From positions 1-64,000 of the forward strand of contig JAFQHO010000029.1 in NCBI GenBank assembly GCA_017397925.1: a DNA stretch of 64,000 nucleotides. Reading direction: 5' to 3'. Origin of the DNA: Ruminococcus sp. GTDB lineage: Bacteria > Bacillota > Clostridia > Oscillospirales > Ruminococcaceae. The notes below the pieces were generated by a model. The model saw only the letters and a program-made list of their open reading frames with translations, did no database searches and was not told the DNA's origin. Below, piece after piece: positions 1 to 64,000 of the stretch (positions are counted from its first letter, which is position 1; each line of letters starts with the position of its first letter). Position numbers and translations under genes: made by a program.

Positions 1-115
1 ACTCTTTGCTTGAGCTTTTCCTTTTATTTCAAAGGAATCTCAAGGGTCGTTACTTTTCTTGCATTGTTCAATTTTCAAGATGCTGTTTCGCTTACCGCCT
101 TTTGAGCAGTGCAGC
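1..115 (-). promoter_or_regulatory. Leader region of an rRNA operon lying outside the window
   Basis: Read on the minus strand, this stretch contains CTTGAAAATTGAACAA, a sequence typical of leaders and spacers of Firmicute rRNA operons, directly downstream of three strong tandem promoters. No protein-coding frame fits. The inference is that 16S rRNA starts just left of the window on the minus strand; the rRNA itself is not visible here. Confidence 0.6.
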
Positions 116-121
116 TTTTCT

Positions 122-150
122 ATTATATCATAACTTCTTGCTTTTGTCAA
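122..150 (-). promoter_or_regulatory. Tandem promoter P1 (nearest to leader)
   Basis: The minus strand reads TTGACA at 150-145 and TATAAT at 127-122 with a 17-bp spacer, a perfect sigma-A consensus. It is the last of three such promoters in a row pointing left out of the window. Confidence 0.85.
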
Positions 151-225
151 GTACTTTTTTCAAGTTTTTTTAAAAAACTTTCTCAACTCTGCTTTCCGTT
201 ATGCCGCCCCTCAGACAGCTCAACT

Positions 226-254
226 ATTATATCACATCTTTTCGGGTTTGTCAA
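226..254 (-). promoter_or_regulatory. Tandem promoter P2
   Basis: The minus strand reads TTGACA at 254-249 and TATAAT at 231-226 with a 17-bp spacer. It lies about 104 bp upstream of P1 with the same orientation and the same perfect hexamers. Confidence 0.85.
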
Positions 255-334
255 CCCCTTTTTCAAAATTTCTTTCAAAAAATTTTTTGATGTGACTTTT
301 AGACTTGTTCGCTCTCTCGTCCGACAGCTTTATT

Positions 335-363
335 ATTATAACACGATTTTTCTCAATTGTCAA
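335..363 (-). promoter_or_regulatory. Tandem promoter P3 (most upstream)
   Basis: The minus strand reads TTGACA at 363-358 and TATAAT at 340-335 with a 17-bp spacer. It sits about 40 bp beyond the stop of the membrane-protein gene at 406-795, so that gene probably reads into this promoter array. Confidence 0.85.
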
Positions 364-405
364 GCAAAAGATAAGCTGTTACTTTAGTTTTTTTTTGTGC
401 AATTC

Positions 406-795
406 CTACATCATATCATCATTCGTAACGAAGAACATAAATCTCAACACGATTAAAATTGACATAGCAATCATAATCGTCGTAATAATCATATTCTTTT
501 TTAAAGCTCCCGCATATTCAAACTTATCAGGATTACTCTTACTGCATATAATTTCTATCTGTTCACCCATTGAAAAAGGCTGTGAATACCCTGTTGTATC
601 TTCCTTTTCTACTATTTTGCCATTATGCTCAAAACGAAGCTTATGAACATAATACCCTTGCTTAGGCTCACAGGCAGATATAACTTCCGCTGTCGTGTGA
701 ACTCCGCCAAAGCGCAAAATCATCAGTTTTATCAGATAAACAAGCCCTGCGAGAGCAATTATTGCTCCCGCAGCTATTACAATCATTCTTATCAT
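406..795 (-). CDS. Small two-TM membrane protein, DUF3592-like
   Basis: The product is 129 residues with a hydrophobic helix at about residues 4-27, a beta-rich extracytoplasmic or cytoplasmic segment (about 30-95), and a second helix at about 101-122. The HTTAEVI and GKIVEK features with paired end helices resemble DUF3592-type proteins; no catalytic motif is seen. The start codon overlaps the stop of the dockerin gene upstream (TAATG), with GGAG seven bases before it, so the two are probably translationally coupled. Function is unknown; the family assignment is a resemblance only. Confidence 0.7.
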   Translation of the reverse strand: MIRMIVIAAGAIIALAGLVYLIKLMILRFGGVHTTAEVISACEPKQGYYVHKLRFEHNGKIVEKEDTTGYSQPFSMGEQIEIICSKSNPDKFEYAGALKKNMIITTIMIAMSILIVLRFMFFVTNDDMM

Positions 796-1922
796 TATTT
801 TTCTCCATTCGCGTTGACCGAAACAGTTTTTTGCTCCTCAACACCGAAAAATTCCTGTCTGCTACTGTCAAAAAGCCACATCCAATAGTAATTTGGCGGT
901 GCATCGTATGACCTTTCGCCTACCTCTGTATTATAGCCAATACCACCAATGTTTACCTCTGACATAAAATGCTGTCCTGACAGTCCGTGCTGCCACTTTT
1001 CTAACATATAGACATCATAGCCCATATATGCCATCATTTCTGCAAATGCTCCGTTATACTGGATACACTGCCCCGATTTATAGACAAAGCTCGCCTCTGA
1101 AAAGCTTAATTCACTGATTTTGGAATAAGCTTCCCAGGATGATGCATAGTCAACATTGAAATGAAGCCAGTTCCAGGTGTATTTCAGACGATCGTAATTT
1201 GTCATATCATCAGTAAAATGCTCTTTAGCGAAATCATTAAGAATTTTTTTCGTGTCGTCAGTAAGATAATATGTACGGGAAAGATATGGTTTTCCGCCGT
1301 TGATGTTATCAGCTTTTATGTTATAAAGAGGAATATTATCGTGAGGAACAAGCTCCGCTGTGTTGACAATATACTCTATACTGCCCTTTTTTCCGGGATC
1401 AAGCCCCTCCGGAGCAAGGACATAATTAACCATTTCCGTAGTTGTTATGGGAGTTTCCGAACTACCCGACGTGGTCTGGGTTGTACTGCCATTAATTTCA
1501 GGCTTTCCTGCCAATGCTGTTGTTGTAGTCGACGCTGAATCAGACTTTGCTGTAGTTGTCACAGGGGGAGTATCGGGATTTTTTTCGGGGATTTTCAGAA
1601 AATCACGTATTCCCACAGGCTCCTCATTCTCCGGAATTGTGGAAGTATAGCCATAATACTCCAGAACATATGAAGCATCAGATGAGTCAACTCTGCTGTC
1701 GTTATTGATATCAGCGGCAGCAGTAAAAGCCTTATCCGTTATAGCACCCTTACCGATTGATATATTAGCATAATATTCAAGAATGTCCGAAGCATCTGAT
1801 GAATTTACCGAACCGTCGCCATTTGTGTCTCCTATTACCGTTTTATCCGCAGCATTTGATGTCATAGCACCCATAAAAGTCATACATATAGCTGTCAGTA
1901 CAAATGTTACAAGCTTCTTCAT
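795..1922 (-). CDS. Secreted dockerin protein with transglutaminase-like domain
   Basis: An N-terminal signal peptide (about residues 1-25, ending near SNA-A) is followed by a type I dockerin at about 30-92. It has two calcium-loop repeats, DTNGDGSVNSSDASDILEYY and DINNDSRVDSSDASYVLEYY. A Ser/Thr-rich linker (about 115-165) leads to a transglutaminase-like domain with a candidate nucleophile in KSGQCIQYNG and a His in GQHFMSEV. The acidic residue of the usual Cys-His-Asp triad seems to be Glu (NTEVGE). The dockerin suggests attachment to a cohesin scaffold outside the cell. An ATG two codons upstream (1928) exists but is only three bases from GGAGG; the chosen ATG has a spacing of nine. Confidence 0.85.
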   Translation of the reverse strand: MKKLVTFVLTAICMTFMGAMTSNAADKTVIGDTNGDGSVNSSDASDILEYYANISIGKGAITDKAFTAAADINNDSRVDSSDASYVLEYYGYTSTIPENEEPVGIRDFLKIPEKNPDTPPVTTTAKSDSASTTTTALAGKPEINGSTTQTTSGSSETPITTTEMVNYVLAPEGLDPGKKGSIEYIVNTAELVPHDNIPLYNIKADNINGGKPYLSRTYYLTDDTKKILNDFAKEHFTDDMTNYDRLKYTWNWLHFNVDYASSWEAYSKISELSFSEASFVYKSGQCIQYNGAFAEMMAYMGYDVYMLEKWQHGLSGQHFMSEVNIGGIGYNTEVGERSYDAPPNYYWMWLFDSSRQEFFGVEEQKTVSVNANGEK

Positions 1923-2005
1923 TTTCATCGTCCTCCGTGAGAAATTTCAGGTATATCGCCTATATTCATAATAGCACTTTTTCTGGGATTTGTCAATGAA
2001 AAAGA

Positions 2006-2044
2006 CGGCAGAAATAAATTCCACCGCCCACATAGCTAACAGCT
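2006..2044. repeat. 39-bp direct repeat, copy 1
   Basis: The block beginning CGGCAGAAATAAATTCC and ending in ATAGCTAACAGCT is identical at 2598-2636. The two copies flank the membrane-protein gene at 2045-2566. Confidence 0.9.
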
Positions 2045-2566
2045 TTAAAATATTTCCGCACTCTCCTTAAATCCCACCGCTTTTTCGGGATATGCAGAGC
2101 TGATATATTCGTAAAGCTTCATAAGTTCCACTTCTTCGGCTTTACCTGCAATAATTTTTCCTATAGTATCACTTTCGATTTTATGGCAGAGATGCCCAAG
2201 CACATTCTCATCTTTATCTTCAAATACAACATCTAACGTATACCACTTGCTATATCTTGCATAATGAGAAGAAACTGTATAATACGCAGATTTTACCTGT
2301 TCCATATCAAATTCCCACTTGTAAAACAGCCATTTACAGTATATTTTATCGCCTTCGCCGTAACTGACTTCTGTTTTAACTGAGTCTGCAATTAATAAGA
2401 AAACCACTGCAATAAAAATGGCTATAAACCAAAATGCAACACAGACAATAATAGCTTCACCATTTCCGAATATACCCATAAACAATATCAGCATACCCAA
2501 AACTGCGATAGCTGTAGGTATTACAGTTGCAAACCAAGGTTTATGCCATATGATTAGCTTTTTCAT
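2045..2566 (-). CDS. Hypothetical membrane protein bracketed by a 39-bp repeat
   Basis: The product is about 173 residues. Two hydrophobic helices near the N-terminus (about 10-30 and 34-60) are followed by a soluble, mixed alpha/beta C-terminal half with no motif I recognise. The start is set by GGGGGA eight bases upstream of ATG at 2566; an open frame continues upstream to 2623 but runs through the 39-bp intergenic repeat, so it is not taken as coding. The gene is flanked on both sides by exact copies of that repeat, as if it had been inserted or duplicated as a unit. Function unknown. Confidence 0.7.
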   Translation of the reverse strand: MKKLIIWHKPWFATVIPTAIAVLGMLILFMGIFGNGEAIIVCVAFWFIAIFIAVVFLLIADSVKTEVSYGEGDKIYCKWLFYKWEFDMEQVKSAYYTVSSHYARYSKWYTLDVVFEDKDENVLGHLCHKIESDTIGKIIAGKAEEVELMKLYEYISSAYPEKAVGFKESAEIF

Positions 2567-2597
2567 TTTAAATTCCCCCAAACCATATATCAAAGGG

Positions 2598-2636
2598 CGG
2601 CAGAAATAAATTCCACCGCCCACATAGCTAACAGCT
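2598..2636. repeat. 39-bp direct repeat, copy 2
   Basis: This is an exact copy of 2006-2044 in the same orientation. It leads directly into an AGCTAA/GGCTAA array. Confidence 0.9.
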
Positions 2637-2659
2637 AAAGGCTAAAAGCTAATGGCTTA
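2625..2659. repeat. AGCTAA-type short repeat array
   Basis: Iterated units such as AGCTAACAGCTAAAGGCTAAAAGCTAA (written here in pieces: AGCTAACAGCTAAAGG, then CTAAAAGCTAATGG). The same family recurs at 5477, 12332, 13005, 13572, 14045 and 14149-14252, always between genes. Confidence 0.75.
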
Positions 2660-2662
2660 TAA

Positions 2663-3565
2663 TTATGCCATTAACTTAACCATAACAGCCTTCTGTGCGT
2701 GAAGTCTGTTTTCAGCTTCCTCAAAGATTTCCTTAGCGTGAGCCTCGAATACCTTTTCTGTGATTTCCTCCTCACGGTGTGCAGGGAGACAGTGGAGAAC
2801 CATTGCGTCAGACTTTGCACAAGCCATAAGGTCATCATTTATCTGATAGCCTGCAAATGCCTCACGACGCTTTGCAGCCTCGTCCTCCTGTCCCATAGAT
2901 GCCCATACGTCAGTAATGAGAACATCTGCGTCCTTAGCTGCCTGAGCAGGGGAGTTTGTCATCTCGAAACAGTCATACTGTGCAGCAAAATCAAGAATTC
3001 CCTTTGGTGGCTGATAATCATCGGGACAAGCAATAGAAACTGCCATACCCATTTTAAGACAGCCTACGATGAGAGAGTTTGCCATATTGTTACCGTCGCC
3101 GATAAAGCACATTTTGAGTCCCTCAAGCTTTCCCTTGAACTCACGGATAGTCATAAGGTCAGCAAGTACCTGACAAGGGTGACAGAAATCTGTAAGACCG
3201 TTGATAATCGGAATGCTGCCGTATTCAGCAAGTGCTTCAACCTCGCTCTGCTCGAATGTACGAATCATAATACCGTTAAGGTAACGTGAAAGAACGCGTG
3301 CTGTATCCTGCACAGGCTCGCCTCTGCCAATCTGTAAATCGTTGGAGGAGAGGAACAGGGGATAGCCGCCAAGCTGATACATACCTGTTTCAAATGAAAC
3401 TCTTGTACGTGTAGAAGCCTTCTGGAAAATCATACCCAGTGTCTTACCCTTGAGGTGAGGGTGGGGGATGCCGTGATTCAGCTCATACTTAAGCTGGTCG
3501 GCAAGGTCGAGGATTTCTGTAATTTCCTCTGTTGTAAGGTCAAGCATTTTAAGCAGATGTTTCAT
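2663..3565 (-). CDS. argF: Ornithine carbamoyltransferase
   Basis: This enzyme joins carbamoyl phosphate and ornithine to give citrulline, the sixth step of arginine synthesis, in the cytosol. The 300-residue length is typical. The carbamoyl-phosphate motif STRTRVSFE is at about residue 52, HPCQ at about 129, the ornithine-site DVWASMGQE at about 217, and the catalytic HCLPAHR at about 257. The start has AGGA ten bases upstream. It is the last gene of an argD-LURP-argF group, separated from its neighbour by a 62-bp gap containing an 8-bp-stem hairpin. Assignment is firm. Confidence 0.97.
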   Translation of the reverse strand: MKHLLKMLDLTTEEITEILDLADQLKYELNHGIPHPHLKGKTLGMIFQKASTRTRVSFETGMYQLGGYPLFLSSNDLQIGRGEPVQDTARVLSRYLNGIMIRTFEQSEVEALAEYGSIPIINGLTDFCHPCQVLADLMTIREFKGKLEGLKMCFIGDGNNMANSLIVGCLKMGMAVSIACPDDYQPPKGILDFAAQYDCFEMTNSPAQAAKDADVLITDVWASMGQEDEAAKRREAFAGYQINDDLMACAKSDAMVLHCLPAHREEEITEKVFEAHAKEIFEEAENRLHAQKAVMVKLMA

Positions 3566-3595
3566 ATGTATCTATCCTTTCAAATAAATATGTAT

Positions 3596-3617
3596 GACGG
3601 CATACAGCGATGCCGTC
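3596..3617 (-). terminator. Hairpin between LURP-like gene and argF
   Basis: GACGGCAT and ATGCCGTC are perfect 8-bp arms around a 6-base loop. It is not followed by a clear T-run on the minus strand, so it may be an attenuator, a processing site or a partial terminator in front of argF. Confidence 0.45.
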
Positions 3618-3627
3618 TGTTTGTGGG

Positions 3628-4119
3628 TTATCTTAATTCTCTATTCATTTCGCCGAAGGTGATATCTATCGCAAGGGCAAAGAGGGGAATGTAATCATCA
3701 AACATTTTATCCTCTATTTCAAGGTCATACTGAAGTTCTTGAGCCGCGGTAATACTTGTTTTTATAGAACCAACCTTCACATCTCCCTTTATAATATCAA
3801 AGTTGCGGTGGTCCTTACTTGCAATATCATATTTAATAACAGTTCCCTGTATATCCTTTCCCTCTACATTGATTGTCGGGTCGAGGAAAAGAGATTTACA
3901 ATTAAGCTGCATTATTGACACATCATTATGACTGATAGTAAATATGGGCTTACGCTCCATTGTGAGCTGTGTAAAAGAATAGAGCTGGTAATTGCTTGGA
4001 TCCATCAGCACATAACGCGGTGCGCCGAAGCCTTTCTTCTTTATTGTGTATATCTGTCTCTGATGTTTTTTATCCTGAACAATATATTTATTGTTCTTGA
4101 AAGAAATCATAAGCTCCAT
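3628..4119 (-). CDS. LURP-one/tubby C2-like protein
   Basis: The product is 163 residues, beta-rich and without signal peptide or membrane helix. The pattern of short strands, with YIVQDKKHQRQIYTIKKKG near the N-terminus and FDIIKGDVKVGSI near the middle, resembles LURP-one-related proteins with a tubby C-terminal-like fold. This is a resemblance, not a proven match. Its GGAGG sits inside the end of argD, with only three bases between the two genes, so translation is probably coupled to argD. Role unknown; it shows the interleaving of arg genes with unrelated small genes seen across this cluster. Confidence 0.75.
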   Translation of the reverse strand: MELMISFKNNKYIVQDKKHQRQIYTIKKKGFGAPRYVLMDPSNYQLYSFTQLTMERKPIFTISHNDVSIMQLNCKSLFLDPTINVEGKDIQGTVIKYDIASKDHRNFDIIKGDVKVGSIKTSITAAQELQYDLEIEDKMFDDYIPLFALAIDITFGEMNRELR

Positions 4120-4122
4120 AAA

Positions 4123-5289
4123 TCAATCCTCCAAAATAGCAATAAGTATATCCATTCCTCTTTCAAGCTCATCACTGTCAATATTAAGGGGAGGGAGAAG
4201 TCTTACTTTTGTTTTAGCCGTCAATATGAGCAACCCCTTTTCAAGAGCAGTTTTTACAACATCTGCGGCATTTTTATTTTTGAGAGTTATACCTATCATA
4301 AGTCCGAGACCGCTTACTGAATCAACCTCAGGGCAAGCTTCAAGTCTTTTTCTTATGTATTCAGCCTTTGCATTTACATCATCGAGGAAGCCTACGCCTG
4401 TAACCTTGGAGAATACAACATTTCCTCCTGCACAAGCAATGGGATTTCCGCCGAAAGTGGAGCCGTGTGTGCCTGGGACAAGTACATTCATTGTCTTTTC
4501 ACTGAAAAGACACGCACCCATTGGAATACCGCCCGCAATACCCTTTGCAAGTGTGGTTATATCGGCTTTTTTGCCGTAATGCTCACCTGCAAGAAGCTTT
4601 CCTGTACGTCCTACGCCTGTCTGAACTTCATCGGCGATAACAAGGATATCACGCTGTCCGCATATCTCATAAACAGCGTCTATATACTCCTTATCAAGGG
4701 CAACAACGCCGCCCTCACCCTGAACGTATTCAAGCATAACAGCGCATACCGTGTCATCAATCTTAGCCTTGAGGTCGTCGATATTATTTGCCTCAGCGTG
4801 GACAAATCCCTCTAAAAATGGGAAGAAGTAGTTGTGGAATACATCCTGTCCCGTAGCGGAAAGGGTAGCCATTGTACGGCCGTGGAATGAATTCACAAGG
4901 GTGATTATAGTATGTCTGCCCTTGCCGTATTTGTCAAAGCTGTATTTTCTTGCAGTTTTTATAGCACATTCGTTAGCCTCAGCGCCGCTGTTGCAGAAAA
5001 ATACTCTTTCATAGCCCGTAGACTGGCATAGAAGCTCTGCAAATTCGCCCTGAACTGACGTATAGTAATAGTTTGAGCTGTGCTGGAGAGTTCTTACCTG
5101 ACGGCATACAGCCTCTGCCCAGTCATCGTCGCAGAAGCCCAGGGAATTCGTACCGATACCGCTGCCGAAATCAATGTATTCATTATTATTTTCATCTGTG
5201 CAGATTCTTCTTGAGCCTGCCGCCATAACAAGCGGATATCGTCCGTATGATTTCACAACATTTGAATCAAATTTACTTATAGTACCCAT
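4123..5289 (-). CDS. argD: Acetylornithine aminotransferase
   Basis: This PLP enzyme transfers an amino group from glutamate to N-acetylglutamate semialdehyde, making N-acetylornithine. At 388 residues it has the normal length. Visible class III aminotransferase features are the NSGAEANE phosphate-binding region at about residue 101, the DEVQTGVGRTGK motif at about 220, and the PLP lysine in TTLAKGIAGG at about 249. GGAGG lies twelve bases before the ATG. A good promoter sits upstream (5358-5387), so argD-LURP-argF can form its own transcript. Confidence 0.96.
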   Translation of the reverse strand: MGTISKFDSNVVKSYGRYPLVMAAGSRRICTDENNNEYIDFGSGIGTNSLGFCDDDWAEAVCRQVRTLQHSSNYYYTSVQGEFAELLCQSTGYERVFFCNSGAEANECAIKTARKYSFDKYGKGRHTIITLVNSFHGRTMATLSATGQDVFHNYFFPFLEGFVHAEANNIDDLKAKIDDTVCAVMLEYVQGEGGVVALDKEYIDAVYEICGQRDILVIADEVQTGVGRTGKLLAGEHYGKKADITTLAKGIAGGIPMGACLFSEKTMNVLVPGTHGSTFGGNPIACAGGNVVFSKVTGVGFLDDVNAKAEYIRKRLEACPEVDSVSGLGLMIGITLKNKNAADVVKTALEKGLLILTAKTKVRLLPPLNIDSDELERGMDILIAILED

Positions 5290-5357
5290 TTACGAAATCA
5301 TCCTCCTATAGAAATAGAAACACTTATACATTCTACTTTAATTTTAAACATACTATA

Positions 5358-5387
5358 ATTATAACTCTATTTGACCACTAAAATCAA
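5358..5387 (-). promoter_or_regulatory. Promoter of the argD group
   Basis: The minus strand reads TTGATT at 5387-5382, an 18-bp spacer, and TATAAT at 5363-5358. The predicted start point is about 60 bp upstream of argD. No ArgR-type palindrome was seen next to it. Confidence 0.6.
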
Positions 5388-5476
5388 TATTTAAGATATT
5401 GTTTTTTGTAAACTTTTAGTATATAGATTATATTTTTTTACAGTTAACCCTTTCGGGTTAGCAACGCTTCGCATTG

Positions 5477-5512
5477 CAGCTATTAGCTTTTAGCCTTTAG
5501 CTGTTAGCTTTT
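5477..5512. repeat. TTAGCTTTTAGCC repeat array
   Basis: This is the reverse orientation of the AGCTAA family, with units CTATTAGCTTTTAGCC and TTTAGCTGTTAGCTT. It lies in an intergenic region. Confidence 0.75.
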
Positions 5513-5604
5513 GTATGCTGATATAATTTGTTTCTGCCGTCAATAATTCTTAATTCTTAATTCTTAATTAACATACGGCTAATGGCTTAATATCGCTCTT
5601 AAAA

Positions 5605-6471
5605 TCACACAAACTGCGTTCCAACGCCCTCATTAGAGAATATTTCAATAAGAATTGAGTGAGGTACTCTGCCGTCAATAATAACAGCACCGCCTACACC
5701 GCGTCTTACTGCCTCAACACAGCAGTCAATCTTTGGAATCATACCACCTGATACAATGCCCTGCATTTTAAGATAAGGCACTTCACTTACATTAACCTTT
5801 GGAATAAGAGTTGTGGGGTCATCTCTGTCGCGGAGAAGTCCTGCAATATCAGTCATAAGGATAAGATTTTCAGCGCCAAGCTCTGCAGCAATACGCGCAG
5901 CAGCTGTATCAGCGTTGATATTGTATGTATTGCCCTCCTCGTCGGTAGCAACTGTAGCAATAACAGGAATATATCCATTATTAAGAGCATCTGTAATTGG
6001 CTTTGTGTTAACCTTGGTAATCTCACCTACAAAACCTAAATCCTGACCGTCATCAGTCTTTTTCTTCTCAGCTATAAGCATTTCGCCATCAATTCCACAA
6101 AGTCCCACAGCAGAGCCCTTATGATGTGCCAGAAGCTGCACAAGCTCCTTGTTTACTTTACCTGAAAGCACCATTTTTACAACGTCAATAGCCGCTTCAT
6201 CAGTATAACGCAGACCGTTTATAAACTTGCTTTCGATATTGAGCTTATTGAGCATATCGTTAATCTCAGGACCGCCGCCGTGTACAAGAACGACTTTGAT
6301 GCCCACAAGAGTGAGAAGCACGATATCTGTCATAACAGCATCTTTAAGCTCTTTATTTGTCATAGCGTTTCCGCCGTATTTGATAACAACGATTTTATCC
6401 GAATATTTCTGAATATACGGCAAAGCGTCAATGAGAATCTGTGATTTCTCTGTATTTGTAATTTTATCCAT
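5605..6471 (-). CDS. argB: Acetylglutamate kinase
   Basis: It phosphorylates N-acetylglutamate, the usual feedback-controlled step of arginine synthesis. At 288 residues it is of normal length. The amino acid kinase fold is shown by KYGGNAM at about residue 32, VHGGGPEI at about 65, the NINADTAAARIA substrate region at about 186 and SGGMIPK near 245. An N-terminal helix of about 25 residues precedes the kinase core, as in arginine-sensitive hexameric enzymes, so feedback inhibition by arginine is plausible. GGGAG lies nine bases before the ATG. The next genes upstream are two PH-like membrane proteins. Confidence 0.97.
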   Translation of the reverse strand: MDKITNTEKSQILIDALPYIQKYSDKIVVIKYGGNAMTNKELKDAVMTDIVLLTLVGIKVVLVHGGGPEINDMLNKLNIESKFINGLRYTDEAAIDVVKMVLSGKVNKELVQLLAHHKGSAVGLCGIDGEMLIAEKKKTDDGQDLGFVGEITKVNTKPITDALNNGYIPVIATVATDEEGNTYNINADTAAARIAAELGAENLILMTDIAGLLRDRDDPTTLIPKVNVSEVPYLKMQGIVSGGMIPKIDCCVEAVRRGVGGAVIIDGRVPHSILIEIFSNEGVGTQFV

Positions 6472-6513
6472 TTTTATTAACTCCCTTTAAAAATTATCAG
6501 AATGTTCAGCTAT

Positions 6514-7131
6514 TCAAACTCCAAAAAAACAATTATTAAAATCTTTTCTTTCGTCTGTTTTTCTGCCCGCGTCCAACAAAAGCTGATTTATACAACGATA
6601 AGCTTCTTCAACATTATTAATGCCTCTGACAGTAAATATCTCTTTATTATGATATCTGCTCTTTTTACCAATTTTCCTTTCTTTTTTATAAGCCTCTACC
6701 CAGCCAACTGAACGGGAACTTTCATAATATCGTATCAGATAATATGACTTCATTTTCTGCGACTGAACGATATTTCCGTTTTCATCAAGGGTATAAACTC
6801 TGTAATTGGTAACAGCATAATATCTTGTTTTTCTGTAAATAAAACATATGTAAAACAATAGCCCGGCCACAGATAATAATAACAGCCCTACACTCAATCC
6901 ACCCAGAGCATTATTGAACGCTCCTGAAATAATGTCCTTGATTGTTGTTCCTGTAAACAACACTCCCAAAAGTGTTAAAATTCCAATCCAGATAAGAAAT
7001 GATTTGATTTCACTGTATTCTTTTGGTTTAGCGTCTTTTTCCGTAACACCGCACCACATTATCTTTTCATCTTTAAGAAACTGAGGTTCCAGATACATTC
7101 TAAAAAAAGCTTCAATTTCATAATTTTCCAT
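6514..7131 (-). CDS. PH-like domain membrane protein A
   Basis: This 205-residue protein begins with an acidic segment ending in EKIMWCGV. It has two hydrophobic helices at about residues 45-63 and 76-98. It then has a bacterial PH-like segment starting YYAVTNYRVYTLDENG, a pattern found in bPH domains. It is related in layout to the next protein upstream (7149-7742), which also has a WCG motif before two helices and a VTNKRLYIL segment; the two are probably old paralogues. They stand 17 bases apart between argB and argJ. Function unknown; a membrane-associated sensing or scaffold role is only a guess. Confidence 0.75.
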   Translation of the reverse strand: MENYEIEAFFRMYLEPQFLKDEKIMWCGVTEKDAKPKEYSEIKSFLIWIGILTLLGVLFTGTTIKDIISGAFNNALGGLSVGLLLLSVAGLLFYICFIYRKTRYYAVTNYRVYTLDENGNIVQSQKMKSYYLIRYYESSRSVGWVEAYKKERKIGKKSRYHNKEIFTVRGINNVEEAYRCINQLLLDAGRKTDERKDFNNCFFGV

Positions 7132-7148
7132 AATAATCCCTTATATTA

Positions 7149-7742
7149 TCAATAACGATTACCCTGTGCTTTTTTCTTTTCCAATATAATCGCATTGTCT
7201 ACAGCCTCTGTGATAATATCGCAAACCTTTGTAGGGTACTCGATTCCCATGAGGTTGACATAGACCATATTGGAATACTTTCCTACAGAAGAATTTCTCA
7301 TACTGACTGTACCTGTATTGTTTCTTCCGGGGGTTGCATAAATGCTGCTTAACGCAGTAAGCTCCAGAGCAACATCAATTTTTCCTTTTTTAGTAAGTAT
7401 ATAAAGCCGCTTGTTTGTTACCACATATAAACTCTGTGCACCGAAAAGCACACGATGAAGTACTATAACAGAGAAGTTGAAAAGCAGTACAACTGCCGCA
7501 AATAACAACGCTGTTATGATTATTCCGATGCTGCTTGCACTGACAAGCAACACAACTACTGCAATAATACACAGAGAAAGACAGAACACAGGGAAAACAA
7601 GATGCTTACCGGACATTCCACGTTCTCTCATTGTAAGCTTTTCCGCAGAAGCACCACACCATTGTATACTTTCCCCATCTTCAAGTTTAGGGGCAAATTG
7701 TTCTCTTATTTTCGCACCTTCTGCATTTTCATATTTGTTCAT
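7149..7742 (-). CDS. PH-like domain membrane protein B
   Basis: The product is 197 residues: an N-terminal acidic segment with ESIQWCGAS, two hydrophobic helices (about 45-68 and 72-95), then a bPH-like region with LYVVTNKRLYILTKKG. An upstream GTG at 7751 is possible, but it overlaps the AGGGG ribosome binding site; the ATG at 7742 lies eight bases after it and is preferred. It is 30 bases downstream of argJ and shares the layout of protein A. No catalytic residues are seen. Confidence 0.75.
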   Translation of the reverse strand: MNKYENAEGAKIREQFAPKLEDGESIQWCGASAEKLTMRERGMSGKHLVFPVFCLSLCIIAVVVLLVSASSIGIIITALLFAAVVLLFNFSVIVLHRVLFGAQSLYVVTNKRLYILTKKGKIDVALELTALSSIYATPGRNNTGTVSMRNSSVGKYSNMVYVNLMGIEYPTKVCDIITEAVDNAIILEKKKAQGNRY

Positions 7743-7772
7743 TTTCAGCACCCCTTGTCAGTTTGTCATATA

Positions 7773-9068
7773 TCAGCTTCTGTAATCACCGTTTATCTTT
7801 ACATAGTCGTATGTGAGGTCACAACCCCAAGCAACAGCTGCCTCATTTCCCTCGCCAAGATTGATAATAATCTGAATTTCTTCCTCTGCAAGAACATCCT
7901 TTGCAGTTTCCTCAGAAAAGTCCACAACGCAGCCCTTTCTGCCAAGCGCGATAGAACCACCTGCAGAAGCCATATCAATGTCAACCTTGCTTATATCAAA
8001 GTCAGCGTCTGCATAACCTAAAGCGCAGTAAATACGTCCGGCATTTGCGTCCTCTCCGAAAATCATAGATTTAAGCAGACTGGAGCAGATAACAGACTTA
8101 GCTACAATCTGAGCTGTTCTTGCAGATGCCGCACCGTTTACAACGCATTCAATAAGCTTTGTAGCGCCTTCGCCGTCGCGAGCCATCATACGTGCAAGAT
8201 TGAGCATAATGTTGTAGAGAGCGTTTGCAAATGCCTCGTAATCAGTATCCTCTGTAACAACTTCCTTATTTTCTGCTGTACCCGATGCCATAACGCATAC
8301 CATATCGTTTGTGGATGTATCGCCATCAACACTTGCCATATTAAGAGTTACCTTAACGCAGTCGCTTAAAGCTCTCTGGAGCATCTCAGCGGAAATTGCA
8401 GCGTCAGTTGTGATAAATGTAAGAGTTGTAGCCATATTAGGGTGAATCATACCGCTGCCCTTGAGCATACCGCCCATTGTACAGGTCTTTCCGCCCATTT
8501 CAAACTCAACTGCAACCTCCTTAGGCTGTGTATCCGTTGTCATAATAGCCTCTAATGCACGGCTGTTGCCGTCGTATGTAAGTCCCTCCGCCAGCTCTTT
8601 CATACCGTTTGCAATAGGCTCGATGGGGAGTACCTGTCCAATAACACCTGTAGAAGCTACAATAATATCAGCAGGGGAGAGTCCAAGCTCAGCAGCTGCC
8701 AGCTCGCACATCTTTTTAGCCTTTTCAACACCGTCAGGATTGCAGGTGTTAGCATTTACGGAGTTTACAATTACAGCCTTTGCAGTACCGTCAGCAATAT
8801 GCTCCTTTGTAACGAGTATAGGCGCACCCTTTACCTTATTTGTGGTATATACAGCAGCTGCTGCACATTCTTTATCAGCCACAATAAGAGCAAGGTCATT
8901 TTTCTTCTTAGCAGCAGGAAGCGCATTATTTGATGCAGCTGCATTCTCCTCTGTGGAAGTAAGAGGCTTATGCGCAAGTCCGCACTGAATACCATTTGCC
9001 TTGAAGCCCTTAGCAGCACATACGCCGCCTTCAACAAATTTTACATTACCGATTTTCTTCAAATTCAT
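7773..9068 (-). CDS. argJ: Bifunctional glutamate N-acetyltransferase / ornithine acetyltransferase
   Basis: It moves the acetyl group from N-acetylornithine back to glutamate (and may also use acetyl-CoA), closing the cyclic arginine route. This fits the lack of argE or argA in the window. The 431-residue precursor is of normal length. The self-cleavage site is visible in PNMATTLTFI at about residue 195, whose Thr becomes the new N-terminal nucleophile. KGSGMI lies just before it and the conserved GEDANAGR is at about 350. The start is ATG at 9068, six bases after GAGGTG; a GTG three codons upstream lies inside that site. Confidence 0.97.
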   Translation of the reverse strand: MNLKKIGNVKFVEGGVCAAKGFKANGIQCGLAHKPLTSTEENAAASNNALPAAKKKNDLALIVADKECAAAAVYTTNKVKGAPILVTKEHIADGTAKAVIVNSVNANTCNPDGVEKAKKMCELAAAELGLSPADIIVASTGVIGQVLPIEPIANGMKELAEGLTYDGNSRALEAIMTTDTQPKEVAVEFEMGGKTCTMGGMLKGSGMIHPNMATTLTFITTDAAISAEMLQRALSDCVKVTLNMASVDGDTSTNDMVCVMASGTAENKEVVTEDTDYEAFANALYNIMLNLARMMARDGEGATKLIECVVNGAASARTAQIVAKSVICSSLLKSMIFGEDANAGRIYCALGYADADFDISKVDIDMASAGGSIALGRKGCVVDFSEETAKDVLAEEEIQIIINLGEGNEAAVAWGCDLTYDYVKINGDYRS

Positions 9069-9083
9069 CTTAATCACCTCAGA

Positions 9084-9704
9084 TTATTCAAGTGCAAAGG
9101 AATATTCTAAATACCCTTTGTCATATTCTGGTTTTAATTCTACCATTTCATCGTAATACTTTTCATAATTACATACAATAGTAATTATATCCTGATTGTC
9201 ACTCAGATAATGATCATACTTTTTCTCAGCCACACATCTGACTGAAAATGGTTTTTCGTCAATTTCTCCGAGCTTTTTCGCCATTCTGTCACGAACACGG
9301 TATACATCTATTTTAGTATGCCCGTTTTTCTGTGTAATTTCACATAGCAAAACTTTTGTCGCATCATTTACTTTAATTATACCCTTTACTTTCGTCTTAC
9401 TGGAATCTTCAACAACACTGTTTATAAGACACACACCTGATACAACGCAGGCAATGATCATAAGCCACATCTGATAACCAATTTTCTTCGCCTTGTTGTA
9501 CATTAACAATATACGCACAAGCATAAATACCGTTACAGCTGTGAAACATATGGTATAACAGCCAATAAGACGATCAAGAATTAACAATTCCATATCCGCA
9601 AGTTTCATATAACCAAATATACAGAAAGCAAGAACTGCAAGAGTAATAAAAATGTAATAAAAGACTTCTATTGCTTTTAACCCTTTTTTCTTCTCGTCTG
9701 CCAC
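9084..9704 (-). CDS. Hypothetical three-TM membrane protein
   Basis: The product is 206 residues with hydrophobic helices at about 12-30, 39-64 and 78-97 and a C-terminal soluble beta-rich domain of about 100 residues. It starts at GTG, six bases after GAGGTG; that ribosome binding site overlaps the argC stop codon, so translation is coupled to argC. It lies between argC and argJ. No recognisable motif. It may belong to the same loose class of small membrane proteins scattered through this arg cluster. Confidence 0.75.
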   Translation of the reverse strand: MADEKKKGLKAIEVFYYIFITLAVLAFCIFGYMKLADMELLILDRLIGCYTICFTAVTVFMLVRILLMYNKAKKIGYQMWLMIIACVVSGVCLINSVVEDSSKTKVKGIIKVNDATKVLLCEITQKNGHTKIDVYRVRDRMAKKLGEIDEKPFSVRCVAEKKYDHYLSDNQDIITIVCNYEKYYDEMVELKPEYDKGYLEYSFALE

Positions 9705-9714
9705 TTTTTACACC

Positions 9715-10662
9715 TCAGACAAGTCCTGTAGTTTCGTCAATTCCCATCATTATATTAAGGCACTGTACAGCAGCACCGCTTGCGCCCTTGCCAAGATTGT
9801 CAAGTCTTGCGCAAAGAAGAATCTGCTCATCGTTTCCGAAAACGAACACCTGAAGCTTGTTTACTCCGCTGAGAGTGTTTGAAGCAAGGAAGAAAGACTT
9901 CTGTTCCTCTATACTCATAAGGGGCATAACCTCAACCATTTTTGAACCTGCATAGTGCTTTTCATACATAGCGTGAACCTGCTCCGCTGTTACAGCATTT
10001 GCAAGCATACGCGTCTGCAACGGAACAGATACTACCATTCCGCTGAAATAGTCACATATAATCGGGTTGAACATAGGTGTATATTCAAGTCCGGATACAG
10101 CCTTCATTTCGGGGAGATGCTTGTGCTGCTGTGAAAGCGCATACTGACGGGGGCTGTTGAACTCAAAAGGCTTATCCTCGCCCTCGTACACGGCAATAGC
10201 CTTTTTGCCTGCTCCGCTGTAGCCTGACGTAGCATAGGCAAAAACAGGGAAATCAGCAGGAATTATGCCGTTATTCACAAGGGGATATACAATTGAAGCA
10301 AATCCGCTTGCATAACAGCCGGGAACAGCAACTCTGTTTGACTTTGTGATTTTCTCTCTATGCTCCGCAGAAAGCTCAGGGAAACCGTATGCCCAGTCGG
10401 GATTTATTCTGTGGGCTGTCGAAGCGTCGATTATACGCACGTGGTCATTATCCACAAAAGATACAGCCTCTCTTGAAGCCTCATCGGGCAGGCAGAGGAA
10501 AACATAGTCAGCGCTGTTGATAAGTCTTGCTCTCTCTGCGGAATCCTTACGCTTTTCCTCGGAAATACGGATAATCTCGATGTCATTTCTGCCCTCAAAA
10601 CGCTCCAGTATTTTAAGTCCTGTTGTTCCTTCCTGACCGTCAATATATACCTTAACTGACAT
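9715..10662 (-). CDS. argC: N-acetyl-gamma-glutamyl-phosphate reductase (short type)
   Basis: It reduces N-acetylglutamyl phosphate to the semialdehyde with NADPH. The 315-residue length, with an N-terminal VYIDGQEGTTGLKI nucleotide-binding loop, matches the shorter type 2 ArgC rather than the ~345-residue type. The catalytic Cys is in VPGCYASGF at about residue 116, and FLCLPDEASREAV at about 54 is typical. The conserved His region HKHLPEM is at about 180. AAGGAG lies nine bases before the ATG. It is followed seven bases upstream by a small membrane-protein gene that overlaps argH. Confidence 0.95.
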   Translation of the reverse strand: MSVKVYIDGQEGTTGLKILERFEGRNDIEIIRISEEKRKDSAERARLINSADYVFLCLPDEASREAVSFVDNDHVRIIDASTAHRINPDWAYGFPELSAEHREKITKSNRVAVPGCYASGFASIVYPLVNNGIIPADFPVFAYATSGYSGAGKKAIAVYEGEDKPFEFNSPRQYALSQQHKHLPEMKAVSGLEYTPMFNPIICDYFSGMVVSVPLQTRMLANAVTAEQVHAMYEKHYAGSKMVEVMPLMSIEEQKSFFLASNTLSGVNKLQVFVFGNDEQILLCARLDNLGKGASGAAVQCLNIMMGIDETTGLV

Positions 10663-10668
10663 AAACCA

Positions 10669-10926
10669 TTACTCCTTATTCTTTTTTCTTTTCTGTACTT
10701 TTCTCTCGTACTTTTCACGCTTGGGATCGGTTAAATCAGATTCATCCTCTTTGAAAGAGTGCCATATATTCACGGCAAGAGTTACAACCACAATACCGAC
10801 CATCCAAAAGATATGAGCAGAGGGCTTAACGGCTATCCACAAGCCCATTACAAGCTCACCCACAACCCATATTATAGCCATAAGCAGACAAAGACCTATG
10901 GTGAATATAAAATCCTTCTTTTTCAT
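10669..10926 (-). CDS. Small two-TM membrane protein
   Basis: The product is 85 residues: two hydrophobic helices at about 6-29 and 38-56, then a charged tail rich in Lys and Glu. Its ATG overlaps the argH stop by four bases (ATGA), and it ends six bases before argC, so it sits inside an argH-argC transcript. No homology is recognised. It resembles the two-TM 2TM-domain proteins of Firmicutes only in layout. Confidence 0.7.
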   Translation of the reverse strand: MKKKDFIFTIGLCLLMAIIWVVGELVMGLWIAVKPSAHIFWMVGIVVVTLAVNIWHSFKEDESDLTDPKREKYERKVQKRKKNKE

Positions 10927-12308
10927 GAAAGTCTTTCAAGCTCCTTTTCAGCCGCTTCAATCTGAATCTTTACAGCGTCAGGAGAAGGACCGCCGTAAGA
11001 TTTACGCTCCTTAACGCAGGTGTCAAGGCTGATAGCCTCATAAACGTCCTCAGTGAAAAGCTCTGTCATCTTTGCGTATTCTTCAAGGGGCAGAGTTTCA
11101 AGAGTAAGTCCCTTTGCGATACACTCAGCAACGAGAGTACCTGTAATTTTATAAGCGTCACGGAAGGGCATACCCTTTTTAACGAGGTAGTCAGCGCAGT
11201 CCGTAGCATTGATAAATCCCTTTGCAGCCGCATTACGCATATTATCTTTAAGAACGCGCATTGTAGACAGCATAGGAGTAAATGTCTTTACGCAAAGCTT
11301 TACATTGTCGATAGTATCGAAAATAGCTTCCTTGTCCTCCTGCATATCCTTATTATATGCAAGGGGGAGTCCTTTCATCATTGTAAGGAGAGTTACGAGA
11401 TTTCCGTTTACTCTGCCTGTCTTGCCGCGGATAAGCTCTGTAACATCGGGATTTTTCTTCTGAGGCATAATTGATGAGCCTGTAGCAAATGCATCATCAA
11501 GCTCCACGAATTTAAATTCCCATGAGCACCAGAGAATTATTTCCTCGGAAAAACGTGAAAGGTGTGTCATAAGAAGTGACATTGCACAGTTGAGTTCCAC
11601 GCAGTAGTCACGGTCAGAAACGCCGTCAAGGCTATTTTCCATAGGAGCAGTAAATCCGAGCAATTCAGAAGTCTGCTGGCGGTTTGTCTTGTAGGTAGTA
11701 CCTGCAAGCGCTCCACAGCCGAGAGGGCAGAAATTCATTCTCTTTGCGGCATCCTGCAATCTTTCAAGGTCACGGAGAAGCATCCACACATAAGCCATAA
11801 GGTGATGTGCAAATGTTATGGGCTGGGCTCTCTGGAGATGTGTATAGCCGGGCATAACTGTTTCTGTATGCTCCTTAGCCATAACGATAATTGCGGAAAT
11901 AAGCTTCTTAATCATATCAGAAATTTCAGCTATTTCGTCACGGAGATAAAGTCTCAGGTCAACTGCTACCTGGTCATTTCTTGAACGTGAGGTGTGAAGT
12001 CTTTTTCCTACCGCACCAAGACGCTTTGTAAGCTCAGCTTCAACGAACATATGGATATTCTCGGCATTTGGGTCAAGCTCCAGTCTGCCGTTGTCTATAT
12101 CGTCAAGGATTTCTTTCAGACCGCCGATAATTTCAAGGCTGTCCTCCTTTGTGATAATTCCGCAGTCACCCAGCATTGTTGCGTGGGCGATACTGCCCTG
12201 TATATCGTGACGGTACATACGTCCGTCAAAGGCAATTGAAGAATTGAAAGCGTTTACGGTTTCATCTACCTGCTTTGAAAATCTTCCTGCCCACATCATA
12301 TCTGCCAT
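10923..12308 (-). CDS. argH: Argininosuccinate lyase
   Basis: It splits argininosuccinate into arginine and fumarate, the last step of the pathway. At 461 residues it has normal length. Visible features are TSRSRNDQVAVDLRLY at about residue 107, HLQRAQPITFAHH at about 157 (with the catalytic His region), and the fumarase-superfamily signature GSSIMPQKKNPD at about 278, holding the mobile catalytic Ser. AGGAG is seven bases before ATG. Downstream it overlaps a small membrane gene and then argC. Confidence 0.97.
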   Translation of the reverse strand: MADMMWAGRFSKQVDETVNAFNSSIAFDGRMYRHDIQGSIAHATMLGDCGIITKEDSLEIIGGLKEILDDIDNGRLELDPNAENIHMFVEAELTKRLGAVGKRLHTSRSRNDQVAVDLRLYLRDEIAEISDMIKKLISAIIVMAKEHTETVMPGYTHLQRAQPITFAHHLMAYVWMLLRDLERLQDAAKRMNFCPLGCGALAGTTYKTNRQQTSELLGFTAPMENSLDGVSDRDYCVELNCAMSLLMTHLSRFSEEIILWCSWEFKFVELDDAFATGSSIMPQKKNPDVTELIRGKTGRVNGNLVTLLTMMKGLPLAYNKDMQEDKEAIFDTIDNVKLCVKTFTPMLSTMRVLKDNMRNAAAKGFINATDCADYLVKKGMPFRDAYKITGTLVAECIAKGLTLETLPLEEYAKMTELFTEDVYEAISLDTCVKERKSYGGPSPDAVKIQIEAAEKELERLS

Positions 12309-12331
12309 AATATTTCTCCTTTTTATTTTTT

Positions 12332-12365
12332 GAGCCGTTAGCTTTTAGCTGTTAGCCTTTAGCCT
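12332..12365. repeat. TTAGCTTTTAGCTG repeat array
   Basis: Units GCCGTTAGCTTTTAGC and TGTTAGCCTTTAGCC lie between argH and the metallophosphoesterase gene. Same family as 5477-5512. Confidence 0.75.
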
Positions 12366-12377
12366 GCAATTTCATAC

Positions 12378-12989
12378 CTAATTTCTGATATTGATATGCT
12401 CAAAGCTTATATTATCCTCATCAACTTCAATCAAAAGATAGGAAGCACCTTCTAATCCCGAAGCCGAAACAGAAACTACATTTCCATTGACAAAATTTCT
12501 ATGAGAATGACCAACTATCGCAAGGTCATATTTCGTCACATCTTCGCTTTTACAAGCCTTGTCAAACTCGCCGTTTTTCAAGGACGACAGCGGTAAAAAC
12601 GGATATGCCGAATTAACATCAAGAAACAAGAAATGCGAAAAATGTATTTTATGTCCGTGATATTCATATTCATAAAACAATGGCATATCCTTGACGAACT
12701 GCATTTGCTCATCTGTAAGCTTTTTTCTCATTTCGTCATAATAACCCCTCAGATATTCAACATCGGGGTCAACATCAACGCCGTGTTCAATATAAAGCTC
12801 ACAATTCCCTTTTAAACAGATTATTCCGCTATCTTTTAGCATTTCCAGACATTCTGTTTCTTCATTTCCACGCTGAAAAACATCGCCTAAATACACCGTC
12901 ATGTCTGCATTTTTTTCCTTAATCTGTTCAAGTACTGCTTTTAATGCTTTAAGATTTCCATGAATATCTGAAAATACTGCAATTTTCAT
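12378..12989 (-). CDS. Metallophosphoesterase (YfcE/MJ0936-like)
   Basis: This 203-residue calcineurin-like phosphoesterase has FSDIHGN at about residues 6-12 (metal-binding Asp and His), YLGDVFQRG at about 34, LKGNCE at about 59 and GHSHRNF near 160. These are the five blocks of the family. It is cytosolic, with no signal peptide. It likely cleaves phosphodiesters or phosphomonoesters; the natural substrate cannot be read from sequence. Start ATG follows AAAGGA. Repeat arrays on both sides suggest it is a separate transcription unit from argH. Confidence 0.88.
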   Translation of the reverse strand: MKIAVFSDIHGNLKALKAVLEQIKEKNADMTVYLGDVFQRGNEETECLEMLKDSGIICLKGNCELYIEHGVDVDPDVEYLRGYYDEMRKKLTDEQMQFVKDMPLFYEYEYHGHKIHFSHFLFLDVNSAYPFLPLSSLKNGEFDKACKSEDVTKYDLAIVGHSHRNFVNGNVVSVSASGLEGASYLLIEVDEDNISFEHINIRN

Positions 12990-13004
12990 AATGCATCCTT
13001 TCTG

Positions 13005-13057
13005 AGCCTTTAGCCGTTTTATAGCCGTTAGCTTTTAGCCTTTAGCCGTCAGCTTTT
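13005..13057. repeat. TTAGCC/GCCGTTAGC repeat array
   Basis: Contains GAGCCTTTAGCCGTTTTATA, GCCGTTAGCTTTTAGCC and TTTAGCCGTCAGC. A closely matching block recurs at 14045-14113 after the neighbouring GNAT gene start. Confidence 0.75.
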
Positions 13058-13075
13058 TTCGATAATAATTCCTGT

Positions 13076-13100
13076 GTAGGGACGGATATTATCCGCCTAA
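13076..13100. repeat. GTAGGG-type hairpin repeat, CGGATA head
   Basis: GTAGGGACGGATATTATCCG is followed by CCTAA. The short palindrome is set after a conserved GTAGGG. Related hairpins with different palindromic heads occur at 13526, 14122, 16672, 17931 and 28135. Confidence 0.6.
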
Positions 13101-13477
13101 TCAAACTTTTTATAACCCAGTTTTTCAAGTATCATATCGCCATCTTTAATGTTTATTTCACCCACATCAGATTTATTGCAACAAAATTCAAAAACATATT
13201 CAAGTACTTGTCGAGCAAAAAAGGGGCGGCAGAGATTTAAAATTATCTTTTCTCCATTACACATACATACCGTACCTTCTTCTGAATAAATATCCAACTT
13301 CATATTGGGAGCATATCGTTTAAAATACACTCTCACTTTTAACTTGTTGTTATCTTTTGGAACAAACAAATAATACGAATAAGGATAATGTGAAAAATCC
13401 ATATCATCGTAGTTATATGCCCATAAATATGTTTCTTCGTTGAAAGACATAGTTCTGAGTTTATCTCTGTTTTTCAT
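13097..13477 (-). CDS. Hypothetical soluble protein
   Basis: The product is 126 residues, rich in aromatic residues and lacking a signal peptide or membrane helix. AGGA lies close to the ATG. No motif or family is recognised; the predicted mix of strands and a C-terminal helix could be a small immunity-type or SMI1-unrelated domain, but nothing supports a name. It lies alone between repeat arrays, and its stop codon overlaps the hairpin repeat at 13076-13100. Confidence 0.6.
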   Translation of the reverse strand: MKNRDKLRTMSFNEETYLWAYNYDDMDFSHYPYSYYLFVPKDNNKLKVRVYFKRYAPNMKLDIYSEEGTVCMCNGEKIILNLCRPFFARQVLEYVFEFCCNKSDVGEINIKDGDMILEKLGYKKFD

Positions 13478-13525
13478 TTAAGTTTCCTTGTAAACATCAA
13501 TCTATAACAATCAAAATTCTTCACG

Positions 13526-13547
13526 GACTGCCAAAGGCAGCCCCTAC
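13526..13547. repeat. GTAGGG-type hairpin repeat, CTGCC head
   Basis: GACTGCCAAAGGCAGCCCCTAC is in reverse orientation to the copy at 13076. The head palindrome is CTGCC/GGCAG. Confidence 0.6.
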
Positions 13548-13571
13548 AAATTGGCTATATTACGTTATCGC

Positions 13572-13613
13572 CAGCTAATAGCTAATGGCTAACAGCTAAC
13601 AGCTAATAGCTTA
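13572..13613. repeat. AGCTAATAGCTAATGG repeat array
   Basis: Successive units AGCTAATAGCTAATGG and CTAACAGCTAACAGC run up to the stop of the GNAT gene. Confidence 0.8.
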
Positions 13614-14027
13614 TTTAACATATTTGTTTCTGTAGAACAAATCATCTCTTTTAGTAAAGCCTATATGCTCCCAAAAAGCGTTGCCATTGTCATTATCTTT
13701 GAAAACCACAAGCAGAACCTTTGTAATACCCTCTTTTTCAAGAGCGTCCATAGCATTATCTACAAGCATTTTACCAATGCCCTGCTTCTGATATTCGGGG
13801 AGTACCGAAACGTGGTGAAAGAGTCCTCGTCTGCCGTCATGACCTGCAAGAATTGTACCAACGATTTTTCCGTTATCCTCGGCAACAAAGCTTGTTGTGG
13901 GATTTCGTCTGATATACTTTGCAAATCCCTCTGCACTGTCATCAACGGGATTTGTGCCTTCATGGTTTTTCCACACCTCACAAATACCGTCAAAATCGGC
14001 AATTGTCATAACCCTGATTTTCACCAT
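13611..14027 (-). CDS. GNAT-family N-acetyltransferase
   Basis: This 138-residue protein covers a single GNAT domain. The acetyl-CoA pyrophosphate loop is seen as PEYQKQGIGKMLVDNA (Q/RxxGxG/A type) at about residue 82, with the preceding strand HHVSVL and the C-terminal AFWEHIGF motif at about 120. The substrate is unknown. The ATG at 14027 follows AAAGGAG by eight bases; an open frame eight codons longer lacks its own ribosome binding site. Repeat arrays flank it. Confidence 0.88.
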   Translation of the reverse strand: MVKIRVMTIADFDGICEVWKNHEGTNPVDDSAEGFAKYIRRNPTTSFVAEDNGKIVGTILAGHDGRRGLFHHVSVLPEYQKQGIGKMLVDNAMDALEKEGITKVLLVVFKDNDNGNAFWEHIGFTKRDDLFYRNKYVK

Positions 14028-14044
14028 TGTTTTTACTCCTTTCT

Positions 14045-14113
14045 GAGCCATTAGCTTTTAGCCTTTAGCCGTTTTATAGCCGTTAGCTTTTAGCCTTTAG
14101 CCGTTAGCTTTTT
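14045..14113. repeat. TTAGCC repeat array
   Basis: Contains GCCATTAGCTTTTAGCC, TTTAGCCGTTTTATAGCC and GTTAGCTTTTAGCCTTTAGC. Almost the same order of units as 13005-13057. Confidence 0.8.
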
Positions 14114-14121
14114 TCATTCTG

Positions 14122-14143
14122 TGTATGGGCGGATATTATCCGC
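14122..14143. repeat. GTAGGG-like hairpin, GCGGATA head
   Basis: TGTATGGGCGGATATTATCC is followed by GC. Palindrome GCGGATA/TATCCGC, close to the copy at 13076. Confidence 0.55.
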
Positions 14144-14148
14144 TTTTT

Positions 14149-14252
14149 TAGCTATTAGCCTTTAGCTTTTCGGCAATGCGTAATTATTTTAAAGAGTCTA
14201 TAGCTAATAGCTAATGGCTAACAGCTAACGGCTTTAATACAGCTAATAGCTG
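14149..14252. repeat. AGCTAA arrays in both orientations
   Basis: TTAGCTATTAGCCTTTAGC at 14149-14168 faces AGCTAATAGCTAATGGC and CTAACAGCTAACGGC at 14201-14232. Together they can pair into a long imperfect stem. Confidence 0.7.
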
Positions 14253-14262
14253 TTAATTACAA

Positions 14263-14290
14263 CAGGCAGGAGAAAGCCTCCTCCTGCCTG
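14263..14290 (-). terminator. Hairpin downstream of argG
   Basis: CAGGCAGGAG and CTCCTGCCTG form a 10-bp stem with an 8-base loop about 60 bases after the argG stop. The following bases on the minus strand are only mildly T-rich, so it may be a weak terminator. Confidence 0.55.
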
Positions 14291-14349
14291 CCTTTTCTTT
14301 AAAATATCTGCCGTGCCGACGTGACTCGCCTGCACGGGCGTCCGTGCGC

Positions 14350-15585
14350 TTACTTATTCTGCTCTCTCTTCTTGTCAAGCTGAGCCTTAACCTTGATAGG
14401 AAGACCAAAGAGATTGATGAATCCTGCGGAATCAGCCTGATTGTAAACCTCATCCTCGTCAAATGTAGCAACTTCCTCATCATAGAGAGTATATGGAGAT
14501 GTTACACCTGCGTTGATGATATTGCCCTTGTAAAGCTTAAGCTTAACGTCACCTGTAACAGTTTCCTGTGTCTTGTCAACGAAAGCTGTCATAGCTTCAC
14601 GGAGAGGAGTATACCACTGACCATTGTAAACGATGTCAGCAAACTTGATTGAGAGATACTGCTTGATTCTTGCAGTTTCCTTATCAAGACAAATTGTTTC
14701 AAGAACTTCGTGAGCGTGGTAGAGGATAGCACCGCCGGGAGTTTCATAAACGCCTCTGGACTTCATACCAACAAGACGGTTTTCAACCAGGTCAGCAAGA
14801 CCGATACCGTTCTCACCGCCGAGCTTGTTGAGTGCAGATACCATTTCTACGCCATTAAGCTCCTTGCCGTCAAGCATTGTAGGGATACCCTTTTCAAAGT
14901 GGATTGTGATGTATGTGGGCTTGTCGGGAGCTTCGAGAGGAGATACGCCCATTTCAAGGAAGCCGGGCTTCTCATACTGTGGCTCATTTGCAGGATCTTC
15001 AAGGTCAAGTCCCTCGTGTGAAAGGTGCCAGAGGTTCTTATCCTTGGAGTAGTTTGTCTCTCTGTTAATCTTAAGAGGAATGTTGTGAGCCTCAGCGTAG
15101 TCGATTTCCTCGTCACGGCTCTTGATGTCCCATTCTCTCCAGGGAGCAATGATAGCCATTTCGGGAACGAAAGCCTTGATAGCAAGCTCAAAACGAACCT
15201 GGTCGTTACCCTTACCTGTACAGCCATGGCAGATAGCGTCAGCGCCCTCTTTGATAGCGATTTCAGCAATTCTCTTTGCAATGATAGGACGAGCGAAGGA
15301 AGTACCGAGCATATATCTGTTCTCATAGATAGCACCGGCCTGAACTGTGGGATATACATAATCCTGAATGAATTCTTCCTTTAAATCTTCGATGTAAAGC
15401 TTGGAAGCGCCTGTCTTGATAGCCTTTTCCTCAAGACCGTCAAGCTCTGTACCCTGTCCAACGTCGCCGGAAACAGCGATAACTTCGCAGTTATTGTAGT
15501 TTTCCTTCAGCCACGGAATGATGATAGAAGTATCAAGACCGCCTGAGTATGCAAGTACAACTTTTTTAATATCTTTCTTATCCAT
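14350..15585 (-). CDS. argG: Argininosuccinate synthase
   Basis: It joins citrulline and aspartate with ATP to form argininosuccinate, the step before ArgH. At 411 residues it has normal length. The ATP PP-motif [10 protein letters not shown] is at about residue 12, [13 protein letters not shown] at about 115 and the aspartate/citrulline region SRDEEIDYA near 170. The ATG at 15585 lies eight bases after GGAGG; the open frame five codons longer overlaps that site. It is a single-gene unit with its own promoter and two ArgR-like operators just upstream. Confidence 0.97.
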
Positions 15586-15635
15586 TTTATAGACCTCCAT
15601 TTAAAAGGCAATGCCTTATTTTTTTCAACAATTAT

Positions 15636-15663
15636 ATTATACACCATTCTAAAAGAATGTCAA
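15636..15663 (-). promoter_or_regulatory. argG promoter
   Basis: The minus strand reads TTGACA at 15663-15658, a 16-bp spacer, and TATAAT at 15641-15636. Two ArgR-like boxes lie within 65 bp upstream. Confidence 0.8.
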
Positions 15664-15670
15664 TAGTTTT

Positions 15671-15684
15671 AGAATAAATATTCA
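15671..15684. promoter_or_regulatory. ARG box 1 (13/14 match)
   Basis: AGAATAAATATTCA matches the ArgR/AhrC half-site pattern TGAATwwwwATTCA at all but the first base. It lies eight bases upstream of the argG -35 hexamer. Confidence 0.65.
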
Positions 15685-15711
15685 TTTTTAAGAAAAATAT
15701 TCTTATACCAA

Positions 15712-15725
15712 TGAATATTTATTCA
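15712..15725. promoter_or_regulatory. ARG box 2 (perfect match)
   Basis: TGAATATTTATTCA fits the ArgR/AhrC operator pattern exactly and lies 41 bp from box 1, centre to centre (about four helical turns), which favours one hexamer bridging both. It overlaps the stop codon of the DUF2809 gene. Confidence 0.7.
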
Positions 15726-16123
15726 CTTTCTTTTGAATTTATATTGTATTTTTTCACTTTGCTGTAAATAAACGAGCCTGCTATGCCTATTGCTGTTCCG
15801 AGGGCATAGCTGTATAAATCCTCAACAGCAAAGCTTGTGCCGATAAGAACGCGGAAAAACTCAATATGCCCCAAACCGATAAGGTCAACGATGTGGATAT
15901 ACTGCAAAAACTCCACCAGAAATGCAAAAAACAGCACTCCGATATGAGTTATATACGGATTTTTACCGCCGATAATGCTCTGTACAAGGCAATATACCGC
16001 CCATACAACAATAACATCGCCGCCGTATGACCTGAGCCAGTTATTATGCTGTGTTATAGCTATTACAACCTCAACAGCAATAAGTAGAATGAGAATTATT
16101 ATATATGGTATACGTTTTTTCAT
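15719..16123 (-). CDS. DUF2809 family membrane protein
   Basis: The product is 134 residues with four hydrophobic segments (about 7-24, 34-52, 60-80 and 100-120). The FFRVLIGTSFAVEDLYSYALG block near the C-terminus and the conserved GGDVIVVW near residue 34 fit DUF2809, a family of small integral membrane proteins of unknown role. GGAG lies seven bases before the ATG. The stop codon overlaps the distal ArgR-like box of argG. Confidence 0.8.
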   Translation of the reverse strand: MKKRIPYIIILILLIAVEVVIAITQHNNWLRSYGGDVIVVWAVYCLVQSIIGGKNPYITHIGVLFFAFLVEFLQYIHIVDLIGLGHIEFFRVLIGTSFAVEDLYSYALGTAIGIAGSFIYSKVKKYNINSKESE

Positions 16124-16238
16124 AATTTCTCCTTTTGAACCTTACGTATAAAAAAGGTATATTTTAATTCCGGTACGAAATTCACGTTTTTCGACAATCT
16201 CGGACTGTCAAAGAGCTATGCTGTAATTAGCATTTATA

Positions 16239-16529
16239 TTACATCTTAACAACAATTTCAGAAGCTTTTTTATCAATCGCTGCATTTCGAAAATAAATAA
16301 CAACATTTACTGAAACAATTGCAAGATTAAGAATATACGCAATCAGAACATAGTTTATTTGTCCTGAAATTATTTTTGATAATATTCCCGCTACGTAACC
16401 AATTATGATAAGGATAATAAATGGCAAACTTGTACCTTTGGTTGTTCTTGCTTTATAGGCCTTAATTACGTTTAAAGGCCATGAAAAACCAAAACAAACA
16501 AGCATAATAGTTTCAAGAATCTGTCCCAT
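16239..16529 (-). CDS. PQ-loop / SemiSWEET-like transporter
   Basis: This 96-residue protein has three hydrophobic helices (about 4-22, 35-55 and 62-82) and the motif WPLNVIKAYKARTTKGTSLP, a PQ-loop-like segment. A single three-helix unit of this size matches bacterial SemiSWEETs, which dimerise to form a sugar path, or other PQ-loop proteins. Substrate unknown. AAGGAG is well placed before ATG. A GTTTTTCGACAATCTCGGACTG repeat fragment lies downstream (16186-16212). Confidence 0.75.
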   Translation of the reverse strand: MGQILETIMLVCFGFSWPLNVIKAYKARTTKGTSLPFIILIIIGYVAGILSKIISGQINYVLIAYILNLAIVSVNVVIYFRNAAIDKKASEIVVKM

Positions 16530-16671
16530 AAAAAACTCTCCTTATTAATTATCATTTAAGTTTATCCATTATATACTGAAAGCCTTCAGTTTAATGCAGA
16601 AATGTACAGTGTAGGTTCAAGCGAACCTCAATCACAATTTCAGTACAAAATTCACGTTTTTCGACAATCTC

Positions 16672-16693
16672 GGACTGCCAAAGGCAGCCCCTA
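16672..16693. repeat. GTAGGG-type hairpin repeat with GTTTTTCGACAATC tail
   Basis: GACTGCCAAAGGCAGCCCCTAC follows CGTTTTTCGACAATCTCG. The tail also occurs at 16186-16205 and 28183-28200. AATTCTTAATTCTTC units follow at about 16699-16732. Confidence 0.65.
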
Positions 16694-16712
16694 CAAATTA
16701 ATTCTTAATTCT

Positions 16713-17900
16713 TCATTCATAATTCTTAATTGGAGCAATGCTTCTTTCCAGAATACCGCTGAATTTCGCCAATGCCGTGCCATAATTGGTGAATGGCACA
16801 CCCTGCATTTCCGCCAGCTTTCTGCGGTATGCAACCTCTTTTTCATTGAGCATACAGCCGCCGCAATGGATTACAAGGGCATATTCCGTCAAATCTTCGG
16901 GGAAATCCCGTCCTGAGCTAAGGACAATTTCAAAATTTTTCCCCGTATGCTTTTTCAGCATATTCGGCAGTTTTACGCTGCCTATATCGCCGCATTGACG
17001 GTGATGTGTACATCCCTCGGATATGAGAATTTTGTCGCCATCTTTAAGGCTGTCAATCGCCGCCGCACCTTTTACCGCCGTATCGAGAAATCCCTTATAT
17101 CTCGCCATAAGAATTGAAAACGACGTAAGTGGAACATCTTCGGGAACTATCTCATTTACCCTGCCGAACACCTGAGAGTCTGTAACCACCATTTTCGGCG
17201 GTGCAGAGAGCTTTTTCAGCGTTTGTGCAAGCTGTTCGGGCTTTGAAAATACTGCAATCGCGTCAGCGTCAAGAATATCCCTGAGCGTCTGCACCTGTGG
17301 CAGAATCATACGTCCCTTTGGCGCTGATTCATCTATGGGAGTAACAAGCACCACCATATCGCCTGCATTGAGCAGATCCCCGATAATACGCCGTTCATTG
17401 TCGCATTTTTCAGCCAAAGCCGCAATCTTTTCTTTCAATTCGTGTATATTCTTTTTATTCCTTGCAGATACAGTTATTTCATTATCTGAATTTATCTCCC
17501 TGTCGCTTAAATCAGCCTTATTATAGGCAATAATACAAGGAATTTCACGCTCTTTAAAGAGCTGCACAAGCTCATTTTCGCATTCTCCCATACCTGCGGA
17601 TATATCCACCACAAGAACGGCAATATCCGTTTTTGCAAGTATCTGACGGGTTTTCTTCACGCGAAGTTCACCAAGCATTCCCTCGTCGTCATAACCAGGT
17701 GTGTCGATTATCTCAACTGCACCAAGAGGCAGCAGCTCCATTGCCTTATAAACGGGATCGGTAGTTGTTCCCTTAACGTCGGAAACAACGGACAATTCCT
17801 GCCCTGTTACCGCATTTACAAGAGAGGATTTTCCTGCATTTCTCCTGCCAAAAAAACCTATGTGTATTCTTTCCCCTGAGGGAGTATTATTTAAGCTCAT
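16713..17900 (-). CDS. hydF: [FeFe]-hydrogenase H-cluster maturation GTPase HydF
   Basis: HydF is the scaffold on which HydE and HydG build the 2Fe subcluster before transfer to the hydrogenase. The protein (395 residues) has an N-terminal GTPase domain with GRRNAGKSS (G1) at about residue 18, DTPGYD (G3) at about 68 and YNKAD (G4) at about 125. Its C-terminal iron-sulfur site is visible as CTHHRQCGD and HCGGC, matching the CxH...HCxxC pattern. The ATG at 17900 follows GAGG by eight bases; a TTG seven codons upstream is less likely. hydE, hydG and the hydrogenase are not in the window. Supports an H2-producing anaerobe. Confidence 0.95.
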   Translation of the reverse strand: MSLNNTPSGERIHIGFFGRRNAGKSSLVNAVTGQELSVVSDVKGTTTDPVYKAMELLPLGAVEIIDTPGYDDEGMLGELRVKKTRQILAKTDIAVLVVDISAGMGECENELVQLFKEREIPCIIAYNKADLSDREINSDNEITVSARNKKNIHELKEKIAALAEKCDNERRIIGDLLNAGDMVVLVTPIDESAPKGRMILPQVQTLRDILDADAIAVFSKPEQLAQTLKKLSAPPKMVVTDSQVFGRVNEIVPEDVPLTSFSILMARYKGFLDTAVKGAAAIDSLKDGDKILISEGCTHHRQCGDIGSVKLPNMLKKHTGKNFEIVLSSGRDFPEDLTEYALVIHCGGCMLNEKEVAYRRKLAEMQGVPFTNYGTALAKFSGILERSIAPIKNYE

Positions 17901-17930
17901 ATTATTTTCCTCTATTTTCAATATTAATTA

Positions 17931-17953
17931 AAGGGCGAGCAATGCTCGCCCTT
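17931..17953 (-). terminator. Perfect hairpin downstream of ldh (also a repeat-family member)
   Basis: AAGGGCGAGCA and TGCTCGCCCTT form an 11-bp perfect stem around a single base, so the real loop is larger. It sits 38 bp after the ldh stop. The sequence resembles the variable-head GTAGGG hairpins found elsewhere in the window. Confidence 0.6.
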
Positions 17954-17991
17954 GCACCAAATAACGTAAAATAGGCGATATGCATTAAAGC

Positions 17992-18942
17992 TTAATTCAT
18001 ATCAAGGCTTGAAATAACCTTTTTAAGAGCCTCTGCACTTGCACGAAGCTTGCCTATCTCAGGTTCAGTCATATTGGGGTAAATTTTCTTTATTATGCCC
18101 CGTCCGCCAACTACAGCAGGCAGGCTCAGACATACATCATTTATGCCGTATTTACCATCCATAAAGAATGATACTGTACGGATATTATTAGAATCGCGGA
18201 GAACGTCATCGCAGAGCTTGTTTATAGTGAGAGCAATAGCGTAGAATGTGGCACCCTTACGCTTGATAACCTCTCCCCCTGCACGGCGTACTTCCTCAAT
18301 AATTTCATCCTCATCTATTTCACGATGCTCCTGCTCTGCGCAGTACTGCTCCATAGAGCTTCCTGCAATAGTTGTAAGTGACCAGGGAATCATTGAAGTA
18401 TCACCGTGTTCGCCGAAAACATAAGCGTGAACGCTGTTAGGGCTGATATCAAGGTGGTCAGCAATGCTTGAACGAAGTCTTGAAGTATCAAGAGCCGTAC
18501 CGGAACCGATAACCTGCTCAGGCTTCAAATCGGTGCATTTGAGTATAGCGTAAGTAATAATGTCAACGGGATTGCTGACAACGATATATATAGCGTCAGG
18601 GGCAGCCTTGGCTACTTTAGGCATAACGTCCTTGATGATATTCACGTTTGCCTGTGCAAGGTCAATACGTGTCTGTCCCGGCTTACGCGCAAGACCAAGA
18701 GTTACAACGACAATATCAGCACCAGCCGCGTCATCGTAAGTACCGTCAAAAACCTCAACATTATGGCTGAATGAAACGCCCTGACGAATATCCATAGCTT
18801 CGCCCTTTGCCTTTTCTTTATTTATATCTATAAGGACGATATCGGAGCAAGTACCTGCAACTGCGAATGTATAAGCACAGGTTGCACCTACATTTCCTGC
18901 ACCGAGAACAGCAATTTTCTTTCCGCCTTTGATGTTAGCCAT
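17992..18942 (-). CDS. ldh: L-lactate dehydrogenase
   Basis: It reduces pyruvate to L-lactate with NADH during fermentation. At 316 residues it has normal length. Visible features are the Rossmann motif VLGAGNVGATCAY at about residue 13, GLARKPGQTR (coenzyme loop with the catalytic-site Arg) at about 86, SNPVDI at about 128 and the catalytic His in FGEHGDTSM at about 180. The absence of a malate-type Arg at the specificity position fits lactate rather than malate dehydrogenase. AAAGGTGGGG precedes ATG. A strong promoter with palindromes at its start and upstream suggests regulated expression. Confidence 0.95.
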   Translation of the reverse strand: MANIKGGKKIAVLGAGNVGATCAYTFAVAGTCSDIVLIDINKEKAKGEAMDIRQGVSFSHNVEVFDGTYDDAAGADIVVVTLGLARKPGQTRIDLAQANVNIIKDVMPKVAKAAPDAIYIVVSNPVDIITYAILKCTDLKPEQVIGSGTALDTSRLRSSIADHLDISPNSVHAYVFGEHGDTSMIPWSLTTIAGSSMEQYCAEQEHREIDEDEIIEEVRRAGGEVIKRKGATFYAIALTINKLCDDVLRDSNNIRTVSFFMDGKYGINDVCLSLPAVVGGRGIIKKIYPNMTEPEIGKLRASAEALKKVISSLDMN

Positions 18943-18981
18943 AAAAACCCCACCTTTTCTGAAATTATATGTTATATTGTC

Positions 18982-19007
18982 TTATGATAAATTATGATTT
19001 ATCATAA
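18982..19007. promoter_or_regulatory. 26-bp palindrome at the ldh start point
   Basis: TTATGATAAAT and ATTTATCATAA are perfect 11-bp arms around TATG. It begins three bases downstream of the ldh -10 hexamer, so it covers the expected transcription start and could be a repressor operator. Confidence 0.6.
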
Positions 19008-19009
19008 TT

Positions 19010-19038
19010 ATTATACCATATATTTATGAACATTTCAA
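19010..19038 (-). promoter_or_regulatory. ldh promoter
   Basis: The minus strand reads TTGAAA at 19038-19033, a 17-bp spacer, and TATAAT at 19015-19010. The start point falls inside the adjacent palindrome. Confidence 0.75.
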
Positions 19039-19070
19039 GATAATGTGACGTTTTTTCCTAATATTGTATA

Positions 19071-19112
19071 GTTACACAAACATTGATAAATGTTTGTCAA
19101 TGTTTGTGTAAC
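19071..19112. promoter_or_regulatory. 16-bp inverted repeat upstream of ldh and mazF
   Basis: GTTACACAAACATTGA at 19071-19086 faces TCAATGTTTGTGTAAC at 19097-19112, a perfect 16-bp inverted repeat with a 10-base spacer. The spacer contains a third AATGTTTG copy. A regulator site for either divergent gene is likely. Confidence 0.6.
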
Positions 19113-19256
19113 GACTGTCATTTCCGCCGCTGAAAACATATAATATATCAGAATATTCCACTGAATAATTTACAGCTTTTGAACAATAATAGCAACAGGG
19201 AGAGCAACTCCCAAAAAATCACAGGCAAACCGCCTGAAAACAGGAGCTGAATATAT

Positions 19257-19604
19257 ATGTCTGTAAAAAGAGGAGAAATTTATTATGCCGATTTAAGCCC
19301 CGTAGTCGGCTCAGAACAGGGCGGAGTAAGGCCTGTACTTATCGTTCAGAATGACGTTGGCAACAGGCACAGTCCCACTGTAATAGCCGCAGCCATTACA
19401 AGCAGACAGGACAAAAACCGCCTGCCTACACATATTGAAGTACAGGCAGATAAATGCGGCCTCGCCCGTGACAGCATCGTATTACTGGAACAAATACGCA
19501 CCATAGATAAAAAACGTCTTGGCGACAAAATGGGGGAGCTCGACCTCAATTCGATGAACAAGGTCAATACAGCACTTTCTATAAGCTTCGGGCTTGAAAT
19601 ATAG
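19257..19604 (+). CDS. mazF: MazF/PemK-family mRNA interferase
   Basis: The 115-residue protein matches the EndoA/MazF type of Gram-positive bacteria. RGEIYYADLSPVVGSEQGG lies at the N-terminus with the conserved Arg, and RPVLIVQND follows at about residue 24. Further features are TVIAAAITS at about 41 and the catalytic Thr-containing loop, with EQIRTIDKKRL at about 82. These toxins cut mRNA at short ACA- or UACAU-like sites. No antitoxin gene is next to it, which is unusual. AGGAG lies ten bases before ATG. A bidirectional hairpin ends the gene. Confidence 0.93.
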   Translation: MSVKRGEIYYADLSPVVGSEQGGVRPVLIVQNDVGNRHSPTVIAAAITSRQDKNRLPTHIEVQADKCGLARDSIVLLEQIRTIDKKRLGDKMGELDLNSMNKVNTALSISFGLEI

Positions 19605-19610
19605 GCAAAA

Positions 19611-19634
19611 ACGGGCGATCAGATGACCGCCCGT
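19611..19634. terminator. Bidirectional terminator hairpin mazF / CPBP gene
   Basis: ACGGGCG and CGCCCGT form a 7-bp stem between two convergent genes, preceded on the minus-strand exit side by an A-run (T-run in RNA). Confidence 0.65.
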
Positions 19635-19639
19635 GATTA

Positions 19640-20692
19640 TTATTCAAGCTTTGTAATAGTACTAAATGACATAACAATGCATATCACGCAGAAAATTATA
19701 AACAGAGGATTTGTAAACGTCCATTTATAGTATTTCTTCTGAACCTTATAATTCTCTCTTACATATTCGGCAACAGCCTTGCGCTTCACAATGAGGAAGA
19801 TAACCGCCAGCACAAAGAAGATAACAGAAATGCCTATACTGATAATTTCACCGACATTTTCGGGAGTATGCTCTTCAATTAATGTAAGACCCTCGCCGAA
19901 AACGAAATTATTGAGGAAATGAAGCAAAATAGACCATATAATACCATATTCAATAGCTGTATAGCCTAAAACCATTCCTACAACAAAAGCATAGGGAGAT
20001 TGTACGATATTTGCGTGCATTACGCCGAATAAAACGGATGAAATCAATACGGCATAACCCTTGCCCAGGCCTGTTTTTTCAAAGGATTTCATCATATATC
20101 CGCGGTATACAATTTCTTCGAACACAGGCGCAACAAAGCCTGCATAAAACATCATTGAAATCGAACTGCTGCCGCCTGATGCCGATTCAACTGCCTCCTG
20201 TGCAGTTAAACCAATAAGATTGAGGAGTGCCTCAACGCCCATATCAGCCAATCCAAAGACAAGCTGACCGCCGTAGAAAACGCAGAAAATAATGAAAAAC
20301 GATTTAAAATTCATACTTTTCTGCTTGGCGAAAATTTCCTTGAATTTTATGGTTTTCCGCATATACAGTGCAAGGAAGAAAACGGCGATAAATACGGCAA
20401 TTGAGCTGCCCATATCGGTATTTTCAAACCAGGCCATAAAATCATCGTAAAAGCTTTCAGGCTTCCCCATTACCATTTGCACAACCATAACGATTACTGA
20501 AAGGATAATAATTATACCCATTACAACAGCTATCATTATGCCGTCATAGAGCAGAACACCGCCGAAGATTTTATACATCCACTTTTTGAAACGATTTTCC
20601 TCAGCTTTTTCAGGCGGAAGCGGCGGCGGATACGGCTGATTTACCGTATTTGTGCCAATTTGTTGATTTGACTGATTGTTAAAATTTTCCAT
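19640..20692 (-). CDS. CPBP-family intramembrane metalloprotease
   Basis: This 350-residue polytopic protein has about eight hydrophobic helices. A proline-rich N-terminal tail (PYPPPLPPEK) precedes the first helix. The family motifs are present: EEIVYRGYM (EExxxR) at about residue 195, FGVMHA at about 232 and HFLNNF at about 272, which supply the Glu and His metal ligands. CPBP (Abi) proteases act inside the membrane; roles include prenyl-protein processing in eukaryotes and bacteriocin immunity in bacteria. The substrate here is unknown. GGGGG precedes ATG at 20692 by about ten bases; an in-frame extension upstream lacks support. Confidence 0.9.
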   Translation of the reverse strand: MENFNNQSNQQIGTNTVNQPYPPPLPPEKAEENRFKKWMYKIFGGVLLYDGIMIAVVMGIIIILSVIVMVVQMVMGKPESFYDDFMAWFENTDMGSSIAVFIAVFFLALYMRKTIKFKEIFAKQKSMNFKSFFIIFCVFYGGQLVFGLADMGVEALLNLIGLTAQEAVESASGGSSSISMMFYAGFVAPVFEEIVYRGYMMKSFEKTGLGKGYAVLISSVLFGVMHANIVQSPYAFVVGMVLGYTAIEYGIIWSILLHFLNNFVFGEGLTLIEEHTPENVGEIISIGISVIFFVLAVIFLIVKRKAVAEYVRENYKVQKKYYKWTFTNPLFIIFCVICIVMSFSTITKLE

Positions 20693-20821
20693 AATGATAA
20701 TAACCCCCTTTATCATATTACTATTGTAGCACACCAAAGATGAATTGTCAAGATTTTAACAGGAATGATAGTGAATTAAGAATTAAGAATTTCAGTTTGT
20801 AAAAACGGCATATAATTTTTC

Positions 20822-20848
20822 AACTGTTATATACACAGTATAACAGTT
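20822..20848. promoter_or_regulatory. AACTGTTATA inverted repeat
   Basis: AACTGTTATA and TATAACAGTT are perfect 10-bp arms around TACACAG. The same arm sequence occurs upstream of the tandem cyclophilin gene at 58467-58500. Confidence 0.45.
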
Positions 20849-21048
20849 AAAATTTGCCGCAATTACAGTGTAATAACATTACAAATTTAATATTTGATGC
20901 AAAAACAAATAACAATAAATTATATATACTTTTCACAAATCCACCTGTTGATGATTATCTAAAAAGTAGAAAATAAAAATTATTTTTCAATAATCAACCA
21001 TTTTTGGTTGAAAAAAGGCCGATTTTTGCCCTATAGTGAGGGGGTGTT

Positions 21049-21141
21049 ATGATGACAGCAAAAAAAGGTGGAAGAAAACTCCCACCCTTAGACTTAAAAT
21101 TTCATCATTTTAAAACCATTAAAAAAGCCGACGGCTTATAG
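21049..21141 (+). CDS. Doubtful 30-codon small ORF
   Basis: A very good ribosome binding site (GAGGGGGTGTT) stands directly before ATGATG, and the frame would encode a 30-residue basic peptide starting MMTAKKGG. However, the frame lies over the hairpin terminator of the convergent ispF transcript, and a hydrophobic or conserved feature is not visible. It may be a real microprotein gene or chance. Confidence 0.25.
   Translation: MMTAKKGGRKLPPLDLKFHHFKTIKKADGL
21060..21086 (-). terminator. Intrinsic terminator of the ispF transcript
   Basis: On the minus strand GGTGGGAG pairs with CTTCCACC around TTTT and is followed by seven Ts, a classical intrinsic terminator. A second short hairpin (AAGCC GTC GGCTT plus Ts) at about 21121-21136 precedes it. 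Confidence 0.75.
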
Positions 21142-21142
21142 C

Positions 21143-21625
21143 TTAAGAAGTTTCCTTAACCATAAGTGCCACGCAATGAGCCGATATGCCAAGCTTTTCG
21201 CCTGTAAATCCCAGATGCTCCTCTGTAGTAGCCTTAACGCTTATCTGTGATACATCACAGCCGCATACCCTTGCGATATTCTCACGCATAGCCACAATAT
21301 GAGGTGCAAGCTTAGGAGCCTGCGCTATAACAGTAGCGTCAATATTTCCTATAATATAGCCATTTTCGCGGCATATCTCCGCAATCCTTTCAAGAAGCTT
21401 CATACTGTCAGCACCGCGGTATTCCTCAGCAGTATCGGGAAAATGCTTGCCGATATCGCCAAGGGCAAGGGCTCCAAGCATTGAATCCATAACAGCGTGA
21501 AGCAGCACATCAGCGTCTGAATGGCCTAAAAGTCCCACGGTATGGGGAATATCAACACCGCCGAGAATCAGCTTTCTGCCCTCAACAAGCTTATGTACAT
21601 CGTAACCGTGACCTATTCTGAACAT
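21143..21625 (-). CDS. ispF: 2-C-methyl-D-erythritol 2,4-cyclodiphosphate synthase
   Basis: It catalyses the fifth step of the MEP isoprenoid pathway, making the cyclic diphosphate and releasing CMP. The 160-residue length is normal. The zinc-site GHGYDVHKL at about residue 4, [12 protein letters not shown] at about 33, [10 protein letters not shown] at about 55 and KATTEEHLG at about 129 are all present. The ATG at 21625 follows GGAG by eight bases; the frame seven codons longer overlaps that site. ispD lies just upstream in the same operon with one small gene between. Confidence 0.96.
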
Positions 21626-21642
21626 ACGTTTTTCTCCTTTTA

Positions 21643-22188
21643 TCAATAGTCAGCAGGGACATCAACATCTCCGCAGAAAACAAATTCATCAGGGTTTGAT
21701 TTAATATACTTCATCATTAAACTTTCGAGTTCTTCGTCAATTCCGTAAAAAACGCTGTCATATTCGCCGAAAATGTCTAAATACGCATCTTTTTCGGAAT
21801 CATAGCTAATTTCATCCAGCTTTTTCTGCCGTTCCTCACGGTCAAAAGGTATTGTGCCGCCAACCTTATTTATTACATTTTCAAAATTTTCGGCACATTT
21901 TTCCGCACCAATCAATTTAAATCCTTCCAGTGCATCTTTCCATACTACACCTGTTGAATTATAAAAAAACTGGTCGTGACCACCATTACAAACTTCGGCT
22001 TCATACAATTCTACAGCAAATATCAAACGTTGCCCTTTTGAAAAAGCAGAAAGGTCGGATTCATATCTGTTATATCCGTCATATATACTTACTTTCATCC
22101 ATAATGGTTCTATAATCTCCATAGAATCTAATTTTCCGCTTTTTATATCATCTTTGGTTATATTGTAATGCTTTTTTACATACTGCAT
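21643..22188 (-). CDS. DUF4375-like protein between ispD and ispF
   Basis: The product is 181 residues, soluble and acidic. The block [14 protein letters not shown] near residue 85 is the hallmark of DUF4375 (NGG-x-x-QFF-x-N-S/T-G), a family found near immunity-type and miscellaneous genes; no activity is known. GGAG lies eight bases before ATG and the gene starts two bases after the ispD stop, so it is inserted in the ispD-ispF operon. It has no evident link with isoprenoid synthesis. Confidence 0.82.
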
Positions 22189-22190
22189 AT

Positions 22191-22877
22191 TTATTTCTCC
22201 TTTTCCAGAGCAAGCAGAGTTTCCGCAATTTTTATATCTTCGGGAGTTGTAATCTTGATGTTTGTATAATCCCCCTCAGTCATATAAACCTTACATCCGA
22301 TAGCCTCCGCAAGCTGACAATCATCGGTAAAATCCAAATTATGCTCAAGGGCAAAATCAACACCCTCGAAGTATATCTTCTTCTTAAAAATCTGCGGAGT
22401 CTGCGTTATATATAGATTTTTTCTCGGCGGAGTATCAACAACAAGTCCGCTGTCAACCACCTTTATTGTGTCCTTTACGGGTACACCAAGTGAAGCACCG
22501 CCAAATACAAGGGCATCCTTTACAGCCTTTGAGATATGACAGGGCTTTACAAGAGGTCTTGCGCCGTCATGAACGGCAATAAGCTCTGTATCCTGCGATA
22601 TACAGCGAATTCCGTTAATAACGCTCTCCTGTCGTGTGCTGCCGCCCGTAACGCATTTTATAAGCTTTGTAATGCCTGTACGCTTTGCCTCTGCCTCAAT
22701 TTCGGGGATATCATCCTCACGGGCAACGATTACTATTTCCTTTATTTCGGAAGTTTCTTCAAAGGCTTTCATAGTCTGTCCTATAACAAGCCTGTCACCT
22801 AAGGGCATAAGTATCTTATTGATACCGCCCATTCTTGTGGAGCTTCCTGCACATACAATTACTGCTGATGTATTCAT
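22191..22877 (-). CDS. ispD: 2-C-methyl-D-erythritol 4-phosphate cytidylyltransferase
   Basis: It couples CTP to methylerythritol phosphate, the third step of the MEP pathway. The 228-residue length is normal. The nucleotide-binding start VIVCAGSSTRMGG (with Arg) at about residue 6, KILMPL at about 21, GGSTRQESV at about 78 and HDGARPLV at about 104 fit the family. GGAGG lies seven bases before ATG. Its start overlaps the end of the glycosyltransferase gene by four bases, so the two are coupled. Such overlap is also seen with ribitol-phosphate enzymes (TarI), but the adjacent ispF favours IspD. Confidence 0.92.
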   Translation of the reverse strand: MNTSAVIVCAGSSTRMGGINKILMPLGDRLVIGQTMKAFEETSEIKEIVIVAREDDIPEIEAEAKRTGITKLIKCVTGGSTRQESVINGIRCISQDTELIAVHDGARPLVKPCHISKAVKDALVFGGASLGVPVKDTIKVVDSGLVVDTPPRKNLYITQTPQIFKKKIYFEGVDFALEHNLDFTDDCQLAEAIGCKVYMTEGDYTNIKITTPEDIKIAETLLALEKEK

Positions 22878-23857
22878 TGCTTATCCTCCGATTTTTTGCC
22901 TGTATCATTTATAAATTCCGCAACGATATATCTGGGGCGCTGTTTAACCTCGGCATAGATTTTACCCACATATTCGCCGATTATACCCAGAGCAAGGAGC
23001 TGCAAACCACCGATAAACCATATGGAGCATACCGTACTTGACCAACCAAGCTCAGAAGCTCCCGCAAACTTCACAATAATCGTCCATATCATCGCAATAA
23101 TACTGATAAGGGACATTATAAAGCCCATAGTTGTAATGAGTTTCAGCGGCTTTGTGCTGAATGAGGTGATGCCGTTTATGGCGAATGCAAGCATTTTTTT
23201 CAGGGGATACTTACTTTCGCCTGCAAAACGCTCTGCACGCTCATAATATACGCTGCAGCTTTTGAAACCGATAAGGGGAACCATTCCGCGGAGGAAAAGA
23301 TTTACCTCCCTGTAATTAGCAAGCTCCTGCAGTACACGGCGGCTCATAAGGCGAAAATCCGCGTGGTTATACACCACATCTGCACCCATAACCTTCATAA
23401 ACTTATAGAAGCCCTCAGCGGTAAATTTCTTGAAAAATGTATCCGTATCTCTTGCGCTTCTTACACCGTATACCACCTGATTTCCTTCGTGGTATTTCTC
23501 TACCATAGCGTCGATTGCGTTTATATCGTCCTGCAAATCCGCATCCATAGTAATTGCCACATCGCATATATCCTTGACAGTCATAAGACCTGCAAGAACA
23601 GCATTCTGATGACCGCTGTTGCGTGCCAGGTCGATACCGGAAAATACTGTCGGGTCAGTACTGTGAAGCTCCTGTATAATCTCCCAAGTTTTATCCTTTG
23701 AGCCGTCATTTACGAATACTACACGACTTTCAGGGGATATAAGCCCCCTTTCGATAAGTGAAGCATATTTTTCCTTAAGCCGCTTTGCCGTTTCGTGAAG
23801 CACAGCCTCCTCATTGTAGCATGGAACGACCATATACAGCGTTTTTTCGTTGTTCAT
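22874..23857 (-). CDS. GT2 glycosyltransferase with two TM helices (polyprenyl-phosphate type)
   Basis: The 327-residue protein has an N-terminal GT-A domain with VVPCYNEE at about residue 8, VFVNDGSKDKTW at about 47, MDADLQDDI at about 98 and RDTDTFFKKF near 136. Two hydrophobic helices follow at about 238-262 and 275-298. This is the GtrB/DPM1-like layout, transferring a sugar to undecaprenyl phosphate at the inner membrane face. The sugar is unknown. Two consecutive ATGs exist; the second (23857) has better spacing from AAGGAG. It overlaps ispD, which also serves polyprenyl synthesis. Confidence 0.88.
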   Translation of the reverse strand: MNNEKTLYMVVPCYNEEAVLHETAKRLKEKYASLIERGLISPESRVVFVNDGSKDKTWEIIQELHSTDPTVFSGIDLARNSGHQNAVLAGLMTVKDICDVAITMDADLQDDINAIDAMVEKYHEGNQVVYGVRSARDTDTFFKKFTAEGFYKFMKVMGADVVYNHADFRLMSRRVLQELANYREVNLFLRGMVPLIGFKSCSVYYERAERFAGESKYPLKKMLAFAINGITSFSTKPLKLITTMGFIMSLISIIAMIWTIIVKFAGASELGWSSTVCSIWFIGGLQLLALGIIGEYVGKIYAEVKQRPRYIVAEFINDTGKKSEDKQ

Positions 23858-23905
23858 CATCTTCTCCTTGTTTATTATTTATGGGGACCTCTTATGCTAA
23901 TCCAA

Positions 23906-23933
23906 ACGGCATTTCCCAAATGAGAAATGCCGT
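23906..23933 (-). terminator. Hairpin downstream of the S26-like gene
   Basis: ACGGCATTTC and GAAATGCCGT form a perfect 10-bp stem with an 8-base loop, 11 bases after the stop of the upstream gene. The T-tract is weak. Confidence 0.55.
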
Positions 23934-23943
23934 CCAATAAAAA

Positions 23944-25125
23944 TTAATACTTTTTCTTTTCTTCCTCGATAATCTTAAGAAGGTCATCAACGGACATATC
24001 CGAAGGCTTCTTTGAAGGCTTGCGAGGTGCGTTTCCGAGGATATCGGAAATATCAGGAGAACTGCTCTTTACAGTTGCAGGAGCAGCTGCCTTTGCCTCA
24101 ACAGGCTTTGCAGGAGCGCCGCCTCTTAACTCGGCAACCTGATCTCTTGTGAGAATACCTGTATTGTCTGATACAGTTGACTCAGCAGGCTTGGAATATG
24201 TTGCTGTACGCTCTGCTGCATTTGTCTTTCTCAGCATTTCTTCTCTGAGAGTTTCTGCTGTAGGTGCAGAAGATGATACATTGCCGGGATTTCTCTGAGC
24301 AAATGATGATTCTGCTGTACCTGAACCTGAGAATGACATTGTATTGCTGAGGCTTGCGCCCTTCTGTGCCTTGAACTGAACTGTACGCTCTTTCTCCTTC
24401 TGATATGGAGAATCAGGATTTACTTCCTTTTGCTTGAAATTCTCTGCAATTGACATTTTTCTTCTTTCAAAAGCAGGACTAACAGGAGCCTCTGTATTAG
24501 GCTCGTAAAGAGGATCGCTGTTTCTGCCTCTTGCAGGCTTGCTGTCCTCCTCATCGTATTCATAGAAGCTGAATTCGTCCTCATCGTCCTCGTCTGAACG
24601 GTGTGCGCCGAGAATTGCAGCAAAAAGTATGATTATAAGAAGAAGTGCAGGAACACCGAGAAGTATGATTATACCTTTAAGCTCTCTTGCAAATGTAATG
24701 AAACGTCCAAGTTCCAGACTTTCATTGTATCCTGTGCATATAGCAACGATTTTATCCTTTGTTATAGAGCCTGTGGAATCCTCGTGGTAGGAGTCCATTG
24801 TATAATATGAAGTACCTTCATCACCCTCTGCAATGAAGCTGATGCTTCTGAGAGAAAGCTTGCTGGGATTATCAGCAGGGTAACAGAGGATAATATCACC
24901 TGTTGCAGGAGTTATATTGGCTGCATCCATAGATATAAGAGCGGCACCTGTTGTAACAGAGCCTTCCATTGCATTGTCTTCGCCTACAACATAGATATGT
25001 CTGCCGAATAATTCTGGAGTTTTACCTCCTGCGAATAAAATATTGATAGCTGCCGATACTATAACCGATGTTATACAAAGTATAACTATAAGGAGCTTTA
25101 AAACCGAGAATCTCTTCTTTTTCAT
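23944..25125 (-). CDS. S26 signal-peptidase-like membrane protein lacking the catalytic dyad
   Basis: This 393-residue protein has a first TM helix (about 9-31), an extracytoplasmic domain (about 32-155), a second TM helix (about 160-185) and a long cytoplasmic tail rich in Ser, Ala and Pro. The domain follows the SipW/S26B order: a SxSMEP-like site, GDII, a strand and TKDKIVAI. The site reads EDNAMEGS, where the nucleophile Ser is Ala, and the THRV position reads LRSI, so the usual His is also missing. It is probably a non-catalytic relative, perhaps a binding or scaffold protein. ATG at 25125 follows AGGA; a TTG six codons upstream is less likely. Confidence 0.6.
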   Translation of the reverse strand: MKKKRFSVLKLLIVILCITSVIVSAAINILFAGGKTPELFGRHIYVVGEDNAMEGSVTTGAALISMDAANITPATGDIILCYPADNPSKLSLRSISFIAEGDEGTSYYTMDSYHEDSTGSITKDKIVAICTGYNESLELGRFITFARELKGIIILLGVPALLLIIILFAAILGAHRSDEDDEDEFSFYEYDEEDSKPARGRNSDPLYEPNTEAPVSPAFERRKMSIAENFKQKEVNPDSPYQKEKERTVQFKAQKGASLSNTMSFSGSGTAESSFAQRNPGNVSSSAPTAETLREEMLRKTNAAERTATYSKPAESTVSDNTGILTRDQVAELRGGAPAKPVEAKAAAPATVKSSSPDISDILGNAPRKPSKKPSDMSVDDLLKIIEEEKKKY

Positions 25126-25614
25126 TTTTCTGATTCCTTTCAATTTAGATTACTACACATTTCCGTTGTTTTCAGCTGATTTCTCTGCTAAAAAAACAGG
25201 TTCCTTTATATTATACCATATTATTTCTAAAATTTCAATCTTTTTTTTATATTTTTTCAACTTTTTTTCAGAATGTTTACAAGCTTCACTTTATTGATCT
25301 TTGGTATCGCGTCATTATATCAACTGTAGTCTATTAACTCAAGCCACATTTGATGTAATGCACAAAAATCTCATTGTATTTTCCGTTATTTAAGCATATT
25401 GCACATAGAATAAATAATTTTTTAGTCACTATGTCTCTGTTTTTTAGTAAATTGTAAATTTCGAATACAAAACTTTGTGTAATTATACAATTGAAATAGA
25501 GCGGGAAATATGATACAATAATAAATGTAGTTTTATACACGATGTTTTATATCAAGTGTATAAATAACGTTTATATATACTGTTGGTATTGTTAATATTG
25601 AAAGGAGATAAATT
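25126..25614. other. Divergent intergenic region before glgP
   Basis: An AT-rich 489-bp stretch with several long T-runs (about 25228-25270). It carries the glgP promoter at 25491-25519. A 68-codon minus-strand frame at 25334-25540 lacks a ribosome binding site and is not accepted. Confidence 0.65.
25491..25519 (+). promoter_or_regulatory. glgP promoter
   Basis: TTGAAA at 25491-25496, a 17-bp spacer, and TACAAT at 25514-25519. The leader would be about 90 bases, ending in GAAAGGAG before the ATG. Confidence 0.65.
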
Positions 25615-28020
25615 ATGACACCCTCAAAAACTCAGATTATCGACAAGATTAAAGCTGATTTTCCCAGAAAGCTCCAGTCCCTCTACAGCGTAACCCCTGA
25701 AGAAGCTTCTGACAAACAGGTATATCAGGTTCTTTCTTCAATTATTGTTGAGATTCTCGGCAACAAAAGACAGAGCTTTGTAAATCATACTCATTCCGTA
25801 GGCGGAAAGCAGATTTACTACCTCTCAATGGAGTTCCTTATGGGACGCTCTCTCAAAACAAGCCTTTACAATCTCGACATTGCCGAGGAAGTACGTGCAA
25901 TTCTTAAATCCCATACAATAAATATTGACAAGGTATTCGACCACGAGCCTGATGCAGGTCTTGGAAACGGCGGTCTTGGCAGACTTGCTGCTTGCTATCT
26001 TGACGGACTTGCTACTACAGGTTTCCCTGCTATGGGTTACTCTCTCTGCTATGAGTACGGTATCTTCCAGCAGAAATTAGAGGACGGCTGGCAGACTGAG
26101 CTTCCTGATAACTGGCTTCCCGGCGGAAGCGTATGGCTTGTACCCAAGCCTGAGCTTGCAATTGAAGTTCACTTCGAGGGCGATTTGCAGGAATACTGGG
26201 ATAATCAGTACCACTACATCTCCCACGTAAACTATAATACAGTTATGGCTACCCCCTACGATATGTACGTATCAGGTTACGGCGGCGAGGGCGTATCTGT
26301 ACTCCGTCTGTGGTCTGCAAAGGCTCCCAGCTTCAATATGGCTGAATTCAACGAGGGCAACTATGCACAGGCTCTCGCACAGAATGCAACTGCAAACTCA
26401 ATTTCAAAGATACTCTACCCCAACGATAACCACGCTGAGGGTAAGAGCCTCCGTTTAAGACAGCAGTATTTCCTCTGTGCAGCATCAATCGGCGATATCG
26501 TAAACAGCCATATGATGGTTTACGGCACACTTGAAAATCTCGCTGATAAGGTTGCTATCCACGTAAACGACACTCACCCCACTCTCGCTATCCCTGAGCT
26601 TATGCGTATTCTCCTTGACGACTGCGGCTACGGCTGGGATAAGGCGTGGGATATCGTTACAAAGACCTTTGCTTATACAAATCACACTGTTATGGCTGAG
26701 GCTCTCGAAAAATGGGATGTAAACCTTGTAAAGCACGTTATCCCCAGAATTTTCACAATTATTGTTGAAATAAACAACCGCTACTGTCAGTCACTTATGG
26801 AAAGAAACGGCGGCGACAGTGCAAAGACAACTCGTATGTCCATCATCAAGGACAATATGATTCATATGGCTTCTCTCTGTGTTGCAGCTTCACACAGCGT
26901 AAACGGCGTATCAAAGCTCCATTCTGAGATTATCAAGGAGTCTGTATTCCACGATGAATACGAGGTAACTCCCGAAAAATTCAAGAACGTTACAAATGGT
27001 ATCGCATACAGAAGATGGCTTACACAGTCAAATCCGGGACTTACAAAGCTCCTCTCAGAAACTATCGGTGATAAGTTCATCAAGGACGGTTCAGAGCTTG
27101 AAAAGTTCAGAGCATTTGAAAATGATGAGTCTGTCCTCACAAAACTTCTTGAAATCAAGCAGGAAAATAAAAAGAAATTTGCTAAGCAGGTTAAATCATC
27201 AAGCGGCATAATCCTCGATACAGAGCGTATTTTTGACGTTCAGGTAAAGCGTCTCCACGAATATAAGAGACAGCACCTCAACGTTATGAATATCCTTGCA
27301 GATTATGCGTATCTCCTTGCTAATCCCGACGCGCCATTTACTCCCAAGACTTATATCTTTGCAGCTAAGGCGGCTCCAGGCTATTACCTTGCTAAGCAGA
27401 TTATCAAGATGATATGGGCTATTTCTGAGGAAATCAGAAAAAATCCCAGAATTTCACAGAAGTTACAGGTTGTATTCCTTGAAAATTACTGTGTAACTCT
27501 CTCCGAAAGACTTATGCCTGCCTCCGATATCTCCGAGCAGATTTCTCTTGCAGGTACAGAGGCTTCGGGTACAGGCAATATGAAATTTATGCTCAACGGC
27601 GCTGTAACTCTCGGTACTCTTGACGGTGCTAATATCGAAATCAAGGAAGCTGCAGGAGATGACAATATTGTTATCTTCGGCATGACAACTCCTGAGGTTA
27701 ACGCTCTTAAGGCAAGAGGTTATAATCCTCACGATTATTTCAACGGTGACGACAGAATCAAAGAGGCTATCCAGCGTATGTACAACGGTATCAACGGCTG
27801 TACTTTCAACGATGTGGCAAACTCACTCAAGGACCGTGACCCTTATATGGTACTTGCTGATTTCGACAGCTACCGCAAGGCACAGGCATATATCACCGAG
27901 TGCTACAACGACAGAATAAAGTGGGCTAAGATGTCACTTAATAATATTGCAGGTGCAGGAATCTTCTCTGCTGACCGTGCAGTATCCGAATATGCTGACA
28001 ACATCTGGCATCTCAGATAA
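25615..28020 (+). CDS. glgP: Glycogen/alpha-glucan phosphorylase
   Basis: It releases glucose 1-phosphate from glycogen or maltodextrins with PLP as cofactor. The 801-residue length fits bacterial glycogen phosphorylases. Visible blocks are GRSLKTSLYNL at about residue 76, EPDAGLGNGGLGRLAACYLD at about 103, the VKRLHEYKRQHLNV block at about 548, and the PLP-lysine region TEASGTGNMKFMLNG at about 648. AAAGGAG lies seven bases before ATG. The next gene is a GH13 enzyme, so the pair probably mobilises storage or dietary alpha-glucan. Codon use is biased toward C/T endings, as in highly expressed genes. Confidence 0.96.
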   Translation: MTPSKTQIIDKIKADFPRKLQSLYSVTPEEASDKQVYQVLSSIIVEILGNKRQSFVNHTHSVGGKQIYYLSMEFLMGRSLKTSLYNLDIAEEVRAILKSHTINIDKVFDHEPDAGLGNGGLGRLAACYLDGLATTGFPAMGYSLCYEYGIFQQKLEDGWQTELPDNWLPGGSVWLVPKPELAIEVHFEGDLQEYWDNQYHYISHVNYNTVMATPYDMYVSGYGGEGVSVLRLWSAKAPSFNMAEFNEGNYAQALAQNATANSISKILYPNDNHAEGKSLRLRQQYFLCAASIGDIVNSHMMVYGTLENLADKVAIHVNDTHPTLAIPELMRILLDDCGYGWDKAWDIVTKTFAYTNHTVMAEALEKWDVNLVKHVIPRIFTIIVEINNRYCQSLMERNGGDSAKTTRMSIIKDNMIHMASLCVAASHSVNGVSKLHSEIIKESVFHDEYEVTPEKFKNVTNGIAYRRWLTQSNPGLTKLLSETIGDKFIKDGSELEKFRAFENDESVLTKLLEIKQENKKKFAKQVKSSSGIILDTERIFDVQVKRLHEYKRQHLNVMNILADYAYLLANPDAPFTPKTYIFAAKAAPGYYLAKQIIKMIWAISEEIRKNPRISQKLQVVFLENYCVTLSERLMPASDISEQISLAGTEASGTGNMKFMLNGAVTLGTLDGANIEIKEAAGDDNIVIFGMTTPEVNALKARGYNPHDYFNGDDRIKEAIQRMYNGINGCTFNDVANSLKDRDPYMVLADFDSYRKAQAYITECYNDRIKWAKMSLNNIAGAGIFSADRAVSEYADNIWHLR

Positions 28021-28037
28021 TATAATTAATATTGATG

Positions 28038-28065
28038 ATAAGGCTGTATTTCTGTGCAGCCTTAT
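28038..28065 (+). terminator. Hairpin downstream of glgP
   Basis: ATAAGGCTG and CAGCCTTAT form a 9-bp stem with a 10-base loop 18 bases after the stop. It lacks a long T-run. Confidence 0.5.
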
Positions 28066-28079
28066 TGTCGTGCTTGTCC

Positions 28080-28257
28080 AATTCGTAATGCGTAATGCGT
28101 AATTCGTAATTATTTTTAAAAGCTGATATTATTTGTAGGGACACAGCGTGCTGTGCCCGCAATTTAACGTAATATAGCCTATTTACGTTTTTCGACAATC
28201 CGAGATTATTTTTCTATAAAGTAATTACGCATTACGAATTACGCATTACGCATTATT
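28080..28257. repeat. MITE-like inverted-repeat unit between glgP and GH13
   Basis: AATTCGTAATGCGTAATGCG at 28080 and its reverse complement at 28231-28255 share a perfect 25-bp inverted repeat at the two ends of a 178-bp unit. Between them lie a GTAGGG hairpin (28135-28160) and the GTTTTTCGACAATC tail (28183). This combines three repeat families seen elsewhere in the window and has no coding frame. Confidence 0.7.
28135..28160. repeat. GTAGGG-type hairpin, ACAGC head
   Basis: GTAGGGACACAGCGTGCTGT is followed by GCCCGC. The head palindrome is CACAGC/GCTGTG. It is another head variant of the family. Confidence 0.65.
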
Positions 28258-28276
28258 ATAAAGGAGGTAATAAAAG

Positions 28277-30166
28277 ATGAAACCAATATATGATACCTGG
28301 AATTTAAGCTATAAATCAATTTTCGGTGCAGTAAGACAATTCAATACCTGCCGTTTCTCAATACGCCTTCCAAAGGATATACGCCCCGATTTTCCGCCTG
28401 TATTGGTGCTTTTCCGAACAGGCTTCAAGGAGCGCTTTCTCTCTATGAACGTAACTGCCGAGGAGGAGGACTGCTTCGTCTATTCCTGCGACTATACACC
28501 ACGCTATACTGACGTTCATTACTACTATTTCTCGTACACCTGCGGAGGAATACGCCGATATATCAAGAAAATCAACTGTCACGAGGGTGGTGAGGGCGAA
28601 GGGGGATTATTCCAGCTTACGGTATATTCCCAGAGCTATGAAACTCCCGATTTTCTCAAAGGCGGCGTAATGTATCAGATTTTCCCCGACCGTTTCTGTA
28701 AAAGCGGTGAGGTACACGAAAATATCCCTGATGGAAGAGTTCTCCGCGAAGACTGGAACGGTACTCCCTGGTATAAGCCCGACCACAACGGCCACGTGTG
28801 GAATAACGACTATTTCGGCGGAGATTTCAAGGGTATACAGTCAAAACTGAAATATCTCAGCGATTTAGGCGTTACTTGTATATATCTCAACCCTATTTTT
28901 GAATCCCACGAAAATCACCGCTATAATACTGCCGACTATATGAAAGCTGACCCGATGCTCGGCTCAAACGATGATTTTGAGGAGCTTTGCACCGAGGCGA
29001 AAAAATACGGTATATCCGTAATTCTTGACGGTGTGTTCTCCCATACCGGAGCAGACAGCCGCTATTTCAACAAGTTCGGCAGATATAAGGACAGCGTAGG
29101 TGCTTATCAATCAAAAGAAAGCCCCTACTACGACTGGTACAGCTTCATAAACTATCCAAACGAGTATGAGGCTTGGTGGGGTATTGATACTCTGCCTAAC
29201 ATATGGGAAAATAACGAGGAATACACAGAGTTTATCTGCGGCGAGGAGGGTGTTCTCCACTACTGGCTCAGCAAGGGTGCGGCAGGCTTCCGCCTTGATG
29301 TTGCAGACGAGCTGCCCGACCAGTTCCTCAATAATCTGCGTAAATCAGTGAAATCCTATGGCAAGGACAAGGTAATCATCGGTGAGGTCTGGGAGGATGC
29401 TTCAAATAAGGAGAGCTACGGCATAAAACGCCGCTATCTTCTCGGCGACCAGCTTGATTCCGTAATGAATTATCCATTCAGAGAGGCTATAATAAACTTT
29501 GTAAAGGGCGGTCCTGCAAGAGATTTCATCTACTCAATAATGACAATCCTTGAAAACTACCCCAAGCCATCAATTGATGTACTGATGAACTTTGTATCAA
29601 CCCACGATATTGAAAGAGCTATAAACCGCCTTGCAGGGGATTACTGTGACGACAAGAGCAAGGACTGGATGGCGGAGCGTTATCTAACTGAGGAACAGTA
29701 CCGCCACGGCAAAAATATGCTCAAAGTGGCTATGGCACTGATGTTTTTCCTGCCTGGCGTACCAAGTATATACTACGGTGATGAAGCAGGATTACAGGGC
29801 TATAAAGACCCGTTCAACCGTCGCTGCTATCCCTGGGGAAATGAGGACTATGAGCTTATCAGCTACGTTTCAGAGCTTAGCCGCGTAAGAAAGTCCATTC
29901 CTAATATGAAAGACGGCAGAACTTATTTTGTAATAAATGACGGCTATACAATAGATGAGCGAGTTGTTGCATTTACTCGACAGGGCAGCGAAAAAGACTA
30001 TCTCATCTTTGTCAACAGATCATCAGATGAAGTGAAAATCACTGAGATTTCCAAAAAGCTGTACAGATTTTCCAATTTCTGTAAATTCCAGGGTCACTAC
30101 AACGATGACTGCGTAACGCTCCCACCCTTCGGATATGCTATTGTAACAGCAAATTTTATAGGGTAG
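28277..30166 (+). CDS. GH13 alpha-amylase family enzyme (neopullulanase/cyclomaltodextrinase-like)
   Basis: The 629-residue protein has an N-terminal beta domain of about 125 residues, like the CBM34-type domain of neopullulanases. A GH13 barrel follows with VILDGVFSH (region I) at about residue 252, GFRLDVADEL (nucleophile Asp) at about 337, IIGEVWEDA (acid/base Glu) at about 367 and VSTHDIERA (third Asp) at about 433. There is no signal peptide, so it acts in the cytosol on imported maltodextrins or glycogen branches, fitting the adjacent glgP. AAAGGAGG precedes the ATG. Exact specificity cannot be read. Confidence 0.93.
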   Translation: MKPIYDTWNLSYKSIFGAVRQFNTCRFSIRLPKDIRPDFPPVLVLFRTGFKERFLSMNVTAEEEDCFVYSCDYTPRYTDVHYYYFSYTCGGIRRYIKKINCHEGGEGEGGLFQLTVYSQSYETPDFLKGGVMYQIFPDRFCKSGEVHENIPDGRVLREDWNGTPWYKPDHNGHVWNNDYFGGDFKGIQSKLKYLSDLGVTCIYLNPIFESHENHRYNTADYMKADPMLGSNDDFEELCTEAKKYGISVILDGVFSHTGADSRYFNKFGRYKDSVGAYQSKESPYYDWYSFINYPNEYEAWWGIDTLPNIWENNEEYTEFICGEEGVLHYWLSKGAAGFRLDVADELPDQFLNNLRKSVKSYGKDKVIIGEVWEDASNKESYGIKRRYLLGDQLDSVMNYPFREAIINFVKGGPARDFIYSIMTILENYPKPSIDVLMNFVSTHDIERAINRLAGDYCDDKSKDWMAERYLTEEQYRHGKNMLKVAMALMFFLPGVPSIYYGDEAGLQGYKDPFNRRCYPWGNEDYELISYVSELSRVRKSIPNMKDGRTYFVINDGYTIDERVVAFTRQGSEKDYLIFVNRSSDEVKITEISKKLYRFSNFCKFQGHYNDDCVTLPPFGYAIVTANFIG

Positions 30167-30315
30167 ATTAATTATATATGGGGCATTACAAAAACAAATA
30201 AAAAACCCATTAAATTTTAAGATTATTTTAAGGTTGGGCGGATATACTATAAGAGGATTAATAATCCCCCAATTCCCCTTCTATATTTATTTAGAGCATA
30301 CCTTCGCTCTACAGG

Positions 30316-30345
30316 CTGTATCTCCCCTGATACAGTCATTTTTTT
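30316..30345 (+). terminator. Terminator before the T-box promoter
   Basis: CTGTATC and GATACAG form a 7-bp stem with a 6-base loop, followed by CATTTTTTT. It separates the GH13 gene from the thrS leader. Confidence 0.7.
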
Positions 30346-30349
30346 ACCC

Positions 30350-30378
30350 TTGACAATTTCAGAAAAATGTGATATTAT
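30350..30378 (+). promoter_or_regulatory. Promoter of the thrS T-box leader
   Basis: TTGACA at 30350-30355, a 17-bp spacer, and TATTAT at 30373-30378, directly after the preceding terminator. Confidence 0.8.
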
Positions 30379-30390
30379 ATTATTATATTC

Positions 30391-30617
30391 AAAAGCTTTG
30401 ACGAGGAAGGCTTTATCCGCCGCGATATTTCAGAGAGCTGCCGTTTGGTGCGAGGCAGTATATCAAGGATAACAGCACACCGCCTCCGAGTGCGTCTAAT
30501 AAACGACGGCTGACTTCCGTTACAAAGTCACAATGAGATGCGGTTTTCCGCATAAATCAGGGTGGAACCACGGTGAATTATCGTCCCTTGTGCCTTTTCG
30601 GGTATAAGGGACTTTTT
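30391..30617 (+). ncRNA. Threonine T-box riboswitch
   Basis: The leader has the T-box core AGGGTGGAACCACGGTG at 30559-30575, which pairs with the uncharged tRNA acceptor end. The stem I apical segment is CAGAGAGCTGCC...GGTGCGAGGCAG (30431-30457). A specifier region in AGCACACCGCC gives the codon ACC (30479-30481), for threonine. The terminator GTCCCTT/AAGGGAC plus TTTTT is at 30583-30617 and competes with the antiterminator. This fits control of thrS by the charging state of tRNA-Thr. The unknown gene at 30665 lies under the same control. Confidence 0.93.
30583..30617 (+). terminator. T-box terminator hairpin
   Basis: GTCCCTT at 30583-30589 pairs with AAGGGAC at 30606-30612, followed by five Ts. 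Its left arm overlaps the region needed by the antiterminator. Confidence 0.85.
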
Positions 30618-30664
30618 GTATCCCTTTCTGACAAGGTGATTTCAGTACGAAAAGAGGTGATACT

Positions 30665-31039
30665 ATGAGCAACATTAAGTATAACGAAGAACAGGAAGCT
30701 TTTGAACTGCCCTACAAGCTGTGGGATAATGCTGTTACTATCCGTTTCTACACTGAATCCGAGGAGGATATTACCGGAAATATCAGTGAAATCGCAATGA
30801 AGCTTGAAACCATAAACGGTGGTAAGGCTAAGCTTTCACGAATGCTTACAGAGGACGCTATTTACAGAGGCTCTGAGGAATCACTCAGAAAGTGTATTGC
30901 CATTGACGATATATACGCGGATATTGATGAGGAAGAAATAACATTCTGCTTTACCGTTTCCAGTGAGGACGGTTATATGGAACCGCAGTCAATTGAATTG
31001 TATGACAATGAATTTGAAATTATAGGCAATGCGTATTAA
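30665..31039 (+). CDS. Small acidic unknown protein in the thrS operon
   Basis: This 124-residue soluble protein is strongly acidic and mostly beta/alpha, with no signal peptide, membrane helix or recognisable motif. AGAGGTG lies before the ATG, and the stop is 20 bases before thrS, so both are read through the threonine T-box. Nothing links it to aminoacylation by sequence. It could be an editing accessory, an immunity-like protein or unrelated. DUF identity could not be assigned by eye. Confidence 0.8.
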   Translation: MSNIKYNEEQEAFELPYKLWDNAVTIRFYTESEEDITGNISEIAMKLETINGGKAKLSRMLTEDAIYRGSEESLRKCIAIDDIYADIDEEEITFCFTVSSEDGYMEPQSIELYDNEFEIIGNAY

Positions 31040-31059
31040 TTGAAAAGGAGAGATTAAAA

Positions 31060-33006
31060 ATGATTAAATTAACATTAAAAGACGGCAGCATAAGAGAAAT
31101 CGAAGCTGCATCATCCGCTGCTGAAATCGTAAAAGGCATCGGAATGGGACTTTATAAGGCTGCTTGCTGCGTAAAGATAAACGGAGAAGTTAAGGATCTC
31201 CGCACAGTTATCGACAGCGACTGTGAATTTGAGGTTTGTACATTTGATACAATCGAGGGTAAAAAGACATTCTGGCACACAGCATCACATATTCTTGCAC
31301 AGGCTGTAAAACGCCTTTATCCTGAGGCTAAGCTTGCTATCGGCCCTGCTATTGACAACGGTTTCTACTATGACTTCGACGTTGAAAAGCCATTCACTCA
31401 GGAAGAACTTGAAAAAATCGAAGCTGAAATGAAGAAAATCGTCAAAGAGGGAATTGCTTTAGAGCAGTTTGAAATGTCACCTGCTGACGCTATTGCTTCA
31501 CTCAAAGAGGCTGGCGAAATTTACAAGGTTGAACTCTGTGAGGAACACGCTGACAAGGGCGAGCCTATCTCTTTCTACAAACAGGCTGAGTTCACAGACC
31601 TTTGTGCAGGTCCACACCTTATGACAACAGCTCCCGTTAAAGCTTTCAAGCTTCTCTCCTGCACAGGTGCTTACTGGAGAGGCTCTGAAAAGAACAAGAT
31701 GCTTTCACGTATCTACGCTACAGCATATCCAAAGGCTGCCGATCTTGAAGCTGATATAAAGCAGCGTGAGGAGGCTAAGCTCCGCGATCACAATAAGCTT
31801 GGACGCGAGCTTGAATTCTTCACAACAGTTGACTGCATCGGTCAGGGACTTCCCATTCTTCTCCCCAAGGGCGCAAGAGTTATCCAGCTTCTCCAGCGCT
31901 GGATTGAGGACGAGGAACAGAAGCGCGGCTACCTCCTTACAAAAACTCCCCTTCTTGCCAAGCGTGACCTTTACAGAATTTCAGGTCACTGGGATCACTA
32001 TCTTGACGGTATGTTCATTCTCGGAGATCCCTATGACGAAGAAAAGGAATGTTTCGCACTCCGTCCTATGACTTGTCCTTTCCAGTATCAGGTATTCCTC
32101 AACAGACAGCGTTCTTACCGTGATCTTCCTATGCGTCTGGGCGAAACTTCAACTCTTTTCCGTAAGGAAGAATCAGGCGAAATGCACGGTCTTATCCGTG
32201 TTCGTCAATTCACTATCTCTGAAGGACACCTTGTACTCCGCCCTGAGCAGCTTGAAGAAGAATTCAAGGGCTGTCTGGAGCTTGCTAAATATTGTCTTGA
32301 AACTGTTGGTATGCTTGAGGATTGTACATTCAGATTCTCACAGTGGGATCCCGCAAACCCCAAGAATAAGTATGAGGGTACTGCTGAACAGTGGAACGAA
32401 GCTCAGACAATTATGGGCAAAATCCTTGATAATCTGGGTGTTGACTACGAAATCGGCATTGACGAAGCTGCATTCTACGGACCTAAGCTTGATATTCAGT
32501 ATAAGAACGTATACGGCAAGGAAGATACTATCGTTACAATTCAGATTGATATGCTTCTTGCTGAAAAGTTCGGTATGGAATACATCGATGTAGACGGCAC
32601 AAAGAAACGTCCTTACATCATTCACAGAACATCTCTCGGATGCTATGAGAGAACTCTTGCTTACCTCATTGAGAAGTATGCAGGCGCGCTTCCTCTCTGG
32701 ATGGCTCCCGAGCAGGTTAAGATTGTTCCCGTTGCAGACCGTCATCTCGATTACTGCCGCGAGCTTATGGCTAAGCTTGAAGCTGCAAATATCCGCTGCT
32801 CAATTGATGACAGAGCTGAAAAGGTTGGAAAGAAGATCCGTGACGCTCGTCTTGAAAAGCTGCCTATGTGGATAACTGTAGGTGATAAGGAAGTTGAGGG
32901 CAATACAGTTTCCGTAACTTCACGCCGCGAAGGCGATCTCGGCTCTATGACACAGGGCGAGCTGCTTTCAAAGCTTCTTGATGATATTGCTAAGAAGGTA
33001 AGATAA
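31060..33006 (+). CDS. thrS: Threonine-tRNA ligase
   Basis: It charges tRNA-Thr. The 648-residue protein has the full bacterial layout. An N-terminal TGS domain (about 1-60) is followed by the editing domain with HTASHILAQAVKRLYP at about 72 (the HxxxH zinc motif) and DLCAGPH near 183. Next comes the class II catalytic core with GETSTLFRKEESGEMHG (motif 2 region) at about 362 and RVRQFTISEGH at about 382. The C-terminal anticodon-binding domain starts near 545. GAAAAGGAGAG precedes the ATG. It is regulated by the upstream T-box. Confidence 0.97.
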   Translation: MIKLTLKDGSIREIEAASSAAEIVKGIGMGLYKAACCVKINGEVKDLRTVIDSDCEFEVCTFDTIEGKKTFWHTASHILAQAVKRLYPEAKLAIGPAIDNGFYYDFDVEKPFTQEELEKIEAEMKKIVKEGIALEQFEMSPADAIASLKEAGEIYKVELCEEHADKGEPISFYKQAEFTDLCAGPHLMTTAPVKAFKLLSCTGAYWRGSEKNKMLSRIYATAYPKAADLEADIKQREEAKLRDHNKLGRELEFFTTVDCIGQGLPILLPKGARVIQLLQRWIEDEEQKRGYLLTKTPLLAKRDLYRISGHWDHYLDGMFILGDPYDEEKECFALRPMTCPFQYQVFLNRQRSYRDLPMRLGETSTLFRKEESGEMHGLIRVRQFTISEGHLVLRPEQLEEEFKGCLELAKYCLETVGMLEDCTFRFSQWDPANPKNKYEGTAEQWNEAQTIMGKILDNLGVDYEIGIDEAAFYGPKLDIQYKNVYGKEDTIVTIQIDMLLAEKFGMEYIDVDGTKKRPYIIHRTSLGCYERTLAYLIEKYAGALPLWMAPEQVKIVPVADRHLDYCRELMAKLEAANIRCSIDDRAEKVGKKIRDARLEKLPMWITVGDKEVEGNTVSVTSRREGDLGSMTQGELLSKLLDDIAKKVR

Positions 33007-33043
33007 TTTGATTGTTAAATAATTGATATAGGGAGTGACAAAT

Positions 33044-33958
33044 ATGAGAAAAACTATCATCTGTATATCTATATTAATTATTATAGGAATTGCAATTCCA
33101 TTTATTGTACATTCTAACTCGCCAAATGTTACATCTGAAATTACTGCTGACGGAACGATTGAATATATCATTGGATATTTATCATTTATTACAACTGGAG
33201 CATTAGCAGTATATGCTATTTTTCAAACAAAACAAGCAAACGATATGACGAATCAAGCTAATGATATAGCAAAGCAAGCTAATGATATAGCAAAGCAAGC
33301 AAACGATATGGCAAAGCAAGCTAACGATATGACAAAGCAAGCTAACGATATGGCAAAGCAAGCTAATGATATGACTAACCAGCTTTTAGAGATTGAAAAA
33401 AACAATTATCGAATGCAAATATGTCCGTTTATATCAATAACAAAATATGATATAGCAAAATATACCTCAACAGAAATTCTCAATAATAAGAAAAAATGGT
33501 TTGTTGAAGTCGGAAAATGGGATTCACATTCAGATATAAATGGTATTTCTCTAACAATAACAAATACAACAGAGTCTTTTTTAACTTTTCAGTTTGACTT
33601 GATTGAAGACATTAATTCCAATATCGAATGGAGATGCTGTACTACAGGTGAAAAAAACATACAGAATACAAAAATTTCATTATTACCTGGAGAAAGTAAG
33701 GATATAGTTTTACTTGCAGGAGACGAAGTTTTACTAGATGCTAATGGAAAAAGTATAAATCTTAATTTTATTCTTGAAAACCGATTTGCTAATAAGTATA
33801 AAGAAACCATAAAAATGATATTCACCTATGTAATAAAAAATGGAGATAATATAACCGGATGCTTTTCATTCCAAGATATTCATATTTATAAATTTGAATA
33901 CAAAGAAGGAAAAGTTATTCCAGTTGAGGTAGATTACAACAAACAAAATGAAAATTAA
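33044..33958 (+). CDS. Two-TM protein with seven QANDMAK heptad repeats
   Basis: The 304-residue protein has an N-terminal hydrophobic helix (about 4-24) and a second one (about 42-62). Next come seven consecutive 7-residue units of the type QANDMAK (about residues 64-112), an uninterrupted coiled-coil or helical stalk. A C-terminal beta-rich domain of about 180 residues has no recognised family. GGGAG lies eight bases before ATG at 33044; a GTG three codons upstream overlaps it. It follows thrS by 37 bases, but lower GC and different codon use suggest a separate origin. Role unknown; similar stalk proteins are annotated only as hypothetical. Confidence 0.75.
   Translation: MRKTIICISILIIIGIAIPFIVHSNSPNVTSEITADGTIEYIIGYLSFITTGALAVYAIFQTKQANDMTNQANDIAKQANDIAKQANDMAKQANDMTKQANDMAKQANDMTNQLLEIEKNNYRMQICPFISITKYDIAKYTSTEILNNKKKWFVEVGKWDSHSDINGISLTITNTTESFLTFQFDLIEDINSNIEWRCCTTGEKNIQNTKISLLPGESKDIVLLAGDEVLLDANGKSINLNFILENRFANKYKETIKMIFTYVIKNGDNITGCFSFQDIHIYKFEYKEGKVIPVEVDYNKQNEN
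33233..33379 (+). repeat. 21-bp tandem repeat x7 (coding)
   Basis: Seven in-frame 21-bp units such as CAAGCTAACGATATGACAAA encode the QANDMAK heptads. Unit differences are mostly GCA/ACA/ACG, AAC/AAT and ATG/ATA changes. Confidence 0.85.
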
Positions 33959-33989
33959 TACTGTTATCTCAAATCATAATTAATACGAA

Positions 33990-34016
33990 AGGCGGAGAAT
34001 TTCCTCTGCCTTTTTT
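33990..34016 (+). terminator. Terminator after the heptad-repeat gene
   Basis: AGGCGGAG and CTCTGCCT (one G-T pair) form an 8-bp stem followed by six Ts. Confidence 0.75.
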
Positions 34017-34050
34017 GTGCTGATATAATTTGTAGTACTTTGTAACAACT

Positions 34051-34083
34051 AAAAGGACGCTCCGCAATGGAACGTCCTTTTTT
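34051..34083 (-). terminator. Terminator of the YfhO-family gene
   Basis: AAAAGGACG and CGTCCTTTT form a 9-bp stem, with T-runs available on both strands, two bases after the stop of the minus-strand gene. Confidence 0.75.
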
Positions 34084-34085
34084 GA

Positions 34086-37000
34086 TTATTTCTTCTTTTT
34101 CTTCTGATTATTCTTATTGTTATTCTTTTTCTTGCCGTTTGATTCGGTCTCCTCGCCGTAAAGCTCCTCTGCAAGTCCTTTGGAACTATTCTTTGCAGGC
34201 TTCTCTTCAGTCTTTTCCTCATCCTCAGATTTCTTATCAGATTCGTCAGACTTTTCAGAATCGGCTTTTTTATTGTCAACAGCACCCTTGGATTTGATAA
34301 TCTTTACAGGCTTCTTTTCCTCGTTTTCAGATTCAGGCTCAACTACAGTGTATATGCCCTTTTTCCAGTTTGCTCTTGCCTCAGCATTTGCAATAAGCGC
34401 AAGGTTGTTCTTTCTGTCATAAAGATAAAGCAGAACTATAGCACCAATGCCAAGGATAAGCAGTAACACACCTGTTTTAAATCCGGGAGGTGAATATGTC
34501 ATCTCAATCTTGTGATGTCCGGGTGCAAGACGCAGACCAATCATAGCGTTGAGAATACATACTGAACCCTCTTTTCCGTCAGTATTATTTACCATAAGGC
34601 TGTTGCCTGTTGCGTCCTTATCCTCAACAAACTGCTCTGTAACCTTCTTGCCGTCAACCTTGATAGTCCAGCCCGGTTCATAGGGGATTGATGTATAAAG
34701 GATTTCTCCCTCTCTTGCGTCAACCTCACCTACAATTCGGTTTTCCTTTGTCTTGTCCATATCAAGCACAAGGGGAGAGGATTTAAGCTCCTCAATTCTC
34801 TCGTGGAACAGGTCATAATCTAAGTAATAAAGCTGATAATCCTTTACCATAATGAACTCGTTTGCACCTGTTCTGTCCTGCTGGATAATTGTCATACGAA
34901 GCTCAACTTCTGTACCTACAGGAATAGAGCCGAGATTTATAATACAGTAATCGTAGCCGTCATAGTATGAACCAAGGCTCTGGAAGTCCTTGAACTCCCC
35001 TGTTTCCTCGTCCTTAGTTGTAGAGAACCAGAGGTTACACTTCTTCTGATTGTCAGATTTAAGGAACATATACAGACAATCCTCACTCTGTGAAGTGAAG
35101 TGAACTCTTACAGTGGGGTCAACTGCGTTTGGCAGAGCGTCATAGCAGTACTGTCCGTTGTAATCTCTTACTGTACACTCGTTAAGCTGTACATCGTTAA
35201 CGGGGTCAAAGTTAAGACGATAGAAATATGGTTCGGGATTAAGCTTGCTGTAGTCTGTTGTACTTCCTGTCATTGAGCTGAGGAAGTTGTTCATACTATT
35301 GAAGGGATTGTCATTTCCAAGGAAGCTGAGGCGGAGAATATCGTCGTCAGCCATAAATCCTATAGGAAGTGCATCGGGATTTTCATAGATATCTACAGTA
35401 CCCTCTTTTCCGCCTTCCTTTGTGAAAGTAGTAGAAGCTACCTTGTTGTAATAGGGGCTGAGAAGTGTACGTCTGTCTGTCTCAGGATTGAATGTAGATG
35501 GATCGTGGAGAACGTACTTGATACCGAGAAGTGAGTCAGCAAGAGGAGTATTTCCGTCATATCTTGTTTCGTAGCTCTTGGTTGTATATCCGAGAGTTTC
35601 AATGAAACGAAGTATTCTTGCATTCATTACAGAGCTTGAATGTGAAATACCCTTTAAACCGTAAGCCTGGTTATCGTTAACATTACGGAAGAATGTCTTT
35701 TCTGCACGGTAGAAGCCGTCATCAACCTCGTCAAGGGCAGCCTTTACATTGGGAGCAGACATAATCTCGCTGTAGGAATCCTTAGAGGAGTAGTAAACCT
35801 CCTTGTCAATCTTGAAGATTGTATCAAAGAAGTTATAGCCTGCCTCGAAGAATACAAGAGCAGCCATAAATACGGAAATGATATTTCTGCTTTTCTGTGT
35901 TTTGACGTGGCTTATGAGGTATACAAATGCAAGATATATTGCAGACAGCACAACGCCGAATACAAGTGTTCCAAGGAAAATATGGTCTACAGATTCGCCG
36001 TTAATCGTAACAGTTTCGCTGTATGGGCCGATTGCTACGTATTTATAATCGCTTTCGTTATAATTGAATGTTTTCTTTAATGCGTCAAATATAACAGCAA
36101 CAACTGCAATTCCTGCAAATACGGACAGGGGAGCTTTCAGGTTCATTTTGTAGCCGTCAAGCTTTGAGAATGTTTCAGCAGCCATTGATACAAGGATAAA
36201 GGATACGAGGAAGCTGTAACGGTAGGGGAGCCAGTTAGGGTCCTGACCACCGTGCCACATCATATTAAGGGGCTTTATCCACATACTGAAGAACATTACA
36301 AACAGCAGCAGTCCGTGTCCGATTTTACGGTTGAGCTTGATTTTTGTGTTAAAGAAATAGAGTGCTGCAAGAACAAATGAAAGCACACCGCAATATATTT
36401 CAGGTCTGCCGTACATTCTTGTACCCTCATCAACGTTTACTGAATAATACTGGTTGGGGAACAGGGTAGGAAGAAGCTCAACAGGGTTGAACATAGTCTT
36501 CATACTGTAATCAGGCTCAGAGAAGTCAAACTTACCAAGGGCAAGTGCGTTATATACAGGCATAATCATAATATAGCTGCACATAACAGCAACAATGGTT
36601 GCAAGAACCATTCTGCCGAATACAATGCCATAATCGCCGACACCCTTGAACTTTCTCTTTGCTCCGAAGAACATATAGTATACGAAATAGAGTGCAACGA
36701 AAATTGCAATCATAAAGCCAATGTAGAAGTTTGCAATGAACATTATTGCAAGGGGTATGATATAGTTGATTTTTCTGCCGTCATCGATGAGATACTCAAC
36801 ACCGAGGATTATAAGGGGCAGGAAAATCGGACCGTCTATCCACATAGGGTCGATAAGCTGAATTGAAACGTAAGCCATAAGAGCATACATTGTGGAGAAT
36901 ATCACGGATTGCAGAGGCTTTACGTTTTTAGCCTTCTGTGCGTATATACTGAATGTCAGACCGCAGGCACCCACCTTGCATATCTGCATTATCATTAGGG

Positions 37001-37367
37001 CTTCTATAATAAGACTTCGGGGCATCAGTATTACAATAAAAGTAAAGGGACTGGCAAGGTAATAACCGATAACGCCCTGATAGCCGCCGGACAGGTTTCT
37101 TGCCCAGCTGTAGAGAATACTCTCGCCCTCCCAGAAGCAGCGGCGGATATTCTCAAAATAGTAGACATACTGACCGTTAAGGTCGAGGGTCAGTACAGAA
37201 CGCTCTCCGAAGGGATATACTCCGAAGATAATGTAGCCGATAAATGTCAGCAGCGCCGGTATAAGGAATGCCGCAACATAGTAAAGAGGCTTGAACTTTA
37301 CATATCGTGCAGGCTCATAAGACACGGCATACGACGGCTTTTTTGAAGCTGAAGTTGCTTTTATCAC
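34086..37367 (-). CDS. YfhO-family giant membrane protein
   Basis: The 1,093-residue protein has about twelve hydrophobic helices in its first 520 residues, including YIIFGVYPFGERSVLTLDLN near the start. That block is a hallmark of the YfhO family of GT-C-type glycosyltransferases, which in Bacillus and Listeria glycosylate lipoteichoic acid. A large extracytoplasmic domain (about 540-970) and a last TM helix (about 995-1015) follow. A cytoplasmic tail of about 80 residues is very rich in Lys, Glu and Asn. The start is GTG at 37367, six bases after GGAGG. The donor and acceptor here are unknown. Confidence 0.9.
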   Translation of the reverse strand: MIKATSASKKPSYAVSYEPARYVKFKPLYYVAAFLIPALLTFIGYIIFGVYPFGERSVLTLDLNGQYVYYFENIRRCFWEGESILYSWARNLSGGYQGVIGYYLASPFTFIVILMPRSLIIEALMIMQICKVGACGLTFSIYAQKAKNVKPLQSVIFSTMYALMAYVSIQLIDPMWIDGPIFLPLIILGVEYLIDDGRKINYIIPLAIMFIANFYIGFMIAIFVALYFVYYMFFGAKRKFKGVGDYGIVFGRMVLATIVAVMCSYIMIMPVYNALALGKFDFSEPDYSMKTMFNPVELLPTLFPNQYYSVNVDEGTRMYGRPEIYCGVLSFVLAALYFFNTKIKLNRKIGHGLLLFVMFFSMWIKPLNMMWHGGQDPNWLPYRYSFLVSFILVSMAAETFSKLDGYKMNLKAPLSVFAGIAVVAVIFDALKKTFNYNESDYKYVAIGPYSETVTINGESVDHIFLGTLVFGVVLSAIYLAFVYLISHVKTQKSRNIISVFMAALVFFEAGYNFFDTIFKIDKEVYYSSKDSYSEIMSAPNVKAALDEVDDGFYRAEKTFFRNVNDNQAYGLKGISHSSSVMNARILRFIETLGYTTKSYETRYDGNTPLADSLLGIKYVLHDPSTFNPETDRRTLLSPYYNKVASTTFTKEGGKEGTVDIYENPDALPIGFMADDDILRLSFLGNDNPFNSMNNFLSSMTGSTTDYSKLNPEPYFYRLNFDPVNDVQLNECTVRDYNGQYCYDALPNAVDPTVRVHFTSQSEDCLYMFLKSDNQKKCNLWFSTTKDEETGEFKDFQSLGSYYDGYDYCIINLGSIPVGTEVELRMTIIQQDRTGANEFIMVKDYQLYYLDYDLFHERIEELKSSPLVLDMDKTKENRIVGEVDAREGEILYTSIPYEPGWTIKVDGKKVTEQFVEDKDATGNSLMVNNTDGKEGSVCILNAMIGLRLAPGHHKIEMTYSPPGFKTGVLLLILGIGAIVLLYLYDRKNNLALIANAEARANWKKGIYTVVEPESENEEKKPVKIIKSKGAVDNKKADSEKSDESDKKSEDEEKTEEKPAKNSSKGLAEELYGEETESNGKKKNNNKNNQKKKKK

Positions 37368-37446
37368 TTTTTTTCCTCCTTTTCGGGATATGGATTTATT
37401 GGTGCAGCAATAAAAAGCCATATTTCCCTATTATATTATCTTCTTA

Positions 37447-37475
37447 ATTATACTATAAAATACAATTTTTTTCAA
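37447..37475 (-). promoter_or_regulatory. YfhO-gene proximal promoter
   Basis: The minus strand reads TTGAAA at 37475-37470, a 17-bp spacer, and TATAAT at 37452-37447. Confidence 0.65.
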
Positions 37476-37670
37476 GGGGTATAAGACAATTTCTGATTTA
37501 ATGTACAACCTGCACAATATGTATGTGATAATTCAGACAATGTGACCAATTAAATGGCAGAATTATACGCTTTATGTCAATACTCCTCCAGCTCAGACTT
37601 TTCTGATAAATATTGCTCATTTAAGGGAACCTTAGGTATAATATAATTTGTGCATTTACTTTCTACTTAT

Positions 37671-37699
37671 ATTGTAGACTAGAATTATTTGTTTGTCAA
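37671..37699 (-). promoter_or_regulatory. YfhO-gene distal promoter
   Basis: The minus strand reads TTGACA at 37699-37694, a 17-bp spacer, and TACAAT at 37676-37671, about 300 bp upstream of the GTG start. Confidence 0.65.
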
Positions 37700-37787
37700 T
37701 AGCTTTTTGCAAATTTGTATGATTGCACAAAAATCGCCACAAAATTTGTAGATTATAACGATACAAGTTTACAATACAACTACTACA

Positions 37788-37816
37788 AAAATAAAACTCC
37801 CCTTTCGGGGAGTTTT
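37788..37816 (-). terminator. Terminator of the Nudix gene
   Basis: AAAACTCCCC and GGGGAGTTTT form a 10-bp stem with a short TTTC loop four bases after the stop. The minus strand continues with a T-run. Confidence 0.8.
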
Positions 37817-37819
37817 AGG

Positions 37820-38233
37820 TTAATGATTTTCTTTAATAGCGGTCTTTGCCTTTGAAACTATAGTCTTGTCGTTTTCATATGTAAGAATACTTGAAGCATA
37901 AGAGATATCAACCCAGCGTATCTCCGCAATTTCATTCTCCTGAGGCTGAAAATCTACATTCTTTGCACGGGCAAGAAAATAAACAACAACCTTCATTGTG
38001 TCCTTTTTCGGGGAATATGTGACAGTTTCCCTGAATGTGGGGTCAATGATAACGTCAATATTCGTTTCCTCTTTAATTTCACGGCGTGCCGTTTCTGCCT
38101 CGGATTCTCCTGCCTCAACGTGCCCCTTTGGGAATGACCAATGGCCGCTGTTGATATGCTTTATAAGAAGTATTTCCGTGTTGCCGTGATACTTACGATA
38201 GACAATAGCTCCGCAAGATTTTTCGTGAAACAT
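37820..38233 (-). CDS. Nudix hydrolase (Ap4A hydrolase-like)
   Basis: This 137-residue single-domain protein carries a complete Nudix box: GHVEAGESEAE at about residue 38 leads into ARREIKEETNI (REUxEExGU). The flanking SCGAIVYRK start and HWSFPKGH before the box resemble bacterial and archaeal bis(5-nucleosyl)-tetraphosphatases. It probably hydrolyses dinucleoside polyphosphates or related nucleoside diphosphate compounds in the cytosol. AAAGGA precedes the ATG. It is a single-gene unit with its own terminator. Confidence 0.92.
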   Translation of the reverse strand: MFHEKSCGAIVYRKYHGNTEILLIKHINSGHWSFPKGHVEAGESEAETARREIKEETNIDVIIDPTFRETVTYSPKKDTMKVVVYFLARAKNVDFQPQENEIAEIRWVDISYASSILTYENDKTIVSKAKTAIKENH

Positions 38234-38340
38234 ACTATTCCTTTCTATCCAATGGATGTTATATATGATTATTCACATATATTATACCATATTTTTTTAC
38301 TATTGTCTATAGGTTTTTTTGTATTTTTTGGAAAGAATAT

Positions 38341-38382
38341 AAAAAATCCGCTTCTCAGACCTGTTATGGCAGTGAAGCGGAT
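38341..38382 (-). terminator. Terminator of the LysR-type gene
   Basis: ATCCGCTTC and GAAGCGGAT form a 9-bp stem. The minus strand then runs into TTTTTT. It lies six bases after the stop. Confidence 0.8.
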
Positions 38383-38387
38383 GTGTT

Positions 38388-39374
38388 TTATTCATTTTCA
38401 GCATCATTCTGATGTTCTGTATTCTTTCCAATATCACCAATAGGAACAGAACATGGCAGACCTACGCACTTTTCAGCAAGATAATCCATACATATCTTGA
38501 CAGTACGGTTATTTTCGTTGCTTTTCTTGCATATCATAACATCAACAGTCTTAATAGTTACTTCGCCACACTTTACAGAAACAATTGACTTTCCGCCCTG
38601 CGGCATACCCTTTGAACTTGGAGAAGCCCACATATAAGAATTCTTTACTGTATTGAGCAGTATCATCTTGCTGCCGTTATCCTGAACGAATATGCGTTTA
38701 AGATTATTGCTTTCATACTCTTTGTCAATATGATTACGTTCAAAAAGCTGCATTTCATCATCAGCGTGTACGATTTCGGGATATATTTCAAGCTCCTCAA
38801 TAGTAACCTCGCTGCGGCCTGCAAGAGGATGATCGGAAAACATAACAGGCTGCATTACAAATGCCGCAAGGGGACGCATATAAAATCTGCGGTTGCCCAT
38901 CTGCTCCTCGTAAACCTCATACTGATTGAGAGGAACACGGATAATACCGATATCTGCTCTGCCGCTGTTTACCTCGTCAATAACCTTGTTTGTACTTGTT
39001 TCAAAGAAATGGAGAGAAAGCTTCTCATCCTTGTCAAGTTCATTTATCCATTCACCGATGATACCAGAAATATAACCTGAACGGACAGCGGAAATTCTGA
39101 GGGAAATACCGTCCTCTGCTCTGTTTGTATAATCAGCTTCAAGGCTGTGCATACTTTCAACAATATCCTTTGCACGCACAAGGAAGTCCTCACCCTCGGG
39201 AGTAAGAACCATACCATTGGGAGTTCTCCAGAAAATCTGCATACCAATTTCAGATTCAAGCTCTTTCAGGGCAATACTTATATTTGGCTGCGCCTGATAA
39301 AGATTTTTAGCTGCGGCAGTAATACTTCCTGCCTGTGCAATTGCGATAACATATTCAAGCTGCTGCAATTTCAT
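38388..39374 (-). CDS. LysR-family transcriptional regulator
   Basis: The 328-residue protein has an N-terminal winged helix-turn-helix at about 1-60 (LEYVIAIAQAGSITAAAKNL...QPNISIALKELE), followed by the effector-binding domain (about 90-300). Both halves are standard for LysR regulators, which usually sense a small metabolite and activate a divergent gene. The gene immediately upstream (khpA) is not divergent, so the target cannot be inferred. The C-terminal tail of about 20 residues is acidic and likely disordered. GAGG lies nine bases before ATG. Confidence 0.93.
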   Translation of the reverse strand: MKLQQLEYVIAIAQAGSITAAAKNLYQAQPNISIALKELESEIGMQIFWRTPNGMVLTPEGEDFLVRAKDIVESMHSLEADYTNRAEDGISLRISAVRSGYISGIIGEWINELDKDEKLSLHFFETSTNKVIDEVNSGRADIGIIRVPLNQYEVYEEQMGNRRFYMRPLAAFVMQPVMFSDHPLAGRSEVTIEELEIYPEIVHADDEMQLFERNHIDKEYESNNLKRIFVQDNGSKMILLNTVKNSYMWASPSSKGMPQGGKSIVSVKCGEVTIKTVDVMICKKSNENNRTVKICMDYLAEKCVGLPCSVPIGDIGKNTEHQNDAENE

Positions 39375-39563
39375 AAAACAAAACCTCGCTGATTAACATT
39401 CTTTTTTAATAACAATCAATAACAAATTATCTACAGCATATTATAACATATATTTTTTAAATATGCAAGTACTTTTTATTATATTTCACTTATTTTTTAT
39501 ATTTGACTGTATTTTCCGTTCTTATGAACCGTTTTTATCGACGATATCGCAATTTCGTCCAAT

Positions 39564-39594
39564 AAAAATCCCCTTTCGCATAACGAAAAGGGAT
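39564..39594 (-). terminator. Terminator of the khpA operon
   Basis: ATCCCCTTTCG and CGAAAAGGGAT form an 11-position stem (one mismatch), followed on the minus strand by TTTTTA. It ends the ylxM-ffh-rpsP-khpA transcript. Confidence 0.75.
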
Positions 39595-39599
39595 TGAAA

Positions 39600-39833
39600 T
39601 CACTCAATAGTAACGGTAACCTTGAGATCCTTTTTAGCAGCGCCGGCTCTCATAATAGTACGAAGTGCCTTGGCAATTCTGCCCTGCTTGCCGATTACAC
39701 GGCCCATATCATCGGGAGCAACTGAAAGACGGAAGTTTATTGTACCTTCCTCATCAGGCTCGTCCTCTTTTATGATAATAGCAGTCTTATCTTCAACAAG
39801 ACCTGCTGCAATTGCATAAAGTAAATCTTTCAT
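39600..39833 (-). CDS. khpA: KH-domain RNA-binding protein KhpA
   Basis: This 77-residue protein is a single KH domain with the nucleic-acid loop GRVIGKQGRIAKALR at about residue 44. In Firmicutes KhpA pairs with KhpB/EloR and affects cell division and sRNA binding. It is the last gene of the ffh-rpsP operon, its usual place. AAGGAG precedes ATG. Assignment is firm. Confidence 0.94.
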   Translation of the reverse strand: MKDLLYAIAAGLVEDKTAIIIKEDEPDEEGTINFRLSVAPDDMGRVIGKQGRIAKALRTIMRAGAAKKDLKVTVTIE

Positions 39834-39906
39834 AAGTTCTCCTTATTGCTTCGGAAACAGGAGCATTGGACAAATGTCCACGCTCCTCCTCAGCATTGCT
39901 TGTTAA

Positions 39907-40149
39907 TTAAAGGATACCTTCCTTCTTGAGAAGTACCTTTACTGTGTCTGTAGGCTGTGCGCCCTTAGCAATCCAGCTCTTAGCCTTTTCTCCGTCGATC
40001 TTTACAACAGAAGGCTCCTTTGTGGGATCGTAGTAACCGATTTCCTCAACAAATCTACCATCTCTGGGGTATCTGGAATCTGCAACAACAACACGATAGA
40101 AAGGAGCCTTCTTAGCACCCATTCTTCTCAGTCTGATTTTTACTGCCAT
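39907..40149 (-). CDS. rpsP: 30S ribosomal protein S16
   Basis: The 80-residue protein has the typical start [20 protein letters not shown] and [17 protein letters not shown] at about residue 25. It binds 16S rRNA during assembly of the 30S body. GGAGGTG precedes ATG. It stands between ffh and khpA, the usual order in Firmicutes, with one small unknown membrane gene inserted before it. Confidence 0.97.
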
Positions 40150-40206
40150 TTGTATTCACCTCCGTAAAATTATTTGTGTATATTCAAGGGTTTCCCCGTG
40201 AAATCG

Positions 40207-40461
40207 TTAATCGCTCAGCACAACATCAAGTACAATTGCAAGCAAAAAGAGAATACCTGCAATAATATGTGAAATATTGTTAACCTTCTTTCTGCGTTCA
40301 GCCGTTTCATAATCGTCACCGTGTCGTTTTTCATCGCTGCCGAAAAACCAGACGATTACTGCCAATCCGCTGAAAAGCCAGCCCCATATAGTGTCGTAGC
40401 CGCGCCATCTGCTTCTGATTCTGAGCAGATCCGCCGCCATCACCATTAACTCTGATCCCAT
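40207..40461 (-). CDS. Small two-TM protein between ffh and rpsP
   Basis: The product is 84 residues with hydrophobic helices at about 24-41 and 63-82 and a charged loop between them (GSDEKRHGDDYETAERRKK). AAGGGG precedes the ATG, and it lies in the ffh-rpsP interval where most relatives have nothing, so it seems a lineage-specific insertion in a core operon. Function unknown. Confidence 0.65.
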   Translation of the reverse strand: MGSELMVMAADLLRIRSRWRGYDTIWGWLFSGLAVIVWFFGSDEKRHGDDYETAERRKKVNNISHIIAGILFLLAIVLDVVLSD

Positions 40462-40524
40462 TTTTTAATCCCCTTAATATAATTTTCAGCGTAAAACCGT
40501 ACCCCTACAGTTATTTAATACGCA

Positions 40525-41907
40525 TCAGAAAGGCAGATTTCCGCCGCCCTTACCTGTCATTTTGTCAAAATTCATACCTGCAATCTGTTTTCTTGCCTTA
40601 CGCAGGTTCATTTTGCCGCTTTTGCCTGTAAACTGCTTCATCATCTTCTGCATCTGGTCAAACTGTTTCAAAAGTCTGTTGACTTCCTCAACCTTAGTAC
40701 CCGAACCAGCAGCAATACGTCTTTTTCTTGACGGATTGATGATAGATGGCTTAGCACGCTCAGCCTTTGTCATAGAGGTGATAATCGCCTCAATGCGCAC
40801 AAGACCGCTTTCGTCAATGTCAGCATCTTTGAGCTTATCGCCCACACCCGGAAGCATTCCGATAATTGACTTCATACTGCCCATTTTCTTAATCTGCTTC
40901 ATCTGATCAAGGAGGTCGTTCATATCAAACTTATTCTCCTTGAATTTCTTTGTGAGATGCTCTGCCTCCTGCTGAGACATTACATTTTCAGCTTTTTCGA
41001 TAAGGGTGAGAACATCGCCCATACCGAGAATTCTTGAAGCCATACGCTCAGGGTGGAACTGCTCGAAATCGTCAAGCTTTTCGCCCATACCCACAAACTT
41101 GATAGGCTTACCTGTAACTGACAGTACAGAAAGCGCCGCACCGCCTCTTGTATCTGAGTCAAGCTTTGACATAAGAACGCCTGTGATACCTACAGCCTCA
41201 TCAAAGGCTTTGGCAACGTTTACAGCGTCCTGACCTGTCATAGCATCGACAACAAGCATAATTTCGTGAGGAGTTGTAAGCTCCTTGATTTTTTTCAGCT
41301 CCTCCATAAGAGCTTCATCAACGTGCAGACGGCCTGCGGTATCGATAATAAGTATATCGTGACCGTAATCCTTAGCGTGAGCAAGAGCCTTCTGAGCGAT
41401 GATTACAGGGTCTGTCTGACCCATTTCAAATACCTTTACATCAGCCTTTGCACCGACTACCTGTAACTGATTGATAGCTGCAGGACGGTAGATATCGCAG
41501 GCTGCAAGCAGGGGACGGTGTCCCTCTTTTTTAAGCATTTTAGCAAGCTTAGCTGCGTGGGTAGTCTTACCCGAACCCTGAAGACCGCACATCATAATAA
41601 CCGTAGGCGGTTTATTTGCGAAATTTATACGTGAGTTGCGTTCGCCCATAAGAGAGCAAAGCTCCTCATTAACAATCTTGATAACCTGCTGGGCAGGAGT
41701 GAGGCTTGTGAGAACATCTTCACCTACAGCTCTTTCAGAAACCTTGGCAACGAAATCCTTAACAACCTTGTAGCTTACGTCAGCTTCCAGGAGGGCGAGT
41801 TTAACCTCACGCATAGCCTCCTTGACATCCTTTTCCGTGAGCTTTCCTCTGGATTTCAGTTTTTTAAAGACGTTATTCAGTTTTTCGGAAAGTCCCTCGA
41901 ATGCCAT
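40525..41907 (-). CDS. ffh: Signal recognition particle protein Ffh
   Basis: This is the SRP54 GTPase that, with SRP RNA and FtsY, targets membrane proteins to the translocon. The 460-residue protein shows an N domain; GLQGSGKTTHAAKLA (G1) at about 107; DTAGRLHVDE (G3) at about 189; TKLD-type SKLDSDTRGGAALS (G4) at about 245; and the Met-rich M domain (about 300-460, with QMQKMMKQF) that binds signal sequences and RNA. AGGAGG precedes ATG. It follows ylxM by 16 bases. Confidence 0.97.
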   Translation of the reverse strand: MAFEGLSEKLNNVFKKLKSRGKLTEKDVKEAMREVKLALLEADVSYKVVKDFVAKVSERAVGEDVLTSLTPAQQVIKIVNEELCSLMGERNSRINFANKPPTVIMMCGLQGSGKTTHAAKLAKMLKKEGHRPLLAACDIYRPAAINQLQVVGAKADVKVFEMGQTDPVIIAQKALAHAKDYGHDILIIDTAGRLHVDEALMEELKKIKELTTPHEIMLVVDAMTGQDAVNVAKAFDEAVGITGVLMSKLDSDTRGGAALSVLSVTGKPIKFVGMGEKLDDFEQFHPERMASRILGMGDVLTLIEKAENVMSQQEAEHLTKKFKENKFDMNDLLDQMKQIKKMGSMKSIIGMLPGVGDKLKDADIDESGLVRIEAIITSMTKAERAKPSIINPSRKRRIAAGSGTKVEEVNRLLKQFDQMQKMMKQFTGKSGKMNLRKARKQIAGMNFDKMTGKGGGNLPF

Positions 41908-41923
41908 AAGCTGCCTCCTGTAA

Positions 41924-42262
41924 TTATATTAAAAGCTCCAGTCCTTTTTTGACTTCGGCGTTGATAGTATTTCTGATATCTTCATTTTCCACAAGCTGGG
42001 CCGCACTGCTGATGCTGTTGAAGCATTCCTGCATTTTCCCCAGTCTTTCGGCAAATCCAAGCTTTTCTTCGTAGTTGAGAAGGATTTCCTCACCTCGTTT
42101 TATAAAGCTTCTTACAGCCTGTCTTGTAATACCCATAGGATTGCCGATTTCCGAGAGAGATAAGTCCTCGCAGTAATACAGCTCCATAACATCGCGCTGT
42201 TTATCGGTAAGCAATTCCCCGTAAAAATCGAGGAGCATAACAAATTTAAGCTCTTTTGCCAT
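41924..42262 (-). CDS. ylxM: YlxM/p13-like helix-turn-helix protein
   Basis: This 112-residue protein has LLTDKQRDVMELYYCEDLSLSEI and GITRQAVRSFIKRGEEIL, a sigma-factor region 4-like helix-turn-helix. It belongs to the YlxM family encoded next to ffh in Firmicutes and thought to affect SRP. It is the first gene of the ffh operon. AAAGGCGG precedes ATG. The mobile element begins about 175 bp upstream, close to where this operon needs its promoter. Confidence 0.9.
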   Translation of the reverse strand: MAKELKFVMLLDFYGELLTDKQRDVMELYYCEDLSLSEIGNPMGITRQAVRSFIKRGEEILLNYEEKLGFAERLGKMQECFNSISSAAQLVENEDIRNTINAEVKKGLELLI

Positions 42263-42436
42263 AAAACAGCCGCCTTTCGGGTGTAATGAAAAATCACTTT
42301 ACACATTATACACTATATTAATAGATTTGTCAAGGGAAAATGGATATTTTTAATTGTTTTATCTTTAAAATCTACCTATTTTTCATTTGTCCTGCGTTGT
42401 GAAAATTTCACAGTCCGAATTGTTTCCCTGAATTCA

Positions 42437-42481
42437 AAAACCCCCGAAACATAAAGACGGGTACTCGTAAAGAAGTTTTTA
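42437..42481 (+). repeat. Left inverted repeat of the mobile element
   Basis: The block starting ACCCCCGAAAC and containing GGGTACTCGTAAAGAAGTTTTT matches, in inverted orientation, 55419-55463 at 33 of 45 positions without gaps. Conserved cores are CCCC-GAAAC, GGTACTC and AGAAGTTTT. Confidence 0.65.
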
Positions 42482-42514
42482 TGATTTGAAGATAAGGTTG
42501 CGTAACCTCGGCGG

Positions 42515-44149
<1,635 letters not shown>

Positions 44150-44235
44150 TTACCTTTCTTTCCGACAGATACAGCAAGCTATGTTATCATTATAGCGCAC
44201 ATTGACGAACGATTCAATGCGCCGATATTCCAAAG

Positions 44236-44454
44236 TTACACAGCCTGCTTCTCAGGTTCTTGTCCGGATTCACCGAGGAGTTTTTCACTCTCTCGGATAA
44301 TCAGCCTTTTCAGAATGTCAGAAAGGCTTTCCTTTGAAGCAGGGTTAAACACGGTGGTCACCGTGTAAAGGGTATGCCCGATTTTATATTCGGACGTTGC
44401 GTTAAAAGTTGTCACTGCCTTCTCTTTCTCTACGGCAGTAGTGTTATTGTTCAT
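44236..44454 (-). CDS. tnpW: TnpW-family transposon protein
   Basis: This 72-residue protein contains YKIGHTLYTVTTVFNPASKE and SLSDILKRLIIRE, the two conserved blocks of the TnpW family found next to serine recombinases in Tn4451/Tn4453-like elements. The role in transposition is not known. AAGGAG lies nine bases before ATG. It is 89 bases upstream of the recombinase and on the same strand. Confidence 0.85.
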   Translation of the reverse strand: MNNNTTAVEKEKAVTTFNATSEYKIGHTLYTVTTVFNPASKESLSDILKRLIIRESEKLLGESGQEPEKQAV

Positions 44455-44543
44455 AGCTTGTTACTCCTTTAGCTTCTCTATCTCTATGCTTTTAGAGCGA
44501 GGGAATCGCTTTCTCTGTCTGCCCCTCTTTCTGTTTTTGAAGC

Positions 44544-44584
44544 AGCTGTGCGGAACGGCAGATGCCGTCCCGATTTCACAGCTA
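44544..44584. terminator. Long hairpin between tnpW and the coiled-coil gene
   Basis: AGCTGTG...CACAGCT encloses ACGGCA/TGCCGT, a two-tier stem of 13 paired positions. It probably ends the DUF4315-like gene transcript. Confidence 0.5.
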
Positions 44585-44606
44585 TCGTTTTTTTGTCGGA
44601 TATATG

Positions 44607-44918
44607 TTAATCCTCGAAAGGATTACTCTTATCCGTAAAGCTCATCTGCTGACCAAACTCATCATCGTCTTGAGCTGTATCTGTATCGCTCTCAGCAATG
44701 CTATCCTGTCTGAGCTTCGCAAGCTGTTCAGGGTGCTTGGTGATAAGCTCAAAAAGTCCCTGCTCATCACAGCCGAGTGCGTCCCTGATCTTAGCAAGCT
44801 GGATAGCATTCAGCTTCGCATTGATCTTCTCAATCTCAGCCTTGTCGCTCTCGATACGGTCAAGCACCGCCTGACGCTTGCTCAGGAGCTTTTCTGTCTG
44901 CTGTTCATAGGTAAGCAT
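44607..44918 (-). CDS. Small coiled-coil protein, DUF4315-like
   Basis: The product is 103 residues. The first half is a strong coiled coil (about 5-45: KLLSKRQAVLDRIESDK and onward), followed by KIRDALGCDEQGLFELITKH and an acidic tail. The layout resembles the DUF4315 proteins encoded on conjugative and mobilisable elements of gut Firmicutes; the assignment is by layout only. The ATG at 44918 lies seven bases after GGAGG; the open frame extends far upstream without support. Confidence 0.7.
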   Translation of the reverse strand: MLTYEQQTEKLLSKRQAVLDRIESDKAEIEKINAKLNAIQLAKIRDALGCDEQGLFELITKHPEQLAKLRQDSIAESDTDTAQDDDEFGQQMSFTDKSNPFED

Positions 44919-45087
44919 ACCGCCACCTCCTTCCGTTTTATTCTCTCCTTGTTTTGTTTGTGTCTGCCGTGGTATCTCCACAATCAAATTATAGCGCGCA
45001 ATGAAGCCATTTGTCCAGCCGCAATTGCGCACGAACTTTTTGTGAAATTTACATTTTCCCCAGTGTAATTTGTCCGGAAATAATAAC

Positions 45088-45124
45088 AAGCTGCGGAGCG
45101 GAAGTATATTCCGCTTCACAGCTT
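45088..45124 (-). terminator. Terminator of the CHAT gene
   Basis: AAGCTG/CAGCTT plus an inner AGCGGAA/TTCCGCT stem lie about 30 bases after the CHAT stop. Confidence 0.55.
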
Positions 45125-45155
45125 TTACGAAAATATTTCTAATTTATAGATGATG

Positions 45156-46208
45156 TTATTCTGGTTGAACTAAAATAATACTGTTAGCTTGCAATCCATC
45201 TCGAACAAACAATTCGGGGGTTGTTTCTTCAGGAATACCCTCTAACATTAAAGCAGCTTTGGCTTGATTAAAAGATACTTCTATACTCTTACCAAATCCT
45301 ATAGAAGAATAAAACTGAGAGGCAAATACGAGTGCCGCTTCATCGCCTATAGAAGTGTTCATTCCAATGGCTATATCTACATACTTTACGATATTCTCCG
45401 CTTGAATAGCTGAAAAGCAAGCATTAAAGAAAATCAGACGCACCTTATCGGAAAGTGTCATAATAGTTTGTGCCATAGCTTCTTTTGTAACTAATTTACA
45501 TTCTCCGTCAGGATTTTCAAATGCTAACGTACCATCGTCATCTCCATGACCACTAAAATGAATAATATCAGGATTAACTTCGTTTATAGCCTGTAGAAGA
45601 TCAGAAGTTCGTACAGCCCACCTTGATTCAAATTTTATTGTGTCCCTATATTCAGACTTCCTAATCATTTCTTGTATTGCTCGACATTCAGCATCTAACC
45701 GTAGCGAAGGAGTATCTACGGGATTTGATGCTAAAAATAATACAGTAATTGTTTTGGGTAATTTCTGTAATTCATCTATTTGATTTTGCAAATTAGAATG
45801 TATGTCAGCATGACGCTGAATTGTTTTATTTAACTCTAAAATCTGGTGTTGTGTTTTTTTCTGCATTTCGGCTTCCTCTTTAATCTGTTGATCATGAATC
45901 TTCTTTTCTTTACGTTCAACTTTCTTTTGTTCATCAGCTATTTCCTTCTCAAGCTTTGCAATCTGTTTTTCAAGAACGGCAATTTTCTTCTCAGACGTTG
46001 TGATGTCTTTTTCAGCCCTGGTTATATCATTGGTTTTAGATTTAATGGTAGCTGAACTTTTTGTTTTTCTTATAGCATCGATGGCACGTTCAATTTTAGT
46101 TCTTGCTGCAGCTATTTTTTTATTTTCCTTAGCTTTCTCTGAAAACAGTTTGGAAATCTGCTCTCTTTTCTTTGCAACATTTGTTCTATAAGTATCAATA
46201 AGAGCCAT
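45156..46208 (-). CDS. CHAT-domain caspase-like protease with N-terminal coiled coil
   Basis: The 350-residue protein begins with a long charged coiled coil (about residues 1-145) and then a CHAT domain. The domain starts with TVLFLASNPVD and has the catalytic-His motif IIHFSGHGDDDG at about 222. The catalytic-Cys motif is LIFFNACFSA at about 263. Later AIGMNTSIGDEAALVFASQFY is typical of CHAT peptidases. These caspase relatives act as effectors in several prokaryotic defence systems, for example cleaving gasdermins or, as TPR-CHAT, acting with type III-E CRISPR. No such partner is adjacent here. The ATG at 46208 follows GGAGG by five bases; a TTG ten codons upstream is possible. It has its own promoter. 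GC is lower than in neighbours, as in acquired cargo. Confidence 0.88.
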   Translation of the reverse strand: MALIDTYRTNVAKKREQISKLFSEKAKENKKIAAARTKIERAIDAIRKTKSSATIKSKTNDITRAEKDITTSEKKIAVLEKQIAKLEKEIADEQKKVERKEKKIHDQQIKEEAEMQKKTQHQILELNKTIQRHADIHSNLQNQIDELQKLPKTITVLFLASNPVDTPSLRLDAECRAIQEMIRKSEYRDTIKFESRWAVRTSDLLQAINEVNPDIIHFSGHGDDDGTLAFENPDGECKLVTKEAMAQTIMTLSDKVRLIFFNACFSAIQAENIVKYVDIAIGMNTSIGDEAALVFASQFYSSIGFGKSIEVSFNQAKAALMLEGIPEETTPELFVRDGLQANSIILVQPE

Positions 46209-46284
46209 ATAGTCCTCCGAAATATTATCTTCCTCCAAAATGCGAAACGTTTATAAGTAAGAACATACCTTTTCTTACATATTA

Positions 46285-46313
46285 AGTATACCACATAATC
46301 ATTAAAAAAGCAA
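46285..46313 (-). promoter_or_regulatory. CHAT-gene promoter
   Basis: The minus strand reads TTGCTT at 46313-46308, a 17-bp spacer, and TATACT at 46290-46285, about 75 bp upstream of the start. Confidence 0.6.
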
Positions 46314-46701
46314 CTAAGTTGATTTAAAAATGCAACAGTTCTATACACAATATAAACATAAATTCGCTGTTGATTTTAAGCAATGAGAAGAACTGTTATA
46401 AACATACTGAAAATTCTCAGAAGAAACATTAACATAACCGTAAATTCTTTGGTAGATATATAAAGATACATTTTCATCAAACTGCCGCACAAGTTGCGCA
46501 ATAACTGCGCCGAGATATTTTACAATATAATCGTCGGCAGGAGCGACGAAAAAAAGATATAGTCGCTATCGCTCCAATTCTCGCCATGACAGCGAGAAAA
46601 CCGCCGAATGGCGGTAATAGCCGTGCCGATGTAAAATCGGCACTCTCAGTTTGCAAGCACGGTACTCTGTACTACAAACATAGTTTTTCGTCAGAATACG
46701 A

Positions 46702-46735
46702 TGCTTGTTAGGGAAACATTCCCTAAGACCCTTGA
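46702..46735 (+). other. Candidate origin of transfer (oriT)
   Basis: TTAGGGAA and TTCCCTAA are perfect 8-bp arms around ACA (46708-46726), preceded by TGCTTG and followed by GACCCTTG, about 70 bp upstream of mobC. Mobilisable elements of Firmicutes commonly have such a short inverted repeat and nick region just before mobC and the relaxase gene. The nick site is not proven. Confidence 0.55.
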
Positions 46736-46794
46736 AAAAGAAAAAAAGCTGTTATGAAAACAGCTAAAAGAACAAAATATCAGGAGGGAAATTA

Positions 46795-47439
46795 ATGAAA
46801 AATGAAATGAAAACAGCAAATGATTTCAGCCGAAATCTTGATGAAAGAACAAGTGATTTAATGATTGATGTTTACAATGAAATTAAGATGTCCGATAAAC
46901 TGTTTTCTCAACAAGAGCATAATGCTCAATCGGATATTTCAGAAATCGTTGAGGACGATAATAACCGTACCGAAGTTGTGCAGTTTCGTGTATCGAAAAA
47001 AGAGCTTGAAGTCATAGACCGCAGACTTGAAAAGTCATCACATAAAAGTCGCAGTTCCTACCTCAGAGATTGTGCCTTGAATACAGCAGTCCTTCACTTT
47101 GATTTACATAATTTTGATGAGTATTTAAAAGAACTCAGACGCATCGGAAATAACATTAATCAGATAGCCGTAAGAGTTAATTTAACAAGTAATTTTTACA
47201 AGGAAGATATTATGGAGATAAAGAGAGGAATGGAACTGATATGGCAACGACTAAACTCCACGGAATCAGAAGTACGCTCAATAAGTCAATTGAATACATC
47301 ATTGACCCTTGGAAAACCCGAAACGGTTCGCTTGTTATTAGTAATGGTTGCAGCACTTCGGGACAGACTGCACAAACTGAATTTGAAAATGTCAGAAAGC
47401 AAGGAAGTGGAAGAAGTAAAATCCTTGCACAGCATATAA
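46795..47439 (+). CDS. MobC-like relaxosome protein
   Basis: The protein is 214 residues. After an N-terminal extension of about 55 residues, a ribbon-helix-helix-type segment (VVQFRVSKKELEVIDRRLEKS) leads to the MobC core, with SRSSYLRDCAL at about 85 and LRRIGNNINQIAVRVN at about 117. It helps the relaxase bind and open oriT. AGGAGGG precedes the ATG. The frame continues 66 codons past the start of the relaxase gene, giving a 199-base overlap in another frame; the tail is rich in Leu and charged residues and may not be conserved. Confidence 0.85.
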   Translation: MKNEMKTANDFSRNLDERTSDLMIDVYNEIKMSDKLFSQQEHNAQSDISEIVEDDNNRTEVVQFRVSKKELEVIDRRLEKSSHKSRSSYLRDCALNTAVLHFDLHNFDEYLKELRRIGNNINQIAVRVNLTSNFYKEDIMEIKRGMELIWQRLNSTESEVRSISQLNTSLTLGKPETVRLLLVMVAALRDRLHKLNLKMSESKEVEEVKSLHSI

Positions 47440-48638
47440 TTCAAAGCTTTGCACCGGGTGAAATCACACCAGAAGAAGCACAGGTTGTAGGACTTGAATT
47501 TTGTCAGAAATTATTAGGCGAAAATTATCAATATATACTTGCTACACACGTAGACCACGAGCATATTCATAATCATATCATAGTCAATAATACCAATAGC
47601 AATACTCATAATACTTTTGAAACGGAATTTAATCAAGGAAAAAAGTCAGAGAGAGCGTGGGCAAAAGTACGTGAATTATCCGATGAAATTTGCAAAAAGT
47701 ATTGTTTATCTGTTATACAAAATCCCGAAAACAACAGAGGAAAAACACATTATGAATGGGATATGAGCAGACAAGGACTTTCGTGGAAAGCAAAGCTGAA
47801 ACTTGCCATAGACAATGCTATAAAAGAGAGCGATGACTTTGCAGTTTTTCTGCTGAAATGCGCTCAGAACGGCATACTTGTCTACTACAATCCGGAGCAT
47901 ACGATTGACTTGAAATTTATGCTTGCGGAGCAGAAAGAGCGCAATCCGAGAGCGAAATTTACAAGAGCGAAAACTCTTGGGTGGTTTTATGAAACGGAGC
48001 AGATCAAAAGCCGTATCGTTCACTACAAAAAAGCTATGGAATACAAGCCGAAAGCAAGGATTGTCCGAGTGCCTGTGCAGGTCGAGGATAACAAGTTTAT
48101 CCGTGACAGCATCGACCGCAGTAATATGAAGCTGACGAGCAAGGCGATGAATATTCTCACCAAGTACGGTGTGACTGCCGAGGAAGCAAAAGCCGAGAGC
48201 ATAGCCGCATTCAGTGAGAGGGTGGCGCTTGTTCAGGAGCTTAATGCTATTTCGGACGAGATCAAGGAGCTTGAAGAACGTCCCGAAACGCTTAGAAAAT
48301 TCTGGGCTTTCAAACCGTATTACGATGAATACAAATCCCTCAGCGGACGAAAACAGGAGAAGTATAAAAAAGCTCACGGCGGTACTTTATCGGATTATCA
48401 TGAGCTGAAAAAGAAGCTGCTGGAATGGTATCCAAGCGGTCATGTGCCGACTGCCGAAAAGTTGAATAAGCATATTGCCGAGCTGAGAAAACAATCGGCT
48501 CAGAAAAATGCACGATATAGGGCTATCAAGCTGAAAGCGGACGAACTGTCGCAGGCGGCGAATGAGATCGAGCAGTATCTACGTCAGGAGCAGAGTCGAG
48601 ATCAGCAGAAAAAACGAAGGCAGAATGTACTTGAATGA
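47241..48638 (+). CDS. MobA/VirD2-family relaxase
   Basis: This 465-residue relaxase nicks oriT and stays bound to the 5 prime end during transfer. The N-terminal domain has ATTKLHGIRSTLNKSIEYI with the likely catalytic Tyr at about residue 19, and the three-His metal site in THVDHEHIHNHIIVN at about 107. The C-terminal half (about 290-465) is a charged helical and coiled-coil region. ATG is preceded by AGAGGA at eleven bases. The start overlaps mobC by 199 bases but is supported by the conserved N-terminus. It resembles TnpZ-type mobilisation proteins. Confidence 0.92.
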   Translation: MATTKLHGIRSTLNKSIEYIIDPWKTRNGSLVISNGCSTSGQTAQTEFENVRKQGSGRSKILAQHIIQSFAPGEITPEEAQVVGLEFCQKLLGENYQYILATHVDHEHIHNHIIVNNTNSNTHNTFETEFNQGKKSERAWAKVRELSDEICKKYCLSVIQNPENNRGKTHYEWDMSRQGLSWKAKLKLAIDNAIKESDDFAVFLLKCAQNGILVYYNPEHTIDLKFMLAEQKERNPRAKFTRAKTLGWFYETEQIKSRIVHYKKAMEYKPKARIVRVPVQVEDNKFIRDSIDRSNMKLTSKAMNILTKYGVTAEEAKAESIAAFSERVALVQELNAISDEIKELEERPETLRKFWAFKPYYDEYKSLSGRKQEKYKKAHGGTLSDYHELKKKLLEWYPSGHVPTAEKLNKHIAELRKQSAQKNARYRAIKLKADELSQAANEIEQYLRQEQSRDQQKKRRQNVLE

Positions 48639-48776
48639 TACAGCGCATTGCACCGGGGATTTCCCTCTTTTTGCTGCGCCATTCACAAAGATTATTACAA
48701 TTATCCTGATAGGCTGGACTTCTGCACGATTATGGTATATACTGTATCTACAATAATGATTTGGAGGTACACAGCT

Positions 48777-48989
48777 ATGTTAAAAACACCCGAATTGGCA
48801 ATGCCGAGAACACACACGGTCACCACAGTCTGCAACGGTAAGCGTGAGGTCTGGACGGACTATGAGGAAGCAAAGGCTTATTTCCTTGAAATGATGATGA
48901 CTGCCGAGGGCGAGGAGCATGAGCGAGCAGAGTGCGTATATATTCAGCTCCTGCACGGACTGTCGGAGTGTTCAGACGAAGATGAATAA
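48777..48989 (+). CDS. Small acidic element-encoded protein
   Basis: The product is 70 residues, with no membrane helix. TVTTVCNGKREVWTDYEEAK and a helical HERAECVYIQLLHGL block suggest a small alpha/beta fold. GGAGG lies nine bases before ATG at 48777. The upstream in-frame extension over the relaxase end is unlikely. It stands between the relaxase and integrase genes, followed by two terminators. Function unknown. Confidence 0.75.
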   Translation: MLKTPELAMPRTHTVTTVCNGKREVWTDYEEAKAYFLEMMMTAEGEEHERAECVYIQLLHGLSECSDEDE

Positions 48990-48999
48990 TCAACAACAG

Positions 49000-49026
49000 A
49001 GAGCTTTGCTGTGGCAAGGCTCTTTT
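49000..49026 (+). terminator. Terminator 1 after the small acidic gene
   Basis: AGAGCTTTGC and GCAAGGCTCT (one mismatch) form a 10-position stem with a TGTG loop followed by TTTT. Confidence 0.65.
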
Positions 49027-49042
49027 GTCATACAACAATAAT

Positions 49043-49085
49043 GCTCCTTGTGATATCTGCTGTCAGAGATCATAAGGAGCTTTTT
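49043..49085 (+). terminator. Terminator 2 after the small acidic gene
   Basis: GCTCCTT and AAGGAGC (with GAT/ATC inside) form a stem followed by five Ts, a strong intrinsic terminator. Confidence 0.75.
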
Positions 49086-49346
49086 CACATAATCAGCGCG
49101 CACACGGCGCAGTTTCAGCGCAGTGACCCTTTATAATTGTAAATGTTGGTTTTCGTAAAACTGAAAAATTAACGAAATCGGATATATCTGCCAAATATTT
49201 GACCGAAAGATACACCTGTGTCAATTATATTATACATGATTATCCGACATTTTTCAATAAGATTTTTGAAAATCAGCAGTTTATATACAACGAGGATAGC
49301 CTATATGTGCAAATTGTACATTATAGACTGGCTGGAGGGTTACGGA

Positions 49347-50438
49347 ATGGAGAAGGTTAGTACAAATATAACAAAACGTAAAGACGGAAGGTATATGGGA
49401 AAGTTCATTGTTTGCTATAATGACAGTGGCAAAGCACAGTATCAGTATGTGTATGGCAAGACCTATGATGAAGCCGAAAGCAAGGTGTTGATCGGGCAGG
49501 AGGTAGCATCTCGCTATCTTTCGGGAAGATATATCACTGTCGGCAAGATTTATAGGGAGTGGCTGAACGCTGTTGTCAATCGTGTAAAGGAGTCCTCTCT
49601 TGCCAATTACAGGGCAAAATTTGAGAAGCATATTCTCCCCATTTTCGGTGATATGCCATGTGCCGACCTGTCAGCAGTACGTATCAATGCGTTTATAAAC
49701 GAAAAGCTTGCAGAGGGCTTATCTGCAAGCTATGTAAGGGATATTATTACGGTTTTCAAGTCAATGCTACGATATGCTCAGGAAGAATATGACTTTAAGC
49801 TGTCGCTGAAAAATGTTGTCCTCCCAAAAATAGAGAAAAAGCAGGCAGAGCGCATCAATGACTTGCAGCAGAAACAGCTTATCGCCTATTTGAAGGCAAA
49901 TATGTCGTTGACAGCTTTTGGTATTTTATTATCGCTTGGTATGGGTTTGCGTATCGGTGAGCTTTGTGGCTTAACATGGAGCGATGTGGACTTTCAACAT
50001 AAGATACTGCACATCCGAAGAACTGTACAGCGGATCACCTCTACAAACGGCAATCGAAAAACAAAAGTGGTTATTTCAACTCCCAAGTCTGATACCTCAT
50101 TCCGAGATATAGCAATACCCGATTTTCTTATGGCATATTTCAGAATATTCCGAAATGAAGCCGACTTCTTCATCCTTTCAGGTGCTGATAAGCCTGTTGA
50201 GCCGAGAACGATGCAGTATCGCTACAAGAATATATTGCAGTCAGCTGAAATAGGAACTCATAACTTCCACAAGCTCCGCCATTCCTTTGCCACCAACTGT
50301 GCAGAAAAGGGATTTGATACCAAAACGCTGTCTATGATCCTTGGTCATAGCACTGTAAATCTTACACTTAACAGGTATATCCACCCTGACCTAACACATG
50401 AACGCAGATTGATGAACAGTATATGTCTGCTGTTGTAA
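49347..50438 (+). CDS. Tyrosine site-specific integrase
   Basis: The 363-residue protein has an N-terminal arm-binding-like segment (about 1-60), a SAM-like core-binding domain (about 63-150) and the catalytic domain with all expected residues. These are Arg in GLRIGELCGLTW at about 214, HKLRHSF (HxxR) at about 308, LGHSTVN at about 331 and the nucleophile Tyr in LNRYIHP at about 343. It catalyses integration and excision of mobile DNA. GGAGGG lies eight bases before ATG at 49347; the longer open frame has no ribosome binding site. Cargo lies between it and the right end, unusual for an integrase, which is generally at an end. Confidence 0.93.
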   Translation: MEKVSTNITKRKDGRYMGKFIVCYNDSGKAQYQYVYGKTYDEAESKVLIGQEVASRYLSGRYITVGKIYREWLNAVVNRVKESSLANYRAKFEKHILPIFGDMPCADLSAVRINAFINEKLAEGLSASYVRDIITVFKSMLRYAQEEYDFKLSLKNVVLPKIEKKQAERINDLQQKQLIAYLKANMSLTAFGILLSLGMGLRIGELCGLTWSDVDFQHKILHIRRTVQRITSTNGNRKTKVVISTPKSDTSFRDIAIPDFLMAYFRIFRNEADFFILSGADKPVEPRTMQYRYKNILQSAEIGTHNFHKLRHSFATNCAEKGFDTKTLSMILGHSTVNLTLNRYIHPDLTHERRLMNSICLLL

Positions 50439-50599
50439 ATTGTTGTCAGTATAGCATCTTGAAAACTAAATAGTGACGTGATTACGCCATTTTGAGGAGC
50501 GTTCCTGAAATTTTCAGTTTCAAGAAATCCTGTATCATACTATACCCTTTAGCATAGCAAAAATACAGTATCAGTTTACATACAGATCGAGGTGAACAA

Positions 50600-51787
50600 A
50601 TGAAAATAGCCGATATTATCAAATACGAAGGCGACAACAGCACCTTTGTGTGGAAGCACCCCTGTGAGGATTTCAATACATCGTCACAGCTTATCGTCCA
50701 CGAATCGCAGGAAGCTCTGTTCTACATGAATGGTCAGGCGCTTGACCTGTTCGGACCGTGCAGACATACGCTTGAAACAGAGAATATTCCCTTACTGCGG
50801 AGATTCATCAACATTCCGACAGACGGCAAAACACCGTTTCACTGTGAGGTCTATTTTATCAACAAGACCGAGCAAATGGCGATACGCTGGGGAACAGACA
50901 GCAAGGTACAGTATGTTGAGCCTACATACGGTTTTCCGCTTGCGATAGGTGCAAACGGCGAAATGACCTTAGCAGTGGAGGATTCCCGCAATCTGCTGAT
51001 CAATCTTGTCGGCACAGAAGCAATGCTTGACCGCCAGCATCTTGTTGGCTATTTCAGGTCATTCCTGATGACGAGAGTCAAGACCTATCTTGCACAGGCG
51101 ATGCGAAATAATGCCATCAGCATTTTTGAGATAGACGAAAGGCTTGAAGAATTCTCCAAAGGTATCCACGAAAAGCTGAAACCGGATTTTTCCGAATACG
51201 GCATTGATCTGCGGAAGTTCTTTGTGACAGGCATTGTCAAGCCTGACGGCAGTGAACAGTATGAAAAGTTCAAAGAGCTGCATTTCCGCCAGTATGCCGA
51301 CATTGCCGAAGCCAAGCTCAAACAGCAGGTAGGTATTATCGAACAGCAGACAGCAGCACAGCGTATGGTGATACAGTCGCAGGCAATGGCAACAAAACGC
51401 CAGCAGGAGGGTTACACCTATCAGCAGGAGCGTGGCTTTGATGTTGCGGAGCAAGTCGCTCAGAATGAAGCTGTCGGGCAGTTCACCAATATGGGCGTTG
51501 GTTTAGGAACGATGGCAGGCGTTGGCGGCGCAGTCGGCGGAGTTGTCGGTACTGCGATAGGCGGAGCAATTTCAGGAATGAACAGCCAGCCTACTCCACC
51601 GCCTGTTGCTGTGGCTAAGTGCTTTTGTGATAATTGCGGAGCTGAACTGGAAGTCGGCACACTTTTCTGCGATAAATTCGGAACAAAGCAGGAAGCTCTG
51701 CCGCTGAACAAATGCCCTCAGTGCGGCTTTGAATTCACCCGACCGGGCAAGTTTTGCCCCAAGTGCGGGTTTAATAGGGAGGGATAG
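50600..51787 (+). CDS. SPFH-domain protein with C-terminal zinc ribbons
   Basis: This 395-residue protein resembles the YdjI-type SPFH (band 7) proteins of Firmicutes. The SPFH domain covers about residues 30-225, with a helical stalk rich in Gln to about 285. A Gly/Ala-rich hydrophobic stretch (GLGTMAGVGGAVGGVVG) follows at about 300. Two zinc ribbons come last: CFCDNCG...FCDKFG, whose fourth Cys is Phe, and CPQCGF...FCPKCGF, complete. SPFH proteins form membrane-associated ring assemblies. GAGGTG precedes ATG. It opens a four-gene operon with close spacing (two to nine bases between genes). Confidence 0.85.
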   Translation: MKIADIIKYEGDNSTFVWKHPCEDFNTSSQLIVHESQEALFYMNGQALDLFGPCRHTLETENIPLLRRFINIPTDGKTPFHCEVYFINKTEQMAIRWGTDSKVQYVEPTYGFPLAIGANGEMTLAVEDSRNLLINLVGTEAMLDRQHLVGYFRSFLMTRVKTYLAQAMRNNAISIFEIDERLEEFSKGIHEKLKPDFSEYGIDLRKFFVTGIVKPDGSEQYEKFKELHFRQYADIAEAKLKQQVGIIEQQTAAQRMVIQSQAMATKRQQEGYTYQQERGFDVAEQVAQNEAVGQFTNMGVGLGTMAGVGGAVGGVVGTAIGGAISGMNSQPTPPPVAVAKCFCDNCGAELEVGTLFCDKFGTKQEALPLNKCPQCGFEFTRPGKFCPKCGFNREG

Positions 51788-51789
51788 CG

Positions 51790-52455
51790 ATGAAGAATAA
51801 AACTCCCTATATCGTGATCGCAATACTGTTTGTCCTGTTCAATGTGATCGCATTTGCGATACCCACCGAAAAGGCCTCTGTTTTCTGGATAGGCTATGTT
51901 TTTACCATGATTGCGTTTGCTGTTGTGGGCTTGGTATGGTATCTGACGATCGGTAAAAAGCAAGACCTGAAAAGCAAGCTGCTCGGCTCGTCAGTCGCAT
52001 ATATCAGCGCAGTTTATCTTGCGGTACAGTTTGTGGCGTTCTTAGTGTTTTTGTTCGTATCCTCTGCACCAAACTGGTGTGCAGTGCTTGTATGCGTGGC
52101 GATATTGGGCATATCGGCAATCTGCATGATAACCACTAATGCAGGCACAGAAATGATAACAGCGACCGAAAATAAGGTCGCTGTGAAACGTCAGTTTATT
52201 AAGGATTTACAGATCGAGGTCGAAATGCTTGCTGAAATCGAGACAGACGCCGAGATCAAGCAGAAACTGACAGAGCTTTCAAAGAAGATCAGGCTAAGTG
52301 ACCCGATGAGCGATCCTTCACTGTCAGAGCTTGAAGATGAGCTTTCGGCAAAGGTTGCAGCTATTGAGAACAGCAATGATAGGTCTGCTGCTATAAAAAA
52401 CGCAGAAACAATGCTCTTGAAAAGGAATAAGAAGGTCAAGGCGATGAAAGGATAG
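51790..52455 (+). CDS. Four-TM protein with cytoplasmic coiled coil
   Basis: The product is 221 residues with four hydrophobic helices (about 7-24, 31-53, 69-94, 100-118), then a helical charged tail of about 90 residues with coiled-coil character (QKLTELSKKIRLSD and EDELSAKVAAIEN). GGGAGGG lies six bases before ATG, and the gene starts two bases after the SPFH gene. No family is recognised. It probably anchors a partner of the SPFH protein at the membrane; this is inference from the operon. Confidence 0.8.
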   Translation: MKNKTPYIVIAILFVLFNVIAFAIPTEKASVFWIGYVFTMIAFAVVGLVWYLTIGKKQDLKSKLLGSSVAYISAVYLAVQFVAFLVFLFVSSAPNWCAVLVCVAILGISAICMITTNAGTEMITATENKVAVKRQFIKDLQIEVEMLAEIETDAEIKQKLTELSKKIRLSDPMSDPSLSELEDELSAKVAAIENSNDRSAAIKNAETMLLKRNKKVKAMKG

Positions 52456-52463
52456 GTAATGAT

Positions 52464-52661
52464 ATGAATGATTTTTACGGCTTTTTAATGGAGTTTTCTC
52501 AGGGAACAACGCCAAGAAAAGAACATCTTGAAAGAAGATACTCTGCTGAAAAAGTACAAGAAGCACTCGATAAAGGTTACATCATAGAGTACGGTAAAAC
52601 AAGTGAGGGTGAAACAAAGTATATGATAACGTCACTTGGCAAACAAATACGAGATGAATAA
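52464..52661 (+). CDS. Small winged-helix-like protein
   Basis: This 65-residue protein has a compact pattern of TPRKEHLERRYSAEKVQEAL, then GYIIEYGKTSEGETKYMITS and LGKQIRDE. The beta-hairpin wing and a final helix are as in small winged-helix domains. It may be a DNA-binding or protein-interaction module. It begins eight bases after the upstream gene and is followed by the zinc-ribbon/TPR gene after 12 bases. Family assignment is by pattern only. Confidence 0.7.
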   Translation: MNDFYGFLMEFSQGTTPRKEHLERRYSAEKVQEALDKGYIIEYGKTSEGETKYMITSLGKQIRDE

Positions 52662-52673
52662 GGAGAACATGAT

Positions 52674-54284
52674 ATGAAACAGTTGACTTGTGAGATGTGC
52701 GGAAGTACAGATTTGCTGAAACAGGAAGGCGTGTTTGTATGTCAGACCTGCGGTACGAAATATTCTGTTGAAGAAGCAAAGAAGATGATGATCGAGGGAA
52801 CGGTAGATGTATCCGGAAGCTCTGTTAAGATCGATAACACAGATTCTATCAACACATATATGTCCATGGCAGAAAATGCGTATAATGCAAGTAACACCGC
52901 AGAAGCAGAGGCATACTGCAATAGAGTTATTGAAATTGACCCTCAAAATTATGATGCATGGATGCTTAAGGGACAATCGGCTGGCTGGCAATCATCGTTA
53001 GCTAATATAAGGCTTGGCGAAGCGATAAACTGCTTTCTTAATGCAATTCAATTTGCTCCTGAAGAACCGCAGCCTATTAAACTTGATCTTATGGGTACAG
53101 AAGTCGATGCAACGGTTGATATTCGCAAAAGGTTAATTGACAAAGCAACCGAAGAAATCAAAAATATATCTGTCGCACTTGTTAAACTTCAGGGAGATAG
53201 ATTTGCGAAATGGCCTGATGTAGACGAAGAAAACGGTTTGTTAAATGTAGTAAATGCGATTTGTCAACCAGTACTTATTTATATGAAAGCCGTTCTTACT
53301 CCAGTTGATATTATGCCCGCTATTGCAACTGCAATAAACAACTCAGTTATGGATGCATGGAATAATATTGTTGTACCTGAATATATAAATGATGATGATA
53401 CCGGACATCCAAGTGATTATGCCTTTAGCAAGCTTCTTGAACGCGCTGGTCACTGTGCGTCTTTGTTAGAATACGCCATTGGATTATCTGATGATGACGA
53501 TGAATCTGATATTATACGGTATAAGAACTTAATAGCTATTCACGAACGTTGTATTTCAAGCTGTTCGTGGGATTATAAGCATGAAACATACGCAGCGAGC
53601 TATAGTCTTTGGGACGGTTCACCTAATTATGCAACAAAAAAGGTTTGGTATAAAAACAAGACTCTTACAGACTCTGCTATAGCAAACAGACGAGCTTCTA
53701 TTTCTCAATATAGGTCTAAGATCACACAGTGTGAGGCTAATGTAAGGGCTAAAAAGCAGCGTGAAGCAGAGGAAAAAAGGAGACAACAGGAAGAAGAGCG
53801 TCGTAGAAAGGAACAGGAACAGCGTGAGCGAAACCAAGCTTATTGGGCAGAGCACGCCGAAGAAAAACAACAGCTTGAATCCGAACGTAATACATTGCAA
53901 GCGCAGCTTAAACAGCTTCAGGAACAGGTTGCTCCTTATGACCGTGAGATAGCAAAATGGCAAAAGAAGCGTGAAGCAGACACTCCTGCTCAAGAAGAAA
54001 AGAAAACAGTTGAAAAACAGGTTTCCCTTTTGAGAAGTGAGCAAAGCAGTCTGGGCATTTTTAAGGGTAAGGAGAAGAAGGCTTTACAAGCTCAGATCGA
54101 TGAACTTAGCTCTCGCCTTCCTGCAATCAATGAATCTATAGAGGCAGAAGAAAAAGAGCAAATCAAGATGTGTAACGGCAAAATCAGAGAGATCGAACAG
54201 CAGGCAAAACCTATCAAGGATAAAATCGCCGCCGCAGAAAAGCGTATTAACGAAATCAAGGCAGAGCTTACGAAGAATAGATAA
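52674..54284 (+). CDS. Zinc-ribbon, TPR and coiled-coil protein
   Basis: The 536-residue protein starts with a zinc ribbon (CEMCGSTDLLKQEGVFVCQTCG, about 6-27). A TPR-like segment (about 60-130: AENAYNASNTAEAEAYCNR and IDPQNYDAWMLKGQ) is followed by a helical middle region. A long highly charged coiled coil runs from about 345 to 535 (KKQREAEEKRRQQEEERRRK and onward). No enzyme motif is seen. Similar zinc-ribbon/TPR proteins are often encoded with SPFH proteins in Firmicutes. AAGGAG lies eight bases before ATG. Likely a scaffold or sensor. Confidence 0.8.
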   Translation: MKQLTCEMCGSTDLLKQEGVFVCQTCGTKYSVEEAKKMMIEGTVDVSGSSVKIDNTDSINTYMSMAENAYNASNTAEAEAYCNRVIEIDPQNYDAWMLKGQSAGWQSSLANIRLGEAINCFLNAIQFAPEEPQPIKLDLMGTEVDATVDIRKRLIDKATEEIKNISVALVKLQGDRFAKWPDVDEENGLLNVVNAICQPVLIYMKAVLTPVDIMPAIATAINNSVMDAWNNIVVPEYINDDDTGHPSDYAFSKLLERAGHCASLLEYAIGLSDDDDESDIIRYKNLIAIHERCISSCSWDYKHETYAASYSLWDGSPNYATKKVWYKNKTLTDSAIANRRASISQYRSKITQCEANVRAKKQREAEEKRRQQEEERRRKEQEQRERNQAYWAEHAEEKQQLESERNTLQAQLKQLQEQVAPYDREIAKWQKKREADTPAQEEKKTVEKQVSLLRSEQSSLGIFKGKEKKALQAQIDELSSRLPAINESIEAEEKEQIKMCNGKIREIEQQAKPIKDKIAAAEKRINEIKAELTKNR

Positions 54285-54302
54285 AGCAATCTTCAAAATC
54301 GG

Positions 54303-54331
54303 TTGAAATATTTGTCGAAACATGTTATAAT
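54303..54331 (+). promoter_or_regulatory. Promoter of the HEPN-like two-gene unit
   Basis: TTGAAA at 54303-54308, a 17-bp spacer, and TATAAT at 54326-54331. The -10 box touches the palindrome at 54332. Confidence 0.75.
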
Positions 54332-54365
54332 AGTATCGGAGATACATGGTTGTATTTCCGATACT
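54332..54365. promoter_or_regulatory. 34-bp palindrome at the start point (operator or terminator)
   Basis: AGTATCGGAGATACA and TGTATTTCCGATACT are 15-base arms pairing throughout with one G-T, around TGGT. It begins immediately after the -10 box and is followed by ATTTTT. It can be an operator over the start point, or a terminator for the upstream operon. Confidence 0.65.
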
Positions 54366-54385
54366 ATTTTTGTAGGTGATTACAT

Positions 54386-54739
54386 ATGAACAGACCGAGT
54401 GATATGTTTGATTTACTTGATAAGAGCGCCGAATTCTACAACTTCTTCATTGATATGGACAATCAACGCATACAGCAGGAGATCAATTGGCTCAATGACA
54501 ATTACGAAAACATATATGCACTAAGAGCGTATTTTCTGCGTTTTGCAAACCCTCGATATTTCGTTGGATATATGAATTACTTGAATTATCTGAATTCGCT
54601 CTCCGATAATGATATTCAATCGGCTGCTGAGAACAGAGCTAATGTGCTTTATGCTCATATGAAATATAATGAACAGCGTAAGATTGAGAACAAGCCGCTG
54701 AAAATGATTGCTGAGGAATTGAAACAGCATAATCTCTGA
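54386..54739 (+). CDS. Helical unknown protein upstream of the HEPN-like gene
   Basis: The product is 117 residues, predicted all-helical, rich in Asn, Tyr and charged residues, with no membrane helix. The FLRFANPRYFVGYMNYLNYL segment is striking for its aromatic content. TAGGTG precedes the ATG. It ends 23 bases before the HEPN-like gene and starts just behind a promoter with a start-point palindrome. By analogy with toxin-antitoxin operons it could be an antitoxin or regulator; the sequence gives no direct proof, and no MNT-type motif is present. Confidence 0.75.
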   Translation: MNRPSDMFDLLDKSAEFYNFFIDMDNQRIQQEINWLNDNYENIYALRAYFLRFANPRYFVGYMNYLNYLNSLSDNDIQSAAENRANVLYAHMKYNEQRKIENKPLKMIAEELKQHNL

Positions 54740-54762
54740 TATTATGGGTGGAGGAAGTTAAG

Positions 54763-55338
54763 ATGAAGTACTATACAAGTAAAAACCCCGAATGGCTTAA
54801 TATATTAGCACCAGAAGAGTTTAACGATGAAGAACTATTTCGAATAGTGATTTTTTATGTTTTTCATTCTCCCTGTGAAGGATTATCTGCTATGGGCAAA
54901 ACACTATCAAGTTATGGTTGGAACACGCCGTGGTCGAAACCATTCTATTTAAATAAACAATTGAAGGCTTCCGCTTCAAATTTTGAAATATTGTTCTCAG
55001 CTAATAATTATGATGCTATGTCTGAAGCTTTGGAGAAAGCCGAAATGACCGATGATTTCCCGTCTAATTTAGAAAGAGAACGGATTTGTTTCTATAACAA
55101 TCAGAAAAACCAGTTTATGAGTGTGTTCTATCATATTAGAAACGCTTTTGCACATGGGCGTCTCAATATTTTTGATGTTAATGGGGATTGTACATTTGTT
55201 CTTGAAGATGTTAATTCTCGTATGAAGAATTCAAATGGAGATATTGCTGTTTCAGCGCGAATGATACTAAAAAAGCAAACACTACTTAGTTGGATTGATA
55301 TTATTGAAAATGGTGAAACAGCGTATAATAAGCAATAA
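54763..55338 (+). CDS. HEPN-like protein (Rx4H motif)
   Basis: This 191-residue helical protein has FYHIRNAFAHGRLNI at about residue 126, which contains R-N-A-F-A-H, the Rx4-6H signature of HEPN ribonucleases and of HEPN-like families such as pEK499 p136. HEPN domains are common toxins and defence effectors. The ATG at 54763 lies eight bases after GGAGG; a GTG five codons earlier overlaps that site. It is the second gene of a two-gene unit and is followed by a hairpin terminator just inside the right end of the element. Confidence 0.75.
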   Translation: MKYYTSKNPEWLNILAPEEFNDEELFRIVIFYVFHSPCEGLSAMGKTLSSYGWNTPWSKPFYLNKQLKASASNFEILFSANNYDAMSEALEKAEMTDDFPSNLERERICFYNNQKNQFMSVFYHIRNAFAHGRLNIFDVNGDCTFVLEDVNSRMKNSNGDIAVSARMILKKQTLLSWIDIIENGETAYNKQ

Positions 55339-55342
55339 AGAT

Positions 55343-55373
55343 AGGCAGATACCTCAATGTGAAGTATCTGCCT
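55343..55373 (+). terminator. Terminator after the HEPN-like gene
   Basis: AGGCAGATAC and GTATCTGCCT form a perfect 10-bp stem with an 11-base loop, then GTTCTGTTT. Confidence 0.7.
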
Positions 55374-55418
55374 GTTCTGTTTCATAGCCTGCTGTGAAGG
55401 TCTTTCATATTAGTTCTT

Positions 55419-55463
55419 TGAAAACTTCTATATGAGTACCGACCTAACCGTTTCAGGGGTCTT
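55419..55463 (-). repeat. Right inverted repeat of the mobile element
   Basis: The reverse complement begins AAGACCCCTGAAAC and contains GGTACTCATATAGAAGTTTT. It matches 42437-42481 at 33 of 45 positions. It ends six bases from the murA stop codon. Confidence 0.65.
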
Positions 55464-55468
55464 ATTAC

Positions 55469-56770
55469 TTATCCAACTGCCTTATCCGAATTCTTAGCAG
55501 CATTCTTATTATCAGGAACGCTTACCTTCTCAATTTCTGCGCCAAGCTGTCGGAGTTTACCCTCCATGCAGTCGTAACCACGCTCAATGTGGAATATATC
55601 CTCAATTTCAGTAACGCCGGAAGCCGCAAGTCCGGCTATAATCAGAGCCGCACCGGCACGGAGGTCGCAAGCCTTTACAGGAGCGCCCATAAGCTTACCT
55701 GTGCCCTCAATAAGAGCAACCTTGCCATTTACAGTGATATCAGCACCCATACGTCTTAACTCGTCAACATAGCCGAAACGCTGGTCCCAGATATTCTCTG
55801 TTATAATACTTGTTCCCTCTGCAAGAGTGAGGAGAGTTGCAATCTGTGACTGCATATCAGTGGGGAAACCAGGATGCGGAGCAGTCTTTACATTAGCCTT
55901 AACGAGCGGGCCGTCAACCCATACTCTTATGCTGTCGTCATACTGCTCTATATTTACACCGATTTTCTCCATTTTCTTTGTAATTGATTCAAGATGCTTA
56001 GGGATAACGTTTTTTATAACAGCGTCGCCCTTGGTGGCCGCAATTGCAGCCATAAATGTACCTGCTTCAATCTGGTCAGGAATAACGGCATATGTGGCGC
56101 CGTGGAGTCTTTCCACGCCTCTGATTTTAATAACATCCGTACCTGCACCCATAATATTAGCTCCCATAGAGTTGAGGAAGTTTGCAAGGTCAACGATATG
56201 AGGCTCCTTAGCAGCATTTTCAATAACCGTAAGTCCCTCCGCCTTGACAGCTGCAAGCATAGCATTCATAGTTGCACCAACTGTTACAACATCGAAGAAT
56301 ATGGGGTTTCCGCTGAGCTTATCAGCTGTGAGGTCAATCATACCCTGCGAAAGGTTGTATTCAGCTCCAAGTGCTGAAAATGCCTTAAGATGCTGGTCAA
56401 TTGGACGAGCTCCGAGAGGACATCCGCCCGGCATTGATACTCTTGCCTTGTTGAATTTTCCAAGTAACGCGCCAAGGAAATAGTAAGAAGCTCTCATTTT
56501 TCTTGCTGTTTCGTAGGGGACGCAGCAGCTGTGAATTGAAGTGGGGTCAATACGATAAGTATTATTTCCCAATTTCTCTATATCTGCACCCATTTCGCGG
56601 AGTATGCGCAGACATATATTAACATCGCTTATTGTAGGTACATTCTCGATAATACAAGGTTCATCTGAAAGTATTACAGCAGGAAGTATAGCAACAGCGG
56701 CATTTTTCGCTCCGCTTATTACAACCTCGCCTGTAAGACGACGACCGCCCTTTATCACAAATTTATCCAC
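55469..56770 (-). CDS. murA: UDP-N-acetylglucosamine 1-carboxyvinyltransferase
   Basis: It transfers enolpyruvate from PEP to UDP-GlcNAc, the first committed step of peptidoglycan synthesis and the fosfomycin target. The 433-residue protein has GGRRLTGEVVISGAKNAA at the start, the catalytic Cys in MPGGCPLGARPIDQH at about residue 117 (so it should be fosfomycin-sensitive), and DLRAGAALIIAGLAA at about 370. It starts at GTG after AAGGAG. The mobile element begins directly after its stop codon. Confidence 0.97.
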   Translation of the reverse strand: MDKFVIKGGRRLTGEVVISGAKNAAVAILPAVILSDEPCIIENVPTISDVNICLRILREMGADIEKLGNNTYRIDPTSIHSCCVPYETARKMRASYYFLGALLGKFNKARVSMPGGCPLGARPIDQHLKAFSALGAEYNLSQGMIDLTADKLSGNPIFFDVVTVGATMNAMLAAVKAEGLTVIENAAKEPHIVDLANFLNSMGANIMGAGTDVIKIRGVERLHGATYAVIPDQIEAGTFMAAIAATKGDAVIKNVIPKHLESITKKMEKIGVNIEQYDDSIRVWVDGPLVKANVKTAPHPGFPTDMQSQIATLLTLAEGTSIITENIWDQRFGYVDELRRMGADITVNGKVALIEGTGKLMGAPVKACDLRAGAALIIAGLAASGVTEIEDIFHIERGYDCMEGKLRQLGAEIEKVSVPDNKNAAKNSDKAVG

Positions 56771-56814
56771 TTTATTCTCTCCTTAATTGCAGTCAAAAGC
56801 ACACTGCACATCTT

Positions 56815-58413
56815 TTATTCTGCCTCTGCTGTTGTAGCTTCTGCTGTAATTTCTTCTGTTGTTTCTTCTGTATTTTCAGTAGTTTCTATCTCTGTATCGG
56901 TATTTTCCTCAGTTTCAGAGGTGTTTTCTGTATCTGTTTCCTCTGCATCATCTGTGCTGTAATCGGAAATATACCACTTTATTTCACTTCCGTCGTATTC
57001 TTCAACAGTAACTGATTCCATAACAACGTCTGCAAGAGGCTTATCGTCGTCATCTGTTAAGGTTTTCTGTATCTCAAAAACAACGTCAAGACCGTCAATA
57101 ACCTGTCCAAAAACAGTATAGCCGCCGTCAAGGAAAGGAGTACCGCCTGTTTTTTTATAAACTTCCTTTACTGTATCACGGAAATTATATCCTTTTTCTG
57201 CAAGGTCAGCAAAACCTGCGTCGTCGTAAACTTCACCTGTAACAATATAGAACTGACTGCCGTTTGTAGCTGTAGAGCCTGAATTTGCGTATGCTACAGC
57301 ACCTGCAGCGTGAATAAGGTTATAGTACTTGCCGCCGTCGAAAGAACCGCCCCAGGTAGACTCGCCGCCCATACCGTTGCCCTCAGGGTCACCGCCCTGA
57401 ATCATAAAGTCCTTGATAATTCTGTGGAATGTAAGTCCGTCATAGTAGCCGCTTTTAGCAAGCTCAATGAAGTTTTCAGAAGCCTTAGGTGCAGCCTCAG
57501 GGAAAACGCGGAATTTAACAGTTCCGTAGTCCTTGAAGTTAATAACAACGATTTCATCGCCTTTTTCAGGAGCTGTGAAGTTAAGAGGAGTTGCATCCTC
57601 AGGATTTTCGTAGTCATAGTCGCTGAGTGTCCACTTGATAGGCTCACCGTTGTACTTTGAAAGCTTTACAGACTCCATAACAACGTCGTTAAGGGGCTTA
57701 TCGTTTGCGTCTGTAGCTGTGTACTGAATTTTGAAGATAACATCAAGGCCGTCAATAACCTGTCCGAAAACGGTATAATTGCCGTCAAGGAAAGGAGTAC
57801 CGCCATACTGCTTGTATAATTCCTTCTGATTTTCAGTGAATGAATAGCCATAACCCTCATATGTTGTGAAAAGAGTGTCATCAATGTTATGCTCACCTGT
57901 AACAATGTAGAACTGGCTGCCGTTTGTGTCTGTAGAACCTGAATTTGCATAAGCAAGAGCACCTGTAACGTGAGCAAGGGCAGGATTTGTACCGCCGTCG
58001 AATTTACCGCCCCAGGCAGATTCACCGCCTGTACCGTTGCCGTTTGGGTCACCGCCCTGAATCATAAAGTCCTTGATAATTCTGTGGAATGTAAGTCCGT
58101 CATAGTAGCCTTTTTCGATAAGCTGTGTGAAGTTATCGCAGGCTGTAGGCGCATAATCGGGGAAAAGTCTGATTTTTACAGTACCGTAGTCCTTGAAATT
58201 GATTTCAACGATAGTATCTCCATTTTCAGGCGCTGTAAAGTTAACAATCTCCACATTTTCAGCAGGCTTTGTATCAGCTTCGCTTTCGCCGATAACAATC
58301 TTGGAAGATTCACCTTCTGTTGTATTTGTTTCAGTGAATGTCTTTCCGCAGGCTGTAAGCATTGAAGCTGCTGTAAGTCCGCATACTGCAAGGGTTAAAA
58401 ACTTTTTATTCAT
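56815..58413 (-). CDS. Lipoprotein with two tandem cyclophilin PPIase domains
   Basis: The 532-residue protein has a signal peptide with lipobox LTAC at about residue 22. Two cyclophilin-type peptidyl-prolyl isomerase domains follow (about 70-260 and 285-480), each with LTFHRIIKDFMIQGGDP and NSGST-TNGSQFYIVTGE. The last 50 residues are a Thr/Glu-rich tail. It would act as a surface foldase. The two domains share a 65-bp identical DNA block (57386-57450 and 58046-58110), pointing to recent duplication or gene conversion. GAGG precedes ATG. A third cyclophilin gene lies just upstream. Confidence 0.93.
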   Translation of the reverse strand: MNKKFLTLAVCGLTAASMLTACGKTFTETNTTEGESSKIVIGESEADTKPAENVEIVNFTAPENGDTIVEINFKDYGTVKIRLFPDYAPTACDNFTQLIEKGYYDGLTFHRIIKDFMIQGGDPNGNGTGGESAWGGKFDGGTNPALAHVTGALAYANSGSTDTNGSQFYIVTGEHNIDDTLFTTYEGYGYSFTENQKELYKQYGGTPFLDGNYTVFGQVIDGLDVIFKIQYTATDANDKPLNDVVMESVKLSKYNGEPIKWTLSDYDYENPEDATPLNFTAPEKGDEIVVINFKDYGTVKFRVFPEAAPKASENFIELAKSGYYDGLTFHRIIKDFMIQGGDPEGNGMGGESTWGGSFDGGKYYNLIHAAGAVAYANSGSTATNGSQFYIVTGEVYDDAGFADLAEKGYNFRDTVKEVYKKTGGTPFLDGGYTVFGQVIDGLDVVFEIQKTLTDDDDKPLADVVMESVTVEEYDGSEIKWYISDYSTDDAEETDTENTSETEENTDTEIETTENTEETTEEITAEATTAEAE

Positions 58414-58466
58414 AAAATATACCTCTTTTCACAGGTCTTTGGTTTTTACTCGTTAAATACCGGCCA

Positions 58467-58500
58467 ACTGTTATATACTGTTATATACTGTTATACAGTT
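58467..58500. repeat. Three ACTGTTATAT units upstream of the tandem cyclophilin gene
   Basis: AACTGTTATATACTGTTATA continues into TACTGTTATACAGTT: three 10-bp units ending in an inverted arm. It shares AACTGTTATA with the inverted repeat at 20822. Confidence 0.6.
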
Positions 58501-58686
58501 TTTCAGTTGTTTTTATATTTTTATGATATTTTTTCATAATGTACAGTCATAAAGACAGCACAAAACTGACGGTAATAAATCCGCTAACTAATTCATTATA
58601 CAACATATAAAAGCTTTTGTAAATAGTTTCGGCAAATTTTTGGTAAATATATATGATACCTCAATGCCAAATACTGAGAAATACGT

Positions 58687-59478
58687 TTATTTTTCAGCCT
58701 TATAAACGTCAATTTTCACAGAATTTATCATAATATCCTCTTTCGGAACTTTATAAATTCCGCTGTTTTCCGTTTCAAGAGAAGCAAGCTTTTCAACTAC
58801 TTCAATGCCCTCATAGGTCTGTCCTATAACTGTAAGCTGCTGAGAAAAGTTCGGTATACCGCCATTTTCCGCAAATGCCTCTCCGAGTTCTTTATTCTGT
58901 GAAGCATCCATAAGCTGCTTTTTGGTTTCCTCATCAAATTCAATTGAATTTATCACTGCAAAGCGGCTGCCGTTGTAGTACATTCCGCCGCCAAACACTT
59001 TCTGCATAAATGTGCGGTCTACAGTGGTATTCATAGCGCATACAGCGCCTTTGAAAGGCCATAAATCCTGGTGAAGCTCACGCTCTATAAGCTCCCTGTC
59101 AACATCGTAACCCTCAGGCATTTCGCCGCTTTTCAGCTTGCTTCCTGCGGCGGAATATGCTCCGCTGTCGGAGTTGAATACATATGTGCCGTCATAGTAA
59201 CCCATTTCTGCAAGCTCTGTGAAGTTTTTCACTGCATTTGGGGATTGCTGGGGATACAGCACAAATCTGAACTCGCCCAGAGTAGTGTCCACAATAGCTA
59301 TAGGTTCCCCTTCTTTCGGCGGTTCAAGCTGGATAAGCTTCATTGTATCGGGATCTATTTCAATAAATGAATTGTTGACGTTCTGCTGTGTCCGCGCATA
59401 AAGCAGGAATACTGTCAGCACCGCAAAAACTATGGCAGTTATTATCACAAAACGTGCAAGTCCGTTCTTTTTCTTCAT
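58687..59478 (-). CDS. Membrane-anchored divergent cyclophilin-like PPIase
   Basis: The 263-residue protein has one N-terminal TM helix (about 9-27), then a cyclophilin-like domain with VDTTLGEFRFVLYPQQSP at about residue 62 and NAVKNFTELAEMGYYDGTYV. The usual FHRxxxxFMxQGGD block is missing or degenerate (FNSDSGAYSAAGSK), so catalytic activity is doubtful. It lies upstream of the tandem cyclophilin lipoprotein on the same strand, and the two may serve the same extracytoplasmic folding job. AAGGA precedes ATG. Confidence 0.85.
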   Translation of the reverse strand: MKKKNGLARFVIITAIVFAVLTVFLLYARTQQNVNNSFIEIDPDTMKLIQLEPPKEGEPIAIVDTTLGEFRFVLYPQQSPNAVKNFTELAEMGYYDGTYVFNSDSGAYSAAGSKLKSGEMPEGYDVDRELIERELHQDLWPFKGAVCAMNTTVDRTFMQKVFGGGMYYNGSRFAVINSIEFDEETKKQLMDASQNKELGEAFAENGGIPNFSQQLTVIGQTYEGIEVVEKLASLETENSGIYKVPKEDIMINSVKIDVYKAEK

Positions 59479-59713
59479 TTCTATCCGTTCCTTTTCGCAA
59501 TTTTATCCATTTTATATTATAACACTATTTTAATGAAAATGTCAAGGAGTTATGATTTTTTAATGTATTTTCTTTATGCCGAGTATTTGATGGTAAGAGC
59601 GCAGTATTTTATTGTACGATACCGTATTGACAAGGCTTGTCGTTGCAATACACAAAGAAACGCCATAATATTTGTTGGATTTCACTGAATTTTTATTAAA
59701 TATGAGGAAACAT

Positions 59714-59742
59714 TTGCAACGCTGTGAGGTTTATGGTATAAT
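59714..59742 (+). promoter_or_regulatory. Promoter of the EamA/NhaC operon
   Basis: TTGCAA at 59714-59719, a 17-bp spacer, and TATAAT at 59737-59742, about 25 bp before the ATG. Confidence 0.7.
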
Positions 59743-59772
59743 AAGTAGGAATTATGAAACGGAGATTGATAT

Positions 59773-60696
59773 ATGAAACAAAAACTGAAAGGAAATATAA
59801 TCCTGCTTATCACCGCTATTATATGGGGTACGGCATTTGTCGCCCAAAGCGAGGGTATGAATTATGTTGAACCTTTTACATATAATGCCGTGCGGACGCT
59901 TATCGGCGGTATCGTCCTTATACCCATTATCGCTATTTTCCAACGCGGCGGGGTTTCATCGGAAAACGGTGCAAAATCGCAGAAAACAACTATAATCGGT
60001 GGTATTGTATGCGGAATATTCCTTTTCATTGCAGGGTCATTCCAGCAATGCGGAATTGCTATGACTACTGCAGGAAAAGCCGGCTTCATAACCGCCCTTT
60101 ATGTGACTATTGTCCCCCTTATTGAAGTTATATTGTACCGAAAATCAAGCCTTAAAGTCTGGCTGTGCGTATTTCTCGCCCTCGCAGGCTTTTATATGCT
60201 GTGTATCAAAGAGGGATTTACCATAGGCAAGGGCGATTTGCTTGTGCTGTGCGGTGCTTTCTTCTATGCAGGACATATTATGGTAATTGACCGCTTCAAC
60301 GAAAAGAATGCAGATGGTATGAAAATGTCCTGTATACAGTTCTTCACGGCCGGATTGCTTATGACTGTATGTATGTTCATTTTTGAAAATCCCGAAATAA
60401 ACGCAATAATGGACGCTAAATATACTATTTTGTATGCAGGTATTATGTCCTGCGGTGCGGCTTATACATTGCAGATAATCGGACAGAGATACACCGACCC
60501 TACCTCTGCAACGCTTATTATGAGCCTTGAATCTGTATTTGCTGCTCTTTCAGGTTGGATAATCCTCAGCGAATCCCTTTCAATAAAAGAACTTTTCGGC
60601 TGCACACTGGTATTTGCTGCCGTTATTCTGAGCCAGTTGGGAGCTTCATCTCTCCCTGAAATAAAGATTAACAAATCCAAAGGAGAAAAAACATGA
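59773..60696 (+). CDS. EamA-family (DMT) exporter
   Basis: This 307-residue protein has ten hydrophobic helices in two EamA repeats (about 5-140 and 155-295). TAIIWGTAFVAQSEGM is at the start and SLESVFAALSGWIILSE near residue 258, typical of drug/metabolite transporters. The substrate is unknown; amino acid or metabolite export is common. GGAG lies eight bases before ATG. Its stop overlaps the antiporter start (ATGA), so the two are coupled. Confidence 0.92.
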   Translation: MKQKLKGNIILLITAIIWGTAFVAQSEGMNYVEPFTYNAVRTLIGGIVLIPIIAIFQRGGVSSENGAKSQKTTIIGGIVCGIFLFIAGSFQQCGIAMTTAGKAGFITALYVTIVPLIEVILYRKSSLKVWLCVFLALAGFYMLCIKEGFTIGKGDLLVLCGAFFYAGHIMVIDRFNEKNADGMKMSCIQFFTAGLLMTVCMFIFENPEINAIMDAKYTILYAGIMSCGAAYTLQIIGQRYTDPTSATLIMSLESVFAALSGWIILSESLSIKELFGCTLVFAAVILSQLGASSLPEIKINKSKGEKT

Positions 60697-62339
60697 AAAA
60701 ACATCTCAGCAAAATTATTTTTGCACTTCTTGTTATTATATTTATAATAATTTGTGCAATAACCGCCCCAATTACGGAATCCGCAGGTACGCTGTGGTCA
60801 CTTCTACCGCCTGTAGTGGCAATCGGACTTGCCCTCATTACAAAAGAGGTATACTCCTCACTGTTTATCGGCATTGTTACCGGCGGTATATTAACCGCTG
60901 CAAATGCAGGAACAGGCTTTGAGGGTATGTTCACAGCAATTGTACAGGAAGGCTTCATAGCCAACCTTGCAGACAGCTATAACGTGGGAATTCTCATATT
61001 CCTCGTTGTTCTCGGTGCAATAGTCGTGCTTATGAACAAGGCAGGCGGCAGCCGTGCCTATGGCGAATTGGCCGCAAAGCATATTAAAAGCCGTGCAGGA
61101 GCGTGTATATCCACATTTTTCCTGGGTGTACTGATATTTGTAGACGACTATTTCAACTGTCTCACAGTAGGCTCAGTAATGCGTCCCGTAACGGACAAAT
61201 ATAAGATTTCACGTTCAAAGCTTGCTTATCTTATTGACTCCACGGCGGCTCCCGTATGCATTATCGCCCCAATTTCATCCTGGGCGGCAGCAGTAAGCGG
61301 AACAGTTGAGGGTGTTAACGGAATACAGCTGTTTATCAGCACTATCCCCTATAACCTCTATGCAATCCTCACCCTTTTAATGGTTGTATTCGTAGCTCTT
61401 ACAGGTATGGACTTCGGCTCAATGAAGCTTCACGAAAATAACGCAGCAAAGGGAGATTTATTTACAACACGCAGCACAGTATATGCTGCAGACGACAAGC
61501 CCTCTCACACAAAGGGCAAGGTAATAGACCTTATACTTCCCGTTGTTATACTTATTTCCCTCTGCATTTTAGGAATGATTTACACAGGCGGATTTTTCAG
61601 CGGAAAGGATTTCATCAATTCCTTTGCTGACTGTGACGCATCCTATGGACTTTCTCTCGGCTCAATGGCTGCACTTATTGTTATAATCGGATATTTCCTT
61701 TGCAGACGTGTCCTCACATTTACAGAGTGTATGGACTCAGTTGCAGCAGGCTTTAAACAGATGGTACCTGCAATACTTATCCTCACCTTTGCATGGACTC
61801 TCAAGACAATGACAAGCTTCCTTGAAGCAGGTGTGTTTGTATCGGGTATTGTTGAAGGTGCAACAACTTTAGATTTATTCCTTCCTCTTATACTTTTCGT
61901 TGTTGCAATCGGACTTGCATTTGCTACAGGTACATCCTGGGGAACATTCGGTATACTTATTCCCATTGTTACAAGTGTATTTTCAACAGAAATTGCTGAG
62001 GTATCAAGCAGCGGAGATATCCCCTCAATGGTAATTATCTGCATTTCCGCCTGTCTCGCAGGTGCTGTATGCGGCGACCACTGCTCACCTATATCAGATA
62101 CAACAATTATGGCGTCAACAGGTGCACAATGTGACCATGTAAACCACGTATCAACACAGCTGCCCTATGCCCTGACAGTAGCCGCTGTAAGTGCTGTAGG
62201 ATATCTGTTATCCGGCTTTATTCAGAATATATTCATCGTTCTGGGTGTATCGGCTCTTCTGATGATTGGCGTACTTGTTGTACTGAAAATGATTACAGGT
62301 TCTGCAAAACCTCCAAAACCTGCAAAGGCAAAAAAATAG
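60693..62339 (+). CDS. NhaC-type Na+/H+ antiporter family protein
   Basis: The 548-residue polytopic protein has about twelve helices. VAIGLALITKEVYSSLFIGI near residue 45, LIDSTAAPVCIIAPISSW at about 180, ATGTSWGTFGILIPI at about 408 and GDHCSPISDTTIMASTGA at about 455 are the conserved blocks of the NhaC/ion-transporter superfamily group. It probably exchanges sodium for protons or for an organic substrate. The four-base overlap with the EamA gene suggests a coupled transport role. A hairpin terminator follows. Confidence 0.92.
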   Translation: MKKHLSKIIFALLVIIFIIICAITAPITESAGTLWSLLPPVVAIGLALITKEVYSSLFIGIVTGGILTAANAGTGFEGMFTAIVQEGFIANLADSYNVGILIFLVVLGAIVVLMNKAGGSRAYGELAAKHIKSRAGACISTFFLGVLIFVDDYFNCLTVGSVMRPVTDKYKISRSKLAYLIDSTAAPVCIIAPISSWAAAVSGTVEGVNGIQLFISTIPYNLYAILTLLMVVFVALTGMDFGSMKLHENNAAKGDLFTTRSTVYAADDKPSHTKGKVIDLILPVVILISLCILGMIYTGGFFSGKDFINSFADCDASYGLSLGSMAALIVIIGYFLCRRVLTFTECMDSVAAGFKQMVPAILILTFAWTLKTMTSFLEAGVFVSGIVEGATTLDLFLPLILFVVAIGLAFATGTSWGTFGILIPIVTSVFSTEIAEVSSSGDIPSMVIICISACLAGAVCGDHCSPISDTTIMASTGAQCDHVNHVSTQLPYALTVAAVSAVGYLLSGFIQNIFIVLGVSALLMIGVLVVLKMITGSAKPPKPAKAKK

Positions 62340-62355
62340 TATAAAGTCACTTTAT

Positions 62356-62389
62356 AAATCCCCTGAAACGTATGTGTTTCGGGGGATTT
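62356..62389 (+). terminator. Terminator of the EamA/NhaC operon
   Basis: AAATCCCCTGAAAC pairs with GTTTCGGGGGATTT around GTATGT, a 14-position stem with one G-T pair. Confidence 0.75.
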
Positions 62390-62410
62390 GTTCAGAACAG
62401 ATAATTACAC

Positions 62411-62440
62411 ATCAGGGAATCAATTATGAGGTTCCCTGAT
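62411..62440. terminator. Second hairpin before the ABC transporter operon
   Basis: ATCAGGGAA and TTCCCTGAT form a perfect 9-bp stem with a 12-base loop, 18 bases upstream of the next promoter. It could be a terminator without Ts or an operator. Confidence 0.45.
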
Positions 62441-62457
62441 GAAATACACATTAATTC

Positions 62458-62487
62458 TTGACTTTGCTTTGCAATATGTGATATAAT
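62458..62487 (+). promoter_or_regulatory. Promoter of the amino-acid ABC transporter operon
   Basis: TTGACT at 62458-62463, an 18-bp spacer, and TATAAT at 62482-62487. Confidence 0.7.
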
Positions 62488-62520
62488 AAATGTATTATTA
62501 ATATAAGGTAGGTTTTTACT

Positions 62521-63303
62521 ATGAAAAAGATTTTATCCACAGTTTCGGCAGCTATCCTCTGCCTCACACTTTTCGCAGGATGCAGCGGTACAAAGGAAAA
62601 TACTGTACATACTGCCGATGACCTTAAAAACAAGACTATAGGCGTTCAGCTTGGTACTACAGGCGACGCTCTTGCAGGCGATGTTGAAGGCGCTACAATT
62701 GAGCGTTACAACAAGGGTGCTGACGCTATACAAGCTCTCAAACAGGGCAAAATTGACGCTGTAATCATCGATAATGAGCCTGCAAAGGTTTTTGTTGAAA
62801 AGAACGAGGGCTTACAAATTCTCAACGAAGAATTTGCTGTTGAAGAATACGCTATTGCTATCAAAAAGGGCAATACTGAGCTTACCGAGGCTATAAACGG
62901 CGCTCTTGCCGAGCTTAAGGCTGACGGTACACTTGCAAATATCGAAAAGAACTGGATTGGCGAGGAATACGGCAAATATCCCTATACTTCTCCGGAGGGT
63001 ACAGAATATCCCAACGGCAAGCTTATTATGTCTACAAATGCAGAATTTCCTCCCTATGAGCTTCTTGAAAACAACGAAGTTGTGGGATTTGACGTTGATA
63101 TGATGAAAGCTGTCTGCGATAAGCTTGGCTATGAGCTTGAAATTGAAAATATCGCTTTCGATTCCATTATCGCTTCCGTTAACAGCGGAAAAGCTGATGT
63201 TGGCGTTGCAGGTATGTCCGTTACTGAAGATAGACTGAAAAACGTTGATTTTACTGACGCTTATACAACTTCCACACAGGTTATCATCACAAGAGCTGAC
63301 TGA
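62521..63303 (+). CDS. Circularly permuted amino-acid ABC transporter substrate-binding lipoprotein
   Basis: The 260-residue lipoprotein has a signal peptide with lipobox FAGC (Cys about residue 21). It shows all SBP_bac_3 blocks, but in swapped order. First comes the lobe 2 part, with DDLKNKTIGVQLGTTG at about 35, NKGADAIQALKQGKIDAVI at about 64 and the C-terminal helix ELTEAINGALAELKADGT at about 119. A linker follows. Then the lobe 1 part, which normally begins the protein: LIMSTNAEFPPYELLEN at about 168, VGFDVDMMKAVCDKLGY, GMSVTEDRLKNVDFT and a final strand. The total length is that of one domain, so it is a permutation, not a duplication. The ABC permease follows 15 bases later. Confidence 0.85.
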   Translation: MKKILSTVSAAILCLTLFAGCSGTKENTVHTADDLKNKTIGVQLGTTGDALAGDVEGATIERYNKGADAIQALKQGKIDAVIIDNEPAKVFVEKNEGLQILNEEFAVEEYAIAIKKGNTELTEAINGALAELKADGTLANIEKNWIGEEYGKYPYTSPEGTEYPNGKLIMSTNAEFPPYELLENNEVVGFDVDMMKAVCDKLGYELEIENIAFDSIIASVNSGKADVGVAGMSVTEDRLKNVDFTDAYTTSTQVIITRAD

Positions 63304-63318
63304 TAAGGAGTACACTAA

Positions 63319-64000
63319 ATGGAACTTATTAACAGCCTAAAAGATTCCTTTCATCAGAATTTTATTGCCGATGACAGGTGGAAATACCTTACTGACGGTC
63401 TGAAAAACACGCTGCTTATAACTATTCTTGCAATTCTTATCGGTATTATTCTCGGCTTTATTGTTGCTATTATCAGAGCTACCCACGATAAGACAGGAAA
63501 AATGAAAATTCTCAATTTCTTTGCAAAGATTTATCTTACAGTTATACGCGGCACTCCGGTTGTTGTTCAGCTGATGATTATTTACTTTGTAATCTTCGGA
63601 TCTGTCAATATCAACAAGATTTTCGTTGCCGTACTTGCTTTCGGCCTTAATTCAGGCGCTTATGTGGCTGAAATCGTCCGTTCAGGTATTATGTCAATTG
63701 AAAACGGTCAGTTTGAAGCAGGCTCCAGCCTTGGTCTGAGCTACCGTCAGACTATGACAAGCATTATACTCCCTCAGGCATTCAAAAATGTTCTCCCTGC
63801 CCTTGCAAATGAGTTTATCGTGCTTCTGAAAGAAACATCTGTTGCAGGCTATATCGCCATTGCAGACCTTACAAAGGGCGGAGATGTCATCAGAAGCCAG
63901 ACATATGACCCGTTTTTGCCCCTTATTGCCGTTGCGATTATATATCTTGTAATGGTAATGTTCCTTACATCTCTCGTTACTAAGCTTGAAAGGAGACTTG
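63319..64000 (+). CDS. Amino-acid ABC transporter permease (partial, runs off window)
   Basis: The visible 227 residues cover almost a whole His/Glu/Gln/Arg-type permease. An N-terminal LTDGLKNTLLITILAILIG is followed by VIRGTPVVVQLMIIYF at about residue 76. The EAA motif region is EAGSSLGLSYRQTMTSIILPQ at about 133, and KETSVAGYIAIADLT is near 175. Five hydrophobic helices are seen. It partners the binding protein upstream and an ATPase expected beyond the window. AAGGAG lies before ATG at 63319. No stop codon occurs before position 64000. Confidence 0.93.
   Translation, partial: MELINSLKDSFHQNFIADDRWKYLTDGLKNTLLITILAILIGIILGFIVAIIRATHDKTGKMKILNFFAKIYLTVIRGTPVVVQLMIIYFVIFGSVNINKIFVAVLAFGLNSGAYVAEIVRSGIMSIENGQFEAGSSLGLSYRQTMTSIILPQAFKNVLPALANEFIVLLKETSVAGYIAIADLTKGGDVIRSQTYDPFLPLIAVAIIYLVMVMFLTSLVTKLERRL

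Follow-up and report, generated by a model that had tools for sequence, protein, structure and literature searches.

The window analyzed here, a stretch of 64,000 nucleotides, contains on its forward strand a gene (62521..63303, encoding 260 amino acids plus stop) for an amino-acid-binding lipoprotein in which lobe 2 and the closing helix were predicted to precede lobe 1, the reverse of the usual SBP_bac_3 order. The locus therefore raises the question of whether this is a working, naturally circularly permuted binding protein, and whether such a permutation is a single oddity. The ORF, its coordinates and its lipobox had all been identified correctly: the lipoprotein signal peptide with the lipid-anchor Cys21 (LFAGC) is encoded at 62521..62583 (+), and Cys21 is nearly invariant among relatives (alignment A1). 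A possible ribosome-binding site read from the sequence, AAGGTAGG, lies at 62505..62512 (+), and a weak candidate for a sigma-70-like promoter (TTGACT-18-TATAAT, 11 of 12 matches) lies at 62458..62487 (+), from a consensus scan that found 5 promoters against 2.6 (sd 1.5) in shuffled sequences. A search of positions 58000-64000 for RNA elements returned none at gathering score.

Three database comparisons gave the same reversed order. Pfam PF00497 matched the protein (E = 9.1e-39) in two stretches of reversed order and, over the whole domain, scored 132.7 bits against a cutoff of 26.4, with the order rotated. NCBIfam TIGR01096 also matched in two stretches (E = 2.8e-42), below its curated cutoff, as did all 13 listed NCBIfam families (with GlnH, ArtI, ArtJ, HisJ and cystine SBP among them); rotation lowers whole-protein scores, and these full-length annotation models score permuted proteins below their cutoffs. 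Finally, a phmmer search of the PDB returned 132 distinct sequences at E ≤ 0.001 (best 60 of 132 listed), of which the best was AncQR (4zv1), an ancestral Gln/Arg binder, with residues 164-258 of the window protein aligned to AncQR 8-103 and residues 27-148 to AncQR 107-233. The canonical order of lobe 1, lobe 2 and closing helices is thus absent, and each block occurs once, rotated and homologous to the unrotated form, the blocks together spanning one domain of single-domain length, as had been predicted. This reversed order makes the protein a permuted member of SBP_bac_3 and not an ordinary one, and, as far as sequence comparison can establish it, we consider it confirmed that the window ORF encodes one circularly permuted family-3 amino-acid-binding domain.

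Database matches and segment profiles place the canonical second half first, with residues 28-149 (62602..62967, +) holding lobe 2 without its first strand, together with the closing helices. A linker between the former C- and N-termini follows; it comprises 15 residues (150-164; 62968..63012, +) instead of the predicted 17 or so, a difference that reflects the choice of edges, and its motif PYxxPEGxE is kept across the window's lineage. The canonical first half comes last, by the same kinds of evidence, with residues 165-260 (63013..63300, +) holding lobe 1, the first hinge strand and the first lobe-2 strand. To locate the break we used GlnBP (1ggg), whose residues 3-96 pair in the phmmer comparison with window residues 166-259, both stretches being 94 long and paired by their equal lengths. 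PMC13229503 gives the GlnBP hinge as 85-89 and the small domain as 90-180, and on that numbering the first hinge strand of the window protein would be residues 248-252 (63262..63276, +) and the C-terminus would lie inside lobe 2, 8 residues past the hinge strand and through the first lobe-2 strand. The proposal that the new termini fall at the hinge crossing was therefore rejected on the GlnBP numbering, which points to a break shortly after the hinge, in a loop of lobe 2; a break in this position keeps both inter-lobe crossings.

The residues expected to hold the ligand are present. Asp84 (62770..62772, +), taken as the ligand amino-group contact, is presumably the counterpart of GlnBP Asp157. 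Arg238 (63232..63234, +), the carboxylate contact, corresponds to GlnBP Arg75 by alignment offset in the PDB comparison. Across the permuted and canonical forms described below, the Asp was found in 63/63 single P1, 36/36 single canonical and 20/20 P2 proteins and in 17/23 tandem P1 units, and the Arg in 60/63, 34/36, 20/20 and 23/23, respectively. Asn173 occupies the position of GlnBP Asp10, and for this reason glutamine is not assumed as the substrate. The roles of the ligand-contact residues are those described in PMC7400645.

The permuted gene is followed by an importer permease gene (BPD_transp_1, HEQRo type by the ORF list, Pfam and NCBIfam; 63319..64000, +, continuing to contig position 64020) and, beyond the window, by an ATPase gene (contig positions 63986-64732). 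These three genes form one operon of the polar amino-acid ABC importer type (2521-3303, 3319-4020 and 3986-4732 in locus L004), of which the permuted protein is the only binding protein; the genome also encodes a canonical paralogue on another contig (halves 35 and 32% identical). Binding protein, permease and ATPase follow one another in this order in most of the loci, permuted or canonical, whose flanks are long enough, and in a few cases (e.g. L036, L040 and L245) no permease was found alongside the permuted gene. The conserved operon order and ligand residues support the earlier suggestion, made from operon context, that the protein is functional. The permuted chain would adopt the usual clam shape of two lobes, with its two hinge strands preserved, and would close around a polar amino acid bound by Asp84 and Arg238 before passing it to the adjoining permease and ATPase, the main mechanical change presumably being a lipid anchor attached to lobe 2 through a short spacer instead of to lobe 1. 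Most likely, the window protein acts as binding proteins of the GlnH/ArtJ type do, with its tether on lobe 2.

Several other features were observed in this neighborhood. A gene of the Na+/H+ antiporter family (PF03553; window 60693-62339, +) lies directly upstream of the importer operon, and a second importer operon, polyamine (Pot-type) by resemblance only, lies downstream of it (contig C17 65526-69692; L004 5526-9692). A lipoprotein-like 532-residue ORF (window 56815-58413, −) carries one sequence motif twice in one chain, and a second ORF of this kind, at window 58687-59478, carries a single copy of this motif, which we take to be cyclophilin-like.

Homologues with the same order were then sought, and many relatives proved to be permuted. 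In a scan for relatives across genome contigs, mostly from MAGs, 80 of 263 relatives were kept, and 41 of 60 genomes searched, counting the window's own, gave matches. Using segments b (residues 28-96), c (97-149) and A (165-258), a scan of 204 loci, duplicates included, identified 102 ORFs with the window order bcA (hereafter P1), 55 with the canonical order Abc and 20 with the order cAb (P2), and a further 30 that were fused, tandem or odd. The P1 gene was present in 13 of the 35 genomes of the same genus in that search, several of the others being incomplete, and in records titled Ruminococcus, Ruminiclostridium, Fournierella, Tyzzerella and Lachnospiraceae; outside the class it was found in L207. 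The window order occurs widely among Oscillospiraceae and their relatives, and order-wide (394 genomes) and class-wide (291) searches added further P1 and P2 genes among the matches listed, with loci taken from part of these matches. Segment order, ligand residues, operon order and these many relatives support a natural permutation of SBP_bac_3; the observation is real, and it is one of several permutations, not an isolated case.

Some loci combine several units. Eight single ORFs in the segment scan (L151-L158, e.g. L151 3263-6697) of about 1,130-1,210 amino acids are one-gene importers with two permuted binding domains, a permease and an ATPase (Pfam-checked in L151), and a 1,224-residue frame (L162 617-4288) has four tandem permuted binding domains followed by a permease. 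Two adjoining P1 genes (L195 2-1797) are 67% identical after re-ordering, and the tandem frames of L112 and L164 read bcAbcAcA in the segment scan, the third b segment being unmatched. In L233 (4039-8824), two importer operons adjoin; one encodes a canonical binding protein and the other a P2 form, and their permeases are only 36% identical.

On AncQR numbering, the permuted proteins break at four sites, all within lobe 2: between 103-105 and 107 in the window type (P1a); at 115|119 in P1b (L139, and L181, L183-L190, L193 and L194 by inspection of termini); at 135|141 in P3 (L216, with L217 alike); and at 178|185 in P2 (L166). PDB searches with L166 and L139 returned nothing at 1e-36, and their results are given from 1e-26. 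When AncQR was compared with L166, the long piece matched with an i-Evalue of 8e-30 and the short N-terminal piece, weak alone, with 0.014; this comparison and the segment scan, in which the short piece was detected in 20 ORFs, led us to reject a chance alignment as the source of the P2 pattern (95-260 then 17-96). A canonical control (L311) aligned with AncQR in one stretch.

Three chain orders were found within a single genus. Genome G1091 (L295) and the record titled Ruminococcus bromii strain YE282 (L037) have identical binding-protein rows, from which we infer that genus code g141 is the genus of R. bromii. Matches at E ≤ 1e-20 were obtained in 25 of its 30 genomes, and loci from 23 of these 25 comprised 7 P1 (L292-L298), 13 canonical (L299-L311) and 3 P2 (L312-L314) genes. 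Both trees of this comparison, which was limited to ORFs with a bcA, Abc or cAb core and left three P2 rows aside, contain a 17-row clade (support 99/95 and 100/100). Besides the R. bromii record, it comprises 6 canonical and 6 P1 genomes of g141 and 4 P1 genomes of a second genus, g148. Within the window's P1 lineage, permuted and canonical binding proteins are up to 74% identical after re-ordering, and the partners of that pair are 80% identical. The loop from segment A to segment b has 4 residues in the 6 canonical proteins of the clade and 3 in 51 of 55 single canonical rows, and a grouping of the P1 proteins of linker family I without the canonical row had an AU p value of 0.008 against it. 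The 4-residue loop, the linker of the surrounding P1 proteins and this test suggest that permuted proteins of the R. bromii genus reverted to the canonical order; this is not proven, since the canonical protein of G1113 groups with the P1 genomes G1102 and G1095 in the permease tree (100/99) and with other canonical rows in the binding-protein tree (99/91).

The spacer between the lipid-anchor Cys and the first domain residue, whose value depends on the domain edges, had a median of 6 residues in 55 P1 and in 18 P2 rows versus 18 in 33 canonical rows, once rows without a recognized lipobox (4 P1, 1 P2 and 3 canonical) were dropped. The difference between the 73 permuted rows and the canonical ones (Mann-Whitney p = 1.3e-5) persisted without the largest P1 group of 39 rows (p = 4e-5), both values being uncorrected for relatedness, and medians were 5-7 in each of five permuted groups; six canonical rows had spacers of 4 or less. 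We read this as permuted proteins being anchored through lobe 2 on a short tether, a geometry predicted from the sequences. Permutation may also reflect functionally neutral drift, in which the tandem duplication was resolved in the alternative frame and left transport and anchoring unaffected, a reading we regard as possible, if somewhat doubtful: the permease and ATPase partners of both orders are alike, as in the 80% pair above, and both orders coexist in one genus, but the confinement of all four breaks to lobe 2 and the short spacers suggest a shared constraint or benefit.

How often permutation arose was examined in trees for which all binding-protein units were put into one order beforehand. 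In a quick tree, for which 257 units were thinned at 80% identity to 150 and four ORFs that fit no simple pattern (L112, L164, L223 and L212) were left out, the single-P1 label changed 12 times, at least 6 of them forced by starred branches, with tandem P1 units counted as a separate group. A careful tree of 62 units, hand-chosen from these 150, had 6 P1 changes (bootstrap 5-6), and 0 of 200 bootstrap trees had one. A permease+ATPase tree of 95 neighboring pairs, from which binding proteins were excluded, had 11 P1 changes, at least 7 of them forced. A single P1 clade, and with it a single origin of P1, was rejected by AU tests on the binding-protein tree (p = 0.004) and on the permease+ATPase tree (p = 3e-61; 60 of the 95 operons, hand-chosen, without L192, L195, L216 and one L233 operon), the groups having been named after the trees were seen and the binding-protein test giving p = 0.06 for P1 minus L139. 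One linker family (like G..PYxSPEGTEYP) is shared by the lineages of the window, R. bromii and Fournierella, and the linkers of several other P1 lineages and of the P2 and P3 proteins are dissimilar to it. Taken together, the trees, AU tests, four break sites and lineage-specific linkers suggest that this operon type acquired permuted binding proteins on several occasions, with the remainder of the pump largely unchanged. It is rather unlikely that permutation arose only once or twice, its scattered pattern being due to binding-protein genes that were transferred horizontally and replaced one another in different operons; the conflicting positions of G1113, the linker family shared by several lineages and the unclear rejection of P1 without L139 would fit such a history, but the binding-protein tree itself requires its 6 changes, and the lineages differ in break sites and linkers.

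With several origins preferred, a broader reading of these sequences would be that the chain order of family-3 amino-acid-binding proteins is an evolving, reversible trait in Clostridia, with breaks in four lobe-2 loops and with anchoring geometry, not the binding site, under selection. We hold this only tentatively, the more so because the binding-protein and permease trees disagree on G1113. If true, the same importer type would have been permuted several times, with a reversion in the R. bromii genus and the anchor moved from lobe 1 to lobe 2 on a short tether.

Each permutation probably began when the gene was duplicated in tandem and in frame, its outer halves being lost afterwards. Relatives make this route plausible: in L141 and L143-L149 (e.g. 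L145 533-3532), tandem canonical units that share 79-94% identity are joined in frame to a permease, and near-identical tandems of this kind are possible intermediates. Another permease-fused canonical tandem has units 45% identical (L214), and one without a permease has units 81% identical (L218); the units of L141 and L143-L149 look recently duplicated or homogenized. The original prediction, duplication followed by trimming, is thus plausible, with no intermediate of the window's own event seen, and it is further favored by the linker length and junction alignment of GlnPQ described below. Overall, we consider it highly probable that the window gene encodes a working, single-domain permuted lipoprotein of the GlnH/ArtJ kind, one case of a recurrent permutation in the same operon type that probably arose via tandem duplication.

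A quite improbable alternative to this permuted monomer is that the halves pair between chains, forming a domain-swapped dimer or oligomer in which chain order matters for oligomerization. A domain-swapped arginine-binding protein is reported from Thermotoga maritima, and tandem permuted chains (bcAbcA) exist; against this, the linker, conserved in an alignment of 51 permuted proteins, is mostly 10-16 residues long in 105 single P1 genes (mode 15; 20-24 in 11/105), and, because both former ends are on one lobe in this family (PMC5087393), closure within one chain should be easy. An artefact, misassembly, fusion of partial genes or pseudogene is very unlikely, to the point of being negligible, and was rejected, since, even though the genome is an 87-contig assembly of 2.71 Mb (window in contig C17), the same order recurs in many independent records with open frames and conserved residues, including other MAGs at 97, 96, 90, 87 and 86% identity (L006-L010) and the R. 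bromii YE282 record at 59% (L037).

Compared with canonical SBP_bac_3 proteins (GlnH, ArtJ and AncQR 4zv1), the window protein has the same segments, ligand residues, lipoprotein export and operon partners, but its order is rotated, and its ends and lipid anchor are in lobe 2 instead of lobe 1. A related system is the tandem of GlnPQ (6h30), where window residues 23-257 align across the domain junction (96-328) and where the inter-domain linker has 14 residues (PMC8025302) versus 15 in the window protein. GlnPQ consists of two canonical domains fused to a permease, whereas the window gene encodes a single-domain lipoprotein that is free of the permease. This tandem was the only sequence to align through among the best 60 of 107 PDB sequences at E ≤ 1e-10, among which no single-domain permuted chain was found.

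Both natural and engineered permutants of binding proteins are already known. PMC2395249 reports glycine-betaine binders, molybdate binders and CysB as natural circular permutants detected with CPSARST at <24% identity. An engineered LAO-binding protein (PMC5087393), which belongs with the window protein to one broad family (type II, cluster F), was permuted by deleting one of two inter-domain links and joining the old ends by 12 residues, and still binds, with a Kd some 36 times weaker than the cited native value in a fluorescent-protein fusion; further engineered permutants of this family are reported in a 2017 chapter cited in PMC7683729. That construct was cut at an inter-domain strand, whereas the natural break, on the GlnBP numbering used above, spares both hinge strands. 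No natural permuted family-3 amino-acid binder was found in the literature searched, most subscription papers lying outside its reach, and no passage on permutation was found in two papers on OpuA. The natural permutations found in print concern distant families, identified by structure (CPSARST), in which the event and its effect are not testable, whereas the pairs described here are shallow, up to 74% identical in the binding protein and up to 80% in its partners, within one operon type and in some cases one genus, which makes it testable how permutation happens, whether it is reversible, and how the anchor's lobe affects an ABC importer. As judged from these sequences, the unusual part is this recurrence at shallow divergence inside one operon type.
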